This document shows positions 1 to 64,000 of a stretch of DNA of 64,000 nucleotides, in pieces. Under the pieces are notes generated by a model. It did not search any database. It was not told the DNA's origin and saw nothing but the letters and a program-made list of their open reading frames with translations. The DNA lies in the NCBI GenBank assembly GCA_934463425.1, contig CAKSJP010000009.1, positions 16,392 through 80,391 of the forward strand, in the 5' to 3' direction. Made by a program: the position numbers and the translations under genes. Source of the stretch: an uncultured Ruminococcus sp. (lineage in GTDB: Bacteria; Bacillota; Clostridia; Oscillospirales; Ruminococcaceae). The first letter of the stretch is position 1; each line of letters starts with the position of its first letter.

Positions 1-2241
1 TGCCTGCAGCAGACCCATTGCCCAGAGCTTTGCCAGTGTGATGAGCCATGCCTTTCCTGCCTTGCGGTTACCGATCTTCTGATGATACGGCGACAGCATA
101 ACGCAGAACGCCAGACCGGATACCCACAGGCCAACGGACATCATATACGCTGCCATCGCGTTGCCGTTGGTGGGAACGGCAGTCTCATAGGTCTCATTGG
201 TCATCACCGGAGCGGAGAACATGTCATAGGTCTTGTCGGTGGTGTCGATGCTGTTGACTTCGTCCGCACCGTCTGCCAGAGAGGTCTGGAGCGTTACTGC
301 GCCGTTGGACAGCTGTACCAGACCGTCGCCCAGTGTCACAGAACCGTCCGCCAGCTGTGCTGCGCCGTCCTGGATCTGTCCTGCGCCGTCGGTGAGCTGT
401 GCTGCGCCGTCATTCAGCGCCGCATTGTTTTCCACAAGCTGTGCCGTGCCGTCAGACAGCTGCGCTGCACCGCTTTGCAGCTGTGAAACCGCATTGGTCA
501 GTGTGGGAACGCTGTCTGCCAGTGTCTTTGCGCCGCTGTTCAGGGACGATGCGCCGCCTACCAGAGCGCCTGTGTTGGAGTCCAGTGTCTGGAGTCCGTC
601 GGTCAGACTGGACACACCGCCGGTATACTTGGATACACCGTATTCCAGTGTGCTGCTGCCGTCTGCCAGCTGTCCCAGACCGGCTTCCAATGTCTGAGAG
701 CCGGGGATCAGCTGTGCATCCACTGCGGACTGCACCGACTGCAAGCCGCCGGACAAGGCGGAGATCGCCTGCTGTGCACCCGGAAGCGCCTGATCTGCCC
801 CGGAAGCCAGTGTGCTGACGCTGGTCTTGAGCTGTTCCATTGCACCTGCAGAGCTGCTGAGATCCATGCCCTGGAGCGCAGATGACAAGCCGGTCACCTG
901 ATCGCCGATGGCAGAGATATCCGATGCCAGAGAGGTCATGGGGGCAGAGAAGCAAGCCAGAAGCTCCTGCTGAGAAGCAGCGTCCAGGGACTGGAACACC
1001 TCTGTCTGTGTCATCGCCGTCAATGCCGACTGCAGACTCTGCAGCTGTGCGCCGGCATCCTTGGCACTGGTGCCCATCGCCGTCAGGCTGTCTGTCAGCG
1101 TCTGTGACAGCGCACTGGTATCCGGCAGAGAGGTGTTCTGCAGCGTGGTGTTCAGGGTGTCAATCCCCTGCTGCAGCTGTGTCAGACCGCTGCTCAGCTG
1201 TTCCATCTGCTGCATATTCTCTGCAGAGAGGCTGCTGCCCAGGCTGTCCGACAAGGTTTGCAGCCCTGCGGTCATCTGTGCGCTGCCCTGCTGGAGCTGT
1301 GCCGCGCCGCTGGTCAGTGTGGCTGCGCCGTCTGCCAGCTGGCTGCTGCTGCCGTTCAGGGTCTGTGCGCCGCTGAATGCCGCAGCAACGCCGTCAGTAT
1401 AGCTGCTGACACCGCTGGAAAGCGTGCCGGAGCCGTCGGACAATGCCGCTGCGCCGTCTGCCAGTGTGCCTGCGCCGCCTGCCAGCTGATCCATGCCGTC
1501 AGACAGGGTCTGCGCACCGCTGTTTACGGTCGCCACACCATCGGTATAGGTTTTCAGACCGCTTTCCAGTGTCTTTGCACCGTCTACAAATGTGAGGGTG
1601 CTCTCGGACAAAACCTTTAGGTTATCCGTGATCTTGGTGTTGCCGTCCTTCAGGTCAGACACGCCGTCTTTGATCTGCAGCGCACCGTCTGCGGCATCGT
1701 TCATGCCGTCGCCCACAGTGCCCAGCTGGTCGAAGATCGTCTGGGTGTACTCCCTGGTCACGCTCTCTGAGACCTCTTTCTGGATCTTTGCCAGGGCGGT
1801 CTCGCTCATCTTGCTGGCGATGTAGTTCGTGCCGGGATTGGTGGTGTACTGAAGCTCCATCTTCTTCGGCGCATCGTCCATCAGCGTGGAGGCATTCTCA
1901 GAAAAATTCGACGGAATGGTGATGACCATATAATATGTGCCGTCCGCAATGCCCTTTTCCGCCTTGTCTGCGGTGACAAAGTGGAAATCCAGCTGATCGT
2001 TCTCCTGCAGCCGTTCCACCAGCTCGTCGCCGACTGCCAGCTCCTTGCCCTCATAGTCTACCGATTTGTCATTGTTGACCACTGCCACCGGCAGCTGATC
2101 CACATTTCCGTAGGGATCCCACATAGAGCCCAGGAACAGGGTGGTGTAGATGGTGGGGATCAGAACGATCGCCGCCATAGCGATACCATTAAAATGCCGC
2201 CAGAAGAAATTCTGCTTCTTTCCGGAACCGCTCGATTGCAT
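1..2241 (-). CDS. YhgE/Pip-family membrane protein (C-terminus outside window)
   Basis: 747 codons are visible and the reading frame runs off the window edge, so the C-terminal part is missing. The ATG at 2241 follows AAAGGAAG. A membrane segment lies near residues 19-38. It is followed by an extracytoplasmic domain (about 40-170) and then roughly 450 residues of Gly/Ala/Ser/Leu-rich repeats of the LxxGAxxL or LxDGxxxL kind, predicted to form long helical or coiled-coil rods. A second membrane block begins near residue 700 (LWVSGLAFCVML). This order is typical of YhgE/Pip proteins, which in Firmicutes act in phage infection, type VII secretion-like functions or envelope transport; the role here is not known. 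It diverges from a TetR gene that probably represses it. Confidence 0.88.
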   Translation of the reverse strand, partial: MQSSGSGKKQNFFWRHFNGIAMAAIVLIPTIYTTLFLGSMWDPYGNVDQLPVAVVNNDKSVDYEGKELAVGDELVERLQENDQLDFHFVTADKAEKGIADGTYYMVITIPSNFSENASTLMDDAPKKMELQYTTNPGTNYIASKMSETALAKIQKEVSESVTREYTQTIFDQLGTVGDGMNDAADGALQIKDGVSDLKDGNTKITDNLKVLSESTLTFVDGAKTLESGLKTYTDGVATVNSGAQTLSDGMDQLAGGAGTLADGAAALSDGSGTLSSGVSSYTDGVAAAFSGAQTLNGSSSQLADGAATLTSGAAQLQQGSAQMTAGLQTLSDSLGSSLSAENMQQMEQLSSGLTQLQQGIDTLNTTLQNTSLPDTSALSQTLTDSLTAMGTSAKDAGAQLQSLQSALTAMTQTEVFQSLDAASQQELLACFSAPMTSLASDISAIGDQVTGLSSALQGMDLSSSAGAMEQLKTSVSTLASGADQALPGAQQAISALSGGLQSVQSAVDAQLIPGSQTLEAGLGQLADGSSTLEYGVSKYTGGVSSLTDGLQTLDSNTGALVGGASSLNSGAKTLADSVPTLTNAVSQLQSGAAQLSDGTAQLVENNAALNDGAAQLTDGAGQIQDGAAQLADGSVTLGDGLVQLSNGAVTLQTSLADGADEVNSIDTTDKTYDMFSAPVMTNETYETAVPTNGNAMAAYMMSVGLWVSGLAFCVMLSPYHQKIGNRKAGKAWLITLAKLWAMGLLQA

Positions 2242-2584
2242 AACTACCTACTTCCTTTCTGCGTAAAACAAACACCGCTTTCCCCGAATGTACGGTTTTG
2301 TTTTCATCTGAGTGACGAAATACAGTTGTCTACAAAAAAGTTTTTGTCTACAAATAGAAAGCTGTTGACTTTTCGTCCTGTATCTATTATAATATAAGAG
2401 AAGCAAATTTGCAACCGTTGATTTTGCAAATTACGTCTACTAATAGACACCGTGTTTATTAGATAGTACAGCAACCCCGAATGCTGCACTGGACGCTGCT
2501 TCGGATACGATGATATAACATATAATATGGACGGCACTCCGTGAGACCCGGTACTGTGCTGCCGAAAGATAAGGAAGATCTATC
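2242..2584. promoter_or_regulatory. Divergent promoter and operator region of yhgE-like gene and tetR
   Basis: This 343-bp gap holds a near-consensus promoter on the + strand (TTGACT at 2365-2370, 17 bp, TATAAT at 2388-2393) pointing at the tetR gene. Around it are short dyads suited to a TetR dimer. TTGTCTACAAA occurs at 2326-2336 and again at 2344-2354, 18 bp apart. GTCTACTAATAGAC (2435-2448) is a perfect inverted repeat with 5-bp arms, and TCTACAAATAGA (2347-2358) has the same TCTA/TAGA arms. Autorepression together with control of the divergent membrane gene is an inference from position. Confidence 0.55.
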
Positions 2585-3208
2585 ATGACAAACAATATCA
2601 AGCAAGAACGCCGCTATCGCCGCACCGAAGCCCTGATCCTGAACGGACTCACCACCCTGCTCCAGCAGAAGAGCATCAAGGAGATCACTGTCCGGGAGCT
2701 GGCAGATCTGGTGGACATCAACCGCTCTACCTTCTATCTCCACTATACGGATATCTATGACCTGCTGGAAAAGACCGAGCAGCGCCTGCTGCAGCAGCTT
2801 CTGGACGCGGTCAATGAAAAATGGACGCTGCCGGAGACACCGAAAAACTTTTTTGCCTTTCTGGAGCAGGCGTTCAACATCCTCTCAGAGAACGCCCAGC
2901 TCTGCTCGGCGCTCATCGGCCCCAACGGAGACATTGCCTTTTTGCGGAGCATCGAAAAGATGATCCGGGAAAAGGGCATCCAGACGCTGCGTTCCTTTGC
3001 GCCGAAGGAGCTTCGGGAGCAGGATCTCCAGTATGCCATTTCCTTTGCCCTTGCCGGCTGTATGGGACTGGTGGAGCACTGGCTGAAAAACGGATGTCCC
3101 GAAACGCCCACCCACATGGCAGAGCTGACGCTGGTGCTTCTCCGGGAGGGCACGACCTCCATCGGTGCGCCGGATGTCACACAGCATGCACTCCACGGGG
3201 CGTTCTAA
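2585..3208 (+). CDS. TetR/AcrR-family transcriptional regulator
   Basis: A 207-residue protein. Residues about 12-60 form the TetR helix-turn-helix, with the family hallmark VRELADLVDINRSTFYLHY in which helix 3 carries the recognition residues. The remaining ~140 residues are a helical ligand-binding and dimer domain of the kind often found in regulators beside YhgE/Pip genes. It is divergent from the YhgE-like gene, and short dyads sit in the shared upstream region, so it most likely represses that gene and itself. The inducer cannot be told from sequence. The gene ends just inside a GGCAATACCGC inverted repeat and a bidirectional terminator follows. Confidence 0.9.
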   Translation: MTNNIKQERRYRRTEALILNGLTTLLQQKSIKEITVRELADLVDINRSTFYLHYTDIYDLLEKTEQRLLQQLLDAVNEKWTLPETPKNFFAFLEQAFNILSENAQLCSALIGPNGDIAFLRSIEKMIREKGIQTLRSFAPKELREQDLQYAISFALAGCMGLVEHWLKNGCPETPTHMAELTLVLLREGTTSIGAPDVTQHALHGAF

Positions 3209-3276
3209 GGCAATACCGCAGAGAAACAAAAGAAAAAATAAGCGCGTATTCCTGTTTTCACCGGAACACGCCCGAA

Positions 3277-3320
3277 CAAAAAGCAGCCGAAACGACACCC
3301 ATCGTTTCAGCTGCTTTTTC
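3277..3320. terminator. Bidirectional terminator between tetR and tRNA-Arg
   Basis: A long hairpin with arms AAGCAGCcGAAACGA and TCGTTTCaGCTGCTT, flanked by A and T runs. It can stop tetR transcription (+) and tRNA-Arg transcription (-). Confidence 0.8.
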
Positions 3321-3353
3321 CACAAATATTGCACAGACCGTCCGGCTGTGTTC

Positions 3354-3430
3354 TGGCGTTCCAGAGGTGATTTGAACACCCGGCCTACCGCTTAGGAGGC
3401 GGTCGCTCTATCCAGCTGAGCTACTGGAAC
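3354..3430 (-). tRNA. tRNA-Arg (anticodon CCT)
   Basis: A 77-nt cloverleaf on the minus strand. The acceptor arm GTTCCAG pairs with CTGGAAC, the T-arm contains GTTCAAATC, and the anticodon stem ACCGC/GCGGT encloses loop CTCCTAA, giving anticodon CCT, which reads AGG. CCA is encoded at 3354-3356. It lies downstream of pyrE on the same strand, separated by a GGAGAC/GTCTCC hairpin at 3435-3460 that lacks a T run on this strand, so co-transcription with pyrE is possible. Confidence 0.95.
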
Positions 3431-3489
3431 ATCCGGAGACAGGCGCAGAACGCCGTCTCCTTTCTTGGGCGGTATTGCCTTTGCTTTGC

Positions 3490-4149
3490 TTATGCCGTTA
3501 CGCCGTACTGTTCCCGGTATGCCAGCATGGCATCCAGGTGCTCTCTGCCCGGAATGATCCCATCCCGGATGCCCTGGATGATGTCCTCCATATTGACGAT
3601 GGAATACACCGGAACGCCGTACTTTTCATAGACGGACTGCACCGCGGACTTTTCGCCCTCCAGTGCGCGCTCCATCCGGTCTACGGTGATGACCATGCCG
3701 GTGATGTCCACATCTGCCGCGCCCTTCAGCTTGGGATAGACCTCAGCCATTGCCTTGCCGGAGGTCATGACATCCTCGATGATGACCACCTTTTCGCCGT
3801 CTGTCAGCTGCTTGCCGACGAACATTCCCCCTTCGCCGTGATCCTTGACTTCCTTGCGGTCGAAGCAGAAGTTTACGTCCTTCTGATACTTGTCCGCCAG
3901 TGCCACAGCCGCCGCTGCCGCCAGGGGGATGCCCTTATATGCCGGGCCGAAGACCGTTTCTACCGGGATGTCATGCGCTGCGATGCAGGCAGCGTAATAG
4001 CGTCCCAGCTCCATCAGCTGTGCGCCGCTGTGATAGTTGCCGGCGTTGATGAAATAGGGTGCTTTTCTGCCGCTTTTCAGGGTAAATTCCCCGAATGTCA
4101 GCACACCGCAGTCTACCATAAAGCGCAGGAATGATTCTTTGTATGTCAT
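3490..4149 (-). CDS. pyrE: Orotate phosphoribosyltransferase
   Basis: A 219-residue enzyme of pyrimidine synthesis that transfers ribose-5-phosphate from PRPP to orotate, giving OMP. The type I phosphoribosyltransferase PRPP loop is visible as VVIIEDVMTSGKAM, and FGPAYKGIPLA is the usual substrate loop. The ATG at 4149 is preferred because AAAGGAAG stands 10 nt upstream; a longer frame to 4182 has no ribosome site. It is a stand-alone pyr gene here, between prfB and tRNA-Arg. A 173-bp repeat element (4256-4428) lies upstream and may have displaced or supplied its promoter. Confidence 0.95.
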   Translation of the reverse strand: MTYKESFLRFMVDCGVLTFGEFTLKSGRKAPYFINAGNYHSGAQLMELGRYYAACIAAHDIPVETVFGPAYKGIPLAAAAAVALADKYQKDVNFCFDRKEVKDHGEGGMFVGKQLTDGEKVVIIEDVMTSGKAMAEVYPKLKGAADVDITGMVITVDRMERALEGEKSAVQSVYEKYGVPVYSIVNMEDIIQGIRDGIIPGREHLDAMLAYREQYGVTA

Positions 4150-4255
4150 AGAGGTGTTCTTCCTTTCTGTTTTTCCGTGCACACAGCGCTGCCGCTGTCC
4201 ATACTATTATTATAGCGAAAGCCGGAGCCTTTGTCAAGAAAAATCGATGCTTCTC

Positions 4256-4428
4256 CACGGAAATCAATTTTGATAAATGCCTCCCTTGAAAAGGGTGATT
4301 CCCCACGGGGTGACAAAGGGGACCGCTCAGTACGAGGTGGCACGTAGTGCGGTCGGGATTATCCCCCTGTCACCTGCGGTGACATCCCCCTTTTCAAGGG
4401 GGACTTTCTTAAAAAATCGATTTCCGTG
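4256..4428. mobile_element. Family-A MITE-like element, copy 1
   Basis: A 173-bp non-coding element with terminal inverted repeats CACGGAAATCAATTTT (left) and AAAATCGATTTCCGTG (right, one mismatch), flanked by a 9-bp direct duplication ATGCTTCTC (4247-4255 and 4429-4437). The interior holds sub-terminal palindromes of CCCTTGAAAAGGG type. A second copy in the opposite orientation lies at 7466-7597, also with a 9-bp duplication. It was probably moved by a transposase encoded elsewhere. Confidence 0.85.
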
Positions 4429-4452
4429 ATGCTTCTCCCAAAAGGCAGGGGT

Positions 4453-5571
4453 TTACTTCTGCAGCGTGCCGCTGGACAGGGCTTTCAGGTATGCGTTGAT
4501 AAAGCCGTCCAGGTCGCCGTCCATGACTGCCTGGATGTTGCCGTTTTCAAAGTTGGTGCGGTGATCCTTCACCAGGGTGTACGGCATGAACACATAGGAG
4601 CGGATCTGTGCGCCCCAGGCGATCTCCTTCTGTACGCCCTTGATGTCGGCGATCTTGTCCAGGTGTTCCCGCTCCTTGATCTCCACCAGCTTTGCGCGGA
4701 GCATCTTCATGGCGTAGTCCTTGTTCTGATACTGGCTGCGCTGTGTCTGGCAGGATACCACGATGCCGGTGGGCAGGTGGGTCAGGCGAACGGCAGAGCT
4801 GGTCTTGTTGATATGCTGTCCGCCGGCGCCGCTGGCACGGAACACATCCATCTTGATATCCTCCGGACGGATGTCAACTTCCATGGAATCGTCAATTTCC
4901 GGCATGACCTCCAGTGCCGCAAAAGAGGTGTGCCGCCGTCCGGAAGAGTCGAAGGGAGACACACGCACCAGACGGTGCACGCCGGACTCCGACTTCAGAA
5001 AGCCGTAGGCATTGTCGCCGGAGATCATGATGGACGCACTCTTCAGACCGGCTTCGTCGCCGTCCAGATAGTCCAGCAGCTCCACCTTGAAGTTGTGGCG
5101 CTCTGCCCAGCGGTTGTACATCCGGTAGAGCATCTCTGCCCAGTCCTGCGCCTCTGTGCCGCCTGCGCCGGCGTGAAAGGTCAGGATGGCGTTGGAGCTG
5201 TCATACTCTCCGGTCAGCAGAGAAGCCAGCTTCAGGGATTCCAGCTCCTTGACAAAATTGTCCGCCTCTTCGTTCAGCTCGGCGTTGGATTCCTCCTCGC
5301 CCTCCTCCATGGTCAGCTCGATCAGCGTGAGGATATCGTCCAGTGTTTCTTCCATTTTCTGATACTTGCCGATGCGGTTTTCCAGGGACTTCACCTCCTG
5401 GAGCACCTTCTGGGAATTTTCCAGATCGCTGTAAAAATCCGGGTCTGCCACCTGCTTCTGCAATGCATCATAACGTGCCTGTGCCTTTTCAATGCCCAGC
5501 ACTTCATACAATTCTGTTAAGTCCTTGCGGTAGTCACTCATCGTGACGCGCAGCTCGTCCAATAATACCAT
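4453..5571 (-). CDS. prfB: Peptide chain release factor 2
   Basis: A 372-residue class I release factor. It terminates translation at UGA and UAA by placing its GGQ loop (GAGGQHINKTSSAVR, near residue 245) in the peptidyl-transferase centre. The N-terminal coiled domain and central decoding domain are complete. The ATG at 5571 follows AAGGAG with 7 nt spacing. The programmed +1 frameshift found early in prfB of many bacteria is absent: the frame is continuous and no CTTTGA slippery site appears around codons 20-30. A minus-strand promoter lies at 5614-5642 (TTGCAT, 17 bp, TATAAT). Confidence 0.96.
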   Translation of the reverse strand: MVLLDELRVTMSDYRKDLTELYEVLGIEKAQARYDALQKQVADPDFYSDLENSQKVLQEVKSLENRIGKYQKMEETLDDILTLIELTMEEGEEESNAELNEEADNFVKELESLKLASLLTGEYDSSNAILTFHAGAGGTEAQDWAEMLYRMYNRWAERHNFKVELLDYLDGDEAGLKSASIMISGDNAYGFLKSESGVHRLVRVSPFDSSGRRHTSFAALEVMPEIDDSMEVDIRPEDIKMDVFRASGAGGQHINKTSSAVRLTHLPTGIVVSCQTQRSQYQNKDYAMKMLRAKLVEIKEREHLDKIADIKGVQKEIAWGAQIRSYVFMPYTLVKDHRTNFENGNIQAVMDGDLDGFINAYLKALSSGTLQK

Positions 5572-5613
5572 AACTATTCTCCTTGTTGCATAGGGTAAAT
5601 CACGATCTCTTTT

Positions 5614-5642
5614 ATTATACTACAAAACCGGAAAAGATGCAA
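5614..5642 (-). promoter_or_regulatory. prfB promoter
   Basis: Read on the minus strand: TTGCAT (5637-5642), 17 bp, TATAAT (5614-5619), about 45 nt upstream of the prfB start. Confidence 0.7.
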
Positions 5643-5658
5643 ATATTTTCTTTGGATA

Positions 5659-5687
5659 TTGAAAAAATTTTTCTTCTGTGCTATAAT
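5659..5687 (+). promoter_or_regulatory. Promoter of the zinc-ribbon protein-folA unit
   Basis: TTGAAA (5659-5664), 17 bp, TATAAT (5682-5687). Transcripts would pass through the family-B repeat at 5693-5864 before reaching the start at 5933. Confidence 0.65.
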
Positions 5688-5692
5688 ATAAG

Positions 5693-5864
5693 GGCAAGAC
5701 CGCACAAAGATTGTGCGACAGATGCGTCGTCAAATTTTTCGTCAGATGAAACAAAAAGCGGAGTGAATACTTGCTGTATTCACGAGCATTTTTGTGAAAT
5801 ATGACGGTAAATTTGCAAGCAGATGGCGTGCAAAGTCGCCAGACGCTCTTTGTACGGTATTGCC
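5693..5864. repeat. Family-B inverted-repeat element, copy 2
   Basis: A 172-bp element whose ends form a 17-bp imperfect inverted repeat: GGCAAGACCGCACAAAG (5693-5709) and CTTTGTACGGTATTGCC (5848-5864), two mismatches. It contains a 35-bp block (5819-5853) identical to 7426-7460, with an internal GGCG/CGCC hairpin. Immediately outside, GGTATTGC and GCAATACC (to 5880) form a further small hairpin. It sits in the 5' leader of the next gene. Confidence 0.65.
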
Positions 5865-5932
5865 GAAAGAAAGCAATACCACAGGACAGCCCATGCAGCA
5901 TGAGATTGTCCTGGAAAAGAGGGACGCACAGC

Positions 5933-6922
5933 ATGAAAATACACATCGGTGAAAAATGCATTGTCTGCGGAAAGACGTTCACAGAGACGGATGACGTAGT
6001 CGTCTGCCCGGAGTGCGGCACGCCGTACCACCGGGCATGCTGGCAGGAGCACAACGCCTGCATCAACCAGAAGCTCCACGAGACCGGCGAAAGCTGGCAG
6101 CCGGAACACGCCCCGGAAGAGCCGAAGCCCCTGCAGATCTGCCCGGACTGCGGCACAGGCAATCCCCCGGACGCGACCCACTGCCGGCACTGCGGAAAGC
6201 CCTTTCTGCAGCCGGGAGACCGCCCGGAGACCCCGGAGACCTTTCGGGAGCAGCTCCGGGAGACCGCCGCGTACATGAGCGCACAGAACGCCACCTGCGG
6301 CATCGACCCGGAGACGACTCTGGACGGCGAGCGTCTGGAGGATGTGGCAGACTTTGTGGCGCAGAACCACCTGTACTACCTGCCGAAATTCCTGCGGTTC
6401 AGCAAGGGACACCGGATCTCCCTGAACTTTCCCTGCCTGATCTTTCCCCAGTACTATCTGGCATACCGGAAGATGTGGGCGGCGACGCTGTTGGTCACAG
6501 GGCTTTTTTTTCTCCTCAGCATCCCCAGTTCTATGGTACAGATGGATTTTCTGTTCCAGCAGTATCTGCCCATACTCCGGGAGGCAAACGCACGGCCGGA
6601 GGTCATCCAGTTCATCCAGAACATGATGCATAAGCTGGATGCCCACGAGACTCTTCTGTACAACATCTCCATGATCGGCAGCTATCTGGAGTTTGCGGTG
6701 ACCGTCCTCCTGGGACTTTTCGGCAACCGCCTCTACTACCGCTTTGTCCTGCGGCGCGTGCACAAAACCGTTCAGGAGGACGTTTCTCCTGCCATGCGGC
6801 GGATCAGACTGCGGCAGGAGGGCGGCGTAAGCGGCTGGAACATCCTGGCGGTGTTCGGGATCCAGCTGGGCGCTTCTATGATCCTGGGGCTTGTCCTGAT
6901 GCTCCTGCTGGCGGTTCTGTGA
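5933..6922 (+). CDS. RING-like/zinc-ribbon N-terminus with multi-pass membrane domain
   Basis: A 329-residue protein. Residues 1-45 form a prokaryotic RING-like zinc domain (CIVCGKTF, then CPECGTPYHRACW). Residues about 70-95 form a second double-CxxC zinc ribbon (CPDCGTGN, CRHCGKPF). A linker follows, then three or four membrane segments resembling DUF2628-type proteins (about 170-190, 250-275, 300-325). The ATG at 5933 has AGAGGG upstream; the longer frame from 5801 is translated family-B repeat and is not credible. The last codons overlap the GTG start of folA, so the two are coupled. The function is unknown; such proteins are usually integral membrane proteins with cytoplasmic zinc domains. 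Confidence 0.8.
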   Translation: MKIHIGEKCIVCGKTFTETDDVVVCPECGTPYHRACWQEHNACINQKLHETGESWQPEHAPEEPKPLQICPDCGTGNPPDATHCRHCGKPFLQPGDRPETPETFREQLRETAAYMSAQNATCGIDPETTLDGERLEDVADFVAQNHLYYLPKFLRFSKGHRISLNFPCLIFPQYYLAYRKMWAATLLVTGLFFLLSIPSSMVQMDFLFQQYLPILREANARPEVIQFIQNMMHKLDAHETLLYNISMIGSYLEFAVTVLLGLFGNRLYYRFVLRRVHKTVQEDVSPAMRRIRLRQEGGVSGWNILAVFGIQLGASMILGLVLMLLLAVL

Positions 6923-7485
6923 AGCATATCGCCCTGATCGCCGCCTTCGACTGCCGCCGCGCCATCGGCAGGGACGGGCGGATCCCCTGGCACATTCCCG
7001 GCGAGCAGAGGCGCTTTCGGGAGCTGACCCTGGGGAATACCGTCATTTTCGGGCGGCGCACCTATGAGGAGATCGGCGCGCCGCTGCCCCATCGGGAAAG
7101 CTTTATCCTCTCCCGGACGAAGCAGTTTCACGGCGCACATCTGCGCACCTTTCCCGACCTGGCTGCCGCCCTCGCCGCCGCAGAAACGCCCCGGATCTTC
7201 ATCGGCGGCGGCGCAGGGGTCTATGCCGAGGCGCTTCCGCTGGCAGAGGTGCTGTATCTCACGGAGATCGCCGGAGACTTTCAGGGAGACACGTTCTTTC
7301 CGGCAGTCCCCGCAGACCAGTTCCGCCAGACCGCCGCGGAATATCATGACGGCACAGTCCCCTATGTGTACCGGACATACTGCCGCACCGCAGAGGGGCG
7401 TTCCGGACCGTGTGACGAACTTTGTGCAGATGGCGTGCAAAGTCGCCAGACGCTCTTTGTGCGGTCACGGAAATCAATTTTTTAA
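6919..7485 (+). CDS. folA: Dihydrofolate reductase with repeat-derived C-terminal tail
   Basis: 188 residues; reduces dihydrofolate to tetrahydrofolate with NADPH. Family motifs: IALIAAFDCRRAIGRDGRIPWHIPGE (substrate loop, split here as positions 4-29), TVIFGRRTYE (NADPH binding) and IFIGGGAGVYAEAL. The GTG start at 6919 overlaps the upstream stop (GTGA). A normal enzyme would end near YVYRTYCR (residue 156). The last ~20 residues are encoded by the family-B repeat (about 168-183) and by the left end of the family-A MITE (184-188), which supplies the stop codon. Whether the tail matters for activity is unknown; the catalytic part is intact. Confidence 0.9.
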   Translation: MKHIALIAAFDCRRAIGRDGRIPWHIPGEQRRFRELTLGNTVIFGRRTYEEIGAPLPHRESFILSRTKQFHGAHLRTFPDLAAALAAAETPRIFIGGGAGVYAEALPLAEVLYLTEIAGDFQGDTFFPAVPADQFRQTAAEYHDGTVPYVYRTYCRTAEGRSGPCDELCADGVQSRQTLFVRSRKSIF

Positions 7486-7612
7486 GAAAGTCCCCCTTGA
7501 AAAGGGGGATGTCCCGCAGGGACAGGGGGATAATCCCTCCGGCACTACGTGCCACCTCCCTTTTCAAGGGAGGCATTTATCAAAATTGATTTCCGTGTTG
7601 TGCGGTATTACC
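7426..7612. repeat. Family-B repeat, copy 3, interrupted by a family-A MITE
   Basis: A 35-bp block identical to 5819-5853 starts at 7426. After removing the family-A element and one 9-bp duplication, the block continues into GCGGTATTACC (7602-7612), the family-B right end. The family-A insertion is therefore younger than this family-B copy. Confidence 0.7.
7466..7597. mobile_element. Family-A MITE-like element, copy 2
   Basis: A 132-bp element with inverted ends CACGGAAATCAATTTT and AAAATTGATTTCCGTG, flanked by a 9-bp direct repeat TTGTGCGGT (7457-7465 and 7598-7606). It is in the reverse orientation to copy 1, and its centre is about 40 bp shorter. It provides the last codons and stop of folA. 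Confidence 0.87.
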
Positions 7613-7685
7613 CTATGGACAAAGGCTGAAAAATATGCTATACTGAAAGAGACAAATCATCACATAAAGGAGTCGGGTGAAACCC

Positions 7686-8096
7686 ATGCAGCATGAAAAA
7701 TCCTGCGGTGCGATCGTGTACCGCAAATCCCACGGGAACACGGAGATCCTGCTCATCAAGCACGTCAACAGCGGGCACTGGTCCTTTCCCAAGGGGCATA
7801 TGGAAAGCGGCGAGACGGAGATCGAGACCGCTGTCCGGGAGATCCGGGAGGAGACCTCGGTAGAGGTCATGATCGACCCCACCTTCCGGGAGACGGTGTC
7901 CTATTTTCCCAAGCGGGACACACAGAAAACGGTGGTCTACTTCATCGCCCGGGCGAAAAACTATGACTTTGTTCCCCAGGAGGAAGAGATCGCGGAGATC
8001 CGGTGGGTGGACATCGGCTATGCGTCCACCATCCTCACCTATGAAAACGACAAGAACATCGTCAGCAAGGCAAGAGCCGCCATCAAGGAGTTCTGA
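7686..8096 (+). CDS. Nudix hydrolase
   Basis: 136 residues. The Nudix box is at residues 37-59 (GHMESGETEIETAVREIREE, then TSV), with the metal-binding REIREE core; the usual Gly near the end is Ser. SFPKGH before the box resembles diadenosine tetraphosphate hydrolases, but the substrate is not decided by sequence. GGTGA lies 5 nt before the ATG at 7686; a GTG at 7677 with AGGAG 4 nt upstream is an alternative giving three more residues. A TATACT -10 lies at about 7638. The frame stays open past the TGA for another ~100 codons into the repeat array. Confidence 0.88.
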   Translation: MQHEKSCGAIVYRKSHGNTEILLIKHVNSGHWSFPKGHMESGETEIETAVREIREETSVEVMIDPTFRETVSYFPKRDTQKTVVYFIARAKNYDFVPQEEEIAEIRWVDIGYASTILTYENDKNIVSKARAAIKEF

Positions 8097-8100
8097 AAGG

Positions 8101-8255
8101 GTGACAGCTCTGTCACCCCTGACAGGCTCGTCACCGTGACAGCTTTGTCCCACACCCCTGACAATTCTGTCACCCCTGACAGCTCTGTCACCGTGACAGC
8201 TTTGTCCCATACCCCTGACAAGGTTGTCACCATACCCCCTGACAGATCTGTCACC
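8101..8255. repeat. Tandem array of TGACA/TGTCA hairpin units (block 1)
   Basis: About eight imperfect units of roughly 18 bp, each a small dyad such as GTGACAG-CT-CTGTCAC or CTGACA-n4-TGTCACC. The units are multiples of 3 in most steps. The block begins 4 bp after the Nudix stop and ends in a purine-rich AAGAAAG tract (8257-8297). Confidence 0.9.
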
Positions 8256-8336
8256 CAAAACAAGAAAGACAAGAAAGAGAAAACAAGAAAGAATACTGTG
8301 CATCTCCATCCCATCGGCAGCACCCCCTCAGCTGTA

Positions 8337-8572
8337 AATGAATCTGTTGACACCACTGTCAATGAATCTGTTGACAGTATCCCACGCAGCTGTAAACGAA
8401 TCTGTTGACACCACTGTCAATGAATCTGTTGACAGTATCCCCTCAGCTGTAAACGAATCTGTTGACACCACTGTCAATGAATCTGCTGACAGTGTCCCCT
8501 CAGCTGTAAACGAATCTGTTGACAGCACTGTCAATGAATCTGTTGACAGTACTGTAAACGAATCTGTTTACC
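8337..8572. repeat. Tandem array of AAYGAATCTGTTGACA units (block 2)
   Basis: Nine copies of AAYGAATCTGTTGACA, alternately followed by an 8-bp and a 17-bp linker, giving a higher-order period of 57 bp (one unit is 58 bp). TGTCAAtgaatctgTTGACA forms a hairpin in each pair. Like block 1, it ends in a purine-rich tract (AAAAAAGAAAAAGAAAAG) followed by a similar ACTnTGTGCAT stretch. Forward frames through it are open but shift once, so a protein product is doubtful. Confidence 0.9.
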
Positions 8573-9068
8573 AAAAAAGAAAAAGAAAAGAAACATAGAA
8601 AGAAACATACTTTGTGCATGCCGTCCCCTCTGGCGGACAGGAGCAGCCGCACATCGCCGGAGGGCAGAGTTCCCGGCACAGCAGGGCTCTGCATCCCAGG
8701 TGAATCAGAGCCTTGTGCAGTACATCCCTCTGAGAGCCTCTGTGACGGCTTCTGAGGCGCGTTTGCACTGTTCCCGGAAAAAGTTACTGCCCCGAAAGAA
8801 AATCGCTTACAGGGCACTCTGAGAGGCTCTGAGAGGATGCAGCCTTATCTGCGGTTTCACCGCCCTGCTGCTGTATCCGCAGTCCGCAGACAAAAGCCCG
8901 GAAACCGCCGCCGAAGCTGCTGGACTTCGGGGCGGTTTCTGTTGTATCTGTTGTATCCGGAGTACAGCACGGTGTAGACAGCACCGCGCCTCTTCGGGCT
9001 GCTGTCCCGGTTTTCTCCAAAACCAAAAAGCACGCAGTCCCGGCATACCGCCGGAGCTACGTGCAAAC
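8573..9068. other. Intergenic stretch without recognised gene
   Basis: No convincing gene was seen. It holds a GAAACCGCC/GGCGGTTTC hairpin (8901-8939). At 9021-9068 there is a hairpin reading, on the minus strand, GCACG...CGTGC followed by a T run. This matches the terminator beyond tRNA-Thr at 18066-18117, so it is probably the original chromosomal terminator of that tRNA. Confidence 0.55.
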
Positions 9069-9116
9069 TCTTGGAGCTGTTAACCAGATTCGAACTGGTG
9101 ACCTCTTCCTTACCAA
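9069..9116. other. Distal attachment site with truncated tRNA-Thr 3' end
   Basis: A 48-bp copy identical to 18118-18165. Positions 9072-9116 correspond to the CCA end, T-arm and part of the anticodon arm of tRNA-Thr. The sequence diverges after ACCAA, so no complete tRNA is present. Confidence 0.9.
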
Positions 9117-9214
9117 AGTGAAGAAACGCCTTTTCAACTCTTTTCGATTCTGCTGAAACCAACGCATTTTCCATGCTTTTTCCGTTTCCGCCTGTCGAAA
9201 TCTGTTGCCCTCTG

Positions 9215-9266
9215 TAGTGCCCTAACCGGATTTTAGTGCCCTCATAGTGTCCTCGCAGTGTCCTTG
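9215..9266 (+). promoter_or_regulatory. Candidate integrase arm-type sites, distal end
   Basis: Four related 11-mers: TAGTGCCCTAA (9215), TAGTGCCCTCA (9234), TAGTGTCCTCG (9245), CAGTGTCCTTG (9256); the last three are exactly 11 bp apart. The same 11-mer occurs twice in tandem near the opposite end (18030-18051), as expected for tyrosine-recombinase arm sites. The rest of 9117-9572 shows only a short CATTTTTGAGCA duplication (9294 and 9350). Confidence 0.6.
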
Positions 9267-9572
9267 CTGCATATCCCGCAAGGGCGAACCCGCCCATTTT
9301 TGAGCAGGTTGCTTTTGTGCGTGGTGAAATCCTGCAAAGGACTATTGCTCATTTTTGAGCAAAAGCTGTGCCGTCAGAGCAGGTTCTGTGGTCTTAGCCG
9401 GTACCGAAACGGTACTCGATATATAAATATCCCTAACCCCAGATTAGCCTTTTCAGAAAAGCCCCGTGCTGCCCTCTGAGCCGTTCTGCCTGCTCTTTCG
9501 GAAAAGAACCAGAGGAAATGCAAGGCGGCTCTGCGGGGCTTGTGTGCGTTATGACGTACTGCTGCAAAATTC

Positions 9573-9749
9573 TTACTCTGTTCGCTTTTGCAGGCGTAGC
9601 GTTTCATAGAGCATCTGAAAGCGGTCATGTCTGTAGCCGCATTCGGACGGCTGAAACGTCTTTGCTGCCTCTGTGTAGCACCAGCAGAACAAAAGCCGCC
9701 GCTGCCGGTCTAGCTGGGTTTCTCTGTCCAGCTGCAAAATACTTTTCAT
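9573..9749 (-). CDS. Small hypothetical protein of the island
   Basis: 58 residues, unrecognised: MKSILQLDRETQ start, charged and Arg/Gln-rich, with three Cys and no membrane segment. The ATG at 9749 is chosen because AAGGAGG stands upstream (about 11 nt); the longer frame to 9803 lacks a ribosome site and would run across a strong promoter on the other strand. It is the last minus-strand gene before the distal attachment site, where satellites often carry accessory genes. Confidence 0.5.
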   Translation of the reverse strand: MKSILQLDRETQLDRQRRLLFCWCYTEAAKTFQPSECGYRHDRFQMLYETLRLQKRTE

Positions 9750-9765
9750 GTGTAGAAATTCCTCC

Positions 9766-9874
9766 TTGACATACACCAAAAAACGTGCTATAATCACTAT
9801 CAAGCATTTTTTCAGTGCTTATGGTTTGGCTCTCCTGTGTTCCTTGGTCGGTTTTGCAGGAGGGCTTTTCTTTT
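9766..9874 (+). ncRNA. Candidate small RNA with consensus promoter and terminator
   Basis: A perfect sigma-A promoter, TTGACA (9766-9771), 17 bp, TATAAT (9789-9794), predicts a start near 9801. An intrinsic terminator follows within 75 nt: CTCCTG (9832-9837) pairs with CAGGAG (9857-9862), then TTTTCTTTT. No start codon with a ribosome site fits between them. A small upstream hairpin (AAGCA/TGCTT) is also possible. The RNA would end against the 3' end of the convergent 89-residue gene. Confidence 0.55.
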
Positions 9875-9876
9875 GG

Positions 9877-10146
9877 TTATCGCTGGAGCAGGTCAAACGC
9901 TGCACTTGTTTCCAGCGATAAAGCCTCCGTACTGTGTTCTTTCAGCCACTGCACAAGCTTTGCGGTGGTCTGTTGTACTTCTTCGCCGTCGTAGAGTTCC
10001 GGGTGTTGCAAGCGTGATTGCAAGCACCGGAGCTGCCACTTGTAATCGCTCATCATTTTCAATTCGATCACGGGCACGCCCTGTGCATATTCCTCCACCG
10101 TGTATGTTGTTCCGGCAATCGTGAGCGTTTCTGCTGTCTGGTTCAT
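9877..10146 (-). CDS. Hypothetical protein of the island
   Basis: 89 residues, unrecognised. The N-terminus (TLTIAGTTYTVEEYAQG) looks like a short beta-rich segment, followed by a charged helix (SDYKWQLRCLQSRLQHPEL) and a second helix. The ATG at 10146 has GAGGTGA 5 nt upstream. It is transcribed from TTGATA-17-TATAAT (10240-10268, minus strand), within the same repeated operator region as the divergent ribbon-helix-helix gene, so the two are probably co-regulated. Confidence 0.7.
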   Translation of the reverse strand: MNQTAETLTIAGTTYTVEEYAQGVPVIELKMMSDYKWQLRCLQSRLQHPELYDGEEVQQTTAKLVQWLKEHSTEALSLETSAAFDLLQR

Positions 10147-10239
10147 GGTATCACCTCGCTTTTTTGTTCCGCAAAAGCCGTTTCGGTTTTCTCCTGCTCT
10201 CTGGTGAGTTTTCCGCTGCCTGTCGCTTTTGCTGATTTT

Positions 10240-10346
10240 ATTATAGCATACTTGTGTAAGTATATCAATAGACAGAATGAACAAACTTGTGTAAGTATGC
10301 TTGTGCAAGTTGCATACTTGTGTAAGTACGGAAAATGTGGTATAAT
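10240..10346. promoter_or_regulatory. Divergent promoters with four ACTTGTGTAAGT operators
   Basis: Dyad ACTTGTGTAAGT at 10250-10261, 10285-10296 and 10316-10327, and GCTTGTGCAAGT at 10299-10310. The leftward promoter (TTGATA 10263-10268, TATAAT 10240-10245) has site 1 in its spacer. The rightward promoter (TTGTGT 10318-10323, 17 bp, TATAAT 10341-10346) has site 4 over its -35. The natural candidate repressor is the ribbon-helix-helix protein just downstream. Confidence 0.7.
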
Positions 10347-10373
10347 TGTATTAGAAAAAAGCGAGGTGATCTC

Positions 10374-10592
10374 ATGGGCAAAACTTCAACTGCAAGCAAA
10401 CGAAAATACAATGAAAAAGCCTATGAACGAATTGCGGTGGTTGTCCCCAAAGGCAGCAAAGCCATTATCAAAGCCGCCGCAGAACAAACCACAGGCGGCA
10501 GTATCAACGGATATGTAAAACACGCTATTAACGAACAACTGAAAAAAGACGGTTTCACGGAGATGCAAAAGCAAGGCAACGATGAAGAATAA
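10374..10592 (+). CDS. Ribbon-helix-helix (Arc-type) DNA-binding protein
   Basis: 72 residues. ERIAVVVPKGSKAIIKAAAE followed by GGSINGYVKHAINEQL matches the strand-helix-helix pattern of Arc/MetJ-type proteins: a beta strand (IAVVVP) that enters the major groove, then two helices for dimerisation. The ATG at 10374 has GAGGTGATCT upstream. The four dyads before the gene suggest autoregulation by cooperative dimers. It is followed 29 bp later by a small HTH gene on the same strand. Confidence 0.8.
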   Translation: MGKTSTASKRKYNEKAYERIAVVVPKGSKAIIKAAAEQTTGGSINGYVKHAINEQLKKDGFTEMQKQGNDEE

Positions 10593-10621
10593 GCCTGCTC
10601 CGTGGAAAAGAGGTGGAAACA

Positions 10622-10843
10622 ATGCCGATTCAATATAAGATTGACGTACTGGCAGCATTGAAAGAAAAAGGCTACACGTCCGCCAGAATCAGAAATGAAA
10701 AGCTGATCGGGCAAGCCACTTTGCAGCGGTTGCGGCACAAGCAGAGCGTTTCTTTTGAGGTGCTTGCAAAACTATGTGAGTTGCTGGAATGCAATATAGG
10801 TGATATTTTGGAGTACACAGAGGAGGACAACGAGCAGGCATAG
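10622..10843 (+). CDS. Small Cro/C1-type HTH protein
   Basis: 73 residues. KIDVLAALKEKGYTSARIRNEKLIGQATLQRLRHKQSV contains the helix-turn-helix of compact XRE proteins, and SFEVLAKLCELLECNIGDILEY is the typical XRE C-terminal signature (IGDILEY) of Gram-positive mobile-element regulators. The ATG at 10622 has AGAGGTGG upstream. It is co-transcribed with the ribbon-helix-helix gene and closed by a strong terminator at 10865-10907. Confidence 0.85.
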   Translation: MPIQYKIDVLAALKEKGYTSARIRNEKLIGQATLQRLRHKQSVSFEVLAKLCELLECNIGDILEYTEEDNEQA

Positions 10844-10864
10844 AACAAAAACCGCATACCACAC

Positions 10865-10907
10865 AAAAAGCCGGCTGCACAGGGCACATACCCCGCAACC
10901 GGCTTTT
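10865..10907. terminator. Bidirectional terminator
   Basis: AAAAGCCGGcTGC and GCAaCCGGCTTTT arms between convergent genes: the small HTH gene (+) and the sigma-like gene (-). Confidence 0.85.
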
Positions 10908-10910
10908 CTG

Positions 10911-11642
10911 CTATTCTCTGCACTGCTGCACAAGATCGAAACGATCTGGCAAGTATTCCATATGCTGCACAGCGTTCCACCGCTTGTGTGCTTGGTATTC
11001 CCGCCGCAGTTCTTGCAGCACCGAAGAACGCCGCAGCTCCTGCAAAGCTTTGCTTTTCTTGTTGGAAACATTCTGGTAAGTACAGCCCCACCGCTGGGCA
11101 ATGTCCACGAGGGAAACGCCTTGAAAGAAATACAGTTCAATCACTTCCCGCAGACGTTCCGGCAGTCTGTCCACTGCTTCATGCACAAGCCGGCTTTCTT
11201 CGTCCTGCTCCAGCTGAGATAATACCGCCGTTTCAATGTCTGTCCCCTTGTCTGGCAAGATGTCCGCAAGCGTTACCTTGCCTTCCTCTGACTGGTTCTT
11301 GATTGGCATATCCAAAGAGACAGCCTCGTTCAGCGGCTCCCGTTTGGTGGAACGTGTTCCGGTCAGCTCCGCAAGCAGCGTGTGGAACGGATAAGACAAG
11401 TAACTGTTGAACTTGATGCCGGTTTCCGGTTTATACCCTTTGAGAGCACTTAGAAACACCACATAACAGCTTTGCCGAATGTCCCATAGTTCCACGCCAC
11501 ACTGCTGAAAAACGCTCTGACGGGCGTTATAGGCTTGTTTGGCTTTCAACCAGAGCAATGGCTTTACTTTCTCCCAGAGCAGGGGCACGAGTTCTTCGTT
11601 TTCCGGCTGTTGTGCCAGTGCCGCCAGCTGTTCATTTGTCAT
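10911..11642 (-). CDS. Sigma-70-family protein of the island
   Basis: 243 residues. The central part (YKPETGIKFNSYLSYPFH) resembles sigma region 2, and residues about 160-210 form region 4, with LPERLREVIELYFFQGVSLVDIAQRWG leading into an HTH (split motif near 165-192). Such proteins serve as transcription activators or alternative sigma factors in phages and integrated elements of Clostridia. The ATG at 11642 is preceded by GGGAGG. In this island it could switch on late or accessory genes; no target promoter was identified. Confidence 0.8.
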   Translation of the reverse strand: MTNEQLAALAQQPENEELVPLLWEKVKPLLWLKAKQAYNARQSVFQQCGVELWDIRQSCYVVFLSALKGYKPETGIKFNSYLSYPFHTLLAELTGTRSTKREPLNEAVSLDMPIKNQSEEGKVTLADILPDKGTDIETAVLSQLEQDEESRLVHEAVDRLPERLREVIELYFFQGVSLVDIAQRWGCTYQNVSNKKSKALQELRRSSVLQELRREYQAHKRWNAVQHMEYLPDRFDLVQQCRE

Positions 11643-11891
11643 TCCTGCAACCTCCCTTTCCGGAATACCCCCGCCCGTTCATTTTGCGATCTCCTGCACG
11701 GCATTGGGCACCGGTCTTTTCATAGCCTGCTCCGTCGGGATTTTTACACCCCCACGCTCTCCGGCTCACCTGCTCTCGTAACGATGCGGACATTTTTGTC
11801 CCTAACTCAAACGGCGGAACCTGCTCTCGTGCGTGCGTGTAACGATGTCAGTTTACGCCGCTTTTCTCGTTCTCCCGTGCGTGTAACGATG
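11643..11891. other. Intergenic region with short imperfect repeats
   Basis: 249 bp holding three related segments of the form CTCTCGT...GTAACGATGtc (about 11771, 11822 and 11872) and three of the island's GAGCAGG/CCTGCTC heptamers (11726, 11769, 11820). A regulatory or replication role is possible; no gene was seen. Confidence 0.45.
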
Positions 11892-12128
11892 TCAACAAAC
11901 GCCGGAGCAGGTCGTTTCATCGATCTGGAAAGCGGGGCTCCCTGCAAGCAGTGCACGGCGAATCCCGTCCCAGAGGCTGTACGCCTCCGCCTGTGTGCTG
12001 CATCTGCAAATCACAACATCGTCCTTGTGACCGGCAAGCGTCGCCGCCAGAGATTCATAACACACCCAGATCACCTGCAAGGTGTCTGTGTTGAAAATTT
12101 TTCCGTTTTTCACGTTGATAATGTACAT
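11892..12128 (-). CDS. Small hypothetical protein of the island
   Basis: 78 residues, unrecognised. It begins MYIINVKNGKIFNTDTLQVI, looks like a small alpha/beta domain, and contains AEAYSLWDGIRRALLAG as a probable helix; four Cys without a clear CxxC pair. The ATG at 12128 has GGAGGG upstream. It lies between the sigma-like gene and the candidate origin, on the same strand as the replication genes. Confidence 0.6.
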   Translation of the reverse strand: MYIINVKNGKIFNTDTLQVIWVCYESLAATLAGHKDDVVICRCSTQAEAYSLWDGIRRALLAGSPAFQIDETTCSGVC

Positions 12129-12216
12129 TCGGTACCCTCCTATATATTTCTATTCTGTAAATCGAAATGTATGTGCTTTATGAACATCAGCCCCGCAGAG
12201 CCGTTTTCGACGAAAA

Positions 12217-12520
12217 ACATTCCCCAAAGGGGAAAAACAAAAACGCCGTATTTCACGCAGTTTCGGTGCTTTTTCGGTTTGGGGAAAAAATCGGCATTTT
12301 TCAACTCTGCTTTATATAATACGTAAAATCATGCGTCGTTGCGTGCTGCCGCCGCTGTATGTGCAGCGTGTGCAGTATGCAGTTTTTCATTACCTGTAAA
12401 AGAGTAAAGAGAAAACATTCCCCAAATTCCCCAAAAGTGAAAAAGAGCACCGAAACTGCGTATTATTTTTGTGGGGAGAAATCTGCGGTTTCTGGGGAAT
12501 ATGGGGAATTTGGGGAAATT
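12217..12520. other. Candidate replication origin of the island
   Basis: An AT-rich 300-bp stretch directly after the primase-helicase stop. TTCCCCA/TGGGGAA iterons occur at about 12220, 12280, 12418, 12427, 12494, 12502 and 12511. Two ~36-bp arms (about 12248-12285 and 12428-12464) form an imperfect inverted repeat sharing GCACCGAAACTGCGT. The centre has TATATAATACGTAAAAT. In staphylococcal islands, the origin with iterons lies beside rep in the same way; function here is inferred. Confidence 0.6.
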
Positions 12521-14936
12521 ATACGAACGGCGTGGAAAAAGCGGCAAATGCACGGCTCGCCGGTTCGGACAAGGTCAGCGGATAGAACCATTTGCCATGA
12601 TATTTCTGCCGTACATTCTTTGTGGAAATGCCCAAGTAGTCGGCGACCTCCTGCCTGAACTGCTGGGGGCTGAGTTTGTAGCCGTCGCCCTCCTCCAGTG
12701 TCCAGTTTTCAAACGCCCGCCGCAGTTCATTTGTGCCGATACCGTCTTGACAGCTTTCACGCATCTTGCAGCACTCTCGAAAGAACCGCACGGCACAGCT
12801 GTTCTCCGCCTTGTATTCCTCCAGTTCTGCGGCAGTGCCTGCCGGTAGGTCGAACTTATGCCCGTTTTGCAGTACTTCCCGTGCCGCACGCATACAAAGG
12901 CAGAGGATCGCCTGCCGTTCTGCGAACATCTTCTCTACCAGCATAGCGTCTTTTTCCTGCTCCGGTATCACATGATCGCAGCGAATGGGCACGATACGCT
13001 GATAGACGTGGTCGCCGTGATCGCCGCCGAACTTGGGCAGGTCGTTCATGACAAACATGGTCAAGCCCTTATAGGCATCGGTGAACGGATCACGGTTTTT
13101 CTGTTCAAAAGAAAGCTTGTCGCCGCCGGTGATCGCTTTCAGCTTGGAGAGTTCTGCCACCCGTGCGAAACTCATATCCGGATCGTAGGCAAGCCGCTTG
13201 CCGTAGATGCCGAACATGGCAAACCGGTTGCCCTCCAGATCGTGCAGCGTGGTGGAACAAACGTTTTCGCTGCCCAGCAGACGGGCACAGAGGCGGGGCA
13301 GCTGGCTCTTGCCGGTGTCACCCTTGCCATACAGAAACACGGTCTTTTTCAGCACATCGCCCCGAATGTTGGACAGGATACAGCCCACCCACTGGAGCAG
13401 GAAATGCTTTTTGCTTTCGTCGCCGTCGGTCAGCGTGTCCAGATACCGGCAGAATGTGGGTGCGTGCTGCTCTGCATCTGGATCGTCTTTCCACTGCAAA
13501 GGCAGCTGCACCGTGCTGAGAATCCCTGTGCTGTGTTCGATCAGCTGCATGGTGTTCAGGTCTAAAAAGCCATTTTTGAAGTTCACGAGATGTTCGGCGG
13601 TGTTCAGCTGTGCCGGCAAAAAGGTAGCAGGATCAAGAAACAGCAGCTTTGCGGTTTCGTCCAGCACTTTGGTTTTCACAAGTTCCGGATCAAAGTTTTC
13701 GATCTCCTGCCGGAGCAGGTGCTTGATCGCCTCGTCTGATGTCTGCCGGTAAACGCCGTTCTCCCAGAGATAGCGAACCGGCTTGACGCTGCTGGGCGTG
13801 CCTAGCCAGAAATAGGCGTGCTTGCTGCGGAAGTCGTCGGCAAGCTTCGGGCAGGAAATTTCATAGCGGAGAAATACGCCGTTTCTGTCGCACTTCGCAT
13901 AGATAAACGGCGGCAGTTCCTTTTCTGTCTGTCCTGTGTGCTCTTGGTAGTGTTCCAACAGCCGCCCTTTCTGAAAAGCCGCCTGCTCCTCGTCTGGGTT
14001 TCGTTTCAGTTCCTCCACCTGAAATGCCCGCAGAGCCTCTTTCTTGGTGCAGTGCCGTGTCAGTTCCAGCAGTTCCACGATCGAACCGCCGGGCTGTTTT
14101 CCGCTGGCAGTGCGTGGAGCAGAGCCGCCGAAACAGCAAAACGTATTTTCTGCGGGATAAATGCAGAAGTCGCCGTCATGCTTGCAAACGGGGCAAGGAT
14201 CGACCATCACATACCGCCCGAATCGTTTTTCTTTCGTGATCTGGAAATGCTCCTGCACATAGCGGAGCAGGTCGAATGCCCGTGCCTGTTCGTAAACGCT
14301 GCCGCTGACCAGCTGACGGCTGCGGTTCTTGATTCTCTGGCACTCTGCGTTCAGGGAATTGGCAACGCTGCAGAGGTTTTCTGCGGTGTCCGGAGAGAAC
14401 ACAGCGGCTGCGTCAAAGTGCAGCTGTTCCCGTCCGCCGAAGTAAAGGCGGTCGGCATTCTTGCAGGCTTGGTCAGATTCCGGAAACAACGCCATAAGCC
14501 CACGCTGGACGTGCTCCCGCTGTACCGTGTCCGTGATACACGTTTCACACCGCAGGCAGATGCGGAACTTGGGCAGCTGCGGCGTGCTGCTGAATGTGCT
14601 GTAGATCAGAAACGGCACAAGGTCGTTTTCCCGACAGCGTTGCAGTGCCTGCTCCGGTGTCAGCAGTTTCTCCGGAAAGTTTTCAGCGTCCTTGTTATCA
14701 ATGTCCAGACAAAAAAGCTGCTGTTTTGTCCAGTTCTCTGCCCTTGCACCGCCGTGCAGGATACCGGGGTTATAGGCTCGCCCTTGCAGCACTGCCTCTG
14801 TAAAAGATTCCGGCGTGCAGACAGTTTCCGGCTGTGCCGCAAGCCGTGGTTTCAGGCTGCCGATCTCCTCCCGTGCGGGCTTTTTGGAAAAGCAAACGGT
14901 GTCGATTTGCACCGGAAAAGTCAGATTTTCGCTCAC
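12519..14936 (-). CDS. Primase-helicase replication protein (phage/plasmid P4-D5 type)
   Basis: 805 residues. Residues about 1-190 resemble an archaeo-eukaryotic primase domain (CLDIDNKD with the acidic DxD pair at about 78-80; DRLYFGG). Residues 248-270 hold a Cys cluster (CPVC...FCIY...FCC) like a primase zinc ribbon. A D5-N-type region (about 380-510) precedes a superfamily 3 helicase ATPase with Walker A GKGDTGKS near 537-544 and a C-terminal DNA-binding region (QQFRQEVADYLGI). It would prime and unwind the island's own origin, which lies just downstream. It follows the excisionase-like gene by 16 bp, indicating one operon. Confidence 0.9.
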   Translation of the reverse strand: MSENLTFPVQIDTVCFSKKPAREEIGSLKPRLAAQPETVCTPESFTEAVLQGRAYNPGILHGGARAENWTKQQLFCLDIDNKDAENFPEKLLTPEQALQRCRENDLVPFLIYSTFSSTPQLPKFRICLRCETCITDTVQREHVQRGLMALFPESDQACKNADRLYFGGREQLHFDAAAVFSPDTAENLCSVANSLNAECQRIKNRSRQLVSGSVYEQARAFDLLRYVQEHFQITKEKRFGRYVMVDPCPVCKHDGDFCIYPAENTFCCFGGSAPRTASGKQPGGSIVELLELTRHCTKKEALRAFQVEELKRNPDEEQAAFQKGRLLEHYQEHTGQTEKELPPFIYAKCDRNGVFLRYEISCPKLADDFRSKHAYFWLGTPSSVKPVRYLWENGVYRQTSDEAIKHLLRQEIENFDPELVKTKVLDETAKLLFLDPATFLPAQLNTAEHLVNFKNGFLDLNTMQLIEHSTGILSTVQLPLQWKDDPDAEQHAPTFCRYLDTLTDGDESKKHFLLQWVGCILSNIRGDVLKKTVFLYGKGDTGKSQLPRLCARLLGSENVCSTTLHDLEGNRFAMFGIYGKRLAYDPDMSFARVAELSKLKAITGGDKLSFEQKNRDPFTDAYKGLTMFVMNDLPKFGGDHGDHVYQRIVPIRCDHVIPEQEKDAMLVEKMFAERQAILCLCMRAAREVLQNGHKFDLPAGTAAELEEYKAENSCAVRFFRECCKMRESCQDGIGTNELRRAFENWTLEEGDGYKLSPQQFRQEVADYLGISTKNVRQKYHGKWFYPLTLSEPASRAFAAFSTPFV

Positions 14937-14952
14937 CGGCTCTCACCGCCTC

Positions 14953-15219
14953 TCACAGACGCACCGGCACAGGCTGAATGCCAGCGGTGTGCTGTTCAGG
15001 CGGGACGGTGTGGGCATCGTCCCCTACGGCCTCGCAGTTCAAAAACGCTGCGAATTTCTCTTGGTTAATGAGGTAGCGGCTGCCGATCTTCACCGTAAAG
15101 GCTGCACCCCGCCGACTTCTCGCCAGTTTCCGCACAGCGTAGGACGAAAGCCCGAACGCTTTTGCTGTGGCATCAATGCTTTCCATGTGGGGAACGGTAT
15201 ATGTAAAATCTTTATTCAT
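14953..15219 (-). CDS. Excisionase-like DNA-binding protein
   Basis: 88 residues. SIDATAKAFGLSSYAVRKLAR followed by VKIGSRYLINQEKFAAFL is the winged-helix (HTH_17, MerR-like) pattern of excisionases. The ATG at 15219 follows AAAGGA; a TTG one codon earlier is less likely. Located between the repressor switch and the primase gene, it would direct integrase toward excision when the island is induced. A -10-like sequence lies upstream near 15257-15262, but the transcript may also come from the switch promoter at 15798-15826. Confidence 0.75.
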   Translation of the reverse strand: MNKDFTYTVPHMESIDATAKAFGLSSYAVRKLARSRRGAAFTVKIGSRYLINQEKFAAFLNCEAVGDDAHTVPPEQHTAGIQPVPVRL

Positions 15220-15510
15220 CAATTCATTCCTTTCTCTTGCAAACCTGCTCCGGATATGCTATAATAGGAGCAGGCTATTTTTGAATAGTCTTTTGGAAAT
15301 TTAACGTGCGAAATGGCACGGGCGTGTGTCTGTTGGTAGCGGGTACACGCCTTTTTCTTTTGCCTTGGTGGGTGTCTTGTAGTGTGCATGGTTTTTCTCT
15401 CGCTTTCTGCCGGTCGTTCCGAAATAGTGGCAAACAGTGGTGTCTCTCTGTTCGCTCTTTGTTCGCTCTTTGTTCGTTGGGTTTTGCTTTCCATTTTTGG
15501 AAAGCGTTTT

Positions 15511-15702
15511 TTATGCCTGCTCTGCTTTTAGCTGGTCGATAGCGGAGAGGAACTGCTGCCGCTGTTCTTCGGTCAGATCACGCCGCATGAATCGTGTCAT
15601 GTACGGTTCCGACTTCCCCCAAAGCTGGGCAATCTGCCACAGATACACGCCCGCCACTTTGGCTGCCTGCCGGAGATCGGCGTTTTTCTGGTTTCCTCGC
15701 AT
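15511..15702 (-). CDS. Small HTH-like protein, first gene of the leftward operon
   Basis: 63 residues: NADLRQAAKVAGVYLWQIAQLWGKSEPYMTRFMR is a short HTH seen in many Firmicute phage and island proteins, followed by a helix (EEQRQQFLSAIDQLK). The ATG at 15702 follows GGAGG with 9 nt spacing; a start at 15747 lacks a ribosome site. It is transcribed from the minus-strand promoter at 15798-15826, opposite the XRE repressor, in the position of an early activator or Cro-like protein. Confidence 0.7.
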   Translation of the reverse strand: MRGNQKNADLRQAAKVAGVYLWQIAQLWGKSEPYMTRFMRRDLTEEQRQQFLSAIDQLKAEQA

Positions 15703-15741
15703 CTCTTTTCGCCTCCATTTTCTCTTTTTTCTTTTTGCCTC

Positions 15742-15826
15742 TTGCAATCATCATTGTACCGTGGTATAATACAAGTATGACGATTGACTTCTTCACTAGT
15801 ATAGCACACCTCAAATGGAAAGTCAA
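15742..15826. promoter_or_regulatory. Face-to-face promoter switch of the island
   Basis: Rightward promoter: TTGCAA (15742-15747), 17 bp, TATAAT (15765-15770), toward the XRE repressor. Leftward promoter: TTGACT (15821-15826), 17 bp, TATACT (15798-15803), toward the replication operon. Predicted transcripts overlap by about 15 nt, so the two compete. A TTGTA...TACAA dyad spans the rightward -10. Confidence 0.65.
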
Positions 15827-15884
15827 CACGTTTGAGAAAATATTTTATTCGATATAGTCAAATGAGTATTTGCGAGGTACAAAC

Positions 15885-16703
15885 ATGAACAGCGATTTTC
15901 AAACAGATGTTTTTATTTCACGTTTTGCAGAGTTAAAAAAAGAATCCGGCGAAACAAACAAGGACTTGCAGGACGTTTTCGGGCTTTCTCTTTCGGCGTT
16001 AATCAATTACCAAACAGGAAAGCGAATTCCTGATATTGCTTTTCTGCATAAGCTGGCACAGCATTTCGGTGTGTCTGCGGACTATTTACTTGGGCTTTCT
16101 GATGTCAAGAGCACAGAACAGGATATACAGACGGCGTGCGAGGTAACTCAGTTATCAGAAAAAGCGGTGAAGATGCTAAAAGATAATGCAGGCTATAAAA
16201 ACGCTTTTTATAAAAATAACCTTTTGCCTATCCTGAATGCAATGCTTGAAACAAAAGATTTTTACCGAATTATCGATAGTATGAATACCATTGTCGCCAG
16301 TCAAAAGAAGATTACGGTTAACACTAAAGTTAAAACTAAATTTACACCAAAAGAAACGGAACAGATTTTCGGAATAGTCAACGAACGCATTTTTATAGGA
16401 AAAAAAGATATGCTTGATTCTCCGATAAATATACAACAAAGTTTTTCTTCAAGCTGGAACATTGCCCCTTTTATAAGAAAATTAGAGCAGGCTATGAAAT
16501 TTCAAGTTGAATTTGAATTCCGTGAACTTTACACAAAAATAGTTGATATGCTTTTGAAAAAGCAGGAACAAGAAAACGAAGAAGGAACGGAACGTGCAGA
16601 AGATCTTAAACTTTCTGATTTCTTTGAGGCGATTATGTGCGATGATTCCGACAACGAACAGGAGGTGGCAGACGATGCCCAACATCACGAAACGGAAGAA
16701 TAA
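15885..16703 (+). CDS. XRE-family repressor (Stl/CI-like)
   Basis: 272 residues. The N-terminal HTH spans about 8-65 (FAELKKESGETNKDLQDVFG, then LSALINYQTGKRIPD), followed by FGVSADYLLGLSD, the common XRE closing motif. The remaining ~190 residues are helical without a LexA-type peptidase motif, so the protein is not an obvious SOS-cleaved repressor. That fits a satellite repressor released by an anti-repressor from another phage. The ATG at 15885 follows GCGAGG. It overlaps the integrase gene by 29 bp. Base composition is AT-richer than neighbouring chromosomal genes. Confidence 0.85.
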   Translation: MNSDFQTDVFISRFAELKKESGETNKDLQDVFGLSLSALINYQTGKRIPDIAFLHKLAQHFGVSADYLLGLSDVKSTEQDIQTACEVTQLSEKAVKMLKDNAGYKNAFYKNNLLPILNAMLETKDFYRIIDSMNTIVASQKKITVNTKVKTKFTPKETEQIFGIVNERIFIGKKDMLDSPINIQQSFSSSWNIAPFIRKLEQAMKFQVEFEFRELYTKIVDMLLKKQEQENEEGTERAEDLKLSDFFEAIMCDDSDNEQEVADDAQHHETEE

Positions 16704-17940
16704 AGCCGGCGAGGTGATCTCCTACCGCATTCGTGTCAGCCGTGGCTACGACAGCGAGGGAAACAAGCTGAAACCTCACGAAATGACGTGGAAACCCAGC
16801 CCCAACATGACACCCCGACAGGCGGAAAAAGAGGCACAGCGGCAGGCGTTGCTGTTTGAGGAGCAGTGCAAAAACGGGCTTGCCGGCGATGCAAGCCGCA
16901 TCACCCTTGCGGAATTTGTCCCGGTATATCTGGAGCAGAAACAGCAGACACTTTCGCCGATGGTTCTTGAAATGTACTGCCGGGTAATCGATCAAAAAAT
17001 ACTGCCTGCTCTGGGACATCACAAAATACAAGATCTTCGCCCAGTCCATGTGCAAGCATTTATCCAGCAGCTGTGCAGCATAGACAAGCGAAACCGGGAC
17101 GGCTCAGACAGCGAAGAAAAGCTTTCGGCTGCCAGTGTCAAGCGGTATCTTACAGTGTTGCAGTCTATGTTAAAACTTGCCGTAAAGCGGCGGATTATCA
17201 GCGAGAACCCAGCACGGGCGGAGCTGCTGGACATACCGAAAGCCACTGCCCCGAAGATCGATATTTTCACCAAACAAGAGGCAGCTGTCATGCTGGAGGC
17301 ACTGGAGCAGGAGCCGCTGCAATTTCAAGTGCTGATACAGCTTGCTATTATTACCGGTGCAAGACGTGGGGAGCTGGTGGCACTGCGATTTTCTGATATT
17401 GACCGGAAAACTCGCAAAATCACCATTGAACGGGCTGCGATCAAGCGAACCGGTCAGCCGCCGGAGATCAAACCGCCAAAAGATTATGAAGTGCGGAGCG
17501 TAACGGTTACGCCGGCGTGTATTGAACTTGTGGACAAACTGGAGCAGGAGAAACGGGCACAGCGGCGGGCTCTGGGCAGCTACTGGAACGAGGGCGGCTG
17601 GCTGTTTACACAGGAAAACGGGGACATGATGAACCCGCAAACGCCCACAAAGCAATTTTCAAAGTTTCTGAAACGGCATGACTTCCCGCACCGGAAATTT
17701 CACGCACTGCGGCACACTTCGGCGACGCTGCTTTTATACGGCGGTGTTAGTCTGAAGCAGGTGCAGGGACGGCTCGGGCATGGGGATATTGAAACCACAA
17801 ACAAGTACCTGCATTGCTTGCAGGAGGCAGACGAGGAGGCGGCTTGCGTGCTGCAAAGTATGCTGACAGTCAGCCGAAAGCCCAAACCGGAGCAGGCACA
17901 GACGCAGACAGAACCCACACAGGCGAAAGCCGGGGCATAA
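16675..17940 (+). CDS. int: Tyrosine site-specific integrase
   Basis: 421 residues. The N-terminal arm-binding domain (about 1-65) begins MPNITKRKNK. The SAM-like core-binding domain covers about 75-185. In the catalytic domain, TGARRGEL supplies the first Arg, HALRHTSA the HxxR box, GRLGHGDIETTNKY the second His and the nucleophilic Tyr. The ATG at 16675 has GGAGGTGG 8 nt upstream; the start lies inside the repressor gene. It would recombine the 48-bp core at tRNA-Thr. It is followed by an intrinsic terminator and then arm-type repeats. Confidence 0.95.
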   Translation: MPNITKRKNKAGEVISYRIRVSRGYDSEGNKLKPHEMTWKPSPNMTPRQAEKEAQRQALLFEEQCKNGLAGDASRITLAEFVPVYLEQKQQTLSPMVLEMYCRVIDQKILPALGHHKIQDLRPVHVQAFIQQLCSIDKRNRDGSDSEEKLSAASVKRYLTVLQSMLKLAVKRRIISENPARAELLDIPKATAPKIDIFTKQEAAVMLEALEQEPLQFQVLIQLAIITGARRGELVALRFSDIDRKTRKITIERAAIKRTGQPPEIKPPKDYEVRSVTVTPACIELVDKLEQEKRAQRRALGSYWNEGGWLFTQENGDMMNPQTPTKQFSKFLKRHDFPHRKFHALRHTSATLLLYGGVSLKQVQGRLGHGDIETTNKYLHCLQEADEEAACVLQSMLTVSRKPKPEQAQTQTEPTQAKAGA

Positions 17941-17941
17941 C

Positions 17942-17990
17942 AAAAGCCGCCGCAGGGTGCATGATACACCTTGCAGCGGCTTTCTTTTTG
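17942..17990 (+). terminator. Terminator after integrase
   Basis: AAAGCCGCcGCA and TGCaGCGGCTTT arms followed by CTTTTTG. Confidence 0.85.
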
Positions 17991-18029
17991 TCGGATTTTG
18001 CTGGACTTTGCAGGGACTTTTCGAGGGCT

Positions 18030-18051
18030 TAGTGCCCTAATAGTGCCCTAA
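18030..18051 (+). promoter_or_regulatory. Candidate integrase arm-type sites, proximal end
   Basis: Two perfect tandem copies of TAGTGCCCTAA (18030-18040 and 18041-18051), about 70 bp from the proximal core and matching the 11-mers at 9215-9266. Confidence 0.6.
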
Positions 18052-18117
18052 GCGTATTTCCCACCCCAAAACCAAAAAGCACGCAACCCCGGGAACTTCC
18101 CGAAACTGCGTGCAAAT

Positions 18118-18196
<79 letters not shown>

Positions 18197-18245
18197 ATTT
18201 TTTCTTTTTGTGGTTTTTGTCGTTTTGAGCGACTCAACATATATG

Positions 18246-18274
18246 ATTATACCACAAACCAGGGGACTTGTCAA
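18246..18274 (-). promoter_or_regulatory. Consensus promoter of tRNA-Thr
   Basis: TTGACA (18269-18274), 17 bp, TATAAT (18246-18251) on the minus strand. The remaining gap to 18562 holds the promoter at 18463-18491 for the next gene and nothing else recognised. Confidence 0.8.
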
Positions 18275-18462
18275 CGGATTTTTTGCCTTTTGAAAAAAAT
18301 AAAGTTTCCTCCCGGCGAACCAAAGATAAAAAGGTCGGATTTCTGCATCTGAGGTCTTTTTTGGCACAGCAGGAGCAAAAACAAAAGCCGTGAAAATCCC
18401 CAGAAGCCGCGTCCGCCGGCAGAAAAATGTGCGTCGCACAGCAGAACATCCGCATTTATGAC

Positions 18463-18491
18463 TTGAAAATCCAAACCAAGTATGGTATAAT
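18463..18491 (+). promoter_or_regulatory. Promoter of VanY-like gene
   Basis: TTGAAA (18463-18468), 17 bp, TATAAT (18486-18491) with an extended TGg before the -10. Confidence 0.7.
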
Positions 18492-18562
18492 AGAAAGTAT
18501 CACTGCGGCAGCGCCCCGCACAGGCGCACTCCATCGTGCCATCACAGAAAGGAACAAAACTT

Positions 18563-19642
18563 ATGCGTGAACCAAAAGAATCCTCCGCAAAGCCGGATAC
18601 CAATAAAACATCCCGTCCCAGGGGCGGCAGCCACGTCCGCAAACGCAAGCTGCGGTTTGACCGTATTGCAGCTGTTGTGATCCCGCTGCTGCTCATTGTC
18701 CTGCTGATCGGCGCGCTCTGCTTCCACAGCTGCCAGCGCCGGAAGGATCCGGAAAGCTCCGGCGGCGCGCCGGTTGCCACCGCCACCACCACCCAGAAGC
18801 CCGCAAAGGACAAGCCGGCAGAGACCGCTGCGCCGGATGTTGCCACCGGGACCACACAGACCTCTGCCGACGACAGCAGCCGCACAGAGGGCAGGCAGAT
18901 CACCCTGGCGGCAGACGGCGTGGATCAGGGCAGCCTGATCCTCATCAACCAGGCGCACAGCTATGACTTCCCCACAGGCGACCCCAAGCTCCAGAGCGTC
19001 TATGAAAACCGCACCAGCGCCTACAGCGTCAGCGATATGGATGTGCAGCTGGAACAGGAGACCCTGCAGCATCTCAATGCCATGATGGACGATTTTGTCC
19101 GGGAGACCGGGCTCAGCGGCATGCAGGTATTCAGCGGCTATCGGGACAAGGCAGACCAGGATGCCCGGTATGAAAAGGGCAGCACCAGCTTTAAGGGCGG
19201 CGCTTCGGACTATCACAGCGGCAGAAGCTTCAACCTGAAGATCAACTTCGGCGACGGCACTTCGGACTATTATAATGCAGAAAAATATCCGGAATACAGC
19301 TGGATCGCAGAGCATGCGGCAGAGTACGGCTTTATTGTGCGCTATCCGGAGGGCAAGGAGAGCCAGACCGGCGAGGACAGCCGGACGTATACCTTCCGCT
19401 ATGTGGGCGTTCCCCATGCGGCATACATCACCGAGCACAAGCTGAGCCTGGAGGAATATATCGACAAGCTCCACAGCTACAGCGCCTCCAATCCCCTGGA
19501 GATCACCGCAGGCGAAAAGACCTACCGCGTCTTTTATGTCTCCATCGGCGGCACAAATGATGTGGATGTGACCATCCCCGGCAGCACCTACACCGCCTCC
19601 GGTGACAACATCAGCGGCTATATCGTGACCTGCGAGGAATAA
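18563..19642 (+). CDS. Membrane-anchored VanY/M15B-like protein with degenerate active site
   Basis: 359 residues. A basic cytoplasmic N-terminus, one membrane segment (about 35-53), a Thr/Ala/Pro-rich linker (60-115), then a D,D-carboxypeptidase (peptidase M15B, VanY) fold: [13 protein letters not shown] (191-203), [14 protein letters not shown] (253-266) and [13 protein letters not shown] (277-289). The family's zinc ligands are His and Asp in SxHxxGxxxD and His in WHFRYVG. Here they read Tyr217, Asn224 and Thr277, and the catalytic Glu position is also changed, so peptidase activity is unlikely. It may bind peptidoglycan stems or regulate another enzyme. The ATG at 18563 follows AAAGGA. 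Confidence 0.85.
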
Positions 19643-19701
19643 GAACAGCACCGCTGCAGCGCGCCGTCCGGCATCTGCGGCGGTGTTTTTGTATCCTCCA
19701 G

Positions 19702-19775
19702 ACTGGTATGCAAGCAAACTGGTATGCAAAAAAAACGCAAAACTGGCAATTGTGATAATACCAAAACTGTGGTAT
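19702..19775 (+). promoter_or_regulatory. Repeated motifs upstream of pdxS
   Basis: ACTGGTATGCAA is repeated exactly 17 bp apart (19702-19713 and 19719-19730), and an ATACCA/TGGTAT dyad lies at 19758-19775. Position and repeat spacing suit a PLP-responsive MocR-type regulator, but no regulator gene is nearby and the promoter itself is weak. Confidence 0.4.
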
Positions 19776-19835
19776 CCTAGAGGCAGATGCTCCGGGAAAT
19801 GCCGGGGCAAATCATCATATCTGGAGGGATCCCCT

Positions 19836-20708
19836 ATGGGAAATCGTTATGAACTGAACAAAAACCTGGCGCAGATGCTCAAGGGCGGCGTCATTATGGA
19901 CGTTACCACACCGGAACAGGCAAAGATCGCCGAAGCAGCCGGCGCCTGTGCCGTTATGGCGCTGGAGCGCATCCCGGCAGACATCCGCGCAGCCGGCGGC
20001 GTATCCCGCATGAGCGACCCGAAAATGATCCGCGGCATCCAGGAGGCTGTCAGCATCCCGGTCATGGCAAAGTGCCGCATCGGCCACTTCGCAGAGGCAC
20101 AGATCCTGCAGGCCATCGAGATCGACTATATCGACGAGAGCGAAGTGCTGTCTCCGGCAGATGACAAGTATCATATCGACAAGACCAAGTTCGATGTACC
20201 CTTTGTCTGCGGCGCAAAGGATCTGGGCGAGGCGCTGCGCCGCATCAACGAGGGCGCATCCATGATCCGCACCAAGGGCGAGCCGGGCACAGGCGACGTG
20301 GTACAGGCTGTCCGCCACATGCGCATGATGCAGGCAGAGATCCGCCGTCTCCAGTCCATGGCAGAGGACGAGCTGTTCGACGCTGCCAAGGAGCTGCGCG
20401 TTCCCTATGATCTGGTGCAGTATGTACACGACAACGGCAAGCTGCCGGTAGTCAACTTTGCAGCAGGCGGCGTAGCCACTCCGGCAGACGCGGCGCTGAT
20501 GATGCAGCTGGGCGCAGAGGGCGTGTTCGTCGGCTCTGGTATCTTTAAGTCCGGCGACCCGGCAAAGCGCGCAGCAGCCATCGTAAAGGCTGTCACCAAC
20601 TTCCAGGATGCCAAGATGCTGGCAGAGCTGTCCACCGACCTGGGCGAAGCGATGGTCGGCATCAATGAACAGGAGATCTCCCTGCTCATGGCGGAGCGCG
20701 GCAAGTAA
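19836..20708 (+). CDS. pdxS: Pyridoxal 5'-phosphate synthase, synthase subunit
   Basis: 290 residues. It condenses ribose-5-phosphate, glyceraldehyde-3-phosphate and ammonia to PLP in a twelve-mer coated with PdxT. Highly conserved stretches are visible: [52 protein letters not shown] and [20 protein letters not shown], including the lysines that carry the intermediates. The ATG at 19836 has GGAGGG upstream. Its stop overlaps the pdxT start (TAATG), the usual coupling of the pair. Confidence 0.98.
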
Positions 20709-21280
20709 TGCGCATCGGGATTCTTGCACTGCAGGGTGCATTCGCAGAACACCGCGCCATTTTGCAGAAGCTGGGTGCAGACAGTTTTGAGATCCGGCAG
20801 AAGGGCGATCTGGCGCAGCCCATGGACGGGCTCATCATTCCCGGCGGCGAGAGCACCGTCATGGGAAAGCTGCTGAAGGAGCTGGACTGCTATGACGAGA
20901 TCCGCAGCCGCATCGAAAACGGACTGCCGGTATTCGGCACATGCGCCGGTCTGATCCTGCTGGCAAAGGAGGCAGAGGGCGGAAAGATCCAGCTGGGCAC
21001 GATGGATATCGCAGCGCGGCGCAACGCCTACGGCAGACAGCTGGGCAGCTTTTCCACCACCGCAGAGATGAAGGGCGTGGGCGAGATCCCCATGGTATTC
21101 ATCCGCGCGCCGTACATCACAGAGGTCTCCGGGGACACCGAGATCCTGGCAGAGGTGGACGGCAGGATCGTGGCGGCCAGAGAGGGCAGCCAGCTGGTCA
21201 CGGCGTTTCATCCGGAGCTGACCGATGACACCCGCGTCCATGCCTATTTCCTGCACATGATCGAAACGGCAGACCAGTGA
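20708..21280 (+). CDS. pdxT: Pyridoxal 5'-phosphate synthase, glutaminase subunit
   Basis: 190 residues; a class I glutamine amidotransferase that supplies ammonia to Pdx[14 protein letters not shown] is the glutamine-binding oxyanion region, [12 protein letters not shown] carries the nucleophile Cys (about 79), and [10 protein letters not shown] holds the His of the triad, with Glu two residues later. Overlaps pdxS by one base. Followed by a terminator at 21308-21367. Confidence 0.97.
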
Positions 21281-21307
21281 TCTGCATCGAAAAACAGAAT
21301 CAGCCTG

Positions 21308-21367
21308 TGACCCCCTTGGCGCAGACCCGGAAGCAAAGCCTCCGCGCCTGTTCTGAGGGGGTCTTTT
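21308..21367 (+). terminator. Terminator after pdxST
   Basis: GACCCCCT and AGGGGGTC arms with an internal loop and a TTTTT run. Confidence 0.8.
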
Positions 21368-21485
21368 TGCAGGCGGCATATATGTGGGGCGGCGCAAAAA
21401 AGCCTCCCTGCCGCACAGCAGAGAGGCTCTGTCGGTCTGCCCGGAAGAGGGCGGACGGTTTGGTATCAGACGGACACGCGCCGGC

Positions 21486-23516
21486 TTATTTTCCCAGAAT
21501 GGTATCCCAGGAGGGTTCCATGCCTGCGCCGTCCTGTGCGATAAAGGTGAGGAGATATGCGGCATCCTTGGAGCTGATCTCGCCGTTTCCGTCAATGTCA
21601 GCAGCCGCAAGCTGATCGTCGGTGAGCGTGGTATCCATGCCCACGGCGAGGCGGGCGATATAGGTCAGGATCTGTGCAACGTCGGTGGCATTGAGGGTGT
21701 CGTTGCCGTCGATGTCGCCCTTTGCCAATGTTGGAGTAGGCTCTGTGGTGGTTGTTGTTGTTGTGGTGGTGGTTTCGGTGGTAGTTTCGGTGGTGGTTTC
21801 AGTAGTAGTCTCAGTAGTAGTTTCGGTGGTAACTACGTAGTCTCCGTAGTGTATTGTAGCTTCTTCTATAGCATCGTTATAGGACTCAATATCCATGCTG
21901 TTCCATTCTGTTTCCGTACCGCCAAAATATACATCTGTGATACCAGAACAATTATTAAATGCATTATCACGAATGGAAACGATGCTCTGCGGCAAAGCAA
22001 CAATTTTCATTGCCATGCAATCCTTAAAGGCATACATTGCAACTTCTGTCATACCATCCGGAAGCACGATTTCCTTCAAATTCGTGCAGCCATCAAAAAA
22101 TCCTTTAAATACCTCGTTATTATTATCGATATAAGAATAATAAGGCAAAGCTTTCAGATTATCAGAAAGCTTTATGCTTGTCAAACCGGCACAGTCATAA
22201 AACACACCGCCTCCAACTTCTGCAACAGAATTTGGCATCTGAAATGTTGTCAGCAATTTACAACCAGAAAACGCTGCATCTCCAATTTTTGTAACAGATT
22301 CCGGAATCGTAATATTTGCAAGATTAGAACAATTTTCAAACGATTTGTTTCCAATACTCGTAATATTATTTGCCAAAGACACTTCGCTCAAACTTGAGCA
22401 TCCAGAGAACATGTTATCCGGCACATCAGAAATTTCCATATTGCGATTAAACTTTACTTTCTTCAAAGAAGTGCAACCCTCAAAAATATTGCTGCCCAAA
22501 GAAACAATGCTTTTCGGTAATGTGATCTCTGTTAAGCTGTCGCAATTATAAAACGCTTTTGTGCCAATATATTTCAAAGAACTCAGCAGCGTCACACTGC
22601 TTGTACTATAAGCAACCCCATCAGTGTCATTGAAAGCTCTATCTGCAATACCAACCGTTCCTTCTTTTAATTCCACATCACCGTTTGTGCCTTGTACCAG
22701 CCAATTCCCCACATATTTTACTGCTGTTTCCTGCTGTGATAACAACGGAGTATATGCAAATGCCAGTTCTCCAATATGCGTAATGGTATCCGGCAACTTT
22801 ACTTCTTTCAGAGAATAACATCTATTAAAAGTTAAAGGCTCAATAGAAGTCATACTTTCAGGAATCGTAATAGAGACCAATCTTTCAGCATCCTCAAATG
22901 CACGTTCTCCAATAGCAACAACAGAATTTGGAAGAGTGATTCCAGTAATATTAGAACCACAAAAGGCTAAAGCTCCAATATATTTTAGTGAATCCGGCAG
23001 AGTCACCTCATTAACTTTACTATTACATATACTAAAATCAGCAAGTCCAACAGTGTCTGGTGCTACATCCACTTTGCTTTCACCATTGCATGAATACAGC
23101 CATTTTCCAACATAGATCGGACCAGTTTTATTTTCTGTTAACGCAGTCTCGTAAAATGCATCTCTGCCAATACTAGTAATCGTATCCGGCAGTGTGACTC
23201 TGTCTACCTGTCTTTTAACATAAAATGCCTCCTTTCCAATTCGAGTAACCGGCGTTCCATCAATCTCAGCCGGTACATTCACAGATGATCCTGCACCATA
23301 ATAAGAAACAATTTCAATCGTTCCATCCTCTTGATACCGATAAGTAAATTGATCTTCATAAGACGGATACTCAGAATCTGCCGTTACAAAGCTTGCAGAT
23401 TCTGCTGTATCCAGTACCGCAGAATCACTCATGGCATATGCGGGAAAACTTACTGCGCCCCCGGCACACATTACCCCAGCCGTCAAAACCGCCAAAAATT
23501 TCTTCATTTTCCTCAT
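21486..23516 (-). CDS. Secreted BspA-type leucine-rich-repeat protein with dockerin
   Basis: 676 residues. A signal peptide (about 1-28, cleavage after AYA), then some 18 LRR_5/BspA-like repeats of the kind ITIPESVTKIGDAAFSGC (about 60-560), a Thr/Glu linker of TTTE repeats (about 570-600) and a C-terminal type I dockerin. The dockerin's calcium loops are DIDGNDTLNATD and DIDGNGEISSKD. The protein should attach to a cohesin of the cellulosome scaffold; the LRR part probably binds a partner rather than cutting sugar. The repeat region looks clearly AT-richer than the dockerin end, suggesting different origins. The start at 23516 follows AGGGAG; 23507 is a possible alternative. Confidence 0.92.
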   Translation of the reverse strand: MRKMKKFLAVLTAGVMCAGGAVSFPAYAMSDSAVLDTAESASFVTADSEYPSYEDQFTYRYQEDGTIEIVSYYGAGSSVNVPAEIDGTPVTRIGKEAFYVKRQVDRVTLPDTITSIGRDAFYETALTENKTGPIYVGKWLYSCNGESKVDVAPDTVGLADFSICNSKVNEVTLPDSLKYIGALAFCGSNITGITLPNSVVAIGERAFEDAERLVSITIPESMTSIEPLTFNRCYSLKEVKLPDTITHIGELAFAYTPLLSQQETAVKYVGNWLVQGTNGDVELKEGTVGIADRAFNDTDGVAYSTSSVTLLSSLKYIGTKAFYNCDSLTEITLPKSIVSLGSNIFEGCTSLKKVKFNRNMEISDVPDNMFSGCSSLSEVSLANNITSIGNKSFENCSNLANITIPESVTKIGDAAFSGCKLLTTFQMPNSVAEVGGGVFYDCAGLTSIKLSDNLKALPYYSYIDNNNEVFKGFFDGCTNLKEIVLPDGMTEVAMYAFKDCMAMKIVALPQSIVSIRDNAFNNCSGITDVYFGGTETEWNSMDIESYNDAIEEATIHYGDYVVTTETTTETTTETTTETTTETTTTTTTTTTEPTPTLAKGDIDGNDTLNATDVAQILTYIARLAVGMDTTLTDDQLAAADIDGNGEISSKDAAYLLTFIAQDGAGMEPSWDTILGK

Positions 23517-23589
23517 TACAATAAACTCCCTTCACAAATTTTTCATTGCACAAAAGTACAACTCTCCATGATATATTGTAACATTGTCT

Positions 23590-23623
23590 ATTATAACGCA
23601 AAAAAAAAAAAAAAAAGATACAA
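23590..23623 (-). promoter_or_regulatory. Homopolymer-containing promoter of the LRR-dockerin gene
   Basis: On the minus strand TATAAT (23590-23595) is preceded by a run of 17 T (23600-23616), and TTGTAT (23618-23623) lies 22 bp upstream of the -10 instead of 17. Changes in tract length would move the -35 in or out of register. Confidence 0.5.
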
Positions 23624-23661
23624 CTTTTTAGGAATATTCTGTGAATTTTGAAGTTCTCACA

Positions 23662-23694
23662 AAAAAGTCCCCTTTTATCCAAAGGAGACTGTAC
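23662..23694 (-). terminator. Terminator after DUF4363 gene
   Basis: On the minus strand AGTCTCCTTT...AAAGGgGACT followed by TTTTTT. Confidence 0.8.
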
Positions 23695-23703
23695 CACTCG
23701 TTT

Positions 23704-24078
23704 TCACAAAATATTCCACCAAAAGGGCATTTCGCTTTCGCCCAGGCGCTGAATCCACATCCGCGCCTCTGACAGCTCCGACTCCAGCTCGTCGCAGTCC
23801 GCCCCGAGCATCGGCGTCAGGTGGGCGACCGTCACGTCGATCTGGACGACCTTGTCCCGCCATACCACCAGATTCAGCCGCCGCTCGGACTTTTCCCACT
23901 GCTCGTAGAAGTCCTGATACGCCTGCTCCGCCTCCTCCGGCGATGCCTCTGCCGCGTCCCGGAGGGTGTCCAGCTGCGCCAGAAGGCGGCTCGTCTCCGA
24001 CCGCACCAGCCACGCCGCACCGCCGCTGAGCAGCACCAGCGCCAACAGGATCGCACACCCCAGTCTCACACGATTCAT
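23704..24078 (-). CDS. DUF4363-family protein
   Basis: 124 residues. One N-terminal membrane segment (about 7-25) and an extracytoplasmic helical domain (LLAQLDTLRDAAEASPEEAEQAYQDFYEQW region, then WRDKVVQIDVTVAHL). It matches the DUF4363 pattern, small proteins paired with DUF421 membrane proteins in Clostridia. It overlaps the DUF421 gene by four bases (ATGA). No enzymatic motif is visible; the function is unknown. Confidence 0.8.
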   Translation of the reverse strand: MNRVRLGCAILLALVLLSGGAAWLVRSETSRLLAQLDTLRDAAEASPEEAEQAYQDFYEQWEKSERRLNLVVWRDKVVQIDVTVAHLTPMLGADCDELESELSEARMWIQRLGESEMPFWWNIL

Positions 24079-24758
24079 GCTCCGTCCCCCCGTTTCTTCG
24101 GAATCACCGTACAGCTGCCCTCTGCATCACTGACCATGAGAAACACCTGCTTTTCCGTCAGGCGGTACTCCGCCAGCTTCTGCTCCAGCCAGGTCTGGTT
24201 TTTCCCCAGCATCGCCAGGGACTTTTCCATGACTCTGCCGTCCTGTATCACCGCGATGGGCGGATTCTGCGCCGCCTTTTTCAGCGAGATGTCCTCCGGC
24301 GTCAGCGGCTGGCACGCCGCCCTGAGACAGACAGAGACCGTGCCTGTGGTCTCCATCACGGCGAACTGCACCTGGCTGATGTCGAACACCTGCTGCTGCC
24401 GGAGCGCCGTCATCAGGTCATCCACCGACAGCCGCAGGTCGCGCATGGTCGCCTGTTCGATCTGTCCGTCCCGGACAATGATCTTCGGCCGCCCGGAGAT
24501 GATGCGGCGCATCCGCAGGGACTTCAGGGTCAGCCAGGAGACAACAGCCTCGAAGCACACCAGGGTCAGGATGGGCAGGATCCCCAGTACCAGGGGGATG
24601 CTGGTGTCCTCCAGGGGCAGCGTGGCGATGTTGGAGATCAGGATCGTAATGACCAGCTCAGAGGGCTGCAGCTCGCCAAGCTGGCGCTTCCCCATCAGGC
24701 GCACCCCGAAGATCACCACAATGTACAGGATCAGCGAACGGATGAGAACAACACTCAT
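24075..24758 (-). CDS. DUF421 (YetF-like) membrane protein
   Basis: 227 residues. Three N-terminal membrane segments (about 3-20, 33-52, 58-80) include the typical GKRQLGELQPSELVITILISN motif. The cytoplasmic part carries GRPKIIVRDGQI and LRLSVDDLMTALRQQ, both characteristic of YetF/YdfR proteins. It is annotated family-wide without an established reaction; in Bacillus relatives are linked to spores. The ATG at 24758 follows AAAGGAGGC. It forms an operon with the DUF4363 gene. Confidence 0.9.
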   Translation of the reverse strand: MSVVLIRSLILYIVVIFGVRLMGKRQLGELQPSELVITILISNIATLPLEDTSIPLVLGILPILTLVCFEAVVSWLTLKSLRMRRIISGRPKIIVRDGQIEQATMRDLRLSVDDLMTALRQQQVFDISQVQFAVMETTGTVSVCLRAACQPLTPEDISLKKAAQNPPIAVIQDGRVMEKSLAMLGKNQTWLEQKLAEYRLTEKQVFLMVSDAEGSCTVIPKKRGDGA

Positions 24759-24818
24759 GAAAAAAGCGCCTCCTTTCATACGGATAGTATGCACAGAGAC
24801 GCTTTGGATTATACTGTT

Positions 24819-25325
24819 TTATTCTGTCTTTTCTTTTTTCTGAAAGATGACCAGCTTGCTGAAAATATAGTTCAGCACCAGGATCACGATCTGCGCCGCG
24901 ATCTTCACCAGCAGCGACCGCCACGCGACGATCTCGCCGTCCACGGTGGCGAAAAAGTGGTTGCCCAGCTCCATAATGAGCAGCTCCAGGAAATAGGTCA
25001 CCAGGCGCGCGCCGTAGAACATGCCAAATTCCCGCCAGAACGCCGCACGGGTATGCGTCACGCTCTGGAACACATACTTCTTGTTGGTGAAAAAGGCAAA
25101 GGTCACCGCGAAGATCCAGGAGATCGTGGTGGACAGCCCGGTGTTCAGCCAGTTCGCAATGTGAAGCTGATTCAACAGCGCCGTGGGCAAGATCTGAAAA
25201 ATCAGCGAGACGACGGTAGTCAGACCGCCCACAATGATGTACATCCACACAGACTCGTGGGCATACCAGAGCTTCCGGATGGGCTTCGGCATATGGTCAA
25301 CGATCCAGCGAATTGCTTTTAACAT
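24819..25325 (-). CDS. GtrA-like membrane protein
   Basis: 168 residues with four membrane segments (about 28-48, 60-85, 105-125, 135-160) and the GtrA signatures YIIVGGLTTVVSL and FAFFTNKKYVF. GtrA-like proteins flip or transfer polyprenyl-linked sugars for cell-wall or teichoic-acid decoration. AAAGGGG precedes the ATG. No glycosyltransferase gene is adjacent, so the substrate is open. Confidence 0.9.
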   Translation of the reverse strand: MLKAIRWIVDHMPKPIRKLWYAHESVWMYIIVGGLTTVVSLIFQILPTALLNQLHIANWLNTGLSTTISWIFAVTFAFFTNKKYVFQSVTHTRAAFWREFGMFYGARLVTYFLELLIMELGNHFFATVDGEIVAWRSLLVKIAAQIVILVLNYIFSKLVIFQKKEKTE

Positions 25326-25364
25326 AAAAATAACCCCTTTTTTGATTCATTTCTGCACTTTCTC

Positions 25365-25393
25365 TTGATTCTTTTCAAATTTTATGGTATGAT
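25365..25393 (+). promoter_or_regulatory. Promoter of the CNNM/HlyC gene
   Basis: TTGATT (25365-25370), 17 bp, TATGAT (25388-25393), extended TGg. A start near 25400 rules out the in-frame ATG at 25396 as start codon. Confidence 0.7.
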
Positions 25394-25473
25394 ATATGTT
25401 AAATGAATATCACACATTTCACGGCAGCCGCCCAAGAAGCCGGCTGTCCCGATTCCATTGGGAGGAACTACTT

Positions 25474-26730
25474 TTGGTTTACGTCATACCGATCCTGATT
25501 CTCGTCGCGTTTTCTGCATTGTTTTCCAGTACAGAAACGGCTTTTGCATGTGTCAACAAGATCCGCCTGAAGCACATGGCGGACTCCGGAGACAAGCGCG
25601 CCACAAAGGCGCTGGATATCGCTAACCGCTATGAACAGGCGCTGACCGCCATTCTGGTGGGAAACAACGTGGTGAACATCGGCGCATCCTCACTGGCTAC
25701 CATTTTCTTCACGGCGCATTTCGGCTCAGCCGGTGCAGCCGTCTCCACCGTCGTCATGACCATTCTGGTGCTGACCTTCGGCGAAGTGCTGCCGAAGTCC
25801 TATGCAAAATCCCATGCGGACAAGCTGGCGCTGGCACTGGGCGGATTTCTCTCCAAGTTCACCCTGCTCATGACACCCTTTGTGCTGCTGTTCGGCGTGC
25901 TCTCCCGGGCGTTTGTGTCCAAGGAGGATGCCCCCAGCGTCACAGAGGACGAGCTGAAATACATCATTGACGAAATTGAGGAGGAGGGCGTTCTGGAAGA
26001 ACAGGAGAGCGATCTGGTGATCTCTGCCCTGCAATTCGACGAGACCTCTGTCAGCGAGATCCTGATCCCCCGCGTCCGGATGGTGGCGCTCTCTTCGGAT
26101 GCCACCATTGAAGAAGCCAAGCAGCTGTTCCTGAACAGTCATTTCTCCCGGTTTCCGGTGTATGAAAAGGACATGGACAACATCATCGGCATGATTACCA
26201 ACAAGGACTTTTTCCGGCTTATGTGCGGTGAGTTCGACTCCCTGGCGGAGATCACCCAAAACGTGATCTACGTCCCGGATACCAAGCGCATCAGCGACAT
26301 TCTCCGAGATATGCAGCATGCCAAGACCCATCTCGCCATTGTGGTAGACCAATACGGCGGCACAAAGGGCATGGTCACACTGGAGGACATCATTGAACAG
26401 CTGGTGGGCGAGATCTATGACGAAAGCGATGAGATCGTACATGAATTTCAGAAAACCGCACCCCACACCTACACCGTAGCAGGCACCTTCAGCGTCAGCG
26501 ATCTCTGTGCCGCACTGGACGAAGCTGATGCTCCGGCGAAGGTGCCGGAAACAGAGTGCACCACCATCGGCGGCTGGGTCATGGAGCTGCTGGGACACAT
26601 TCCCGCCGCAGGCGAGACCGTTTCGGACGGCGCGTTCCACTTCACCGTATTAGACGTGGACAACCAGACCATCCACACCATCCGCCTGGAGGTCACTCCG
26701 CCGGAAGAGGCACATCCGGAGGAAAAATGA
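25474..26730 (+). CDS. CNNM/HlyC-CorC family transporter-like protein
   Basis: 418 residues from a TTG start with GGGAGG 9 nt upstream; an earlier ATG at 25396 falls before the predicted transcription start. An N-terminal DUF21/CNNM membrane domain (about 1-165; FSALFSSTETAFACVN, LTAILVGNNVVNIGASSLAT, LTFGEVLPKSYAK), a CBS-pair domain (about 190-310) and a C-terminal CorC_HlyC domain (about 330-410). Family members export magnesium or other divalent cations, or protect from excess of them. It is interesting beside corA, an importer-type gene on the opposite strand, but no shared control was seen. Confidence 0.92.
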   Translation: MVYVIPILILVAFSALFSSTETAFACVNKIRLKHMADSGDKRATKALDIANRYEQALTAILVGNNVVNIGASSLATIFFTAHFGSAGAAVSTVVMTILVLTFGEVLPKSYAKSHADKLALALGGFLSKFTLLMTPFVLLFGVLSRAFVSKEDAPSVTEDELKYIIDEIEEEGVLEEQESDLVISALQFDETSVSEILIPRVRMVALSSDATIEEAKQLFLNSHFSRFPVYEKDMDNIIGMITNKDFFRLMCGEFDSLAEITQNVIYVPDTKRISDILRDMQHAKTHLAIVVDQYGGTKGMVTLEDIIEQLVGEIYDESDEIVHEFQKTAPHTYTVAGTFSVSDLCAALDEADAPAKVPETECTTIGGWVMELLGHIPAAGETVSDGAFHFTVLDVDNQTIHTIRLEVTPPEEAHPEEK

Positions 26731-26737
26731 TCCCATC

Positions 26738-26822
26738 TGGGCGGTGTCAGCATCGCCCTTTTCTTTTTATCATCAGAACAGGCAGCCAGAATCCGTTTCC
26801 GGCTGCCTGTCTTTATTTTTTC
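26738..26822. terminator. Paired terminators between CNNM gene and corA
   Basis: GGGCGgtgtcagcatCGCCC with TTTTCTTTTT (26738-26767) ends the + gene. GGCAGCC...GGCTGCC (26779-26808) with flanking runs can act in both directions between the convergent genes. Confidence 0.75.
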
Positions 26823-27790
26823 TTATATTTAAACAAAATGCATGCCACCATCACGGTCAGCACCAGGGACAGGAGCGTAGGAAACCATGTATGCTGCGCA
26901 AAGGGCAGATCCAGGGTATTCATGCCGTAAAAGCTGTACACCATCGTCGGGATCGCCAGAATGATCGTCACCATAGTCAGCCGCCACATGACGATATTCA
27001 GATTGTTGGAGATGACCGATCCAAACGCATCTACAACGCCGGACAAAATGCCCGAATAGATGCTCGCCATCTCCTGTGCCTGTTTCAGTTCGATCAGCAC
27101 ATCCTCCAGCAGATCCTGATCCTCCTCATAGAGCTTCACCACTCTGCCGCGCAGGATCTTGTTCATCGTCACATCGTTGGATTTCAGAGAAGTGGAAAAG
27201 TAGATCAGGGATTTTTCCAGCTCCAGCATCTGTATCAATTCCTGGTTTTTCATTGCACCGTGCAGTTTCCGCTGCATGGCGCTGGAGGTCTTGTCGATCT
27301 GTTTCAGATAGACCAGAAAGGATGCTGTAATGTTCATCATCAGCCGCAGTACGAACTGTGTCCGGAACTGGGTCTGAATATTCCGCACCCGGCCGCTCAC
27401 CACATCATCGATCACCTTATTTCCCCTTAAAGAAATGGTAAAAACATAATGATCGGTAATGATAATGCCCAGCGGCATGGTGTAGAAAATCAAGGTATCG
27501 TCCTTCTGTACCTCTGACACCGCCGTATCCACAATAATCAGCGTTTGATTTTCTTCCTGTTCCACACGAGAGGACTCCTCTTCATCCAGAGAGGATTTCA
27601 AAAAGTCACTGTCCAATCCGTAGTCATCGATCAGCATTTTCCGTTCCTGTGCCGTAGGATCGACCACGGAGATCCAGCAGCCCGGCGTCAGTGAATCCAC
27701 CTCAATGAGCCGGTTCGCCACTGTTTTGTAATAAGAGACCAAATCGGATACCACCTTTCTGCAAGGCAGCGCCGACCGGTTTAAGGGCAT
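26813..27790 (-). CDS. corA: CorA-family magnesium transporter
   Basis: 325 residues. A soluble alpha/beta N-terminal domain, long stalk helices (about 150-260), then two C-terminal membrane segments (about 262-286 and 300-320) with the selectivity motif YGMN (GMN at 289-291). It forms a pentameric Mg2+ (or Co2+/Ni2+) channel. The ATG at 27790 is chosen because AAGGAAAG stands 5 nt upstream. An in-frame ATG at 27850 has no ribosome site and lies inside a leader ORF that does. The leader's stop (27781-27783) overlaps the corA start region, so translation of the two is likely coupled. Confidence 0.92.
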   Translation of the reverse strand: MPLNRSALPCRKVVSDLVSYYKTVANRLIEVDSLTPGCWISVVDPTAQERKMLIDDYGLDSDFLKSSLDEEESSRVEQEENQTLIIVDTAVSEVQKDDTLIFYTMPLGIIITDHYVFTISLRGNKVIDDVVSGRVRNIQTQFRTQFVLRLMMNITASFLVYLKQIDKTSSAMQRKLHGAMKNQELIQMLELEKSLIYFSTSLKSNDVTMNKILRGRVVKLYEEDQDLLEDVLIELKQAQEMASIYSGILSGVVDAFGSVISNNLNIVMWRLTMVTIILAIPTMVYSFYGMNTLDLPFAQHTWFPTLLSLVLTVMVACILFKYKKK

Positions 27791-27876
27791 CCGCTTTCCT
27801 TGCCTGTATTCCATGTGTTCATCCGTTTGCCATATGCTTTTTCCGGGCATGGCAAGGGATAAGGGTCAGCGTTCAT
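27781..27876 (-). CDS. Proline-rich leader peptide upstream of corA
   Basis: 31 codons from ATG 27876, preceded by the best ribosome site in the region (AGGAGGTG). It begins MNADPYPLPCPEKAYG and ends in Cys-Pro just inside corA, in a different frame. Prolines occupy positions 5, 7, 9 and 11. The MgtL leader of Salmonella/E. coli mgtA, as I recall it, begins MEPDPTPLP, so DPxPLP is shared. MgtL senses low Mg2+ and proline by ribosome stalling or destabilisation on this acidic-proline start. An equivalent role for this corA leader is inference, but position, codon content and target agree. Confidence 0.7.
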   Translation of the reverse strand: MNADPYPLPCPEKAYGKRMNTWNTGKESGCP

Positions 27877-27931
27877 GCCGCACCTCCTATTGTTATGATA
27901 TTCCGGCGTTTTTTGATTTGCCGCACTATTT

Positions 27932-27973
27932 ATTATAACAGAAAAAACCGCCCTTGACAAGGCGGTTTTTGTA
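27932..27973 (-). promoter_or_regulatory. corA leader promoter nested in the pflA terminator
   Basis: On the minus strand an ACCGCC/GGGCGGT hairpin with TTTTTT ends the pfl operon. The loop-side TTGTCA (27955-27960) is also a -35, 17 bp before TATAAT (27932-27937). The predicted corA leader is about 49 nt before its ATG. Confidence 0.7.
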
Positions 27974-27995
27974 AAATTTAAGCGATTTTTGCGGA

Positions 27996-28757
27996 TCACG
28001 GTTTGTGGATCTCTTCCCGGATGCGTTCCCGGATGCCCTCAAAGATCACCTGCTTTGCATGCATCGCCTGTTCCTTGGTTGCTGCCGGAACGCCCTTGAG
28101 CGGATAGTCGATCCCCAGGTTTTCATACTTGACCTCACCCATAGTATGATAGGGCAGCACATCCAGTGCTTTCAGATTATCCAGACCGCCGATAAAGTGT
28201 CCCAGCTGCCGCAGATAATCATCATTCAGGGTGATGCCCGGCACAACCACATGGCGAATCCAGACCGGAATATTTTTTTCCTTCAGATATTCGGCAAATT
28301 CCAGGATATGCTTGTTGCTCTGCTTGGTGAGCTTCTGGTGCTCGGCATCATCAATGTGCTTGATGTCCAGCATCACCAGATCTGTCGCTGCCATAAGCCG
28401 GTCAAACTCCGGGCGGCGCTCCTGGCGGAACAAAATGCCGGAGGTGTCCAGACAGGTGTGGATTCCCTTTTTCTTTGCCGTTTCAAACAGCTCCGTCAAA
28501 AATTCCATCTGCACCAACGGCTCGCCGCCGGTTGCGGTGATGCCGCCGTCATGGAGAAACTCCTTGATGCCGTCATACTCTTTCAACAGAGATTCCACCG
28601 TGCGGAGATTCTCCCGGTTCTGATTGTCGATGGGCCAGGTGTCCGGGTTGTGGCAATAGAGACAGCGCATGGGACAGCCCTGGAAAAAGATCACAAAGCG
28701 AATGCCCGGGCCGTCTACTGTGCCGAAGCTTTCTGTGGAATGAATGTGTCCTTCCAT
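27996..28757 (-). CDS. pflA: Pyruvate formate-lyase activating enzyme
   Basis: 253 residues; a radical-SAM enzyme that abstracts hydrogen from the PFL glycyl residue. The cluster motif CPMRCLYC (Cys28, 32, 35) binds [4Fe-4S] and SAM. Other signatures are GTVDGPGIRFVIFFQGC at the N-terminus, TATGGEPLVQ and LDIKHIDDAEH. The ATG at 28757 has AAAGGAG upstream. It is the last gene of the split-pfl operon; two small hairpins lie in the 125-bp gap before it (GGGCG/CGCCC and GAACGC/GCGTTC), possibly setting its expression level. Confidence 0.96.
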   Translation of the reverse strand: MEGHIHSTESFGTVDGPGIRFVIFFQGCPMRCLYCHNPDTWPIDNQNRENLRTVESLLKEYDGIKEFLHDGGITATGGEPLVQMEFLTELFETAKKKGIHTCLDTSGILFRQERRPEFDRLMAATDLVMLDIKHIDDAEHQKLTKQSNKHILEFAEYLKEKNIPVWIRHVVVPGITLNDDYLRQLGHFIGGLDNLKALDVLPYHTMGEVKYENLGIDYPLKGVPAATKEQAMHAKQVIFEGIRERIREEIHKP

Positions 28758-28882
28758 GTTGTTCTCCTTTCTCGAACGCCCTGCAGGCGAAAGCGTTCAG
28801 ATACAACAATGGGCGCACAGAAACTGCACGCCCACTGCCAACATTATGCTATGTTTATTTTGCGATTCCAGTACGCTTCCGC

Positions 28883-29122
28883 TTACAGAGCAGCGTGGAA
28901 AGTTCTGGTGATAACGTCATCCTGCTGTTCCTTGGTCAGCTTGATGAAGTTAACTGCATAGCCGCTGACACGGATGGTCAGCTGCGGATACTTTTCCGGA
29001 TGTGCCTGTGCGTCCAGCAGAGTCTCACGGTTCAGAACGTTTACGTTCAGGTGATGTCCGCCTTTTTCTGCATAGCCATCCAGCAGGCCTACCAGATTTT
29101 CAATTTGCTTTTCGTTTGCCAT
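28883..29122 (-). CDS. Stand-alone glycyl-radical domain of pyruvate formate-lyase
   Basis: 79 residues corresponding to the C-terminal end of a normal [43 protein letters not shown] and [10 protein letters not shown]. The radical glycine is Gly54 in RVSGYAV. It resembles the spare-part protein GrcA/YfiD, but here it is the only glycyl-radical domain in the operon, because the large protein ends exactly before this region. The ATG at 29122 has AGGAGG upstream. It is therefore likely the radical subunit of a two-piece enzyme, activated by PflA from the neighbouring gene. Confidence 0.93.
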
Positions 29123-29179
29123 GATAAATTCCTCCTTGAGAATTTACAAATCGGGATAAATACCGGGGACGGATGAGAC

Positions 29180-29389
29180 TCACTCGTCCTCTATAAACTC
29201 AGTCGGCTGACAGCAAGCCATGTTCCCCTTCGAGCAATCCATGCTGCGATAGGTCTTCACATTCAAGCCCTCGCCCATGAGGTCGTCCTCTGAGATGGTG
29301 AGATGGCCGCTGCCGTCTTCCATGAGCTTTTCGATCATGTCCACCAGTTCGTCCGACTTGTCCTGTTCTTTGACTTCATGTTCTGCCAT
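29180..29389 (-). CDS. Small acidic protein inside the split-pfl operon, function unknown
   Basis: 69 residues, unrecognised. It has an acidic/charged N-terminal helix (KSDELVDMIEKLMEDGSG), then a short domain ending in a Cys-containing tail (RSMDCSKGNMACCQPTEF) with Cys52, 59 and 60. The ATG at 29389 has GGGAGG 9 nt upstream. It sits 36 bp after the large subunit and 57 bp before the radical subunit, both on the same strand. The position suggests an assembly, protection or docking role for the two halves of the enzyme; that is inference. Confidence 0.75.
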   Translation of the reverse strand: MAEHEVKEQDKSDELVDMIEKLMEDGSGHLTISEDDLMGEGLNVKTYRSMDCSKGNMACCQPTEFIEDE

Positions 29390-29425
29390 GACTCTGCGCC
29401 TCCCTTCCAATCGTCTGATTCAGAC

Positions 29426-31513
29426 TTACTGCTTTTCCATTTCCTCGCGGATGGAAGCAACGTCGATGTCGCCTGCGAATACAGCAGAATCCTTACCCAG
29501 AGCATCCGGGATGATGGTGAAGGTATTGGAGATACCGTCCTGTGCATTCTTCCACGGCAGCTTTGCAACAGATGCCATAGATGCTGCTGCACCGTGAGTG
29601 TCACGGCCGTGCATCGGGTTTGCGCCAGGAGCCAGCGGCTGGCCCTTCTTACGGCCATCCGGAGTGTTACCGGTCTTCTTACCGTATACCACGTTGGAGG
29701 TGATGGTCAGGATAGAAGTGGTCGGAACGCCGCCTCTGTAGCAGTAGTTGCTGCGGATCATATCCATGAACTTGTCCAGGATCTCCACTGCGATGCTGTC
29801 TACGCGGTCGTCGTTGTTGCCGTACTTCGGGAAGTCGCCTTCAATTTCAAAGTCAGTTACTACGCCGAATTCGTCGCGGATGCACTTTACCTTTGCATAC
29901 TTGATCGCAGACAGGGAGTCAGCTACAACGGACATACCGGCGATACCGGTTGCGAAATAACGCTTTACGTCTCTGTCGTGCAGAGCCATCTGGATTGCCT
30001 CATAGCAGTACTTGTCGTGCATGTAGTGGATGCAGTTCAGGGTATCTACGTACAGCTTAGCCAGCCATGCCATCATGTCTGTGTACTTTGCCATAACGTC
30101 ATCATAATCCAGATAATCGCCTTCTACCGGACGATACTTCGGACCAACCTGATTGTGCTTGCCGGTCTTTGCGTCCAGTCTTTCATCCACACCGCCGTTG
30201 ATCGCGTACAGCAGGCACTTTGCCAGGTTTGCACGAGCGCCGAAGAACTGCATTTCCTTACCAACACGCATGGAGGATACGCAGCAGGCGATGGCATAGT
30301 CATCACCGTGTGTCACGCGCATCAGATCATCGTTCTCATACTGGAAGGAAGAGGTGTTGATGGACAGCTTTGCACAGTAGTGCTTGAATGCCTTCGGCAG
30401 TCTCTTGGACCACAGAACAGTCAGGTTCGGCTCCGGAGCAGTGCCCAGGTTTTCCAGGGTGTGCAGATAACGGAAGCTGTTCTTGGTAACCAGTGTTCTG
30501 CCGTCGATGCCCATACCGCCGATAGACTCAGTAACCCACTGCGGGTCGCCGGAGAACAGTGCGTTGTATTCCGGAGTTCTTGCGAACTTGACCATACGCA
30601 GCTTCATGATGAAGTGGTCGATATATTCCTGTGCCTGTTCCTCGGTCAGAGTACCGTTGTCCAGGTCACGCTGAATGTAAATGTCCAGGAATGTGGAGGT
30701 ACGGCCCAGGCTCATTGCTGCACCGTTCTGATCCTTAACAGAGCCCAGATATGCGAAGTAGGTCCACTGGATCGCTTCCTTCGCGGTGGTAGCCGGAGCA
30801 GAGATATCATAGCCATACTTCTTTGCCATGTTCTTCAGTGCCTTCAGAGCCTTGATCTGATCTGCCAGTTCCTCACGCAGACGGATCTTCTCTTCGGTCA
30901 TGGTGCCGGAGGTAACAGCCTTCTGATAGTTCTTGTCCTCGATCAGACGATCTACACCGTACAGAGCAACACGGCGGTAGTCACCGATGATACGGCCGCG
31001 GCCATAAGCATCCGGCAGACCGGTGATGATGGCATTGTGACGAGCTGCACGCATTTCCGGTGTGTAAACATCGAATACGCCCTCGTTATGTGTCTTTCTG
31101 TAGTGTGTGAAGATATAGCTGATCTCCGGATCCACTTCATAGCCATAAGCCTTGCATGCCTCTTCAGCCATACGAATACCGCCGAACGGCTGCAGAGAGC
31201 GCTTCAGCGGCTTGTCAGTCTGCAGACCAACGATGGTCTCCAGATCCTTATCGATGTAACCTGCATCATGAGAATCTACTGTAGAAACCAGCTTGGTATC
31301 CATGTCCAGAACGCCGCCGTTTTCGCGTTCCTTCTGGAACAGATCCATTACTTCGCTCCACAGCTTCTTGGTGGAATCAGTCGGGCCGGCCAGAAAGCTT
31401 TCGTCACCCTCATACGGAGTATAGTTCTTCTGGATAAAGTCACGGACGTCGATGGTCTTTTCCCATGCGCCGCCAACGAAGCCTTCCCATGCCTTTGCCA
31501 TTGTCTCTGCCAT
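29426..31513 (-). CDS. pflB: Pyruvate formate-lyase catalytic subunit lacking the glycyl-radical domain
   Basis: 695 residues. Converts pyruvate and CoA to acetyl-CoA and formate. The barrel is complete, with the catalytic Cys410-Cys411 pair ([13 protein letters not shown]) and [20 protein letters not shown] near 600. The protein stops at SIREEMEKQ, just after [11 protein letters not shown]. The C-terminal ~70 residues with RVSGYAV are missing and are encoded by a separate gene 300 bp downstream. The ATG at 31513 follows GGGGAG. A minus-strand promoter TTGACA-17-TATTAT is at 31655-31683. A sequencing error is unlikely because an intact gene with its own ribosome site lies between the parts. 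Confidence 0.95.
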
Positions 31514-31654
31514 TTTAAGATCTCCCCTTTGCCGGATAAACCGGCGAAATTTGATTTGGATTTTTCCAAAGCACAATCGGTCGGGCAGGCAAAATCCGCG
31601 GTGCTTTCACATCGCCTTTTCTGTCGTCTGAGGACTGTGTTTTGCTCTGTCTTA

Positions 31655-31683
31655 ATAATATCACATCTCAACTATGATGTCAA
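31655..31683 (-). promoter_or_regulatory. Promoter of the pfl operon
   Basis: TTGACA (31678-31683), 17 bp, TATTAT (31655-31660) on the minus strand, giving a leader of about 135 nt. No clear Rex or FNR dyad was found in this gap (31514-31887). Confidence 0.75.
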
Positions 31684-31830
31684 TAGGTTTCTTGCAATTT
31701 CCAGAGATTTTTTTTTGCAAAACCTTACTTTTTGATGATGCGGTCCGATTTATTGCCTTCGTTTTAAAACAAAGAAAAGCAAAAGCACATTTTCTGTTTC
31801 TTTTGTAAAATTGTAGGTCCAATTTCAGCT

Positions 31831-31859
31831 TTGACGGTGACTATCTGATGTGTTATACT
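31831..31859 (+). promoter_or_regulatory. Promoter of S66 peptidase gene
   Basis: TTGACG (31831-31836), 17 bp, TATACT (31854-31859). Confidence 0.7.
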
Positions 31860-31887
31860 AATTATAAATAGGAACGGAGGTCTTTTC

Positions 31888-32748
31888 ATGTTACAGCTTT
31901 CTCCCCGCAGTACCATTGCACTGGTGGGCAGTTCCGACGGGCTGCCCGGGGACAGTGATACGGTTTCGCGTCTTTGTGCTGTTCTGGAATCACTGGGACT
32001 GCACACCGTGATTTTTCCATCCCTATACCAGACTGCTGCCGGCAGGCCGCAGCCGGCAGAACGGCGCGCCGCGGACATACAAGCTGCGTTTGCAGACCCG
32101 GAAGTGGATGCTTTATTCGATCTGACCGGCGGTGACGCAGCAAATGCCATTCTGCCCCATCTCGATTTTAAAGAGATCGCCAGATGCTCAAAGCCCTTTT
32201 TTGGGTACAGCGACGTCTCGGTTCTGCTCAATCCGCTGCAGGATTTCGGAGACGTTCCGGTGTTTTATTTGCAGGCGCGCTTTCTGGCAAGCTGTTCCGC
32301 CGCCAAAGAACGGTTTGCGCGCTGGATACAGCAGCAGGACGATGCCCTGTTTCGATTTCACTATGCCTTTTTGCAGGGCAGCTCGCTCTCCGGAAGGGTC
32401 TGCGGCGGCAATATCCGCTGCACGCTGAAGCTCACCGGCACACCGTGGCAGCCAGATCCCACGGGACGGGTACTGTTTCTGGAGAGTTATTCCGGCAGTT
32501 TTGCTCGAATGGAGACGATGCTGCACCAATACCGGCAAATGGAAATGTTCTCCCGATGCAGCGGCGTGTTGCTGGGGAACTTTTCGGAACTGGCGGAAAA
32601 GCAGCAGCTCCCGACGCTGTACCGGTTGGTGCAGGACATCATAGACGATCCTGCGCTGCCCATTGCCGTGACCACAGAATTGGGGCATCAGCCGGAGGCG
32701 CATTGTCTGGCATACGAGGGGATCCGCTTAGAAGGATCGCAGCTGTAG
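31888..32748 (+). CDS. Peptidase S66 (LD-carboxypeptidase / MccF-like)
   Basis: 286 residues. The family order is visible: IALVGSSDG at the N-terminus, ADPEVDALFDLTGGDAAN, PFFGYSDVSVLLN with the nucleophile Ser in GYSD (about residue 109), FLESYSG in the position of the catalytic Glu region, and TELGHQPEAH with the C-terminal His. S66 enzymes trim the terminal D-Ala from muropeptides in the cytoplasm or detoxify microcin C. Substrate is undecided. ACGGAGG precedes the ATG. It ends 21 bp inside the convergent transporter gene. Confidence 0.88.
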   Translation: MLQLSPRSTIALVGSSDGLPGDSDTVSRLCAVLESLGLHTVIFPSLYQTAAGRPQPAERRAADIQAAFADPEVDALFDLTGGDAANAILPHLDFKEIARCSKPFFGYSDVSVLLNPLQDFGDVPVFYLQARFLASCSAAKERFARWIQQQDDALFRFHYAFLQGSSLSGRVCGGNIRCTLKLTGTPWQPDPTGRVLFLESYSGSFARMETMLHQYRQMEMFSRCSGVLLGNFSELAEKQQLPTLYRLVQDIIDDPALPIAVTTELGHQPEAHCLAYEGIRLEGSQL

Positions 32749-33849
32749 CCAACCCACTGCCAGCAAAATCGCCAGCATCCCGAAATTCACAGCAGAAAAA
32801 ATGCCCAGATATTTTCCCGGACGGGAATGCACTGCCCTACTGTAAAACTGATAGGAGATCAGACTCGCCAGAGATGCGATAGGCGTTCCAAGGCCGCCCA
32901 GATTCACGCCCAGCAGCAGTGCCTTTGCATTTTCTGTAAAGCCGGACAGCATCACCGCCGCCGGCACATTGCTGATACACTGCGAAAGCGCTGCCGAGAC
33001 CCACAGTTCCCTGCCCTGCATCACGCCGGCAAAGAAATCCCGAACCACATCGACCCGTGCAATATTGCCCACGAACACGAAAAAGCAGACAAATGTCCCC
33101 AGGAGACAGTAATCTGCCTGGGCAAAGAGCTTTTTGTCACAGAGAAATACCAGTACAGCAGTCAGCAGAAGGCAGAGCCAGTCCGGAAGCACCCGGAACA
33201 CAGTCAACAGACACGCCAGAAACAGCAGCAGATATACCGCCGCCGGCTTTTTCGGTATGGCAGACGAAGCCGTTTCCACAGGTTTTCCGGCGCAGGGCGT
33301 TTTCGGCAGCAGGAACGACAGTCCCAGAAGGATCAGCCAGCTCAGCACGCCGGCGGGGAGCATGGTACGAAAGAAGTCTGCGGTATGCAGCTGATACGCC
33401 GCATAGAGGTACAGGTTCTGAGGATTGCCTACCGGTGTCATCATGCTGCCCAGATTGGCGGCGGCTGTCTCCAGAACAATGACCCAGATGCGGCTTTTCT
33501 CATCCCCGATTTCCCGGAACAGCAGCAGTGTCAGCGGCACAAAAGTGAGCAGCGCCACATCATTGGTCACCAGCATTGCGCTGAAAAAACAAAGCTGAAC
33601 GAGGAACATTCCCACACGCCGCACCGTCCCGGCACGTTTCAACAAGTTTTGCGTCACCTGTTCAAACACGCCGATGCTGCGCAGTCCTGCCACCGTGAGC
33701 ATCAGACAAAACAGCTGGATCAGCACAGCCCGGTTGCAGTAGGACAAATAGCCGGCATCCGGCGGCACAAAGCACATGGACACCAGCGCCGCCAAAAGCG
33801 AGATCCCCAGCACCGGCTGTCCTTTCCACCATTGCAAAAAACGTTTCAT
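32728..33849 (-). CDS. SLC13/ArsB-type ion transporter
   Basis: 373 residues and about ten to eleven membrane segments. Two inverted-repeat hairpins typical of the ion-transporter superfamily are visible: TNDVALLTFVPLTLLLF and SQCISNVPAAVMLSGF. TPVGNPQNLYLY and GGLGTPIASLASL are the matching substrate loops. The family covers dicarboxylate, citrate, arsenite and Na+/H+ carriers; the cargo is not decided. The ATG at 33849 follows AAAGGAG; the frame could open earlier but without a ribosome site. Confidence 0.85.
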   Translation of the reverse strand: MKRFLQWWKGQPVLGISLLAALVSMCFVPPDAGYLSYCNRAVLIQLFCLMLTVAGLRSIGVFEQVTQNLLKRAGTVRRVGMFLVQLCFFSAMLVTNDVALLTFVPLTLLLFREIGDEKSRIWVIVLETAAANLGSMMTPVGNPQNLYLYAAYQLHTADFFRTMLPAGVLSWLILLGLSFLLPKTPCAGKPVETASSAIPKKPAAVYLLLFLACLLTVFRVLPDWLCLLLTAVLVFLCDKKLFAQADYCLLGTFVCFFVFVGNIARVDVVRDFFAGVMQGRELWVSAALSQCISNVPAAVMLSGFTENAKALLLGVNLGGLGTPIASLASLISYQFYSRAVHSRPGKYLGIFSAVNFGMLAILLAVGWLQLRSF

Positions 33850-34015
33850 TGATACATTCTCCTTTTCTGTTACGTTCTGCATATTTTCCAGTATAACACT
33901 TTTCCGGGAAAAGTCAAACGCTCCTGTCAGATGATTTTCCACATTTCCTTGACTTTTCCCCCGTTCTCGTTTATACTGAATATAATATATCAGATTCTAG
34001 GAAAAAGGTGATTGT

Positions 34016-35101
34016 ATGAAAAAAGCCCTGATCGCCATGAGCGGCGGTGTAGACAGCTCCGTGGCTGCGCTTCTGATGCAGCAGAAAGGCTATGAATGCG
34101 TCGGCGCGACCATGAAGCTGTTTGAGAACGAACAGGCAGGGGTCAAGCGGGAAAAAACCTGCTGCTCTCTGGATGATGTGGAGGACGCACGGAGCGTGGC
34201 ATACCGGCTGCACATGCCCTATTATGTTTTCAACTTTACGGCGAACTTTGAAAAAGAGGTCATGGACCGGTTTGTCCATGCCTATGAAAACGGCTGTACG
34301 CCAAACCCCTGCATCGACTGCAACCGCTACCTGAAATTCGAGAAGCTGTACCAGAGAATGCAGGAAATGCAGATGGACACCATTGTCACCGGCCACTATG
34401 CCAGAGTTGCATACGATGAAGTCTCCGGGCGCTATCTGCTGAAAAAGGGTCTGGACGGCAGCAAGGATCAGAGCTATGTGCTGTACAACCTGACCCAGGA
34501 GCAGCTGGCGCACACCCAGTTCCCCGTGGGCGAGCTTTCCAAGCACCAGGTGCGGGAGATCGCCGAGGAATACGGCTTTCTCAATGCAGACAAGCCGGAC
34601 AGCCAGGACATCTGCTTTGTCCCCGACGGCGACTATGCCGGATTCATTGAACGATACACGGGAAAATCGCCGGAAACCGGTGCATTCCTCGACCCGGCAG
34701 GCAACCGGATCGGCACACACCGCGGCGTGATCCACTATACCATCGGACAGCGAAAAGGACTGGGCATCTCTGCACCCCATCCGCTGTACGTCTGCGGCAT
34801 CTGTCCGGCGGACAACACCGTCACCCTGGGCTACAGCGAGAACCTGTTTTCCCGAAAGCTCACTGCATCGGATGTCAATCTCATCTCCTGCGACAGCATC
34901 GAAACGCCCATACGCATTCAGGCAAAGATCCGCTATCGTCATCCGGCGCAGCCTGCCACCGCATGGATGACACCGGACGGCACGCTTCATGTGGAATTTG
35001 ACGAGCCCCAGCGCGCCGTCACCTGCGGCCAGGCAGTTGTCCTCTATGACGGAGATACCGTTGTGGGCGGCGGCAGGATCTCCGGCGCAGCAAAGGACTG
35101 A
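34016..35101 (+). CDS. mnmA: tRNA-uridine 2-sulfurtransferase
   Basis: 361 residues. Thiolates U34 of tRNA-Lys, -Glu and -Gln using ATP and a sulfur relay. The PP-loop SGGVDSSVAALL is at the N-terminus; the catalytic cysteines are in NPCIDCNRYLKF (about Cys100) and DSQDICFV (about Cys200). The ATG at 34016 follows AAAGGTGA. The next gene is an Rrf2 regulator with cluster-type cysteines, consistent with the usual link between MnmA, cysteine desulfurase and iron-sulfur control, although no iscS is present here. Confidence 0.97.
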   Translation: MKKALIAMSGGVDSSVAALLMQQKGYECVGATMKLFENEQAGVKREKTCCSLDDVEDARSVAYRLHMPYYVFNFTANFEKEVMDRFVHAYENGCTPNPCIDCNRYLKFEKLYQRMQEMQMDTIVTGHYARVAYDEVSGRYLLKKGLDGSKDQSYVLYNLTQEQLAHTQFPVGELSKHQVREIAEEYGFLNADKPDSQDICFVPDGDYAGFIERYTGKSPETGAFLDPAGNRIGTHRGVIHYTIGQRKGLGISAPHPLYVCGICPADNTVTLGYSENLFSRKLTASDVNLISCDSIETPIRIQAKIRYRHPAQPATAWMTPDGTLHVEFDEPQRAVTCGQAVVLYDGDTVVGGGRISGAAKD

Positions 35102-35162
35102 GTCTGTCAAAAAACGGTTTTGATTTTTGTGCAGTTTTTTTGGAAGCAGCCGTAATTTACAC

Positions 35163-35191
35163 TTGAAAACCTATAAAACCTATGGTATAAT
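35163..35191 (+). promoter_or_regulatory. Promoter of rrf2 gene
   Basis: TTGAAA (35163-35168), 17 bp, TATAAT (35186-35191), with direct repeats ACCTAT in the spacer that could serve as an Rrf2 operator. Confidence 0.65.
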
Positions 35192-35245
35192 AGTATTATA
35201 TACACAAAAGAAAAACAGTGCAGCGTACTACAGAAAGGAACCAAA

Positions 35246-35680
35246 ATGAAAATCTCAACCAAAGGGCGCTATGCCCTGCGCATGCTGCTGGATCTGGCAC
35301 AAAATCAGGGGGACGGCTATGTTTCACTGAAGGATATCGCCAAACGGCAGGATGTCTCTAAAAAATATCTGGAACAAATCGTTCCGCTGCTGAACAAATC
35401 CAACCTGCTCCGCACCAACCGGGGCTATCAGGGGGGCTATCGGCTCTCTAAAGAGCCGGAGGAATACACCGTGGGAGAGATCCTGCGCATCACAGAGGGC
35501 AATCTGGCACCGGTGGCATGTCTCCAGTCCGGCGCGGTAGACTGTCCCCGTGCAGAGCAGTGCCTCACGATCTCCGTATGGGAAGGGCTGTATAAGGTCA
35601 TCAATCAGTATCTGGATCACATCACCCTTCAGGACATCCTGAACAGCGGTCCGGGCAGCGGCGACGATTACTGCATCTGA
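35246..35680 (+). CDS. Rrf2-family regulator, IscR-like
   Basis: 144 residues. The winged helix occupies residues 1-75 (MKISTKGRYALRMLLDLA, QDVSKKYLEQIVPLL, NRGYQGGYRLSK). Three cysteines in ACLQSGAVDCPRAEQC fit the cluster-binding loop of IscR/NsrR, though the spacing (C-x7-C-x5-C) differs from classic IscR (x5, x5). It probably senses iron-sulfur status or redox and may control itself. The closest alternative is CymR-like cysteine control. AAAGGA precedes the ATG. A bidirectional terminator follows at 35687-35730. Confidence 0.9.
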   Translation: MKISTKGRYALRMLLDLAQNQGDGYVSLKDIAKRQDVSKKYLEQIVPLLNKSNLLRTNRGYQGGYRLSKEPEEYTVGEILRITEGNLAPVACLQSGAVDCPRAEQCLTISVWEGLYKVINQYLDHITLQDILNSGPGSGDDYCI

Positions 35681-35686
35681 CACCGA

Positions 35687-35730
35687 AAAAGCCATATCAC
35701 AGGAAAGATCCTGCGGTATGGCTTTTGTGC
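35687..35730. terminator. Bidirectional terminator
   Basis: AAAAGCCATA and TATGGCTTTT arms between the convergent rrf2 and GGDEF genes. Confidence 0.8.
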
Positions 35731-35742
35731 TTTATATTCATG

Positions 35743-38022
35743 TTACGCTTTTTTCGGCTTGATGACAACACGGTTTTTGTTTTTCTTATCCTGATACAGC
35801 GCCTGATCCGCAAATTTCACATAATTCTGGATCTGCTCACCGTCCCGGCACTGCAGCGTGCACACGCCTACGCTCAGGGTAATATTATACGGGATATCGC
35901 TGGTAGCGTTGTACTGCTCTGCCGCCCTTTTGATGCTGTCATAGATCGTCTTTCCGGCAGTTTCCGCATTGTCTACAACTGCAAACCCGGCAAATTCATC
36001 GCCGCCGACTCTGCCGATGGCATCCAGCAGCGGCACTGCAGAAGAGAGATACTGCACGCACATTTTCAGGGCGTGGTCGCCGCCGTCATGTCCGAAGGTA
36101 TCATTGATAATTTTCAGATTATCCAGGTCAGCCAGGATCAGCACACAGGACTTTCCCACATACTCCGGACTTTCCAGCATCATATTCGACACCCGGTAGA
36201 AGCCGCGGCGATTGTATACACCGGTCAGCTCGTCAGAGTCAGAGATCAGCTTCAGCCGGCGGTTGTCGAACCGCGCCGCCTCCAGACTGCCCTCCAGTTC
36301 CTTGACCAGACGGGTCATTTTGATGGCAGAGCAGATCTGCGGTGCAACGGAATAGATCTGGGAGAAGTGATTGTAGTCCAGCTCACAGATAAACAGACCA
36401 TACTGCTCCTCATTGGAGAACAGCGGCACCATCACAACCGTATACCGTCTGTCCCGGGGCATATAGCGGTTGGAAATGCAGTGATAAACCGAGACCTGCT
36501 GCTCCGGCGGTTCCACACGATGCAGTCCCCTTCCCACATGATAGGATTTCAGATACAGATTTTTCGGCATGATCCACTCGTCATACTGATAGTGTACCAC
36601 AGGCTGCTGGAATACATAGATATAACTGCTCTTGAAATTGACCCGATACAGGTTCTTCACAATGGAGAAAAAGCTCTTCTCCTCATCATTGCTGTTGATC
36701 ATCATATCCTTGTTGATGTTGCTGATGAGGAAATTGCTGTAGGTCAGATTGGTGCGGAGCAGATATTGCTGCTGCATGCTGTAGTCCAGAAGGTGATCCA
36801 GAAAGGCCTCGTGGATCTGTTCTGCCGCCAGAATATTTGCCTGATTTCCGCGGCTGATCTGCACCGCGATCACCTTGGCATAGGTTATGATCTTTTTCAG
36901 CAGCGGCACATGCACCGGAATCACATCTGTGCGGCGAAACAGCTGTGCAAGCGCTTCAGCATACGGCGCTGCCTCCAACTGTTCTCCGCTGTACAATGTC
37001 TGAAATTCCTTTGTCATAAGCGCCCAGATATCCTGAACAAATTCTGTTTTTTCTGCGCTTTCCAGATCGCCGATATACTTGTTGAAGATCTTGCCGACGA
37101 CGTCATCTGCCGTACCATCGTCCCCAATGCTCTGCATCTGCTCTGCCGTCACATCACAGGATTCCCGGACGATCAGGCACGCATCCAGTATTTTGCTTTC
37201 CGCATGTCCGGTCCGGATCATCCGTACCATTTCCTGCACTGCCTGATACCCCATGCTGCTGATATTGGTGCGCACCGTCGTAAGCATAGGCTTCAGACTG
37301 GTCGCCACCTCAGAATCATCGAAACCGGTGACCAGAATATCCCTGCCCACGCGCATGCCGCGCTGCTGAAACACATGATAGCCGCCGATGCACATTTTAT
37401 CATTGGCGAAACAGACCGCCTCCAGATCCGGATGCATCTCCAGCAATTCCCGTACCACTTCTTCCGATGCTTCAGAAAAATTGCCGTAGACCACCTTTGT
37501 GCGGTCATAGGGGATGTGGTTTTCCTCCAGGACCTCCCGATAGCAGTACAGGCGATCCATAGCGTCCTGATTCCCCATAGGGCCGGAAACATAGCCGATG
37601 TTCCTGCAGCCGTGATGGTGGATCAGATGCTCCACCGCCAGCTTCATGCCGTCTGTGTTAAAGCGGATACACGGATATTCCGGAAAAGCCACCTCCATCG
37701 TCAGCAGCGGCAGCGGGTCATAGGAATGCAAAAACTGCAGCATCTCATCCCGGCTGATATAAGACCCCACCGTTCCCACAGAGACCAGCAGTCCGTCCAG
37801 GTTCGCAGTGGAAACATAGTGATAGATCACATTATACTGATAATCGTAGATGGAATATTTCTCATCGTCCTCTATGGCGTTGATGCCGCGGCCGGGGAGC
37901 AGGATCAGATTGATGTCCAATTCCTCTGCTGCCGCGATCGCCCCTTTTAATATTTCACTGGCATACTCATTTTCCAGATGGTGTATCATCAGACCGATCT
38001 GGAGCCGTCTTTTTTCAGCCAT
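35743..38022 (-). CDS. Diguanylate cyclase with LacI-type sugar-sensor domain
   Basis: 759 residues. Residues about 6-290 form a LacI/GalR-like periplasmic-binding fold (IGLMIHHLENEYASEILKGA, HHHGCRNIGYVSGP, DILVTGFDDSEVA), but there is no N-terminal helix-turn-helix and no signal peptide. A helical/GAF-like middle (about 330-580) leads to a GGDEF domain with DSDELTGVYNRRGFYRV and GRVGGDEF (673-677), the active-site motif. It should make cyclic di-GMP in response to a small ligand, perhaps a sugar, in the cytoplasm. No RxxD inhibitory site precedes the GGDEF. AGGAG precedes the ATG. Confidence 0.9.
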   Translation of the reverse strand: MAEKRRLQIGLMIHHLENEYASEILKGAIAAAEELDINLILLPGRGINAIEDDEKYSIYDYQYNVIYHYVSTANLDGLLVSVGTVGSYISRDEMLQFLHSYDPLPLLTMEVAFPEYPCIRFNTDGMKLAVEHLIHHHGCRNIGYVSGPMGNQDAMDRLYCYREVLEENHIPYDRTKVVYGNFSEASEEVVRELLEMHPDLEAVCFANDKMCIGGYHVFQQRGMRVGRDILVTGFDDSEVATSLKPMLTTVRTNISSMGYQAVQEMVRMIRTGHAESKILDACLIVRESCDVTAEQMQSIGDDGTADDVVGKIFNKYIGDLESAEKTEFVQDIWALMTKEFQTLYSGEQLEAAPYAEALAQLFRRTDVIPVHVPLLKKIITYAKVIAVQISRGNQANILAAEQIHEAFLDHLLDYSMQQQYLLRTNLTYSNFLISNINKDMMINSNDEEKSFFSIVKNLYRVNFKSSYIYVFQQPVVHYQYDEWIMPKNLYLKSYHVGRGLHRVEPPEQQVSVYHCISNRYMPRDRRYTVVMVPLFSNEEQYGLFICELDYNHFSQIYSVAPQICSAIKMTRLVKELEGSLEAARFDNRRLKLISDSDELTGVYNRRGFYRVSNMMLESPEYVGKSCVLILADLDNLKIINDTFGHDGGDHALKMCVQYLSSAVPLLDAIGRVGGDEFAGFAVVDNAETAGKTIYDSIKRAAEQYNATSDIPYNITLSVGVCTLQCRDGEQIQNYVKFADQALYQDKKNKNRVVIKPKKA

Positions 38023-38222
38023 GATATCTCTCCTCTGTCTTTCAGAAGCAGCTGTCCTGAAAAGCTAGTATAATACACTTTTGTAGTATAACACATTCGA
38101 TTTGAAAATGCAAGAGTTTTTTCACATATTTTTGGAATATTTCAACAATTTTCCTCTGCACCAAAACAAATGGAAAGAACTGCCGTTTTTTTAAATGCTG
38201 TACAGGGCTTGCACATTGCTGT

Positions 38223-38933
38223 CTACGCTTCATTTTCCAGCGTATAGCGGCACTTCGGATACGCGCTGCAGCCATAAAAGTCACCGGATCGCCCGTGGCG
38301 CAGCACCAGCCTTCCGCCGCAGCGCGGACACAGACCATGCCGCAGGGCAAAGCTGCGATAGGCGATCTCGTCATCGATCTGTGCCAGATGTGCTTCCCGC
38401 GCCTGTGCCGTATCCAGATTGGCGCACAGGATCGCTCCGGCATAATACTGTGCATCCTCCCAGGAAAGCAGCGGCACCCTCTGCCGCCGAATGCGCCGGC
38501 GAAGCTGCCGAAAGTGCACCAGCTGCTCCTCGGCATCCGCTTCCTGCTCGATCTCCAGCACCGCATCATCTGCAAAAGCGACAACAGAAAAAAAGGGATC
38601 CTCATCCAATTCCAAAAGCTGCATCAGGGCTTGTATATGCGCATAATTCTGCCGAAAGGGATTGCGCAGGCTGTACTGTCTTCCATGCAGGAGCTGCGTC
38701 CAGAACTCCTTGCGGTCCGTACCGCAGATCGTGCCGTGATAGTTCTTGGTCTCGATCACGAAAATGCCGTAGACCGACACCACCACATGATCGATCTGCG
38801 TCAGACCGTTCCGCCGCGGCAGCATCAGATCAGACAGGACAATATACTTCTGCCCATTGAGCCAGCGCAGATGCCGCGCGACCTGCTTCTCGCCCTGTGC
38901 GCCCTTTTTTCCTGTGATGTGAAAACCGCGCAC
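38223..38933 (-). CDS. NERD-domain nuclease-like protein with C4 zinc finger
   Basis: 236 residues. The NERD domain is at about 10-130 (GAQGEKQVARHLRWL, TQIDHVVVSVYGIFVIETKNYHG; the ETK resembles the D/ExK of restriction-like nucleases). A C-terminal topoisomerase-type zinc finger follows, CPRCGGRLVLRHGRSGDFYGCSAYPKC (about residues 202-228). The GTG at 38933 is chosen because GGAGG stands 8 nt upstream; the frame is open to 39002 but without a ribosome site. It probably acts on DNA; role unknown. Confidence 0.82.
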   Translation of the reverse strand: MRGFHITGKKGAQGEKQVARHLRWLNGQKYIVLSDLMLPRRNGLTQIDHVVVSVYGIFVIETKNYHGTICGTDRKEFWTQLLHGRQYSLRNPFRQNYAHIQALMQLLELDEDPFFSVVAFADDAVLEIEQEADAEEQLVHFRQLRRRIRRQRVPLLSWEDAQYYAGAILCANLDTAQAREAHLAQIDDEIAYRSFALRHGLCPRCGGRLVLRHGRSGDFYGCSAYPKCRYTLENEA

Positions 38934-39064
38934 CGACAACACCTCCCTGCTTTGAAAACGGCAATGCGGCAGGACGGAAAAGCCTGCCGCATGCCAATGC
39001 ATCAGAGCCGATACCGGCTCTCTTTGTACGGTTGTTCTCTGCGTGAAGCCGCGCCGATGGGCGC

Positions 39065-39925
39065 TTAGTTTGCTTCGTTTGCAGAAGCCGCCGCGCTGTC
39101 AGACGGCACGCCCACCAGAATGGACGAATCCGAGGACACCACATTGGGGTATTCTCCGTTCCACTTTTCGATCTGCTGATATTTCAGCACATTTTCGTTC
39201 AGAGAAGCGTTGATCTTCTCGTTTGCCTCGGCTTCTGCCTCCGCCTTTTGCCGGATGGCATCTGCTTCTGCTTTGGCGGCGATGACCTTCTGTTCTGCAT
39301 CCGCCTGGGCTTCGATGACCTTTTGTTCCTTTTCGGTCTCTGCCCGGAGCTTGTTCTGCTCTGCCACCTGCTTCTGCTCAATGGCCGCGTTGAACTCATC
39401 CGAGAAGTCAAAGTTGATGATGTTGAACTTATCGATCAGAATGCCGTACTCCTGCACCTTTTCCGCCAGCGTTGCGCCGATCTCTTCTCCCACGGCAGAG
39501 CGCTTGGTGATCAGCTCCTCTGCGGTATACTGGGCAGTGATCGCCTTCATGGATTCCTGGATCGCCGGCTGCAGAACTGTATCTGCATAGCCCTCACCAA
39601 TATTCTGATAGATCTTCGCGGAGTCGTCCTTGTTGATGTGATAGTTGATGGCAACGCCGCTGGAAACAGTCTGCAGATCCTTGGAGACACCGTTGGAGTC
39701 GATCTCCGTTTTCTGGATCTTGTTATTCATCATAATGACCTGCTGCGCAAAAGGCACCTTGAGATGCATGCCCTCATCCAATACCCGGTCAGAGACCTTT
39801 CCCATGGTCACGATCACCCCGGTGTGACCTGCCGGGACAACGGTCACTGCACCGACACCCACGATCAGAACCAGCAGGACAATAGCGCCCACAATTGCAG
39901 CTGTACGAATCTTTGTATTTTTCAT
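39065..39925 (-). CDS. SPFH/prohibitin-like membrane protein
   Basis: 286 residues. One N-terminal membrane anchor (about 8-30), then an SPFH domain (VTVVPAGHTGVIVTMGKVSDRVLDEGMHLKVPF region at about 31-65, then a YHIN strand), a helical region rich in AEAxAxA (about 185-245) forming the coiled rod, and a short tail. Such proteins form large ring or cage assemblies at membranes, sometimes guarding proteases. The ATG at 39925 follows GAAAGGAA. It lies between the NERD gene and a dockerin gene without obvious functional ties. Confidence 0.88.
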   Translation of the reverse strand: MKNTKIRTAAIVGAIVLLVLIVGVGAVTVVPAGHTGVIVTMGKVSDRVLDEGMHLKVPFAQQVIMMNNKIQKTEIDSNGVSKDLQTVSSGVAINYHINKDDSAKIYQNIGEGYADTVLQPAIQESMKAITAQYTAEELITKRSAVGEEIGATLAEKVQEYGILIDKFNIINFDFSDEFNAAIEQKQVAEQNKLRAETEKEQKVIEAQADAEQKVIAAKAEADAIRQKAEAEAEANEKINASLNENVLKYQQIEKWNGEYPNVVSSDSSILVGVPSDSAAASANEAN

Positions 39926-39992
39926 AGCATTTCCTTTCTTCCTTGAAAACAAGATCAGGCTCTCCTGACAATACGATACATCCTGTCAGGCA

Positions 39993-40805
39993 TCAGGAGA
40001 CAATGGCATCCCAGTCCGGATCCAGTCCTGCGCCGTCTTTTGCAGAATAGGTCAGAATGAACGCCGCATCCTGGCTGTTGATCACGCTGTCCTCATTCAG
40101 ATCAGCTGCCTGAAATGCCGCCGCCTCCGACAGCGCCGCACCTTCTGCTGTCAGGGACACCTCCATGCCCAGAGATTCCCGGGCTGCATAGGTCAGAACG
40201 CCGGAAACATCCGCCGCATTGACACTGCCGTCGCCGTTGACATCACCTGGCGTATAGTTCATGTACTGCATCTGCAGCGCGGTACTCCCCTGCCATATGT
40301 TTTCCTGCAGCGAAGCCTCTGTCACCGTCGGCGTTACCTTTTGTGTCTCGCCCTCGGCAGAGACAATGTTCCAGTCATAACGGCTTTCGGATACCGCCTG
40401 TGTAAAGCCCGGATCCACCACGAGCAGTCCTTCCTGCACATAACGCACGCCGCGGTCTGTCTTATCCCATACGGTTACCGTAAAGGAAGAGTCATAGGCA
40501 CCGGTTTCCATATTATACTCACAGCTGCTCAGCGGAAATGCATATGTCCCGTCTGCCTCCAGCGTGGTATCGTAGTAGAGGATCGTTCCCTCCGATTTGG
40601 TCTGATTCTCGATCCTCACCCGGACTGTCCGCCCGCCCTGGATCGTCATATTCAGCATGCCGGTAACGTCCCGGTCAAAAGAAATGTGCTCACTTTTCGG
40701 AATGACAATCACCGCATCATCTGCAAACACGGCAGCCCCCGGGATTGCCATAGCGGTCATGGCTGCTGCAGTCAGCACTGCCGCAGCTCTCTGCATATGC
40801 TTCAT
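39993..40805 (-). CDS. Secreted dockerin protein, unknown domain
   Basis: 270 residues. A signal peptide (about 1-28, AVFADDA), an unrecognised beta-rich domain (about 30-190) and a C-terminal type I dockerin with calcium loops DVNGDGSVNAAD and DLNEDSVINSQD. The end (GAGLDPDWDAI) closely matches that of the LRR-dockerin protein (GAGMEPSWDTI), so both probably bind the same cohesin class. No glycosidase motif is visible. Transcribed from TTGACA-17-TAGTCT on the minus strand, about 50 bp upstream. Confidence 0.88.
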   Translation of the reverse strand: MKHMQRAAAVLTAAAMTAMAIPGAAVFADDAVIVIPKSEHISFDRDVTGMLNMTIQGGRTVRVRIENQTKSEGTILYYDTTLEADGTYAFPLSSCEYNMETGAYDSSFTVTVWDKTDRGVRYVQEGLLVVDPGFTQAVSESRYDWNIVSAEGETQKVTPTVTEASLQENIWQGSTALQMQYMNYTPGDVNGDGSVNAADVSGVLTYAARESLGMEVSLTAEGAALSEAAAFQAADLNEDSVINSQDAAFILTYSAKDGAGLDPDWDAIVS

Positions 40806-40849
40806 AGATAAGCTCCTTTCACAGCTTTCAGATCACGTTTCTGTATTTA

Positions 40850-40924
40850 GACTACCAGATTTTTGCGCATTTGTCAAGGTATAATTCGAGTCGGTTTGAC
40901 AAATGCCGAAAACTGTACTATAAT
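40850..40924. promoter_or_regulatory. Divergent promoters with mirrored -35 regions
   Basis: Rightward: TTGACA (40896-40901), 17 bp, TATAAT (40919-40924), toward gph. Leftward: TTGACA (minus strand, about 40872-40877), 17 bp, TAGTCT, toward the dockerin gene. The -35s belong to an 11-bp inverted repeat, GCATTTGTCAA (40867-40877) and TTGACAAATGC (40896-40906). Confidence 0.65.
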
Positions 40925-41037
40925 ATCTAACGGTATGATACCGGTCATTTTTTGAAATCCCTCTTGTATCCGGCATGCATACGCTGCACGGATAAGGGCG
41001 GAAAACAAGCTTTCAATTCAAAAAGGAGTGTTCCCAT

Positions 41038-41688
41038 ATGTATCAGATCGCGATCTTTGACTTAGACGGCACTTTGGTCAACTCCATTGCCGATCTCGGC
41101 AGCTCTGCCAACCATCTTTTAGAATCACGGGGTATGCCGGTACACCCCATAGATGCATACTATCATTTCGTCGGAAACGGCGTCCACAAGCTCTGCGAGC
41201 GCTGCCTCCCGGCGAATACTCCGGCGGCAGAGGTGGAGCAATTCTTCGCGGACTTCAACGCATACTACAGTCAGCACTGCCTGGACGAGACCGTTCCCTA
41301 TGCGGACATCCCGAAGGTGCTGGAACAGCTGAAAGCTGCCGGCGTGCACCTGGCAGTGGCATCCAACAAGACACAGCCCTTTGTGGAAACCATTGTCAAA
41401 CATTATTTTGGCACATCCTGCTTCGACCAGATCCTGGGCAGCAGCGATTCCCGTCCGAAAAAGCCGTCTCCGGAGATCATCACGCAGATCCTGAAAAATG
41501 CCGGCATACAGGCAGACCAGGCAGTCATGATCGGCGACTCCAACGTGGATATCCAAACCGCCAAAAATGCCGGGATCGCTTCCATCGGCTGCATCTGGGG
41601 CTTTCGGGGCAAAGAGGAACTGATCCAGGCAGGGGCAGACGAACTGGCAGAAAAACCGGAGGATCTGCTGAAATTCATGCTGATCTGA
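41038..41688 (+). CDS. gph: HAD-family phosphatase, phosphoglycolate phosphatase-like
   Basis: 216 residues. HAD motif I FDLDGTLVNS at the N-terminus, a helical cap, motif II ASNKT (about residue 113), motif III Lys in RPKKPSPE and motif IV MIGDSNVDIQTAKNAG. It closely follows Gph/PGP enzymes that remove phosphate from 2-phosphoglycolate, but HAD substrates are hard to assign. AAAGGAG precedes the ATG. Followed by a 600-bp gap that holds a candidate small RNA. Confidence 0.88.
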   Translation: MYQIAIFDLDGTLVNSIADLGSSANHLLESRGMPVHPIDAYYHFVGNGVHKLCERCLPANTPAAEVEQFFADFNAYYSQHCLDETVPYADIPKVLEQLKAAGVHLAVASNKTQPFVETIVKHYFGTSCFDQILGSSDSRPKKPSPEIITQILKNAGIQADQAVMIGDSNVDIQTAKNAGIASIGCIWGFRGKEELIQAGADELAEKPEDLLKFMLI

Positions 41689-41738
41689 CAAATTTTTCTC
41701 TTATTTTTTTCAGATTTTCGGGAAAAATAGATTTTTGC

Positions 41739-41963
41739 TTGACATTCCTGTCCTTTTTCGCTATAATGAATTTTGAAGTGCATCTATCCGTCTCTTCTGT
41801 GAGAACGGCGCGAAAAGGACGGTCTGCGCTTCTGTGCTGTGCGCGGAGAATCCGTTCTTTTTGAAATTTTTTTATTTTTTTGTTCTACAACCGGATTTTT
41901 TTGCCGCACGGATCTTGTTTTTCTGGCTCTGTTCTCCTGGGAGAACAGGGCTTTTTCTTTTTC
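41739..41963 (+). ncRNA. Candidate small RNA(s) between gph and gdhA
   Basis: A perfect promoter, TTGACA (41739-41744), 17 bp, TATAAT (41762-41767), predicts a start near 41774. A hairpin AGAACGG (41802-41808) / CCGTTCT (41852-41858) followed by TTTTT would end an ~89-nt RNA. A second strong terminator (GCTCTGTTCTC/GAGAACAGGGC, 41926-41951, T run) would end a ~185-nt form. No ORF with a ribosome site was seen. The rest of the gap (41964-42296) holds the gdhA promoter and leader. Confidence 0.55.
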
Positions 41964-42103
41964 CCGCTGATGCCGCAACCTTTCAATCTGTTTTTTTCGC
42001 CGATCTGAATTTTATAATTGTAATTTTGCAGCATATATTTTTTGCCTTTTTCGGTTTATTGGATTTCGATATGAAGAAAATGCAGAAACTCATTATTTTT
42101 GCA

Positions 42104-42132
42104 TTGAAAATCATAGCGGAATGGTGTATAAT
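42104..42132 (+). promoter_or_regulatory. gdhA promoter
   Basis: TTGAAA (42104-42109), 17 bp, TATAAT (42127-42132). The leader is about 155 nt, with a duplicated ATTTTTATCCAAC just before the ribosome site. Confidence 0.7.
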
Positions 42133-42188
42133 AAATACTGTTCGGAGTGCGTGTACAGGTGTTTTAATCAAATGCACATACATTTTGA

Positions 42189-43655
<1,467 letters not shown>

Positions 43656-43706
43656 TCGAAGCTTTCGATTGATTTGTTTTTGAAAAAACTCTCTCATTGA
43701 AATAGA

Positions 43707-43747
43707 ACAGCCTGTCTCCGGGGCTTTCCTGGAGACAGGCTGTTTTT
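43707..43747 (+). terminator. gdhA terminator
   Basis: AACAGCCTGTCTCC and GGAGACAGGCTGTT arms with TTTTTG. Confidence 0.92.
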
Positions 43748-43761
43748 GTATAGTTCCACAG

Positions 43762-43803
43762 CAAAAAGCGCGGCGCACTTTCTCAATGCGCCGCGCTTTT
43801 TCT
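43762..43803. terminator. Terminator after DUF4364 gene
   Basis: AAAAAGCGCGGCGCA and TGCGCCGCGCTTTTT arms; usable from both sides. Confidence 0.9.
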
Positions 43804-43819
43804 ATTGACAAAAAAACGG

Positions 43820-44413
43820 TCAGTCATCTTCCAAAACAAGAGGCTCTTCCCGGTTGGAAAACGCCGCATCCAGGATCTTTCCGTAGAACCCTGCCGGATT
43901 CAGCATGATCTGCTCACCCAGATACTTCGCCTGGGTATAATCCGGTGCGTACAGCTTCATATCCAGCAGATCATCCCCCACGTCCAGACACCGGACGTGG
44001 ACGTAATATCCCTTTTTCAGCGGAATGTAGTTGATCTTCACTTCGCTTTCCCGCTTGATACGGGCGAAATAGTGAAACGCCGCGGAAACCAGCTTGTCCC
44101 GATATGCTTTTCCCACATAGTTGCGCAATTCCTTTGCTGTGCGAATGCCGTTTTCCGTCAGCACATAGTACTCCGTCTCGCCGTCCCTTCGGCGCAGTTT
44201 TACCGAATCATGTTCCATCAGATAGCTGATGGAATCCTGATAGGCAAAATAATTGATGATGTCGCTTCCCACAGCGATATCATACAGATGATTCACGCGC
44301 ACCGGCTTGTCGATCTTATACAGCAAATAACAAATCAAAATATTTGCCGTATGCGGATCCATAATGGGCGGTGTCGCCATCTTTGACATCTTCAGCATGT
44401 TTTCTTCCTGCAC
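43820..44413 (-). CDS. DUF4364-family protein
   Basis: 197 residues. The N-terminal half looks like a winged helix (NILICYLLYKIDKPVRVNHLYDI..., LRRRDGETEYYVLTENGIRTAKEL, residues about 25-95). The C-terminal half is an alpha/beta domain typical of DUF4364, a Firmicute family of likely DNA-binding proteins. The GTG start at 44413 is supported by GAGGTGA. It follows aroC by 50 bp on the same strand, so it may be the last gene of the aro operon. Confidence 0.82.
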   Translation of the reverse strand: MQEENMLKMSKMATPPIMDPHTANILICYLLYKIDKPVRVNHLYDIAVGSDIINYFAYQDSISYLMEHDSVKLRRRDGETEYYVLTENGIRTAKELRNYVGKAYRDKLVSAAFHYFARIKRESEVKINYIPLKKGYYVHVRCLDVGDDLLDMKLYAPDYTQAKYLGEQIMLNPAGFYGKILDAAFSNREEPLVLEDD

Positions 44414-44463
44414 AACTAGTCACCTCAAATCATAGAAAAATCAGCCTGTCATCACACAAGCAC

Positions 44464-45555
44464 TTAAAAATTCGGATAATCCATCATATGGGACAGCAGT
44501 GCAATATTTACCGCCGCCTCAACACACGGCACAGCGCGCGGCACAATACACGGATCATGTCTGCCGTGAATTTCCAGCATCTCATTTTTCTTGGCGCGGA
44601 AGTCCACAGTCTCCTGAGGCTTCGCAATAGAAGCAGTGGGCTTAATGGCAACATTCAGCGTGATGGGCATGCCCGAAGAAATGCCGCCCAGAATGCCGCC
44701 GTGGTTATTGGTCTTGGTCTTAACGTGGCCATTGTCGTCGATATAGAACGGGTCGTTGTTCTGGCTGCCGACCATCTCTGCCACCTGGAAGCCTGCGCCG
44801 AACTCCAGTCCCTTGACTGCCGGAATGCCAAAGATCAGCTGTGCAATGGTATTCTCCAGTCCCTCAAAAATGGGAGAGCCCACGCCTGCCGGCATGTTGA
44901 TGGTCACGCATTCAATGATGCCGCCCAGAGACTCGCCGCCCTTTCCGGCATTGCGGATATCCTCGCGCATTTTCTCTCCCTGTGCATCATTCCGCACCGG
45001 AAAGTCCTTTTCCCGAACGGCAAGGATATCTTCCTTTGTCACCTTGGTTCGGCTGAATGCATCATCGTGGATGCCATGCACACAGGCAATGTGCGCTCCG
45101 GTATAGATGCCCCGGCGCTCCAAAATCTGACCGCACACTGCGCCGGCGAAGCACAGCGGTGCGGTGAGTCTGCCGGAAAAATGACCGCCGCCGCGGACAT
45201 CATTGAATCCGCGATAGCGCATTGCGCCGGTATAATCTGCGTGACCCGGACGCGGCAGACGCGCCAGATTGCTGTAATCCTTCGAGCGGGTATCCGTGTT
45301 CTGGATAAACGCGCAGAGCGGCACACCCGTGGTGCGGTCATTCAGCAGTCCGGACATGATCTGCGGCAGATCCTTTTCGCCGCGGGGCGTTGTTGTGCCG
45401 TCCTTTTTCGGTGCACGGCGCGCCATAAACTGCCGCAGCTTTTCCAGGTCAATGTACTCTCCCGGCGGCAGATTGTCGATCACAACGCCGATTGCCGGCC
45501 CGTGGGACTCTCCAAAAACAGAGAGCGAAATATTACGACTCCAGAACGATGACAT
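44464..45555 (-). CDS. aroC: Chorismate synthase
   Basis: 363 residues. Removes phosphate from EPSP to form chorismate, with reduced FMN. Signatures: FGESHGPAIGVVID near the N-terminus, ARLPRPGHADYTGAMRY, GGGHFSGRLTAPL and KTKTNNHGGILGGISSGMP. The ATG at 45555 has AGGAGG 8 nt upstream and lies within the last codons of aroA (23-bp overlap), so the genes are coupled. All catalytic histidines (GESHG and the HGRHDPC loop) are present. Confidence 0.97.
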   Translation of the reverse strand: MSSFWSRNISLSVFGESHGPAIGVVIDNLPPGEYIDLEKLRQFMARRAPKKDGTTTPRGEKDLPQIMSGLLNDRTTGVPLCAFIQNTDTRSKDYSNLARLPRPGHADYTGAMRYRGFNDVRGGGHFSGRLTAPLCFAGAVCGQILERRGIYTGAHIACVHGIHDDAFSRTKVTKEDILAVREKDFPVRNDAQGEKMREDIRNAGKGGESLGGIIECVTINMPAGVGSPIFEGLENTIAQLIFGIPAVKGLEFGAGFQVAEMVGSQNNDPFYIDDNGHVKTKTNNHGGILGGISSGMPITLNVAIKPTASIAKPQETVDFRAKKNEMLEIHGRHDPCIVPRAVPCVEAAVNIALLSHMMDYPNF

Positions 45556-46777
45556 TGGCAATTCCTCCTAATTGACGATAATCCTCATAGAACCGAGGAT
45601 ACGATTTTTCCACGCACTCTCCGTGCAAAATGGTAACATCTCCCGCACAGCGCGTAGCTGCCACAGCTGCACACATGGCGATACGGTGATCGCCGCAGCT
45701 GTCCACTGTGCCGCCGTGGAGCTGCTGAACCGGCTCGATTTCCAGACCATCTGCGGCAGCAGCTACTTTGCCGCCCAGACGGTTCAGCAGAGCGGCAGTG
45801 GATGCCAGACGGTCGCTCTCCTTGATGGCGAGACGATGCGCCCCGGTGATCCGGGACGGCGCTGTGCCGAATGTGGCAAGCACCGCCAGGATCGGCACAA
45901 GATCGGGGATATCTGCCGCATCCACATCAAAGCAGGCAGGCAGACCCTTTTCTCTATTATAACACATCTGCTGTGTGATTTCCACAATTTTTTTATCGCC
46001 CTGCACACTTTCCGGATTCAGGTTGGTGAGAGTGATGTCGCTGCCCAGGGCATTCGCCACATAGAAGAACGCTGCCTGGGAATAATCGCCCTCCACCTCC
46101 ATGTCGCAGGCGCGGTACTGCTGACCGCCGGGGATGGCATAGCCCTGTTCTGTCTCCCGAACTGTCACGCCGAAATGCCGCAGGCAGGCAATGGTGAGGT
46201 CTACATAAGGCTTGGATTCCAGCCGGGACAGCATCCGGATCTCCGAATCCCCCTCCAGCAGCGGCAGCGCAAACAGCAGACCGGTCACATACTGGGAGGA
46301 CACATCGCCCTCCAGTTCATAGATGCCGGAGCCCAGTGCGCCGTCAATGGAAAACGGCATGGTGTCGTGATAGTCGAATGCAATGCCTTTTTGGGTCAGT
46401 TCCCGGAGATAAGCGGTAATAGGACGCTGGGGCAGTCTGCCCTGTCCGAAAAAGGTCGTGTGAACACCCAGTGCCGCAGCCACCGGAATGAGAAACCGCA
46501 GCGTTGAACCGCTTTCGCAGCAGTCTGCCACAGCCGCCTGGGGTCTGTTTTTGCCGATGCCGGTGACGGTGATGGTGCTGTCCTCCTGCCGGAAGGATGC
46601 CCCGAATGCGGAAAGCACGTCCATGGTGGCGGTGATATCCCGCGACATATCCACGCCGGAAACCACAGAAGTTCCCTCCGCCAGGGCGGCGCAGATCAGG
46701 AGACGGTGCGCCATGCTTTTGGATGCCGGAATGCGCACGGTGCCGTGAAGCTTTTCCGGTGAGATCAGTATGTTCAT
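45533..46777 (-). CDS. aroA: 3-phosphoshikimate 1-carboxyvinyltransferase (EPSP synthase)
   Basis: 414 residues. Transfers enolpyruvyl from PEP to shikimate-3-phosphate. Shikimate-phosphate binding: RIPASKSMAHRLLICAAL. PEP region: LPQRPITAYLRELT and ESGSTLRFLIPVAAALG. The C-terminal part has AIKESDRLAS and CGDHRIAMCAAVAA. The ATG at 46777 has GGGAGGAG upstream and overlaps the aroB stop by 4 bases. Confidence 0.97.
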   Translation of the reverse strand: MNILISPEKLHGTVRIPASKSMAHRLLICAALAEGTSVVSGVDMSRDITATMDVLSAFGASFRQEDSTITVTGIGKNRPQAAVADCCESGSTLRFLIPVAAALGVHTTFFGQGRLPQRPITAYLRELTQKGIAFDYHDTMPFSIDGALGSGIYELEGDVSSQYVTGLLFALPLLEGDSEIRMLSRLESKPYVDLTIACLRHFGVTVRETEQGYAIPGGQQYRACDMEVEGDYSQAAFFYVANALGSDITLTNLNPESVQGDKKIVEITQQMCYNREKGLPACFDVDAADIPDLVPILAVLATFGTAPSRITGAHRLAIKESDRLASTAALLNRLGGKVAAAADGLEIEPVQQLHGGTVDSCGDHRIAMCAAVAATRCAGDVTILHGECVEKSYPRFYEDYRQLGGIANVIVLES

Positions 46778-47823
46778 GCGTCTCCTCCCATCCAAGCGGC
46801 AAACTCGTCAAAAGGCATGCTGCGGATCTCTGCTTTGCCAATGGTCTCGCAGACGATAAACCGCAGTGCTGCGCTGGCACGCTTCTTGTCATTGCCGCAG
46901 AGCGGGACCAGTTCTGCCAGCGGCGCGGAAACGCCTGTAGGCAGTTCATATGCCTTCACGCAGTCGCACAGCCGCACATACAGCTCCGGTGTGCAGGTCT
47001 TTTCGGTCATCATACACATGCCGGCTGCCACTGCGCTGCCGTGGGTGTATGTCTCATAGTGGTAATAGCTTTCCACAGCATGCCCCAGGGTATGCCCGAA
47101 ATTCAAGATCATACGCTCACCGGTATCGAACTCGTCATGCTCCACCACGTCGCGCTTGATGCCGATACAGGTGGGAACGATCTCGTCCATGACCTGACTG
47201 ACGTTTTCCAGCATATGCTGCTCCAGCAGCGCAAACAGCTTTTCGTCCCGGATCATGCCGTACTTGATGACCTCTCCCATGCCGTCTGCCAGAAACAGCT
47301 TCGGCAGGGTGTGGAGCGTATCCAGATCACACAGCACCGCCACCGGCTGTTTGAATGCGCCCACCAGATTCTTGCCGCCGGGCAGGTCGATGGCAGTCTT
47401 TCCGCCTACAGAAGAGTCCACCTGTGCCAGCAGACTGGTAGGGATCTGGAGATAGTCCAGACCGCGGAGATAGGTTGCCGCCGCAAAACCGGTAATATCA
47501 CCTACAACACCGCCGCCCAGCGCCACCAGACAGTCCGTCCGGGTAATGTTGTTCTCGCAGAGAAAATCATAGATCTGATTCAGCGTCTTGCTGCATTTGG
47601 ATGCCTCACCGTGGGGAAAGACAAATTTCAGGGTGCGGAATCCGCTTTCCTCCAGTGATTTTGTCACAATACTGCCGTAATATTTATCCACATGATCGTC
47701 GGTAATGACCGCCGCTGTCCGGGCTTTGGTCTGCTGCTTCAGATATGTGCCGCACTGTCCCAGCAGTCCCCTCCCGATCCAGATGGGATATGTCTGACTG
47801 GCGTGTACTGTAATTGTTTTCAT
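46774..47823 (-). CDS. aroB: 3-dehydroquinate synthase
   Basis: 349 residues. Cyclises DAHP to 3-dehydroquinate using NAD+ and zinc. Signatures: LVALGGGVVGDITGFAAATYLRG, IPTSLLAQVDSSVGGKTAIDL, ADGMGEVIKYGMI and the metal-binding NFGHTLGHAVE. The ATG at 47823 follows AGGAGG. It is the first gene of aroB-aroA-aroC-(DUF4364); the dehydratase aroQ lies separately at 60634-61065. The upstream gap to 48210 carries the divergent ymfF leader. Confidence 0.97.
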   Translation of the reverse strand: MKTITVHASQTYPIWIGRGLLGQCGTYLKQQTKARTAAVITDDHVDKYYGSIVTKSLEESGFRTLKFVFPHGEASKCSKTLNQIYDFLCENNITRTDCLVALGGGVVGDITGFAAATYLRGLDYLQIPTSLLAQVDSSVGGKTAIDLPGGKNLVGAFKQPVAVLCDLDTLHTLPKLFLADGMGEVIKYGMIRDEKLFALLEQHMLENVSQVMDEIVPTCIGIKRDVVEHDEFDTGERMILNFGHTLGHAVESYYHYETYTHGSAVAAGMCMMTEKTCTPELYVRLCDCVKAYELPTGVSAPLAELVPLCGNDKKRASAALRFIVCETIGKAEIRSMPFDEFAAWMGGDA

Positions 47824-48077
47824 GTTGATTTCCTCCTGTTGGAGCTGATAGCCTCCTGCATTTTTGATCATGCAGAAAGCTTTCGATAGATTCTCATATT
47901 TTATTATACTAAAAATCCTTTTTCTTTTCAACAACAAATTGTAAACCATCGCAAAAAGTTCCGACATTTCCCTGCATAATCAGCAAATGCACCTTGTACA
48001 GCACTGCCCGGCATTTCTTCCCGGAAAATATTTCTGAGAATTTCGTGAAAACCGTAGCAATTCAGAAAGAAATGTGG

Positions 48078-48210
48078 TATAATAAATTTGTATGCCTGCC
48101 AAAGCAGGGATACGCCAGCATTCCATATCCATGGAAATCATTCACAGCACCACGCCAAGCCACAGCTACCGCTGAGCTGCGCGCTGTGATTTTTTGGAAA
48201 GGACGATGTT
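48078..48210 (+). promoter_or_regulatory. ymfF promoter and structured leader
   Basis: Extended -10 TGgTATAAT (48078-48083). The ~125-nt leader contains a hairpin (CCTGC/GCAGG, 48100-48112), a TTCCAT/ATGGAA dyad, and a CACAGC/GCTGTG stem followed by ATTTTTT (about 48144-48198) directly before the ribosome site. The last resembles an attenuator. Confidence 0.45.
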
Positions 48211-49488
48211 ATGACAACCAGTTATCAGCGAACCGCGCTCTCAGATTCCATTGCGTTTTCTGAGATCCTGGATTCCAAGTTAAAGACCAACCACCTGCGC
48301 ATCCAGTTTTTGCAGCCGCTGTCAGAACAGACCGCAGCTGCCTGCGCACTTGCCGGGAGCCTTGTGGTTTCCAGCAACAAAGCCTATCCGTCCAATGCGG
48401 CCATGAACCGCAAGCTGCACCTGCTCTACGGAGCAGACCTGAGCTGCACCATTGCCAAGCAGGGCGATATCCAGTCCGTCACGCTGCGCGCCTCCGCCAT
48501 CGCAGACCGCTATGCCCTGGACGGCGAAGCCGTTTTCGCAGAGCTGCTGGAAATTGTACTGGGCTGCATTTTCCAGCCCAATGTGACAGACGGCGCTTTC
48601 GATGATACCGAGTTCCGCATCCAGCAGATGAATCTGCTGGACAGCATTGATGCAGAGATCAACGAAAAGCGGCAGTATGCCATTTCTCAGACCTATAAGA
48701 CCGCCTTCGCCGGCGAACCGGCAGCATTCTCCTGCTATGGCAGCCGCAGCACTGCAGAAGCTCTGACCCCGTTAGCTGCCTATGCCGCATTCCAGGAGCT
48801 GCTCCGCACTGCACAGATCGAGATCTACTTTGTAGGGCCGGAAGCTGTTCCCGGTCTGGCTGACACACTGAAAAATGCCTTTTCTGCCATTTCGGACCGC
48901 AAGGTGACTCCCGTAAAGTTCCTCAGCCCCAGTCCCTGCAAGACCGAGCCGGCAATCGTCCGGGAAGCGCTCCCGGTGAACCAGTGCAAGATGGTCATGG
49001 GCTGGAAAACCACCTGTTCCGACCGCTATGCCCTGAAAATGATGGCAATGCTCCTGGGCGGCACCCCCAGCTCCAAGCTGTTCGCCAATGTCCGGGAAAA
49101 GATGAGCCTTTGCTATTACTGCGCGGCGAATTACAACGAGTCCAAGAGCTTCATGCAGGTAGACAGCGGCATTGAGACCGAGAATCTGGAAACTGCACGG
49201 GATGCCATCGCCGCACAGCTGGACGCCATCTGCAAGGGCGACATCTCTGACGAAGAAATGGCAAGCACCATGATGACCATCCACAACACCCTCTGCGGCA
49301 TCGGCGATACGGCGAGCAGCTATATCACCTGGTATTTCGGACAGTTCTGCCGCGGCACAAAGCTGACACCGGCAGAAGAAGAGGAAAACTACCGCAAGGT
49401 CACCAGGGAAGATATTATGGCTGCGGCAAAGTCCATGCAGCTGGACACGATCTATATTATGGAATGCAAAGAACAGGAGGCGGAGTAA
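48211..49488 (+). CDS. ymfF: M16-like protein YmfF, inactive partner
   Basis: 425 residues with two M16 peptidase halves but no HxxEH zinc motif; the matching region is degenerate (LAGSLVVSSNKAYPSNAAMNRKL at about 47-69). GGTPSSKLFANVREKMSLCYY is the conserved C-terminal R/Y-type substrate region. In Bacillus the ymfF-ymfH pair is associated with modification of EF-P, and it also resembles non-catalytic subunits of M16 heterodimers. AAAGGA precedes the ATG. One base separates its stop from the ymfH start. Confidence 0.85.
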   Translation: MTTSYQRTALSDSIAFSEILDSKLKTNHLRIQFLQPLSEQTAAACALAGSLVVSSNKAYPSNAAMNRKLHLLYGADLSCTIAKQGDIQSVTLRASAIADRYALDGEAVFAELLEIVLGCIFQPNVTDGAFDDTEFRIQQMNLLDSIDAEINEKRQYAISQTYKTAFAGEPAAFSCYGSRSTAEALTPLAAYAAFQELLRTAQIEIYFVGPEAVPGLADTLKNAFSAISDRKVTPVKFLSPSPCKTEPAIVREALPVNQCKMVMGWKTTCSDRYALKMMAMLLGGTPSSKLFANVREKMSLCYYCAANYNESKSFMQVDSGIETENLETARDAIAAQLDAICKGDISDEEMASTMMTIHNTLCGIGDTASSYITWYFGQFCRGTKLTPAEEEENYRKVTREDIMAAAKSMQLDTIYIMECKEQEAE

Positions 49489-49489
49489 C

Positions 49490-50776
49490 ATGGCAGAGAC
49501 CACAATGACCACCATCAGTTCCCCCAACACCGGCGACAAATACACCCATATCCATCATAAAAGCGGTCTGGAGATCCTGGTTTGCGAGATGGAAGGGTTC
49601 AGTACCACAGAGGCCATGTTCGGCACCAAGTACGGCTCCATCAACACCCAGTTCAAGACTGCTGCTGACAAGGACTACTGCACGGTTCCGGAGGGCATCG
49701 CCCACTTCCTGGAACACAAGCTGTTCGAGAACGAGGACTGCGATGTCTTTGATCTCTACGCCAAGACCGGCGCAAACGCCAACGCGTTCACCTCATTCGA
49801 CAAGACCTGCTATTTCTTCAGCTGCTCCGACAACTTTAAGGCATCTCTGGAGATCCTGCTCTCCTTTGTCCAGTCTCCGTATTTCACGCCGGAGAGCGTT
49901 GCCAAGGAACAGGGCATCATCGGGCAGGAGATCCGGATGTGCGACGACGATCCGGGCTGGCGGGTATTCTTCAATATGCTGGGCGGCTTATATCAGAAGC
50001 ACCCGGTTCGCATCGACATTGCCGGCACTATCGAAAGCATTGCAGAGATCACAGACGATCTGCTGTACCGCTGCTACCGGACATTCTACAACCTCCACAA
50101 CATGGTTCTGGCTGTTTCCGGAAAATGCACAGTAGAAGAAGTACTGGAGGTTGCCGACCGCCTGCTGAAGCCCTGCGAGGATCAGAAATTAGAAACTGTT
50201 TTCCCGGAAGAGACCCTGGACATCGTTCGTCCGGAAACCGTAGAAACTGCCGCAGTGGGACAGCCGCTGTTCAATCTGGGCATCAAGTGCCAGCCCCGGC
50301 GCGGCATGGACAATCTCCGGGCAGAAATGCAGGCGCACATCGCCATGCGCACCCTGTCCGGCAGCTCTTCTCCCCTGTACCAGGAAATGCTCCAGAGCGG
50401 ACTGGTGAACGAGAGCTTCTCCAGTGAAGTATTCAACGGCGACGGCTTCTTTACCATGATCTTCGGCGGCGAATCCCGCGACCCCAGAGCAGTTCGGGAA
50501 AAGATCACCGCAGCCATTCTGGATGCCCAGAAAAACGGCCTGGATGAAGCCATGTTCAACGAGTGCAAGAAAACCACCTACGGCAGTCTGGTGCGGGAAC
50601 TGAACAATGTTTCTGCCGTGAACAATGCGCTGGTGTCTTCTCACATGGCAGGCTGCGGTCTGTATGACACCATGCAGGTGCTGTCTGAAATGACTCTGGA
50701 GGACTGCAACCGTTTTCTCCGGGAAGAAACCGACACCGCACGCATGACACTGTCCATCATTGCTCCTGCAAAATAA
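49490..50776 (+). CDS. ymfH: M16-family zinc peptidase YmfH, active partner
   Basis: 428 residues. The inverted zinc motif HFLEH (in GIAHFLEHKLFE, about 68-79) and the distal Glu in GIIGQEI indicate an active metallopeptidase. The second half is the usual inactive M16 domain. It is paired with YmfF to form a clam-shell heterodimer. EF-P (efp) is encoded 8 kb away in this window, consistent with, but not proof of, a role in finishing the aminopentanol modification of EF-P. Confidence 0.9.
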   Translation: MAETTMTTISSPNTGDKYTHIHHKSGLEILVCEMEGFSTTEAMFGTKYGSINTQFKTAADKDYCTVPEGIAHFLEHKLFENEDCDVFDLYAKTGANANAFTSFDKTCYFFSCSDNFKASLEILLSFVQSPYFTPESVAKEQGIIGQEIRMCDDDPGWRVFFNMLGGLYQKHPVRIDIAGTIESIAEITDDLLYRCYRTFYNLHNMVLAVSGKCTVEEVLEVADRLLKPCEDQKLETVFPEETLDIVRPETVETAAVGQPLFNLGIKCQPRRGMDNLRAEMQAHIAMRTLSGSSSPLYQEMLQSGLVNESFSSEVFNGDGFFTMIFGGESRDPRAVREKITAAILDAQKNGLDEAMFNECKKTTYGSLVRELNNVSAVNNALVSSHMAGCGLYDTMQVLSEMTLEDCNRFLREETDTARMTLSIIAPAK

Positions 50777-50781
50777 ACCAA

Positions 50782-50820
50782 AGGAGGCAGGGATCTCCCG
50801 CGAGATCCTGAAAACATATG
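50782..50820 (+). promoter_or_regulatory. Hairpin between ribosome site and start of lgt
   Basis: AGGAGG lies at 50782-50787 but the only possible start, ATG 50818, is 30 nt away; a stop at 50809-50811 excludes earlier in-frame starts. A 7-bp hairpin GGATCTC-ccgc-GAGATCC (50791-50808) fills the gap and, when folded, brings the two to about 12 nt. Confidence 0.6.
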
Positions 50821-51906
50821 ACAACTGATACAATCGGCACACTGGATTACAATGAGATCACCTTTCCGAAGCTGGGGATCGATCTGCATGTGAACAGCAC
50901 CGCCTTTTCCATTGGCGGACTGGACATCCAATGGTACGGCATCCTCATCACCTTCGGACTGGTGCTCGCTATGATCTACGCCTTTACCCAGGTAAAAAAA
51001 TACGGCCTGCACCCGGACAGAGTCCTGGACTGCATCATCGGCGGCATCATCGGCGGCGTTGTGGGTGCCCGTGCCTACTACGTTCTGCTGAACTGGGACA
51101 ACTATGCCGGCGACTGGAAAAGCATCTTCAACATCCGGGAAGGCGGACTCGCCATTTACGGCGGCATCATCGGCGCGTTTCTGGCGGGCTTCCTGGTGGC
51201 AAAGATCCGCAAGGTAAAGTTTCTGCCCCTGATGGACATCGTGGGCATCGGCTTTCTGCTGGGACAAGGCATCGGACGCTGGGGCAACTTTTTCAACCAG
51301 GAGGCGTTCGGCTGCAACACCGACAGCATCTTTGGCATGTCCGGCGGCCGCATTCAGGAGTGGATCACCGACCAGTATCCCTCTACCACCTATTTTGCGA
51401 ACTTCGGCACAGCACTGGATGCATCTCAGCCAGTGCATCCCTGCTTTCTCTATGAATCCGTCTGGTGTCTGCTGGGCTTCGTTCTGCTGGCGATCTTCGC
51501 CAAGAAGATCCGCCGCTATGACGGACAGATTTTCCTCATCTATATCTGCTGGTACGGTGCAGAACGTGCTGTAGTAGAAGGACTGCGCACAGACAGCCTG
51601 GTCATCGGCAATGTGCGGATCTCACAGCTTCTGGCGATCTGCTGCGTGGTAGTTTCTATCATTCTGCAAGTTGTCTTTGGCACAAAGGTCAAGCGTATGG
51701 GTGTGGACTATCACATGTACAAGGACACTGCGGAATCCAAGCGCATCCTGGCAGAATACGCCGCCGAAAGAGCCGGCGAAAAAACCGAAACGGCTTCAGA
51801 CACCGAACCGGACAGCGCAGACCATACAGAAGAAACAGCATCCTCCTCAGATGAGGAAGCAGAAGAGAAAAATGATTCAGAGAATCCACAACAGGAAAAG
51901 GAGTAA
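50818..51906 (+). CDS. lgt: Prolipoprotein diacylglyceryl transferase with acidic tail
   Basis: 362 residues. Transfers diacylglycerol from phosphatidylglycerol to the lipobox Cys of prolipoproteins. Seven membrane segments; signatures are QWYGILITFGLVLAM, VGARAYYVLLNW, GLAIYGGIIGA and GQGIGRWGNFFNQEAFG with the key Arg, and HPCFLYES. The C-terminal ~75 residues are a charged Glu/Ser/Asp-rich extension (TASSSDEEAEEKND) not needed in the core family. It is followed 6 bp later by folD. Confidence 0.95.
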   Translation: MTTDTIGTLDYNEITFPKLGIDLHVNSTAFSIGGLDIQWYGILITFGLVLAMIYAFTQVKKYGLHPDRVLDCIIGGIIGGVVGARAYYVLLNWDNYAGDWKSIFNIREGGLAIYGGIIGAFLAGFLVAKIRKVKFLPLMDIVGIGFLLGQGIGRWGNFFNQEAFGCNTDSIFGMSGGRIQEWITDQYPSTTYFANFGTALDASQPVHPCFLYESVWCLLGFVLLAIFAKKIRRYDGQIFLIYICWYGAERAVVEGLRTDSLVIGNVRISQLLAICCVVVSIILQVVFGTKVKRMGVDYHMYKDTAESKRILAEYAAERAGEKTETASDTEPDSADHTEETASSSDEEAEEKNDSENPQQEKE

Positions 51907-51912
51907 ATCACT

Positions 51913-52764
51913 ATGGCAAAATTGATTTCAGGCAAAGAAGTTTCTGCCCAGATCCGTCAAAAGATTCGGGAACAGGCACTGGCACTGCGGGAAAGCAGCG
52001 GCATTCAGCCGGGACTCGCTGTCATTCTGGTTGGCAACGATCCGGCATCTCAGATCTATGTCCGCAACAAGCAGAAAGCCTGCGAAGAAGTCGGCTTTCA
52101 CGCATTTGAGTACCGGCTCAACGAAAATTCCACAGAGGAACAGCTCCTCGATCTGATCGGCGTTCTGAACAAGGACAACAAGGTGCACGGCATTCTGGTG
52201 CAGCTGCCTCTGCCGGATCACATCGACGAACAGCTGGTAATCAACACCATCTCTCCGGACAAGGACGTGGATGCATTCCACCCCATTAACGTGGGCAAGA
52301 TCATGATCGGCAACTACAGCTTCCTGCCCTGCACACCTGCCGGCGTTATGGAACTGATCGACAGCACCGGCACCGATCTGGACGGCAAAAACTGCGTTGT
52401 CGTAGGCAGAAGCAACATCGTCGGCAAGCCCATGGCAATGCTGCTGCTCCACCGCAATGCCACCGTCACCATCTGCCACTCCCACACCAAGAACCTCAAG
52501 GAAGTCTGCGCAGCTGCGGATGTTCTGGTGAGCGCTGTGGGAAGAGCGCATTTCATCACCGCAGACATGGTGAAGGAGGGTGCTGTGGTAATTGACGTAG
52601 GCATGAATCACGACGAAAACGGTAAGCTCTGCGGTGACGTGGAATTTGCTGAGGTAGAACCGAAGGCAAGCTATATCACCCCGGTTCCCGGCGGCGTAGG
52701 CCCTATGACCATCACCATGCTCATGAAAAATACCCTTCGCGCTGCGGAACTGAAACAAAAATAA
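51913..52764 (+). CDS. folD: Methylenetetrahydrofolate dehydrogenase / methenyltetrahydrofolate cyclohydrolase
   Basis: 283 residues. The bifunctional enzyme interconverts methylene-, methenyl- and formyl-tetrahydrofolate. Signatures: [22 protein letters not shown] with the catalytic Lys, [38 protein letters not shown] (NADP fold) and [23 protein letters not shown] precedes the ATG. A strong bidirectional terminator follows. Confidence 0.97.
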
Positions 52765-52783
52765 ACTGACGTTTGTCACACAT

Positions 52784-52830
52784 AAAAAAGTCCTGCCGCT
52801 CCGGATCTCTCCGGAATGACAGGACTTTTT
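52784..52830. terminator. Bidirectional terminator between folD and scfB
   Basis: AAAAGTCCTG and CAGGACTTTTTT arms with an internal TCCGG/CCGGA stem. Confidence 0.9.
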
Positions 52831-52834
52831 TCAT

Positions 52835-54229
52835 TCACGTTTCGTTGTTTGCTTCCTGCTTTGCAGCGTCCCGATCCATGCGAATTGCCTTCAGGACAAT
52901 GGCGCATTCCAGGCGTTTTTTCTCGATCTCGCAGGACAGCTTGTGTGCCTTGTGCACATCGCCGCCGAACTGATAGTTGTTGGCGTTGCAGCCGCCGCTG
53001 CAATAGAATCTTGCCCAGCAGTTCCGGCAGTCCGGCTTGCTGTAGATATGCGTCTTGGCGAAGTCAGACTTCATTTCACGGTTGAAGGTGCCGTCATCGA
53101 CATTACCCATTTTATAGTCTGCTTCACCCACAAACTGATGACATGGGTAGATATCGCCGTCCGGCGTAATGGCAACATACTCATTGCCGCAGCCGCAGCC
53201 GCGGAGACGCTTGATGGCACAGGGACCCTGATCCAGATCCAGCATGAAGTGGAAGAAGTTGAACTTCTTGCCGGTTGCCTCATAGTCCAGGATCTTTTGC
53301 ATCAGGCGCTCATACTCTGCAAAGATACAGGGCAGATCTGCCTCGGTGATGGCATACGGTTCTTCGGGATCTGCGATAACCGGTTCAACAGAGATCTGGT
53401 CAAAGCCAGCATCCAGCAGTGCAAAAACGTCATCAGCAAAGTCCAGGTTGTACTTGGTGTAAGTGCCGCGAACGTAATACTCCTTTTCGCCGCGCTGATC
53501 GACCAGCTTTTTATACATGGGGATGATCTTGTCATACGAACCCTTGCCATCCACACGGGGACGCATCCGGTCGTTGACATCCTTTCTGCCGTCAATGGAC
53601 AGAACCACATTGGACATTTCCCGGTTGATGAAGTCGATCTTGTCATCGGTGAGGAGCATGCCGTTTGTGGTGATAGTGAACCGGAACTTTTTCTTGTAGA
53701 TCGGTTCCTGAGAGCGGGCATATTCCACGATCTTCTTTACCGTCTCAAAGTTCATCAGCGGTTCGCCGCCGAAGAAGTCCATCTCCAGGTTTACACGGTC
53801 ACCGGAGTTTTGCAGCAGGAAATCCACTGCCTTTTTTCCGGTCTCATAGGACATCAGCTTTCTGCCCTCACCAAAGTCACCGGTCGAGGCAAAGCAGTAC
53901 TTACAGCGCAGGTTGCAGTCATGGGCAATGTTCAGGCACATTGCCTTAATGGGAGATGCCACTGCAAAGTTGGCATATTTTTCATAGTCATCCGGGGAGA
54001 AGAGTATGCCTGCTTCATAGGCTTCCAGAATCTCCGCGTAGCAGGAGCGGATCTCCTCCGGGTCATAAAAGCGAGAGAGCTTTGTCACCACATCTTCCGG
54101 ACATTCCGGCGCGAAAGGCGGCGCGATATTGTCCAGCATATCATAGGTCAGCTCGTCCACCACATGGACACCGCCGCTGTTGACATCCAATACCACGTTA
54201 TAATCGCCCAATTTATACTTATGAATCAT
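52835..54229 (-). CDS. scfB: SCIFF peptide maturase (radical SAM, SPASM)
   Basis: 464 residues. Forms thioether cross-links in the SCIFF peptide. An N-terminal peptide-recognition-like domain (1-90), a radical-SAM core with CNLRCKYC (Cys105, 109, 112) and FFGGEPLMN, and a C-terminal SPASM region rich in Cys (CAIKRLRGCGCGNEYVAI, CHQF, CRNCWARFYCSGGC) for extra clusters. The ATG at 54229 follows GAGGAAA. It is directly downstream of the SCIFF gene, after an attenuating hairpin (54294-54323). Confidence 0.97.
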   Translation of the reverse strand: MIHKYKLGDYNVVLDVNSGGVHVVDELTYDMLDNIAPPFAPECPEDVVTKLSRFYDPEEIRSCYAEILEAYEAGILFSPDDYEKYANFAVASPIKAMCLNIAHDCNLRCKYCFASTGDFGEGRKLMSYETGKKAVDFLLQNSGDRVNLEMDFFGGEPLMNFETVKKIVEYARSQEPIYKKKFRFTITTNGMLLTDDKIDFINREMSNVVLSIDGRKDVNDRMRPRVDGKGSYDKIIPMYKKLVDQRGEKEYYVRGTYTKYNLDFADDVFALLDAGFDQISVEPVIADPEEPYAITEADLPCIFAEYERLMQKILDYEATGKKFNFFHFMLDLDQGPCAIKRLRGCGCGNEYVAITPDGDIYPCHQFVGEADYKMGNVDDGTFNREMKSDFAKTHIYSKPDCRNCWARFYCSGGCNANNYQFGGDVHKAHKLSCEIEKKRLECAIVLKAIRMDRDAAKQEANNET

Positions 54230-54293
54230 AATTCTGTTTCCTCTTTCCGGCTGCGTGGGGAAATGCAGCGCCATAAAATATGGGTATAGATGC

Positions 54294-54323
54294 GAAAAAA
54301 GGGACAAAACTGTCCCTTTTTCG
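54294..54323 (-). terminator. Hairpin between scfA and scfB
   Basis: AAAAAGGGACA and TGTCCCTTTTT arms on the minus strand. Partial termination here would give more peptide than maturase. Confidence 0.8.
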
Positions 54324-54361
54324 TATCGGTTGCAGACTTGCGTAAGTGGTTCAATGACCCC

Positions 54362-54499
54362 TTAGTGCTCGCACTTCTGGTTAGCTACTGTGCAGGAAGT
54401 CTTGCAAGCAGACTGACAGGAAGCCTGACACTTACCGCAGCCGCCCTTTGCAGCAGAAGCCTTCAGGTTAGCTGCATTGATGGTCTTGATGTGCTTCAT
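54362..54499 (-). CDS. scfA: SCIFF ranthipeptide precursor (six Cys in forty-five residues)
   Basis: 45 residues, exactly the length that gives the family its name, with Cys at 21, 24, 28, 32, 36 and 43. It begins MKHIKTINAANLKASAAKGG and continues CGKCQASCQSACKTSC. The ATG at 54499 has GGGGAGG upstream, and a promoter TTGAAA-17-TATAAT lies at 54531-54559 (minus). The modified product's job is not settled; in Clostridia it has been linked to quorum-like signalling and metabolism. The gene is too short for routine gene callers. Confidence 0.97.
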   Translation of the reverse strand: MKHIKTINAANLKASAAKGGCGKCQASCQSACKTSCTVANQKCEH

Positions 54500-54530
54500 T
54501 CGGAACCCTCCCCCAAAAAAGTTTAACTAC

Positions 54531-54559
54531 ATTATATCACAAAATCGCCGGATTTTCAA
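54531..54559 (-). promoter_or_regulatory. scfA promoter
   Basis: TTGAAA (54554-54559), 17 bp, TATAAT (54531-54536) on the minus strand. Confidence 0.75.
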
Positions 54560-54608
54560 GCGTTCCATGCAAAATGGGAAAAAAATTTACATATTGGGTG
54601 CGGTTCTG

Positions 54609-55016
54609 TTATTTTGGCGGTTTATAATGGGGAGCATTTACACCAGAGATGCCGCCCCACACGCTGCCACCGCAAAGGCACGCCAACCGCAGCGGACTCC
54701 CGGCAGTGTGCAGCCAGCACAAACTGCACACCGTCAGCAGCAGCCACAGCAGCAAGCCGCACAGCAGTCCTGTCCGCAGACCCTTTCGGCGGCGGTGAAA
54801 GCCGGCACAGCGCCCCATGCCATAGCCGGACAGCAGCAGCGAAATGCCTGCCAGAAGGGAAAGCATCCACGGCGCTGCATCGGAGAGCAGCATCAGCCCG
54901 GCGATCATGCCCAGAAAAAGCAGCAGCATCCCCATCCCCGCCGGCAGTGCCGCCAGGAGATACCAGCCTCCGGATTCCCAGAGATTTCTCCGCGCCTGAG
55001 GGCGTTTGGTTATCAT
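54609..55016 (-). CDS. TIGR04086-type small membrane protein
   Basis: 135 residues with four membrane segments (about 17-40, 42-65, 78-98, 102-125). It matches the small four-helix membrane protein often found beside SCIFF genes (TIGR04086). The ATG at 55016 is chosen for AAGGAGGTG upstream; the frame could begin at 55091 without a ribosome site. Its neighbours (yajC upstream, scfA downstream) suggest a link to export or handling of the SCIFF product; this is guilt by position. Confidence 0.8.
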   Translation of the reverse strand: MITKRPQARRNLWESGGWYLLAALPAGMGMLLLFLGMIAGLMLLSDAAPWMLSLLAGISLLLSGYGMGRCAGFHRRRKGLRTGLLCGLLLWLLLTVCSLCWLHTAGSPLRLACLCGGSVWGGISGVNAPHYKPPK

Positions 55017-55091
55017 GGACAGCACCTCCTTTTTCACCAGAACAAACGCTGTTATCTCAAGCTTATGCGGTGACAGATGCCCATAGAACAC

Positions 55092-55128
55092 AAAAACGGA
55101 CTGTACCCATATACAGTCCGTTTTCTTT
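55092..55128 (-). terminator. yajC terminator
   Basis: AAAACGGACTGTaTA and TACAGTCCGTTTT arms, T run on the minus strand. Confidence 0.85.
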
Positions 55129-55149
55129 CAGAAATTCTCGTTATTCTGC

Positions 55150-55647
55150 TTAGTCCTTCAGCATGCCCTGATCGGAATCATCAGAATCCTTCTTTTTCTT
55201 CTTGGCCGCCTTCTTTTCCTTGGCAGCGGCGATCTGTGCCTCCTGCTTCCGCTTTGCATTTTCAGTCATGGTCAGGTTTTCCTGCACTGCCCAGTTCTTG
55301 ATGCGCAGCTTATTGCGGTTGCTGGTGGTTTCGATAACGATATTATCCTCGTTGACCTGTACCACCAGACCGATGATACCGCCGATGGTGACGATCTCGT
55401 CACCGACCTGGAGGTTATCCTGCATCGCCTTTGCTTCTTTATCCTTTTTCTTCTGCGGACGGATCAGGATGAAATACATCACTGCAAACAGCAGAACCAT
55501 AAAGATCAGATAGCCGAATGTACCAAAGCCGCCTGCAGCACCGCCTGCGGCAGAGCCGCTTTCTGCAAATGCTGTCATGCTGCAAACAGCACCTGTCAGA
55601 GCTGCCGTGCTGACAGCCAGTCCCAGTCTTGCGAAATTCTTACTCAT
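55150..55647 (-). CDS. yajC: Preprotein translocase subunit YajC
   Basis: 165 residues. A signal-like N-terminus, a Gly/Ala stretch, then one membrane segment (about 47-66) followed by the hallmark ILIRPQKKKDKEAKAMQDNLQVGDEIVTIGG. The C-terminus is a Lys/Asp-rich tail longer than in E. coli. It works with SecDF in the Sec translocase. The ATG at 55647 follows GAAAGGG; a TTG two codons earlier is possible. Confidence 0.95.
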   Translation of the reverse strand: MSKNFARLGLAVSTAALTGAVCSMTAFAESGSAAGGAAGGFGTFGYLIFMVLLFAVMYFILIRPQKKKDKEAKAMQDNLQVGDEIVTIGGIIGLVVQVNEDNIVIETTSNRNKLRIKNWAVQENLTMTENAKRKQEAQIAAAKEKKAAKKKKKDSDDSDQGMLKD

Positions 55648-55692
55648 GTTCAAAAGCCCTTTCTCCGTTTGCTGTGCCCTTTCGAGAGGTAC

Positions 55693-57093
55693 TTACGCCT
55701 GATCGCGCAGCACTTCATCGATGGACGCAGCAGCAGTTTTTCCGGCACCCATCGCCAGAATGACAGTTGCCGCACCGGTGACTGCATCGCCGCCGGCATA
55801 AACCTTGTCCTTTGTGGTAGCCATATCCTCGCTCACGACGAGACAGCCCCAACGATTTGTGTCCAAGCCCTCTGTTGTCGAAGAAATCAGCGGATTCGGA
55901 GAAGTACCGATCGCCATGATGACAGTGTCAACACCCAGAACAAACTCGCTGTCCGGAACTGCCACCGGTCTGCGTCTGCCGCTTTCGTCCGGCTCACCCA
56001 GTTCCATGCGGATGCACTTCAAGCCGTTGACACGTCCGTTTTCGTCGCCCAGGATCTCCACCGGATTGCACAGATTCTGGAACTCCACGCCCTCTTCTTT
56101 GGCATGATGTACTTCTTCCAGACGCGCCGGCATCTCTGCCTCAGAACGGCGATATACGATGTATACGTGCTCTGCACCCATACGCAGCGCACTTCTGGCA
56201 GCATCCATTGCCACGTTTCCGCCGCCGACAACTGCCACAGCCTTAGACTGGATGACGGGTGTCGCATACTTCGGGTCATAGCCGTGCATCAGGTTGATAC
56301 GAGTCAGATACTCATTGGCAGAGCATACGCCCACCAGACCTTCGCCCGGAATATTCATGAACCGGGGCAGACCTGCGCCAGAACCGATGAACACTGCATC
56401 ATAGCCGTCTGCCATCAGTTCATCAACGGACAGAATCTTGCCGATCACCATATCCGGCTGAATATCCACGCCCATATCCTTCAGGGACTGGATCTCCTTC
56501 TGCACGATCGTTTTCGGGAGACGGAACTCCGGAATACCGTACATCAGAACGCCGCCGGCTACCTGGAATGCCTCAAAGACAGTCACTTTATAGCCCAGCC
56601 GCGCCAGGTCTCCGGCACAGGTCAGACCTGCCGGGCCGCCGCCCACAATTGCCACGCGCTTGCCGTTGGGCTGGATCTCCTCCTGCTTTCCGGTATAGCC
56701 ATGCTCTCTGGCATAGTCTGCCACAAAGCGCTCCAGACGGCCGATGGCCACCGGCTCGCCCTTTTTGCCGCGGACGCACTTTCCTTCGCACTGATTCTCC
56801 TGAGGACAGACACGGCCGCAGACAGCCGGAAGGCTGTTAGTTGTCCGAATGATATCATATGCCTGGAAGAACTCTCCGGCTGCAACTGCTGCGATAAAAT
56901 CCGGGATCGGTACTCCTACCGGACATCCGCTGACGCAGGGTTTCGCCTTGCAGTGCAGGCAGCGGGTCGCCTCTTCCTGCGCCTGTTCCGGGGTATAGCC
57001 CATTGCAACTTCTTTAAAGCAGCGTGCCCGTTCCTTGGGGTCGCGCTCCGGCATCGGAACTTTTTCCGCTGCCATGTTAAACTTTCCTGCCAT
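55693..57093 (-). CDS. nfnB: NADH-dependent ferredoxin:NADP+ oxidoreductase, large subunit (NfnB/GltD-like)
   Basis: 466 residues. The N-terminal iron-sulfur domain (CLHCKAKPCVSGCPVGVPIPDFI, CGRVCPQENQCEGKCVRG as separate cysteine groups) is followed by two nucleotide folds (VAIVGGGPAGLTCAGDLARLG for FAD; VAVVGGGNVAMDAAR for NADPH). It pairs with the adjacent gene as NfnAB, which couples NADH and reduced ferredoxin to NADPH formation by electron bifurcation. The alternative name is glutamate synthase small subunit, but the FNR-type partner argues for Nfn. The ATG at 57093 has GGAGG upstream. Confidence 0.93.
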   Translation of the reverse strand: MAGKFNMAAEKVPMPERDPKERARCFKEVAMGYTPEQAQEEATRCLHCKAKPCVSGCPVGVPIPDFIAAVAAGEFFQAYDIIRTTNSLPAVCGRVCPQENQCEGKCVRGKKGEPVAIGRLERFVADYAREHGYTGKQEEIQPNGKRVAIVGGGPAGLTCAGDLARLGYKVTVFEAFQVAGGVLMYGIPEFRLPKTIVQKEIQSLKDMGVDIQPDMVIGKILSVDELMADGYDAVFIGSGAGLPRFMNIPGEGLVGVCSANEYLTRINLMHGYDPKYATPVIQSKAVAVVGGGNVAMDAARSALRMGAEHVYIVYRRSEAEMPARLEEVHHAKEEGVEFQNLCNPVEILGDENGRVNGLKCIRMELGEPDESGRRRPVAVPDSEFVLGVDTVIMAIGTSPNPLISSTTEGLDTNRWGCLVVSEDMATTKDKVYAGGDAVTGAATVILAMGAGKTAAASIDEVLRDQA

Positions 57094-57095
57094 GG

Positions 57096-57926
57096 TCACT
57101 GTACCTCCTTCCGAAACAGATTGCACTCCTGCTCCTGCCGCTTATAAGTGCCGTTGCGGCGCATCAATTCATCAAAATCCACCTGATGGCCATCAAAATC
57201 CGGACCGTCTACACAGGCATACTTGGTTTTTCCGCCCACAGTCACGCGACATCCGCCGCACATCCCCGTACCGTCTACCATAATGGGATTCAGGGAGACA
57301 ATGGTTTTTACCCCAAACGGTTCAGTTGTCTTGCAGACAAACTTCATCATCGGGACAGGGCCGATAGCAATGACTACATCATACTTTTTGCCCTGTTCCA
57401 GCTGCTGCTGCAGCACGTTGGTAACAAAGCCCTTTGTGCCATAGGAGCCGTCATCGGTGCAGAGATACAGGTTGTCACTGCATGCACGGAACTCGTCCTC
57501 CAGAATGACGATATCCTTGTTGCGGAAGCCGACGATGGTGTCAACCTCCAGACCCAGGCTGTGCAGATGCTTTGCCTGGGGATACGCGATGGCACATCCA
57601 ACGCCGCCGCCGATCACGCAGACCGACTTTGTACCCTCCGGCAGCTCTGTGGGAACTCCCAGCGGGCCGACCAGATCCAGGATCGAGTCTCCTGCTTCCA
57701 GCAGAGAGAACTGGCGCGTGGTCTCACCGGCGATCTGAAAGATCAGGGTGATCGTACCGCCCTCACGGTCGTAATCAGCCACAGTCAGCGGCACGCGCTC
57801 ACCAAATTCGTCCAACCGAAAGATAATAAACTGTCCCGGCAGAACCTTTTTTGCGATCAGCGGTGCTGCAATGCGTACCATCACAACAGCATCGTTGAGC
57901 TTTTTCTTTTCTACGATTTGAAACAA
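57096..57926 (-). CDS. nfnA: Ferredoxin:NADP+ oxidoreductase, small subunit (NfnA)
   Basis: 276 residues. An FAD domain (FIIFRLDEFGERVPLTVADYD) and an NAD domain (VIGGGVGCAIAYPQAKHLHS), then a C-terminal [2Fe-2S] site with DGTGMCGGCRVTVGGKTKYACVDGP. The TTG start at 57926 is supported by GAGGTGA about 7 nt upstream. It ends 2 bp before nfnB. This is the NADH- and ferredoxin-contacting subunit that carries the bifurcating reaction with NfnB. Confidence 0.93.
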   Translation of the reverse strand: MFQIVEKKKLNDAVVMVRIAAPLIAKKVLPGQFIIFRLDEFGERVPLTVADYDREGGTITLIFQIAGETTRQFSLLEAGDSILDLVGPLGVPTELPEGTKSVCVIGGGVGCAIAYPQAKHLHSLGLEVDTIVGFRNKDIVILEDEFRACSDNLYLCTDDGSYGTKGFVTNVLQQQLEQGKKYDVVIAIGPVPMMKFVCKTTEPFGVKTIVSLNPIMVDGTGMCGGCRVTVGGKTKYACVDGPDFDGHQVDFDELMRRNGTYKRQEQECNLFRKEVQ

Positions 57927-58099
57927 ATTCTTTCACCTCATGCAATCATATCAGCCGTGCCAGCGCCTAATCCGAAAGTGCATCTCTATGCAAAAAGCCG
58001 GAAAATGCTGTTGCAGGCCGAATGAAACAAGCCGACAGACCGCCGGCTTGTTCTTTGATCCATATTTACAGCTGCCGCCTGTGCGGACAACCGTTTCAT

Positions 58100-58585
58100 T
58101 TATTCTGCGGAATCGTCCTCTGCCGGTTCTTCGATCGGCACTTCAAAGGCATCCATGTCCAGATCACTGTAGTCAAACTCCAGCATCTCGCCGCAGCACG
58201 GACACGGCATCTCGCCTTCCTCCAGAACAGATTCGCTCAGAGCGATGACATTATTGCAGGACGGGCAGACTGTCTCATAGAGTGTCTCATCATCGTCGTC
58301 AAAATCGTCATCATCAAAGTCGTCGTCATCACAGGAATAGTATGCGTCATCATCATCGTCCTCATCATAGACAATGTCTTCCAGATCGCCCAGATCCTGA
58401 TCAAACAGATCGCAAACCTCTGTCAGCTCGTCTACCTGGGTCTGCAGATCGGTGACATATGCTGTCAGATCCTGCATGACATCCAACAGCTGTCCCAGTA
58501 CCTTGCCTTCTTTTGTGCTGGTCAGATCCAGTTCCATACCGTCGACCATACCGCGTACATACGCCATCTTATCCGTCAGGTTCAT
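58100..58585 (-). CDS. Acidic zinc-ribbon protein (CD1247-like N-terminus)
   Basis: 161 residues. The N-terminal helical part (MNLTDKMAYVRGMVDGMELD, then a coiled segment with TDLQTQVDELTEVCDLFD) matches the domain named after C. difficile CD1247. A run of Asp (DDDDD/FDDDDFDDDD) follows, then a two-CxxC zinc ribbon (CPSCNNVI, CPCCGEML) and another acidic tail. Overall it is strongly acidic. It lies downstream of efp on the same strand. Possibly an RNA-polymerase or ribosome accessory factor; no proven function. AGGAGG precedes the ATG. Confidence 0.8.
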   Translation of the reverse strand: MNLTDKMAYVRGMVDGMELDLTSTKEGKVLGQLLDVMQDLTAYVTDLQTQVDELTEVCDLFDQDLGDLEDIVYDEDDDDDAYYSCDDDDFDDDDFDDDDETLYETVCPSCNNVIALSESVLEEGEMPCPCCGEMLEFDYSDLDMDAFEVPIEEPAEDDSAE

Positions 58586-58663
58586 TTGAAATACCTCCTG
58601 TTCAAAACACGGGCTGCATCCTGTGCAGCACCGAAAATGTTTGCATCAAGCAGATTTTTCCGC

Positions 58664-59221
58664 TTATGCTCTTTCCATATACTCACCGGTTCTGGTGTCG
58701 ATGCGGATCATATCGCCCTGGTTGATAAACAGCGGCACCTTGATCTCTGCACCAGTCTCCAGTGTTGCTGGCTTGGTTGCATTGGTAGCAGTATCGCCCT
58801 TGAAGCCCGGGTCTGTCTCAGTAACTTCCAGCTCAACAAAGTTGGGCGGCTCTACACCGAACACATTGCCCTTATAGGACAGAACCTTGACTTCCATATT
58901 TTCCTTCACGAACTGGAAAGCCGGGCCCAGCTTAGACTTGTCGATGGGCTGCTGCTCATAAGTTTCCATATCCATAAAGTAGTACAGATCGCCGTCGCTG
59001 TACAGATACTGCATGTCCTTGCGCTCAATGTAAGCAGTCGGATACTTATCCGTCGGGTTGAAGGAGCGCTCTACCACTGCACCAGTGATGACGTTCTTAT
59101 ACTTGGTGCGGACAAAAGCGGCACCCTTTCCCGGCTTAACGTGCTGAAATTCGATAACCTGTACCACGTTGCCATCCATTTCAAATGTGATACCGTTTCT
59201 GAAATCGCCTGCTGAAATCAT
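58664..59221 (-). CDS. efp: Elongation factor P
   Basis: 185 residues in three beta-barrel domains. It relieves ribosome stalling at polyproline. The tip loop [10 protein letters not shown] carries the modifiable Lys32; in Bacillus this Lys receives 5-aminopentanol, whose handling involves ymfF/ymfH homologues also present here. ACGGAGG precedes the ATG. The proline-rich corA leader in this window would be a natural EF-P-sensitive sequence. Confidence 0.97.
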
Positions 59222-59452
59222 AAATTGAAACCTCCGTTTTATTTCTAGGGAATGGGGGTCGGTCCCTGATACTCCCTATCTTTCATGCAACGACAGGAAA
59301 TCGCCCTGCGTGAAAGCAGAGAATCCCCTCAAAAAACATTGCTTAACTTTATTATACAACATAATCGCTGTCTTTGCAAGACTTTCTGCAAAAAAATTTA
59401 CGTTTCCACTGGAAAAATCTTTCGTTTTCCTTCTGTGAAATCGCCGCGTCCA

Positions 59453-59527
59453 TCAGCAGATCATCACCAGCACCGCGTTCCCCTGTTCTGCGTCGGAAAT
59501 CTGGTAATAGCCTGCATACATTCCCAT
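59453..59527 (-). pseudogene. Short ORF, possible remnant of a YfbM-like (DUF1877) gene
   Basis: 24 codons from ATG 59527 with AAAGGAG 9 nt upstream: MGMYAGYYQISDAEQG resembles the first residues of DUF1877 proteins, then runs into TGA. No further homologous coding follows. Could also be a genuine small peptide. Nothing else is recognised in 59222-59542 beyond the efp upstream region. Confidence 0.35.
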
Positions 59528-59542
59528 TGAATCAGTCTCCTT

Positions 59543-60619
59543 TTACAGCACCAGCAGCTGCTTCGGCGCTTTCGTCAGATTCTCACAGCCGTTCTCCCGA
59601 ATGACTACAAAGTCCTCGATGCGCACACCGAACTCGCCCGGCAGATAGATTCCCGGTTCTACTGTCACCACATTGCCGGGTGCCAGCTTTGTCAGCGTTC
59701 CCGGAGAAGCGTTGGGAAATTCATGGATCTCCAGTCCCACACCGTGTCCCAGAGAATGTCCGAAGTTGTCGCCGTAGCCTGCCTCATCGATGATATCCCG
59801 CGCCAGCTTGTCCATGTCTCTGCCGGTGATACCCGATTTTGCGCCGTCAATGCCGGCCGCCTGGGCTTTCAGCACAATGTCATAGACCTGCTGCATTTTT
59901 TCGCCGGGCTGTCCCACGCAGACGGTACGGGTCATATCGCTGTGATAGCCGTCCACCATAGCGCCGTAGTCCATCAGCACAAAGTCCCCGTTCTGCACCA
60001 TGCGCTGTGCCGATGGCACACCATGGGGCATAGAAGTCGCGCTGCCTGTCAATGCGATGGTGGGGAAGGATTCTCCCTCTGAGCCGTTTTCCATCATGGT
60101 CTGGTTCAGCCGCAGCATCACATCCCGTTCCGAAATGCCAGGCCGCAGGAAATTGCAGATGTCTGCAAAGGCGATCTCCGCGATGCGCTGCGCCTGCCGG
60201 ATCTTTTCGATTTCTTCTTCGCTCTTTATGGTGCGGCATTCAAAAATCAGACGGCTCAGCGTATCGCTTTGATCCAAATGGATCTGATTGCCCAAATGCT
60301 GTTTCAGCTTGAAAAACTGACTCAGGGTCATGTCCATTGCCTCTACCGAAAGGGTTCTCGCCTGGTGCTTCTGGAGCAGTTCCCGGAGCTGTGCGAACAA
60401 ATCATGCTGTTCGATAACCGTGCAGTCCTTTACGCACTCCCGCGCTTTTTCGATATAGCGGAAGTCAATGATAAGATAAGCAGCATCCCGGAAGCAAAGG
60501 ACTGTTCCGGCGGAGGACTGCATCCCGGTGAAATACCGGCGGTTCACATCCGACTGAATCAGTGCGGCATCTGTTTCAGCCGGCAGCCGCTGCATCAGCG
60601 CTTCCAAACGACTTTTCAT
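59543..60619 (-). CDS. M24-family Xaa-Pro peptidase
   Basis: 358 residues. An N-terminal creatinase-like domain (1-125) and a pita-bread catalytic domain with the five metal ligands: two Asp in [17 protein letters not shown], His in [12 protein letters not shown], Glu in [11 protein letters not shown] and Glu in VRIEDFVVI. It removes N-terminal residues before proline, or splits Xaa-Pro dipeptides. AAGGAG precedes the ATG. It lies in the yqeG-aroQ-pepP-efp order common in Clostridia. Confidence 0.93.
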
Positions 60620-60633
60620 GATGAAACATCTCC

Positions 60634-61065
60634 TTACATTTCAGAAAGCGCCTGAAGCGCCAGAAAATAGCCATTGATGCCGAAGCCGGCGATCGTTCCG
60701 GCGCAGACCGGGCTCAGCACCGAGTGCGAACGGAACTCGTCCCGTGCATAGATATTGCTGATGTGCACCTCCACGCAGGGAATGCGGATGTCATGAATGG
60801 CATCGTGAATGGCATAACTGTAATGCGTATATGCCCCGGCATTGATGACAACGCCGTCAAAGTTATTCCGTGCAGCGTGCAGCTTGTCAATGATCGCGCC
60901 CTCGTGGTTGGACTGAAAGATCTCGCATTCCAGTCCCAGTCCCTCTGCACGATCCAGGATCATGCGGTTCAGATCCGCAAAAGTGGTATTGCCGTAAACG
61001 CCGGGTTCACGCTCTCCCAGCAGGTTCAGATTCGGCCCGTGAATCACCAATACTTTTTGTACCAT
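60634..61065 (-). CDS. aroQ: Type II 3-dehydroquinate dehydratase
   Basis: 143 residues. Dehydrates 3-dehydroquinate to 3-dehydroshikimate and forms dodecamers. Signatures: HGPNLNLLGEREPGVYG with the active-site lid Arg and Tyr, FQSNHEGAIIDKLH, INAGAYTHYSYAI and VEVHISNIYARDEFRSHS. It complements the aroB-aroA-aroC operon 13 kb away. AGGAGC precedes the ATG, which lies one base after the yqeG stop. Confidence 0.97.
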   Translation of the reverse strand: MVQKVLVIHGPNLNLLGEREPGVYGNTTFADLNRMILDRAEGLGLECEIFQSNHEGAIIDKLHAARNNFDGVVINAGAYTHYSYAIHDAIHDIRIPCVEVHISNIYARDEFRSHSVLSPVCAGTIAGFGINGYFLALQALSEM

Positions 61066-61066
61066 A

Positions 61067-61573
61067 TCAGTTCAGCTCCTCGTTTTCTTCATATATTTTT
61101 TTCGGCAGGAACGGAAGCTCCATTCGCCGCTTGAATTTGAAAAATCTCGTCTTTTCCATTTCCATAGGGAATACGAAAATACAGGGCACACGAAACAGAT
61201 TTGCCCCCAACACATCGGTAAAGATCTGATCGCCGACAGCGGCGACCGCCTTTCGGGGCAGTCCCATTTTCCGCACTGCCTCCCGATAGCCCTTGGAAAG
61301 CGGTTTTTTCCCTTCACACACAAAATCCAGCCCCAAACGTCTGGCAAACGGCTCAACTCTGGGGGGATGATTGTTGGACACCAGGCACAGCGCGATCCCT
61401 GCCGCCTGCATCCCGGCGACCCACGCTTCCACGCCCGGGGCAGGCACAGGGTTGTCGTGTGTCGTGAGTGTATTGTCTATGTCCAGCAGCAGCCCCCGGA
61501 TGCCCATTTTCTCCAGAAGCTGCGGCGTGATGTCACATACGCTGCGCAGCGCAATTTTTGCCCGAAACAGCAT
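61067..61573 (-). CDS. yqeG: YqeG-family HAD phosphatase
   Basis: 168 residues. HAD IIIA motifs: LLLDIDNTLTTHDNP (motif I), CLVSNNHPPRV (motif II), KKPLSKGYREAV (Lys) and VGDQIFTDVLGAN (motif IV). YqeG enzymes act on phosphatidylglycerophosphate or similar; some are assigned PGP phosphatase (PgpA-like GEP4) activity. The ATG at 61573 has AAAGGAGG upstream. It is the first gene of the yqeG-aroQ-M24-peptidase unit. Confidence 0.92.
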   Translation of the reverse strand: MLFRAKIALRSVCDITPQLLEKMGIRGLLLDIDNTLTTHDNPVPAPGVEAWVAGMQAAGIALCLVSNNHPPRVEPFARRLGLDFVCEGKKPLSKGYREAVRKMGLPRKAVAAVGDQIFTDVLGANLFRVPCIFVFPMEMEKTRFFKFKRRMELPFLPKKIYEENEELN

Positions 61574-61667
61574 AGATATTCCTCCTTTCGGCAGAGCGGT
61601 ACAGACCGCAGTTACATTATACGCCTTTTTCTCTGCCGGAAATGTCGAACTGCGGTGGTTCATCTAC

Positions 61668-61700
61668 AAAAAACGGGCGCACTTGTTACAAGTGCGCCCG
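61668..61700 (-). terminator. rpsU terminator
   Basis: A near-perfect palindrome CGGGCGCACTTGT/ACAAGTGCGCCCG followed by TTTTTT on the minus strand. Confidence 0.93.
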
Positions 61701-61725
61701 CCTGCTGTTATCGCAATACTATTTA

Positions 61726-61899
61726 TTAATACTTGCGCTTACGAGCAGCTTCAGACTTCTTCTTACGCTTTACAGAAGGCTTTTCGTAATGCTCTCTCTT
61801 ACGAACTTCAGCGATAACGCCGTCCTTCGCACAAGATCTCTTAAAGCGCTTCAGAGCGGTGTCCAAAGACTCGTTCTTACCAACGCGAACTTCTGCCAC
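61726..61899 (-). CDS. rpsU: 30S ribosomal protein S21
   Basis: 57 residues, the normal length. It begins (M)[19 protein letters not shown] and ends in the usual Lys/Arg-rich tail [14 protein letters not shown]. The GTG start at 61899 is the only start compatible with the ribosome site GGGAGGG; an ATG just upstream is followed at once by a stop. Promoter TTGACA-17-TACAAT at 62054-62082 (minus). The ~150-nt leader contains a CCCTT/AAGGG hairpin and a TGCCG/CGGCA hairpin just before the ribosome site. Confidence 0.95.
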
Positions 61900-62053
61900 T
61901 TACATTTCCCTCCCTTTGCCGCTACGGCAGAGGCTAATCTTCCGCCGGATCCTAACGACCAGACTTCTGATCTATACCACCAATAAACCCTTTTGAAGGG
62001 CATCGGGTATCAGCTAAACCTGTCATGCTGCAAACCTTTTTGCAATATGATTT

Positions 62054-62082
62054 ATTGTACCACATATTTCAAAATTTGTCAA
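62054..62082 (-). promoter_or_regulatory. rpsU promoter
   Basis: TTGACA (62077-62082), 17 bp, TACAAT (62054-62059), with TGg before the -10, on the minus strand. Confidence 0.8.
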
Positions 62083-62110
62083 GTGCTTTTTCTGCAAACT
62101 TAGAAATTTG

Positions 62111-64000
62111 TTATTTTACCACAAAATTCACAAGTTTCTTTGGTACATATATCTGTTTCACGATATTTTTTCCGGCTGTCGCTTCTATTATTTTTGCATC
62201 TGCGGCAGCCTGCTCCAGAACAGCATCCTTTTCTGCATCTGCCGGGATCTCCAGCTTTGCCTTTACCTTGCCGTTGATCTGGACAACGATCTCGATCATA
62301 TCGTCCACGCACAGGGCTTCGTCATAGGTCACCCATTCCTGTTCGCTGAGAACGCCCTCACAGCCGATCACCTGATACAGCTCCTCAGAGATGTGCGGTG
62401 CAAACGGATACAGCAGGATCAGCAGATCACGAAATTCCTTCTTGGTGACAGAACCGGCATCGTAAATATCATTCAGCAGGGTCATCATTGCCGCAATGGC
62501 AGTGTTGAACTTCATTGCCTCGATATCCTCAGACACCTTCTTGATGGTCTTGTGCATCTTAGAACGCAGGGCATCGCTGTAGCTGTCGCTGTCGGTCATC
62601 TTGTCCTGAAGCGCCCAGATACGGTCGATAAAGCGCTTGCAGCCCTTCACGCTGCTCTCGCTCCAGGGCGCAGCCTTTTCGTAGTCGCCCATGAACAGCA
62701 CATACAGACGCAGCACGTCTGCGCCATAGACATCGACAACATCATTGGGGTCAACCACATTGCCTCTGGACTTGGACATTTTCTCGCCGTCCGGCCCCAG
62801 GATCAGACCCTGTGCAGTACGCTTTGCATAGGGCTCAGAGGTAGGCACCAGATCCAGATCATACAGGAACTTATGCCAGAACCGGGAGTAGATCATATGG
62901 CGTGTTACATGCTCCATGCCGCCGTTGTACCAGTCTACCGGCATCCAGTATTTCAACGCTTCCTGAGAAGCAAATTCCTTGTCATTCTGCGGATCACAGT
63001 AGCGGAGGAAGTACCAGGAAGAGCCTGCCCACTGGGGCATGGTATCCGTTTCCCGTCTTGCGTCTGCGCCGCACTTCGGACACTTGCAGTGTACAAAGGA
63101 GTCGATCTTTGCCAGCGGGCTTTCGCCGTCCTTACCCGGTTCAAAGTTCTCTACCGGCGGCAGACGCAGCGGCAGCTGGTCATAGGGCACCGGCACCATG
63201 CCGCACTTCGGGCAGTATACGATGGGGATCGGTTCGCCCCAGTAGCGCTGACGGTTGAACGCCCAGTCTTTCATCTTGTACTGTACGCCCTTTTCGCCGC
63301 AGCCCTTTTCTGCCAACACTTCCAGCATCTTTTCAATGGCATCCTTTTTGTTGGAGATACCGTTCAGAATGCCGGAGTTCACCATTTCGCCGTCTCCGGT
63401 ATAGGCTTCCTTGGAAATATCGCCGCCCTTGATGACTTCGATGATATCGATGCCAAACTTCTTGGCAAAGTCATAGTCACGGGTATCGTGTGCCGGCACA
63501 GCCATGATCGCGCCAGTACCGTATCCCATCATCACATAGTCGGAAATGTAGATGGGAATCTCCTTGCCGGTGATGGGGTTGATGCCGGTGAGGCCTTCGA
63601 TCTTCACGCCGGTCTTATCCTTGACCAGCTGCGTCCGCTCGAACTCACTCTTCTTGGCACACTCTGCCTTGTATGCATCCAGATCTGCAATGTTGGCGAT
63701 GCTGTCGCGATACTTCTGGATGATGGGATGCTCCGGTGCAATGACCATAAAGGTCACGCCGTACAGCGTATCCGGGCGTGTGGTATAGATGCGCAGCTTT
63801 TCGTCTGCGTGTTCCTTGATCGAGAAGTTGACAAATGCACCGGTAGACTTGCCGATCCAGTTCTGCTGCTGGAGCTTGACGTTAGGCAGATAGTCTACCT
63901 CTTCCAGTCCCTGGAGCAGCTTGTCTGCGTATTCCGTAATGCGCAGATACCAGACTTCCTTGGTCTTCTGGACGATCTCGCTGTGGCAGATGTCGCACTT
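62111..64000 (-). CDS. leuS: Leucyl-tRNA synthetase (N-terminus outside window)
   Basis: The last ~629 residues are visible; the frame is open to the window edge, so the HIGH motif is not seen. Present: the editing domain (TTRPDTLYGVTFM and YGTGAIMAVPAHDTRDYDFA), the zinc-knuckle region (CPKCGMVPVPYDQLP), the catalytic KMSKS (EKMSKSRGNVVDP) and the C-terminal tRNA-binding part. Charges tRNA-Leu. No clear terminator lies immediately after the stop; rpsU follows on the same strand from its own promoter. Confidence 0.97.
   Translation of the reverse strand, partial: KCDICHSEIVQKTKEVWYLRITEYADKLLQGLEEVDYLPNVKLQQQNWIGKSTGAFVNFSIKEHADEKLRIYTTRPDTLYGVTFMVIAPEHPIIQKYRDSIANIADLDAYKAECAKKSEFERTQLVKDKTGVKIEGLTGINPITGKEIPIYISDYVMMGYGTGAIMAVPAHDTRDYDFAKKFGIDIIEVIKGGDISKEAYTGDGEMVNSGILNGISNKKDAIEKMLEVLAEKGCGEKGVQYKMKDWAFNRQRYWGEPIPIVYCPKCGMVPVPYDQLPLRLPPVENFEPGKDGESPLAKIDSFVHCKCPKCGADARRETDTMPQWAGSSWYFLRYCDPQNDKEFASQEALKYWMPVDWYNGGMEHVTRHMIYSRFWHKFLYDLDLVPTSEPYAKRTAQGLILGPDGEKMSKSRGNVVDPNDVVDVYGADVLRLYVLFMGDYEKAAPWSESSVKGCKRFIDRIWALQDKMTDSDSYSDALRSKMHKTIKKVSEDIEAMKFNTAIAAMMTLLNDIYDAGSVTKKEFRDLLILLYPFAPHISEELYQVIGCEGVLSEQEWVTYDEALCVDDMIEIVVQINGKVKAKLEIPADAEKDAVLEQAAADAKIIEATAGKNIVKQIYVPKKLVNFVVK

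What the first reader, a model, noticed from the sequence alone, without database searches (positions are those of the whole stretch)
28883..31513. Pyruvate formate-lyase encoded as two separate proteins
The 695-residue catalytic protein (Cys410-Cys411 present) ends after [11 protein letters not shown] and has no RVSGYAV glycyl-radical motif. A separate 79-residue gene encodes exactly that missing end (Gly54). In E. coli, GrcA/YfiD serves only as a spare part for damaged full-length PFL; here no full-length enzyme is visible in the operon, so the two-piece form appears to be the working enzyme. A split would let an oxygen-cleaved radical piece be replaced cheaply.
Basis: partly seen in the sequence, partly recalled or inferred. 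Interest (0 to 1): 0.85.

Follow-up and report, generated by a model that had tools for sequence, protein, structure and literature searches.

The report
Split pyruvate formate-lyase with third gene
A central fermentation enzyme usually made as one long protein is made here, and in many gut bacteria, as a catalytic piece plus a tiny radical-carrying piece, with an unnamed third small protein bearing a conserved cysteine pair encoded between them.

Summary
The 695-residue protein aligns to E. coli PFL residues 5-680 and the 79-residue protein to 681-756. It is not a sequencing error: in 77 of the 80 nearest loci a separate radical gene follows the truncated catalytic gene. In 29 of 30 such genomes no full-length PFL was found; the window's own genome is not held. 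Split-type genes make up 25 of 28 PFL-bearing Coriobacteriia but only 2 of 118 in a phylum-wide draw. Over 182 locus readings the cysteines are on this protein only (96), on the catalytic tail only (80), on both (1) or on neither (5). The small piece has an NCBI name (GrcA3) and two recent PDB chains lack a radical domain, so the split may already be under study. The middle protein is unannotated; its role, perhaps a docked dithiol, is inferred.

The parts
31655..31683 (-). promoter-like site TTGACA-17-TATTAT, TG before the second hexamer
   Evidence: 11 of 12 consensus matches; a consensus match only (11 sites found in 4.3 kb, 4.1 expected)
29426..31513 (-). catalytic subunit of split PFL, 695 aa, without glycyl radical domain
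   Evidence: TIGR01255 positions 1-665 of 744; Cys410-Cys411; aligns to E. coli PFL 5-680
29180..29389 (-). middle protein, 69 aa: GrcA3-like helix and strand, no glycine loop, tail DCSKGNMACCQPTEFIEDE
   Evidence: conserved family, homologous to the first half of GrcA3, pN/pS 0.128 against L095; ribosome-binding-like GGAAGGGAGG upstream (read)
28883..29122 (-). GrcA3 radical subunit, 79 aa, Gly54 in RVSGYAV
   Evidence: NF038360 above cut-off; aligns to E. coli PFL 681-756; AAGGAGG upstream (read)
27996..28757 (-). PflA activating enzyme, 253 aa
   Evidence: TIGR02493, 293.5 bits, cut-off 231.75
27943..27970 (-). terminator-like hairpin after pflA, 12 pairs
   Evidence: a consensus match only (8 sites found, 4.4 expected)

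Best explanation
This is a naturally split pyruvate formate-lyase operon: catalytic subunit, middle protein, GrcA3 radical subunit, activase. SHOWN by sequence: the catalytic and radical pieces together cover a whole PFL with the break at E. coli residue 680/681; the split is conserved in several phyla and is usually the only PFL-I found in its genome; a cysteine-pair peptide nearly always goes with it, either at the C-terminus of the catalytic subunit or on a separate small protein that copies the helix and strand of GrcA3 but not its glycine loop. INFERRED, likely: GrcA3 supplies the missing barrel strand (HLNVNV), receives the radical on Gly54 from PflA and passes it to Cys410/411. INFERRED, less sure (about 35%): the middle protein docks in the same slot when GrcA3 is absent, spent or out for activation, and its cysteine pair keeps or returns the active-site cysteines reduced, or quenches a stranded thiyl radical. 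In lineages without a middle protein the same kind of peptide is tethered to the catalytic subunit.
For: The two pieces align to E. coli PFL 5-680 and 681-756. 77 of 80 nearest loci have an adjacent separate GrcA3, with TAA, TAG or TGA ending the large gene (58, 12, 10 of 80). 29 of 30 genomes have no other PFL1 over cut-off. The window's C410, C411, R174, W326 and R427, which align with E. coli C418, C419, R176, W333 and R435 (their role recalled), are invariant in 33 of 33 aligned rows. Middle against GrcA3: hhalign probability 95.7, E 8.6e-9 over 31 columns. Full middle hits: 18 of 24 split genomes and 0 of the other 124 in one family; 29 of 55 printed split genomes and 0 of 87 printed full-only genomes in another. 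Cysteine placement over 182 readings: middle only 96, tail only 80, both 1, neither 5. The 15 full-length controls have no cysteine between ALGK/ALGH and LDGY. A truncated E. coli PFL is active with YfiD once activated (PMC8683613, passages).
Against: No experiment and no complex model. The window's own genome is not held. Three genomes carry both split and full-length PFL: G005, G511 and G558. Five of 182 readings have neither a middle gene nor tail cysteines (L008, L060, L065, L178, L181), so the cysteine pair is not indispensable, and L196 has both. After allowing for kinship the exclusivity rests on 4 well-supported pairs (p 0.125). BLASTP of the window's middle protein against GrcA3 finds nothing (E 0.43). 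The AlphaFold model of the middle protein is poor (pLDDT 57), and in the natural fusion the cysteine linker is unmodelled. 17 of 54 distinct tails do not fit even the looser pattern C-x(1,7)-C-x(1,3)-P.
Confidence: 0.7

Rival explanations
1. The middle protein (or tail) is a recruitment and activation factor rather than a redox arm: it supplies in trans the duplicate strand that cleaved E. coli PFL keeps (residues 696-733) and that YfiD needs for binding and radical installation.
For: In E. coli, loss of residues 696-733, described as a duplicate of YfiD's strand, lowers radical installation 32-fold (PMC8683613, passages). The middle protein carries the matching helix and strand.
Against: 80 of 182 readings have only the cysteine tail and no middle gene; what is kept throughout is the cysteines, not the strand.
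Confidence: 0.25
2. The cysteine peptide binds a metal ion or iron-sulfur cluster and is a structural or gating subunit, as the small subunits of benzylsuccinate synthase and 4-hydroxyphenylacetate decarboxylase are.
For: Those relatives carry 7-10 kDa [4Fe-4S] accessory subunits, and the beta subunit of benzylsuccinate synthase regulates thiyl radical formation (PMC12590467, passages). Some tails are CC or CxC.
Against: Usually only two or three cysteines per chain; two are conserved in the middle family; no PDB relative found by profile.
Confidence: 0.15
3. GrcA3 is only a spare part, as in E. coli, and a full-length PFL does the main work.
For: NCBI names the small protein an autonomous glycyl radical cofactor. 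G005, G511 and G558 have both forms.
Against: 29 of 30 split genomes gave no full-length PFL1, and the catalytic gene itself lacks the radical domain in the 80 nearest loci.
Confidence: 0.05
4. Pseudogene or sequencing error.
For: A broken PFL would also give two pieces.
Against: All three genes under purifying selection between the window and L095, ribosome-binding-like sites upstream, same layout in many lineages.
Confidence: 0.01

Closest known systems
Canonical PFL-I / PflB (E. coli 1h16; TIGR01255)
   Same: Sequence along the whole length, catalytic cysteine pair, RVSGYAV radical motif, pflA in the operon.
   Different: Two polypeptides broken at residue 680/681, a new tail on the catalytic chain, an extra small gene.
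GrcA/YfiD spare part (TIGR04365) and GrcA2 (NF008341)
   Same: A free glycyl radical domain.
   Different: Below the cut-offs of both models (99.9 of 170; 108 of 145 bits); 79 residues without YfiD's long disordered N-terminus; partner catalytic gene has no radical domain of its own.
GrcA3 (NCBIfam NF038360)
   Same: The 79-aa protein is over its cut-off.
   Different: The model covers the small piece only; I have not seen what NCBI writes about its partner.
PDB 38la and 38lb, 'Formate acetyltransferase'
   Same: Chains of 687 and 739 residues aligned to the end of the catalytic piece with no room for a radical domain; 38lb has GECDMC after the GK motif.
   Different: Title, organism and paper not seen; 38la might be a cut construct. 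No GrcA3-like chain of theirs was among the PDB hits of the small protein.
Accessory subunits of benzylsuccinate synthase and 4-hydroxyphenylacetate decarboxylase
   Same: Small extra subunits of a glycyl radical enzyme (PMC12590467, passages).
   Different: Those bind [4Fe-4S] clusters; the middle protein resembles the radical domain itself.
C-terminal cysteine pair of ribonucleotide reductases; split class II reductase of Pseudomonas aeruginosa
   Same: Works like: a mobile cysteine pair serving the active site of a radical enzyme (PMC5704485, abstract start in the listing), and a radical enzyme in two pieces (PMC4520616, listing only).
   Different: No homology tested; PFL turnover needs no electrons (recalled).

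Membership tests
PFL-I (TIGR01255) | score over the curated cut-off | tested here: met
   large chain 1105 bits, cut-off 994.2
PFL-I (TIGR01255) | adjacent catalytic cysteine pair | tested here: met
   C410-C411 align with E. coli C418-C419; invariant in 33 of 33 rows
PFL-I (TIGR01255) | glycyl radical domain in the same polypeptide | tested here: not met
   no RVSGYA motif; profile ends at 665 of 744; the domain is encoded separately
PFL-I (TIGR01255) | pyruvate cleavage to formate and acetyl-CoA | not testable with these tools
   needs enzyme assay
GrcA3 (NF038360) | score over the curated cut-off | tested here: met
   164.6 bits, cut-off 158
GrcA/YfiD spare part (TIGR04365) | score over the curated cut-off | tested here: not met
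   99.9 bits, cut-off 170
GrcA/YfiD spare part (TIGR04365) | works beside a full-length PFL in the same genome | tested here: not met
   relatives only: 29 of 30 split genomes gave no full-length PFL1; the window's genome is not held
Glycyl radical domain family (for the middle protein) | homology to the domain's first helix and strand | tested here: met
   hhalign against GrcA3, probability 95.7, E 8.6e-9, 31 columns
Glycyl radical domain family (for the middle protein) | radical glycine loop RVSGYA | tested here: not met
   absent from the 44 aligned middle proteins and from the 47 listed
Iron-sulfur accessory subunits (BSS beta/gamma, HPAD small subunit) | four cluster ligands and HiPIP-like fold | tested here: inconclusive
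   two cysteines conserved in the middle family; no such PDB relative by profile; structure model too poor to search

The most novel reading that the evidence does not exclude
Split PFL is a three-part radical enzyme: a catalytic shell, a detachable radical cartridge (GrcA3) and a radical-free mimic of that cartridge which docks in the same slot and carries a redox-active cysteine pair. The mimic makes safe or re-arms the active site while the radical cartridge is out, and its active peptide can move between genes, ending up on the catalytic chain in other lineages.
Probability: 0.35. Interest if true: 0.85.

Novelty: new variant of a known kind. Interest (0 to 1): 0.72.

Why it matters
PFL is a main route of pyruvate breakdown in gut fermenters and a model radical enzyme (recalled). 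A paper of October 2025 still says that current data indicate most glycyl radical enzymes, PFL included, to be homodimers of one polypeptide, and that further accessory subunits may await annotation (PMC12590467, passages). A naturally detachable radical subunit with a conserved cysteine-bearing companion would make it directly testable how strict anaerobes protect, replace or switch off a glycyl radical, and would mean that many genes now filed as PflB, GrcA and hypothetical protein are parts of one enzyme.

Full report
What is in the window. On the minus strand lie four genes in order: a 695-residue PFL catalytic chain (31513-29426), a 69-residue protein (29389-29180), a 79-residue glycyl radical protein (29122-28883) and a 253-residue activase, pflA (28757-27996). 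A promoter-like site precedes the first gene and a 12-pair terminator-like hairpin follows the last (consensus matches only). The middle gene was not mentioned.

One enzyme cut once. Against E. coli PFL (1h16) the large chain aligns to residues 5-680 and the small to 681-756. By NCBIfam the large is PFL-I above cut-off from 665 of 744 profile positions, and the small is GrcA3 above cut-off. The cysteine pair and the residues that align with E. coli R176, W333 and R435 (active-site roles recalled) are invariant in 33 of 33 aligned catalytic chains. RVSGYAV is invariant in 49 of 49 aligned small proteins.

Not an error, and not rare. The best 80 loci kept by a capped search of the genome collection all have a large gene without a radical domain. 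In 77 of 80 a GrcA3 gene follows; in L038 it is on another contig of the same genome (G018), and L030 and L035 end at contig edges 63 and 231 nt after the large gene. The large genes end in TAA, TAG or TGA (58, 12, 10 of 80). In 30 genomes behind these loci a PFL-I search found the split large chain in 30 and a full-length PFL over cut-off in one, Claveliimonas bilis. These 30 are of mixed completeness, which the tool did not report.

How widespread. Surveys were read by profile coverage, which cannot tell a split from a rare fusion such as L103. Class of G023 (Coriobacteriia): 25 of 28 PFL-I genomes have the signature; 23 of the 25 were read in DNA and are split, and the other two are the genomes of L027 and L060. 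Family of R. bicirculans (G010): 25 of 88 genomes over cut-off, of which 24 are split and one is fused when read. Family of Lacrimispora amygdalina (G019): at least 55 of 178 (only the best 150 rows were printed). Order of Massilimicrobiota (G008): 26 of 66 matching genomes, 16 of these 26 read in DNA and split. Class of the gastranaerophilal L038 (G018): 2 of 60 genomes have a PFL-I and both are split-type. Against this, in 398 genomes drawn from the phylum of R. bicirculans only 2 of 118 over cut-off are.

Descent. In a tree of 79 catalytic chains (79 chosen of those in hand; quick method, SH-aLRT support only) the 63 split rows and the fused L103 form one side of a 100-support branch against 15 full-length rows. 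One origin is thus compatible with the data, but the full-length sample is small and the root is not inferred. L103 (genome G793), a natural fusion of 788 residues from its first ATG, lies inside the split group with moderate support (83-89) and a long branch. The window's nearest row is L095 (92% identity), from genome G699 in the family of R. bicirculans.

The middle protein. Its relatives share I-D-D-L-V-x-M-L-D...G-x-G-H-x-N-V-x-V and then a tail with C...AC-x-[VI]-P-T. A profile-profile comparison aligns its first half to the first half of GrcA3 (probability 95.7, E 8.6e-9, 31 columns), and the middle profile picks up GrcA3 N-termini in genomes. The radical loop is missing and the cysteine tail stands in its place. 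It behaves like a real gene: pN/pS is 0.128 between the window and L095, against 0.085 for the large and 0.045 for the small subunit (synonymous sites of the middle gene are saturated). It has no NCBIfam family and no credible Pfam match. A profile search of the protein collection gave 2610 hits, of which 120 were listed; none of the 120 shows a precomputed Pfam domain, and the few with a name are called hypothetical protein. Some of the weaker hits may be GrcA3 itself.

Who has it. In the family of R. bicirculans, hits reaching the cysteine tail occur in 18 of 148 genomes, all 18 among the 24 split ones (Fisher 2.2e-18). In the family of L. amygdalina 65 of 250 genomes have a hit: 29 of the 55 split genomes printed, 0 of the 87 genomes printed with full-length PFL only, and 36 whose PFL row was not printed or that had no match (Fisher 2.6e-15). 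In a separate check, 9 genomes whose catalytic chain has the cysteine tail (L003, L009, L022, L035, L038, L054, L066, L071, L076) gave no hit reaching the middle protein's tail anywhere. These tests ignore kinship.

The cysteine pair moves. Loci without a middle gene mostly have cysteines at the end of the catalytic chain (for example CANMACNIPNIEESIDREPEL in L125), and loci with a middle gene have none there, save one. First 80 loci: 50 middle, 26 tail, 3 neither (L008, L060, L065), and L030 with its middle gene on another contig. Family of R. bicirculans, 24 split genomes: 18 middle (one, G782, on a different contig from the catalytic gene), 6 tail. Thirty-eight loci from the L. amygdalina family, chosen for presence (14) or absence (24) of a middle hit: the 14 have no tail cysteine and the 24 have at least two. 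Forty more, mainly Coriobacteriia and the order of G008: 13 middle, 24 tail, 1 both (L196), 2 neither (L178, L181). Sum: 96, 80, 1 and 5 of 182 (Fisher 2.6e-44, kinship ignored). On the tree the state changes about 12 times, but well-supported branches force only 4 or 5, and the independent-pairs test has just 4 pairs: on average 3.6 go the opposite way, 0.4 do not differ, none goes the same way, p 0.125. So the rule is strong in counts and consistent on the tree, without formal significance once kinship is allowed for. The pattern C-x(2,7)-C..P[NT] fits 47 of 47 middle proteins and 30 of 54 distinct tails; 17 tails do not fit a looser pattern either and hold mainly CC, CxC or CxxC. The 15 full-length controls have no cysteine between ALGK or ALGH and LDGY. 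The fused L103 has GCDNC in its linker.

How it most likely works. In E. coli a PFL cut at 695 is active with YfiD once a radical is installed (kcat 121 +/- 25 against 105 +/- 7 per s), but installation is 32-fold lower than when residues 696-733, said to contain a duplicate of YfiD's strand, are kept (PMC8683613, passages). A split enzyme is thus plausible chemistry that may need help with assembly or activation. GrcA3 should add the missing barrel strand and the radical loop. The middle protein has the same helix and strand, so it can be expected to compete for, or prepare, the same slot; what it brings there is a cysteine pair. Because 80 of 182 readings have only the cysteine peptide, tethered to the catalytic chain, I take the cysteines as the working part. 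I propose a dithiol that keeps the active-site pair reduced, or quenches a stranded thiyl radical, while the radical subunit is away, in the manner of the C-terminal cysteine pair of ribonucleotide reductases (PMC5704485, abstract start in a listing). A pure recruitment role and a metal site remain open. Binding, docking and redox activity are all inferred.

Known or new. The small protein is already a named NCBI family. The PDB holds two PFL chains, 38la (687 residues) and 38lb (739 residues, with GECDMC after the GK motif), whose length leaves no room for a radical domain after the aligned part. They do not appear in the rows of a structure library ending 2026-04-08, so someone may already be describing the split. 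In the open-licence library no paper was found with six split, two-subunit, heteromeric or two-component wordings or with the name GrcA3. I rate the system a new variant of a known kind; the middle protein and its relocating cysteine peptide are the newest part.

Limits.

Noticed in passing
L103 (genome G793), 9-2372: A natural fusion of the split type: catalytic chain, a linker with GCDNC, then the radical domain, in one 788-residue reading frame. It lies inside the split group of the tree with moderate support.
   Followed up: partly
L071 and its genome G027 (Olsenella phocaeensis); genome G029 (L075): A second stand-alone GrcA3 gene: two copies on L071, about 5 kb apart, and a further copy far from the operon in G029. 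They may be true spare parts.
   Followed up: no
L008, L060, L065, L178, L181: Split systems with neither a middle gene nor tail cysteines; L060 and L065 are Collinsella and L178 has the same tail. How they manage without the cysteine pair is unexplained.
   Followed up: partly
L196 (genome G977): The one locus read with both a middle gene and a short CGC tail on the catalytic chain; it may be an intermediate.
   Followed up: no
G940:C5:39495-41735 and G965:C11:36239-38479: Full-length PFL genes in the order of G008 with one in-frame TAG inside the match: error, pseudogene or recoding.
   Followed up: no
window 25396-27850 and 31888-35101: Neighbours look ordinary: a CorC/CNNM-like membrane protein, a CorA-like transporter, a muramoyltetrapeptide-carboxypeptidase-like protein and MnmA; of these only MnmA is over its NCBIfam cut-off.
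   Followed up: no
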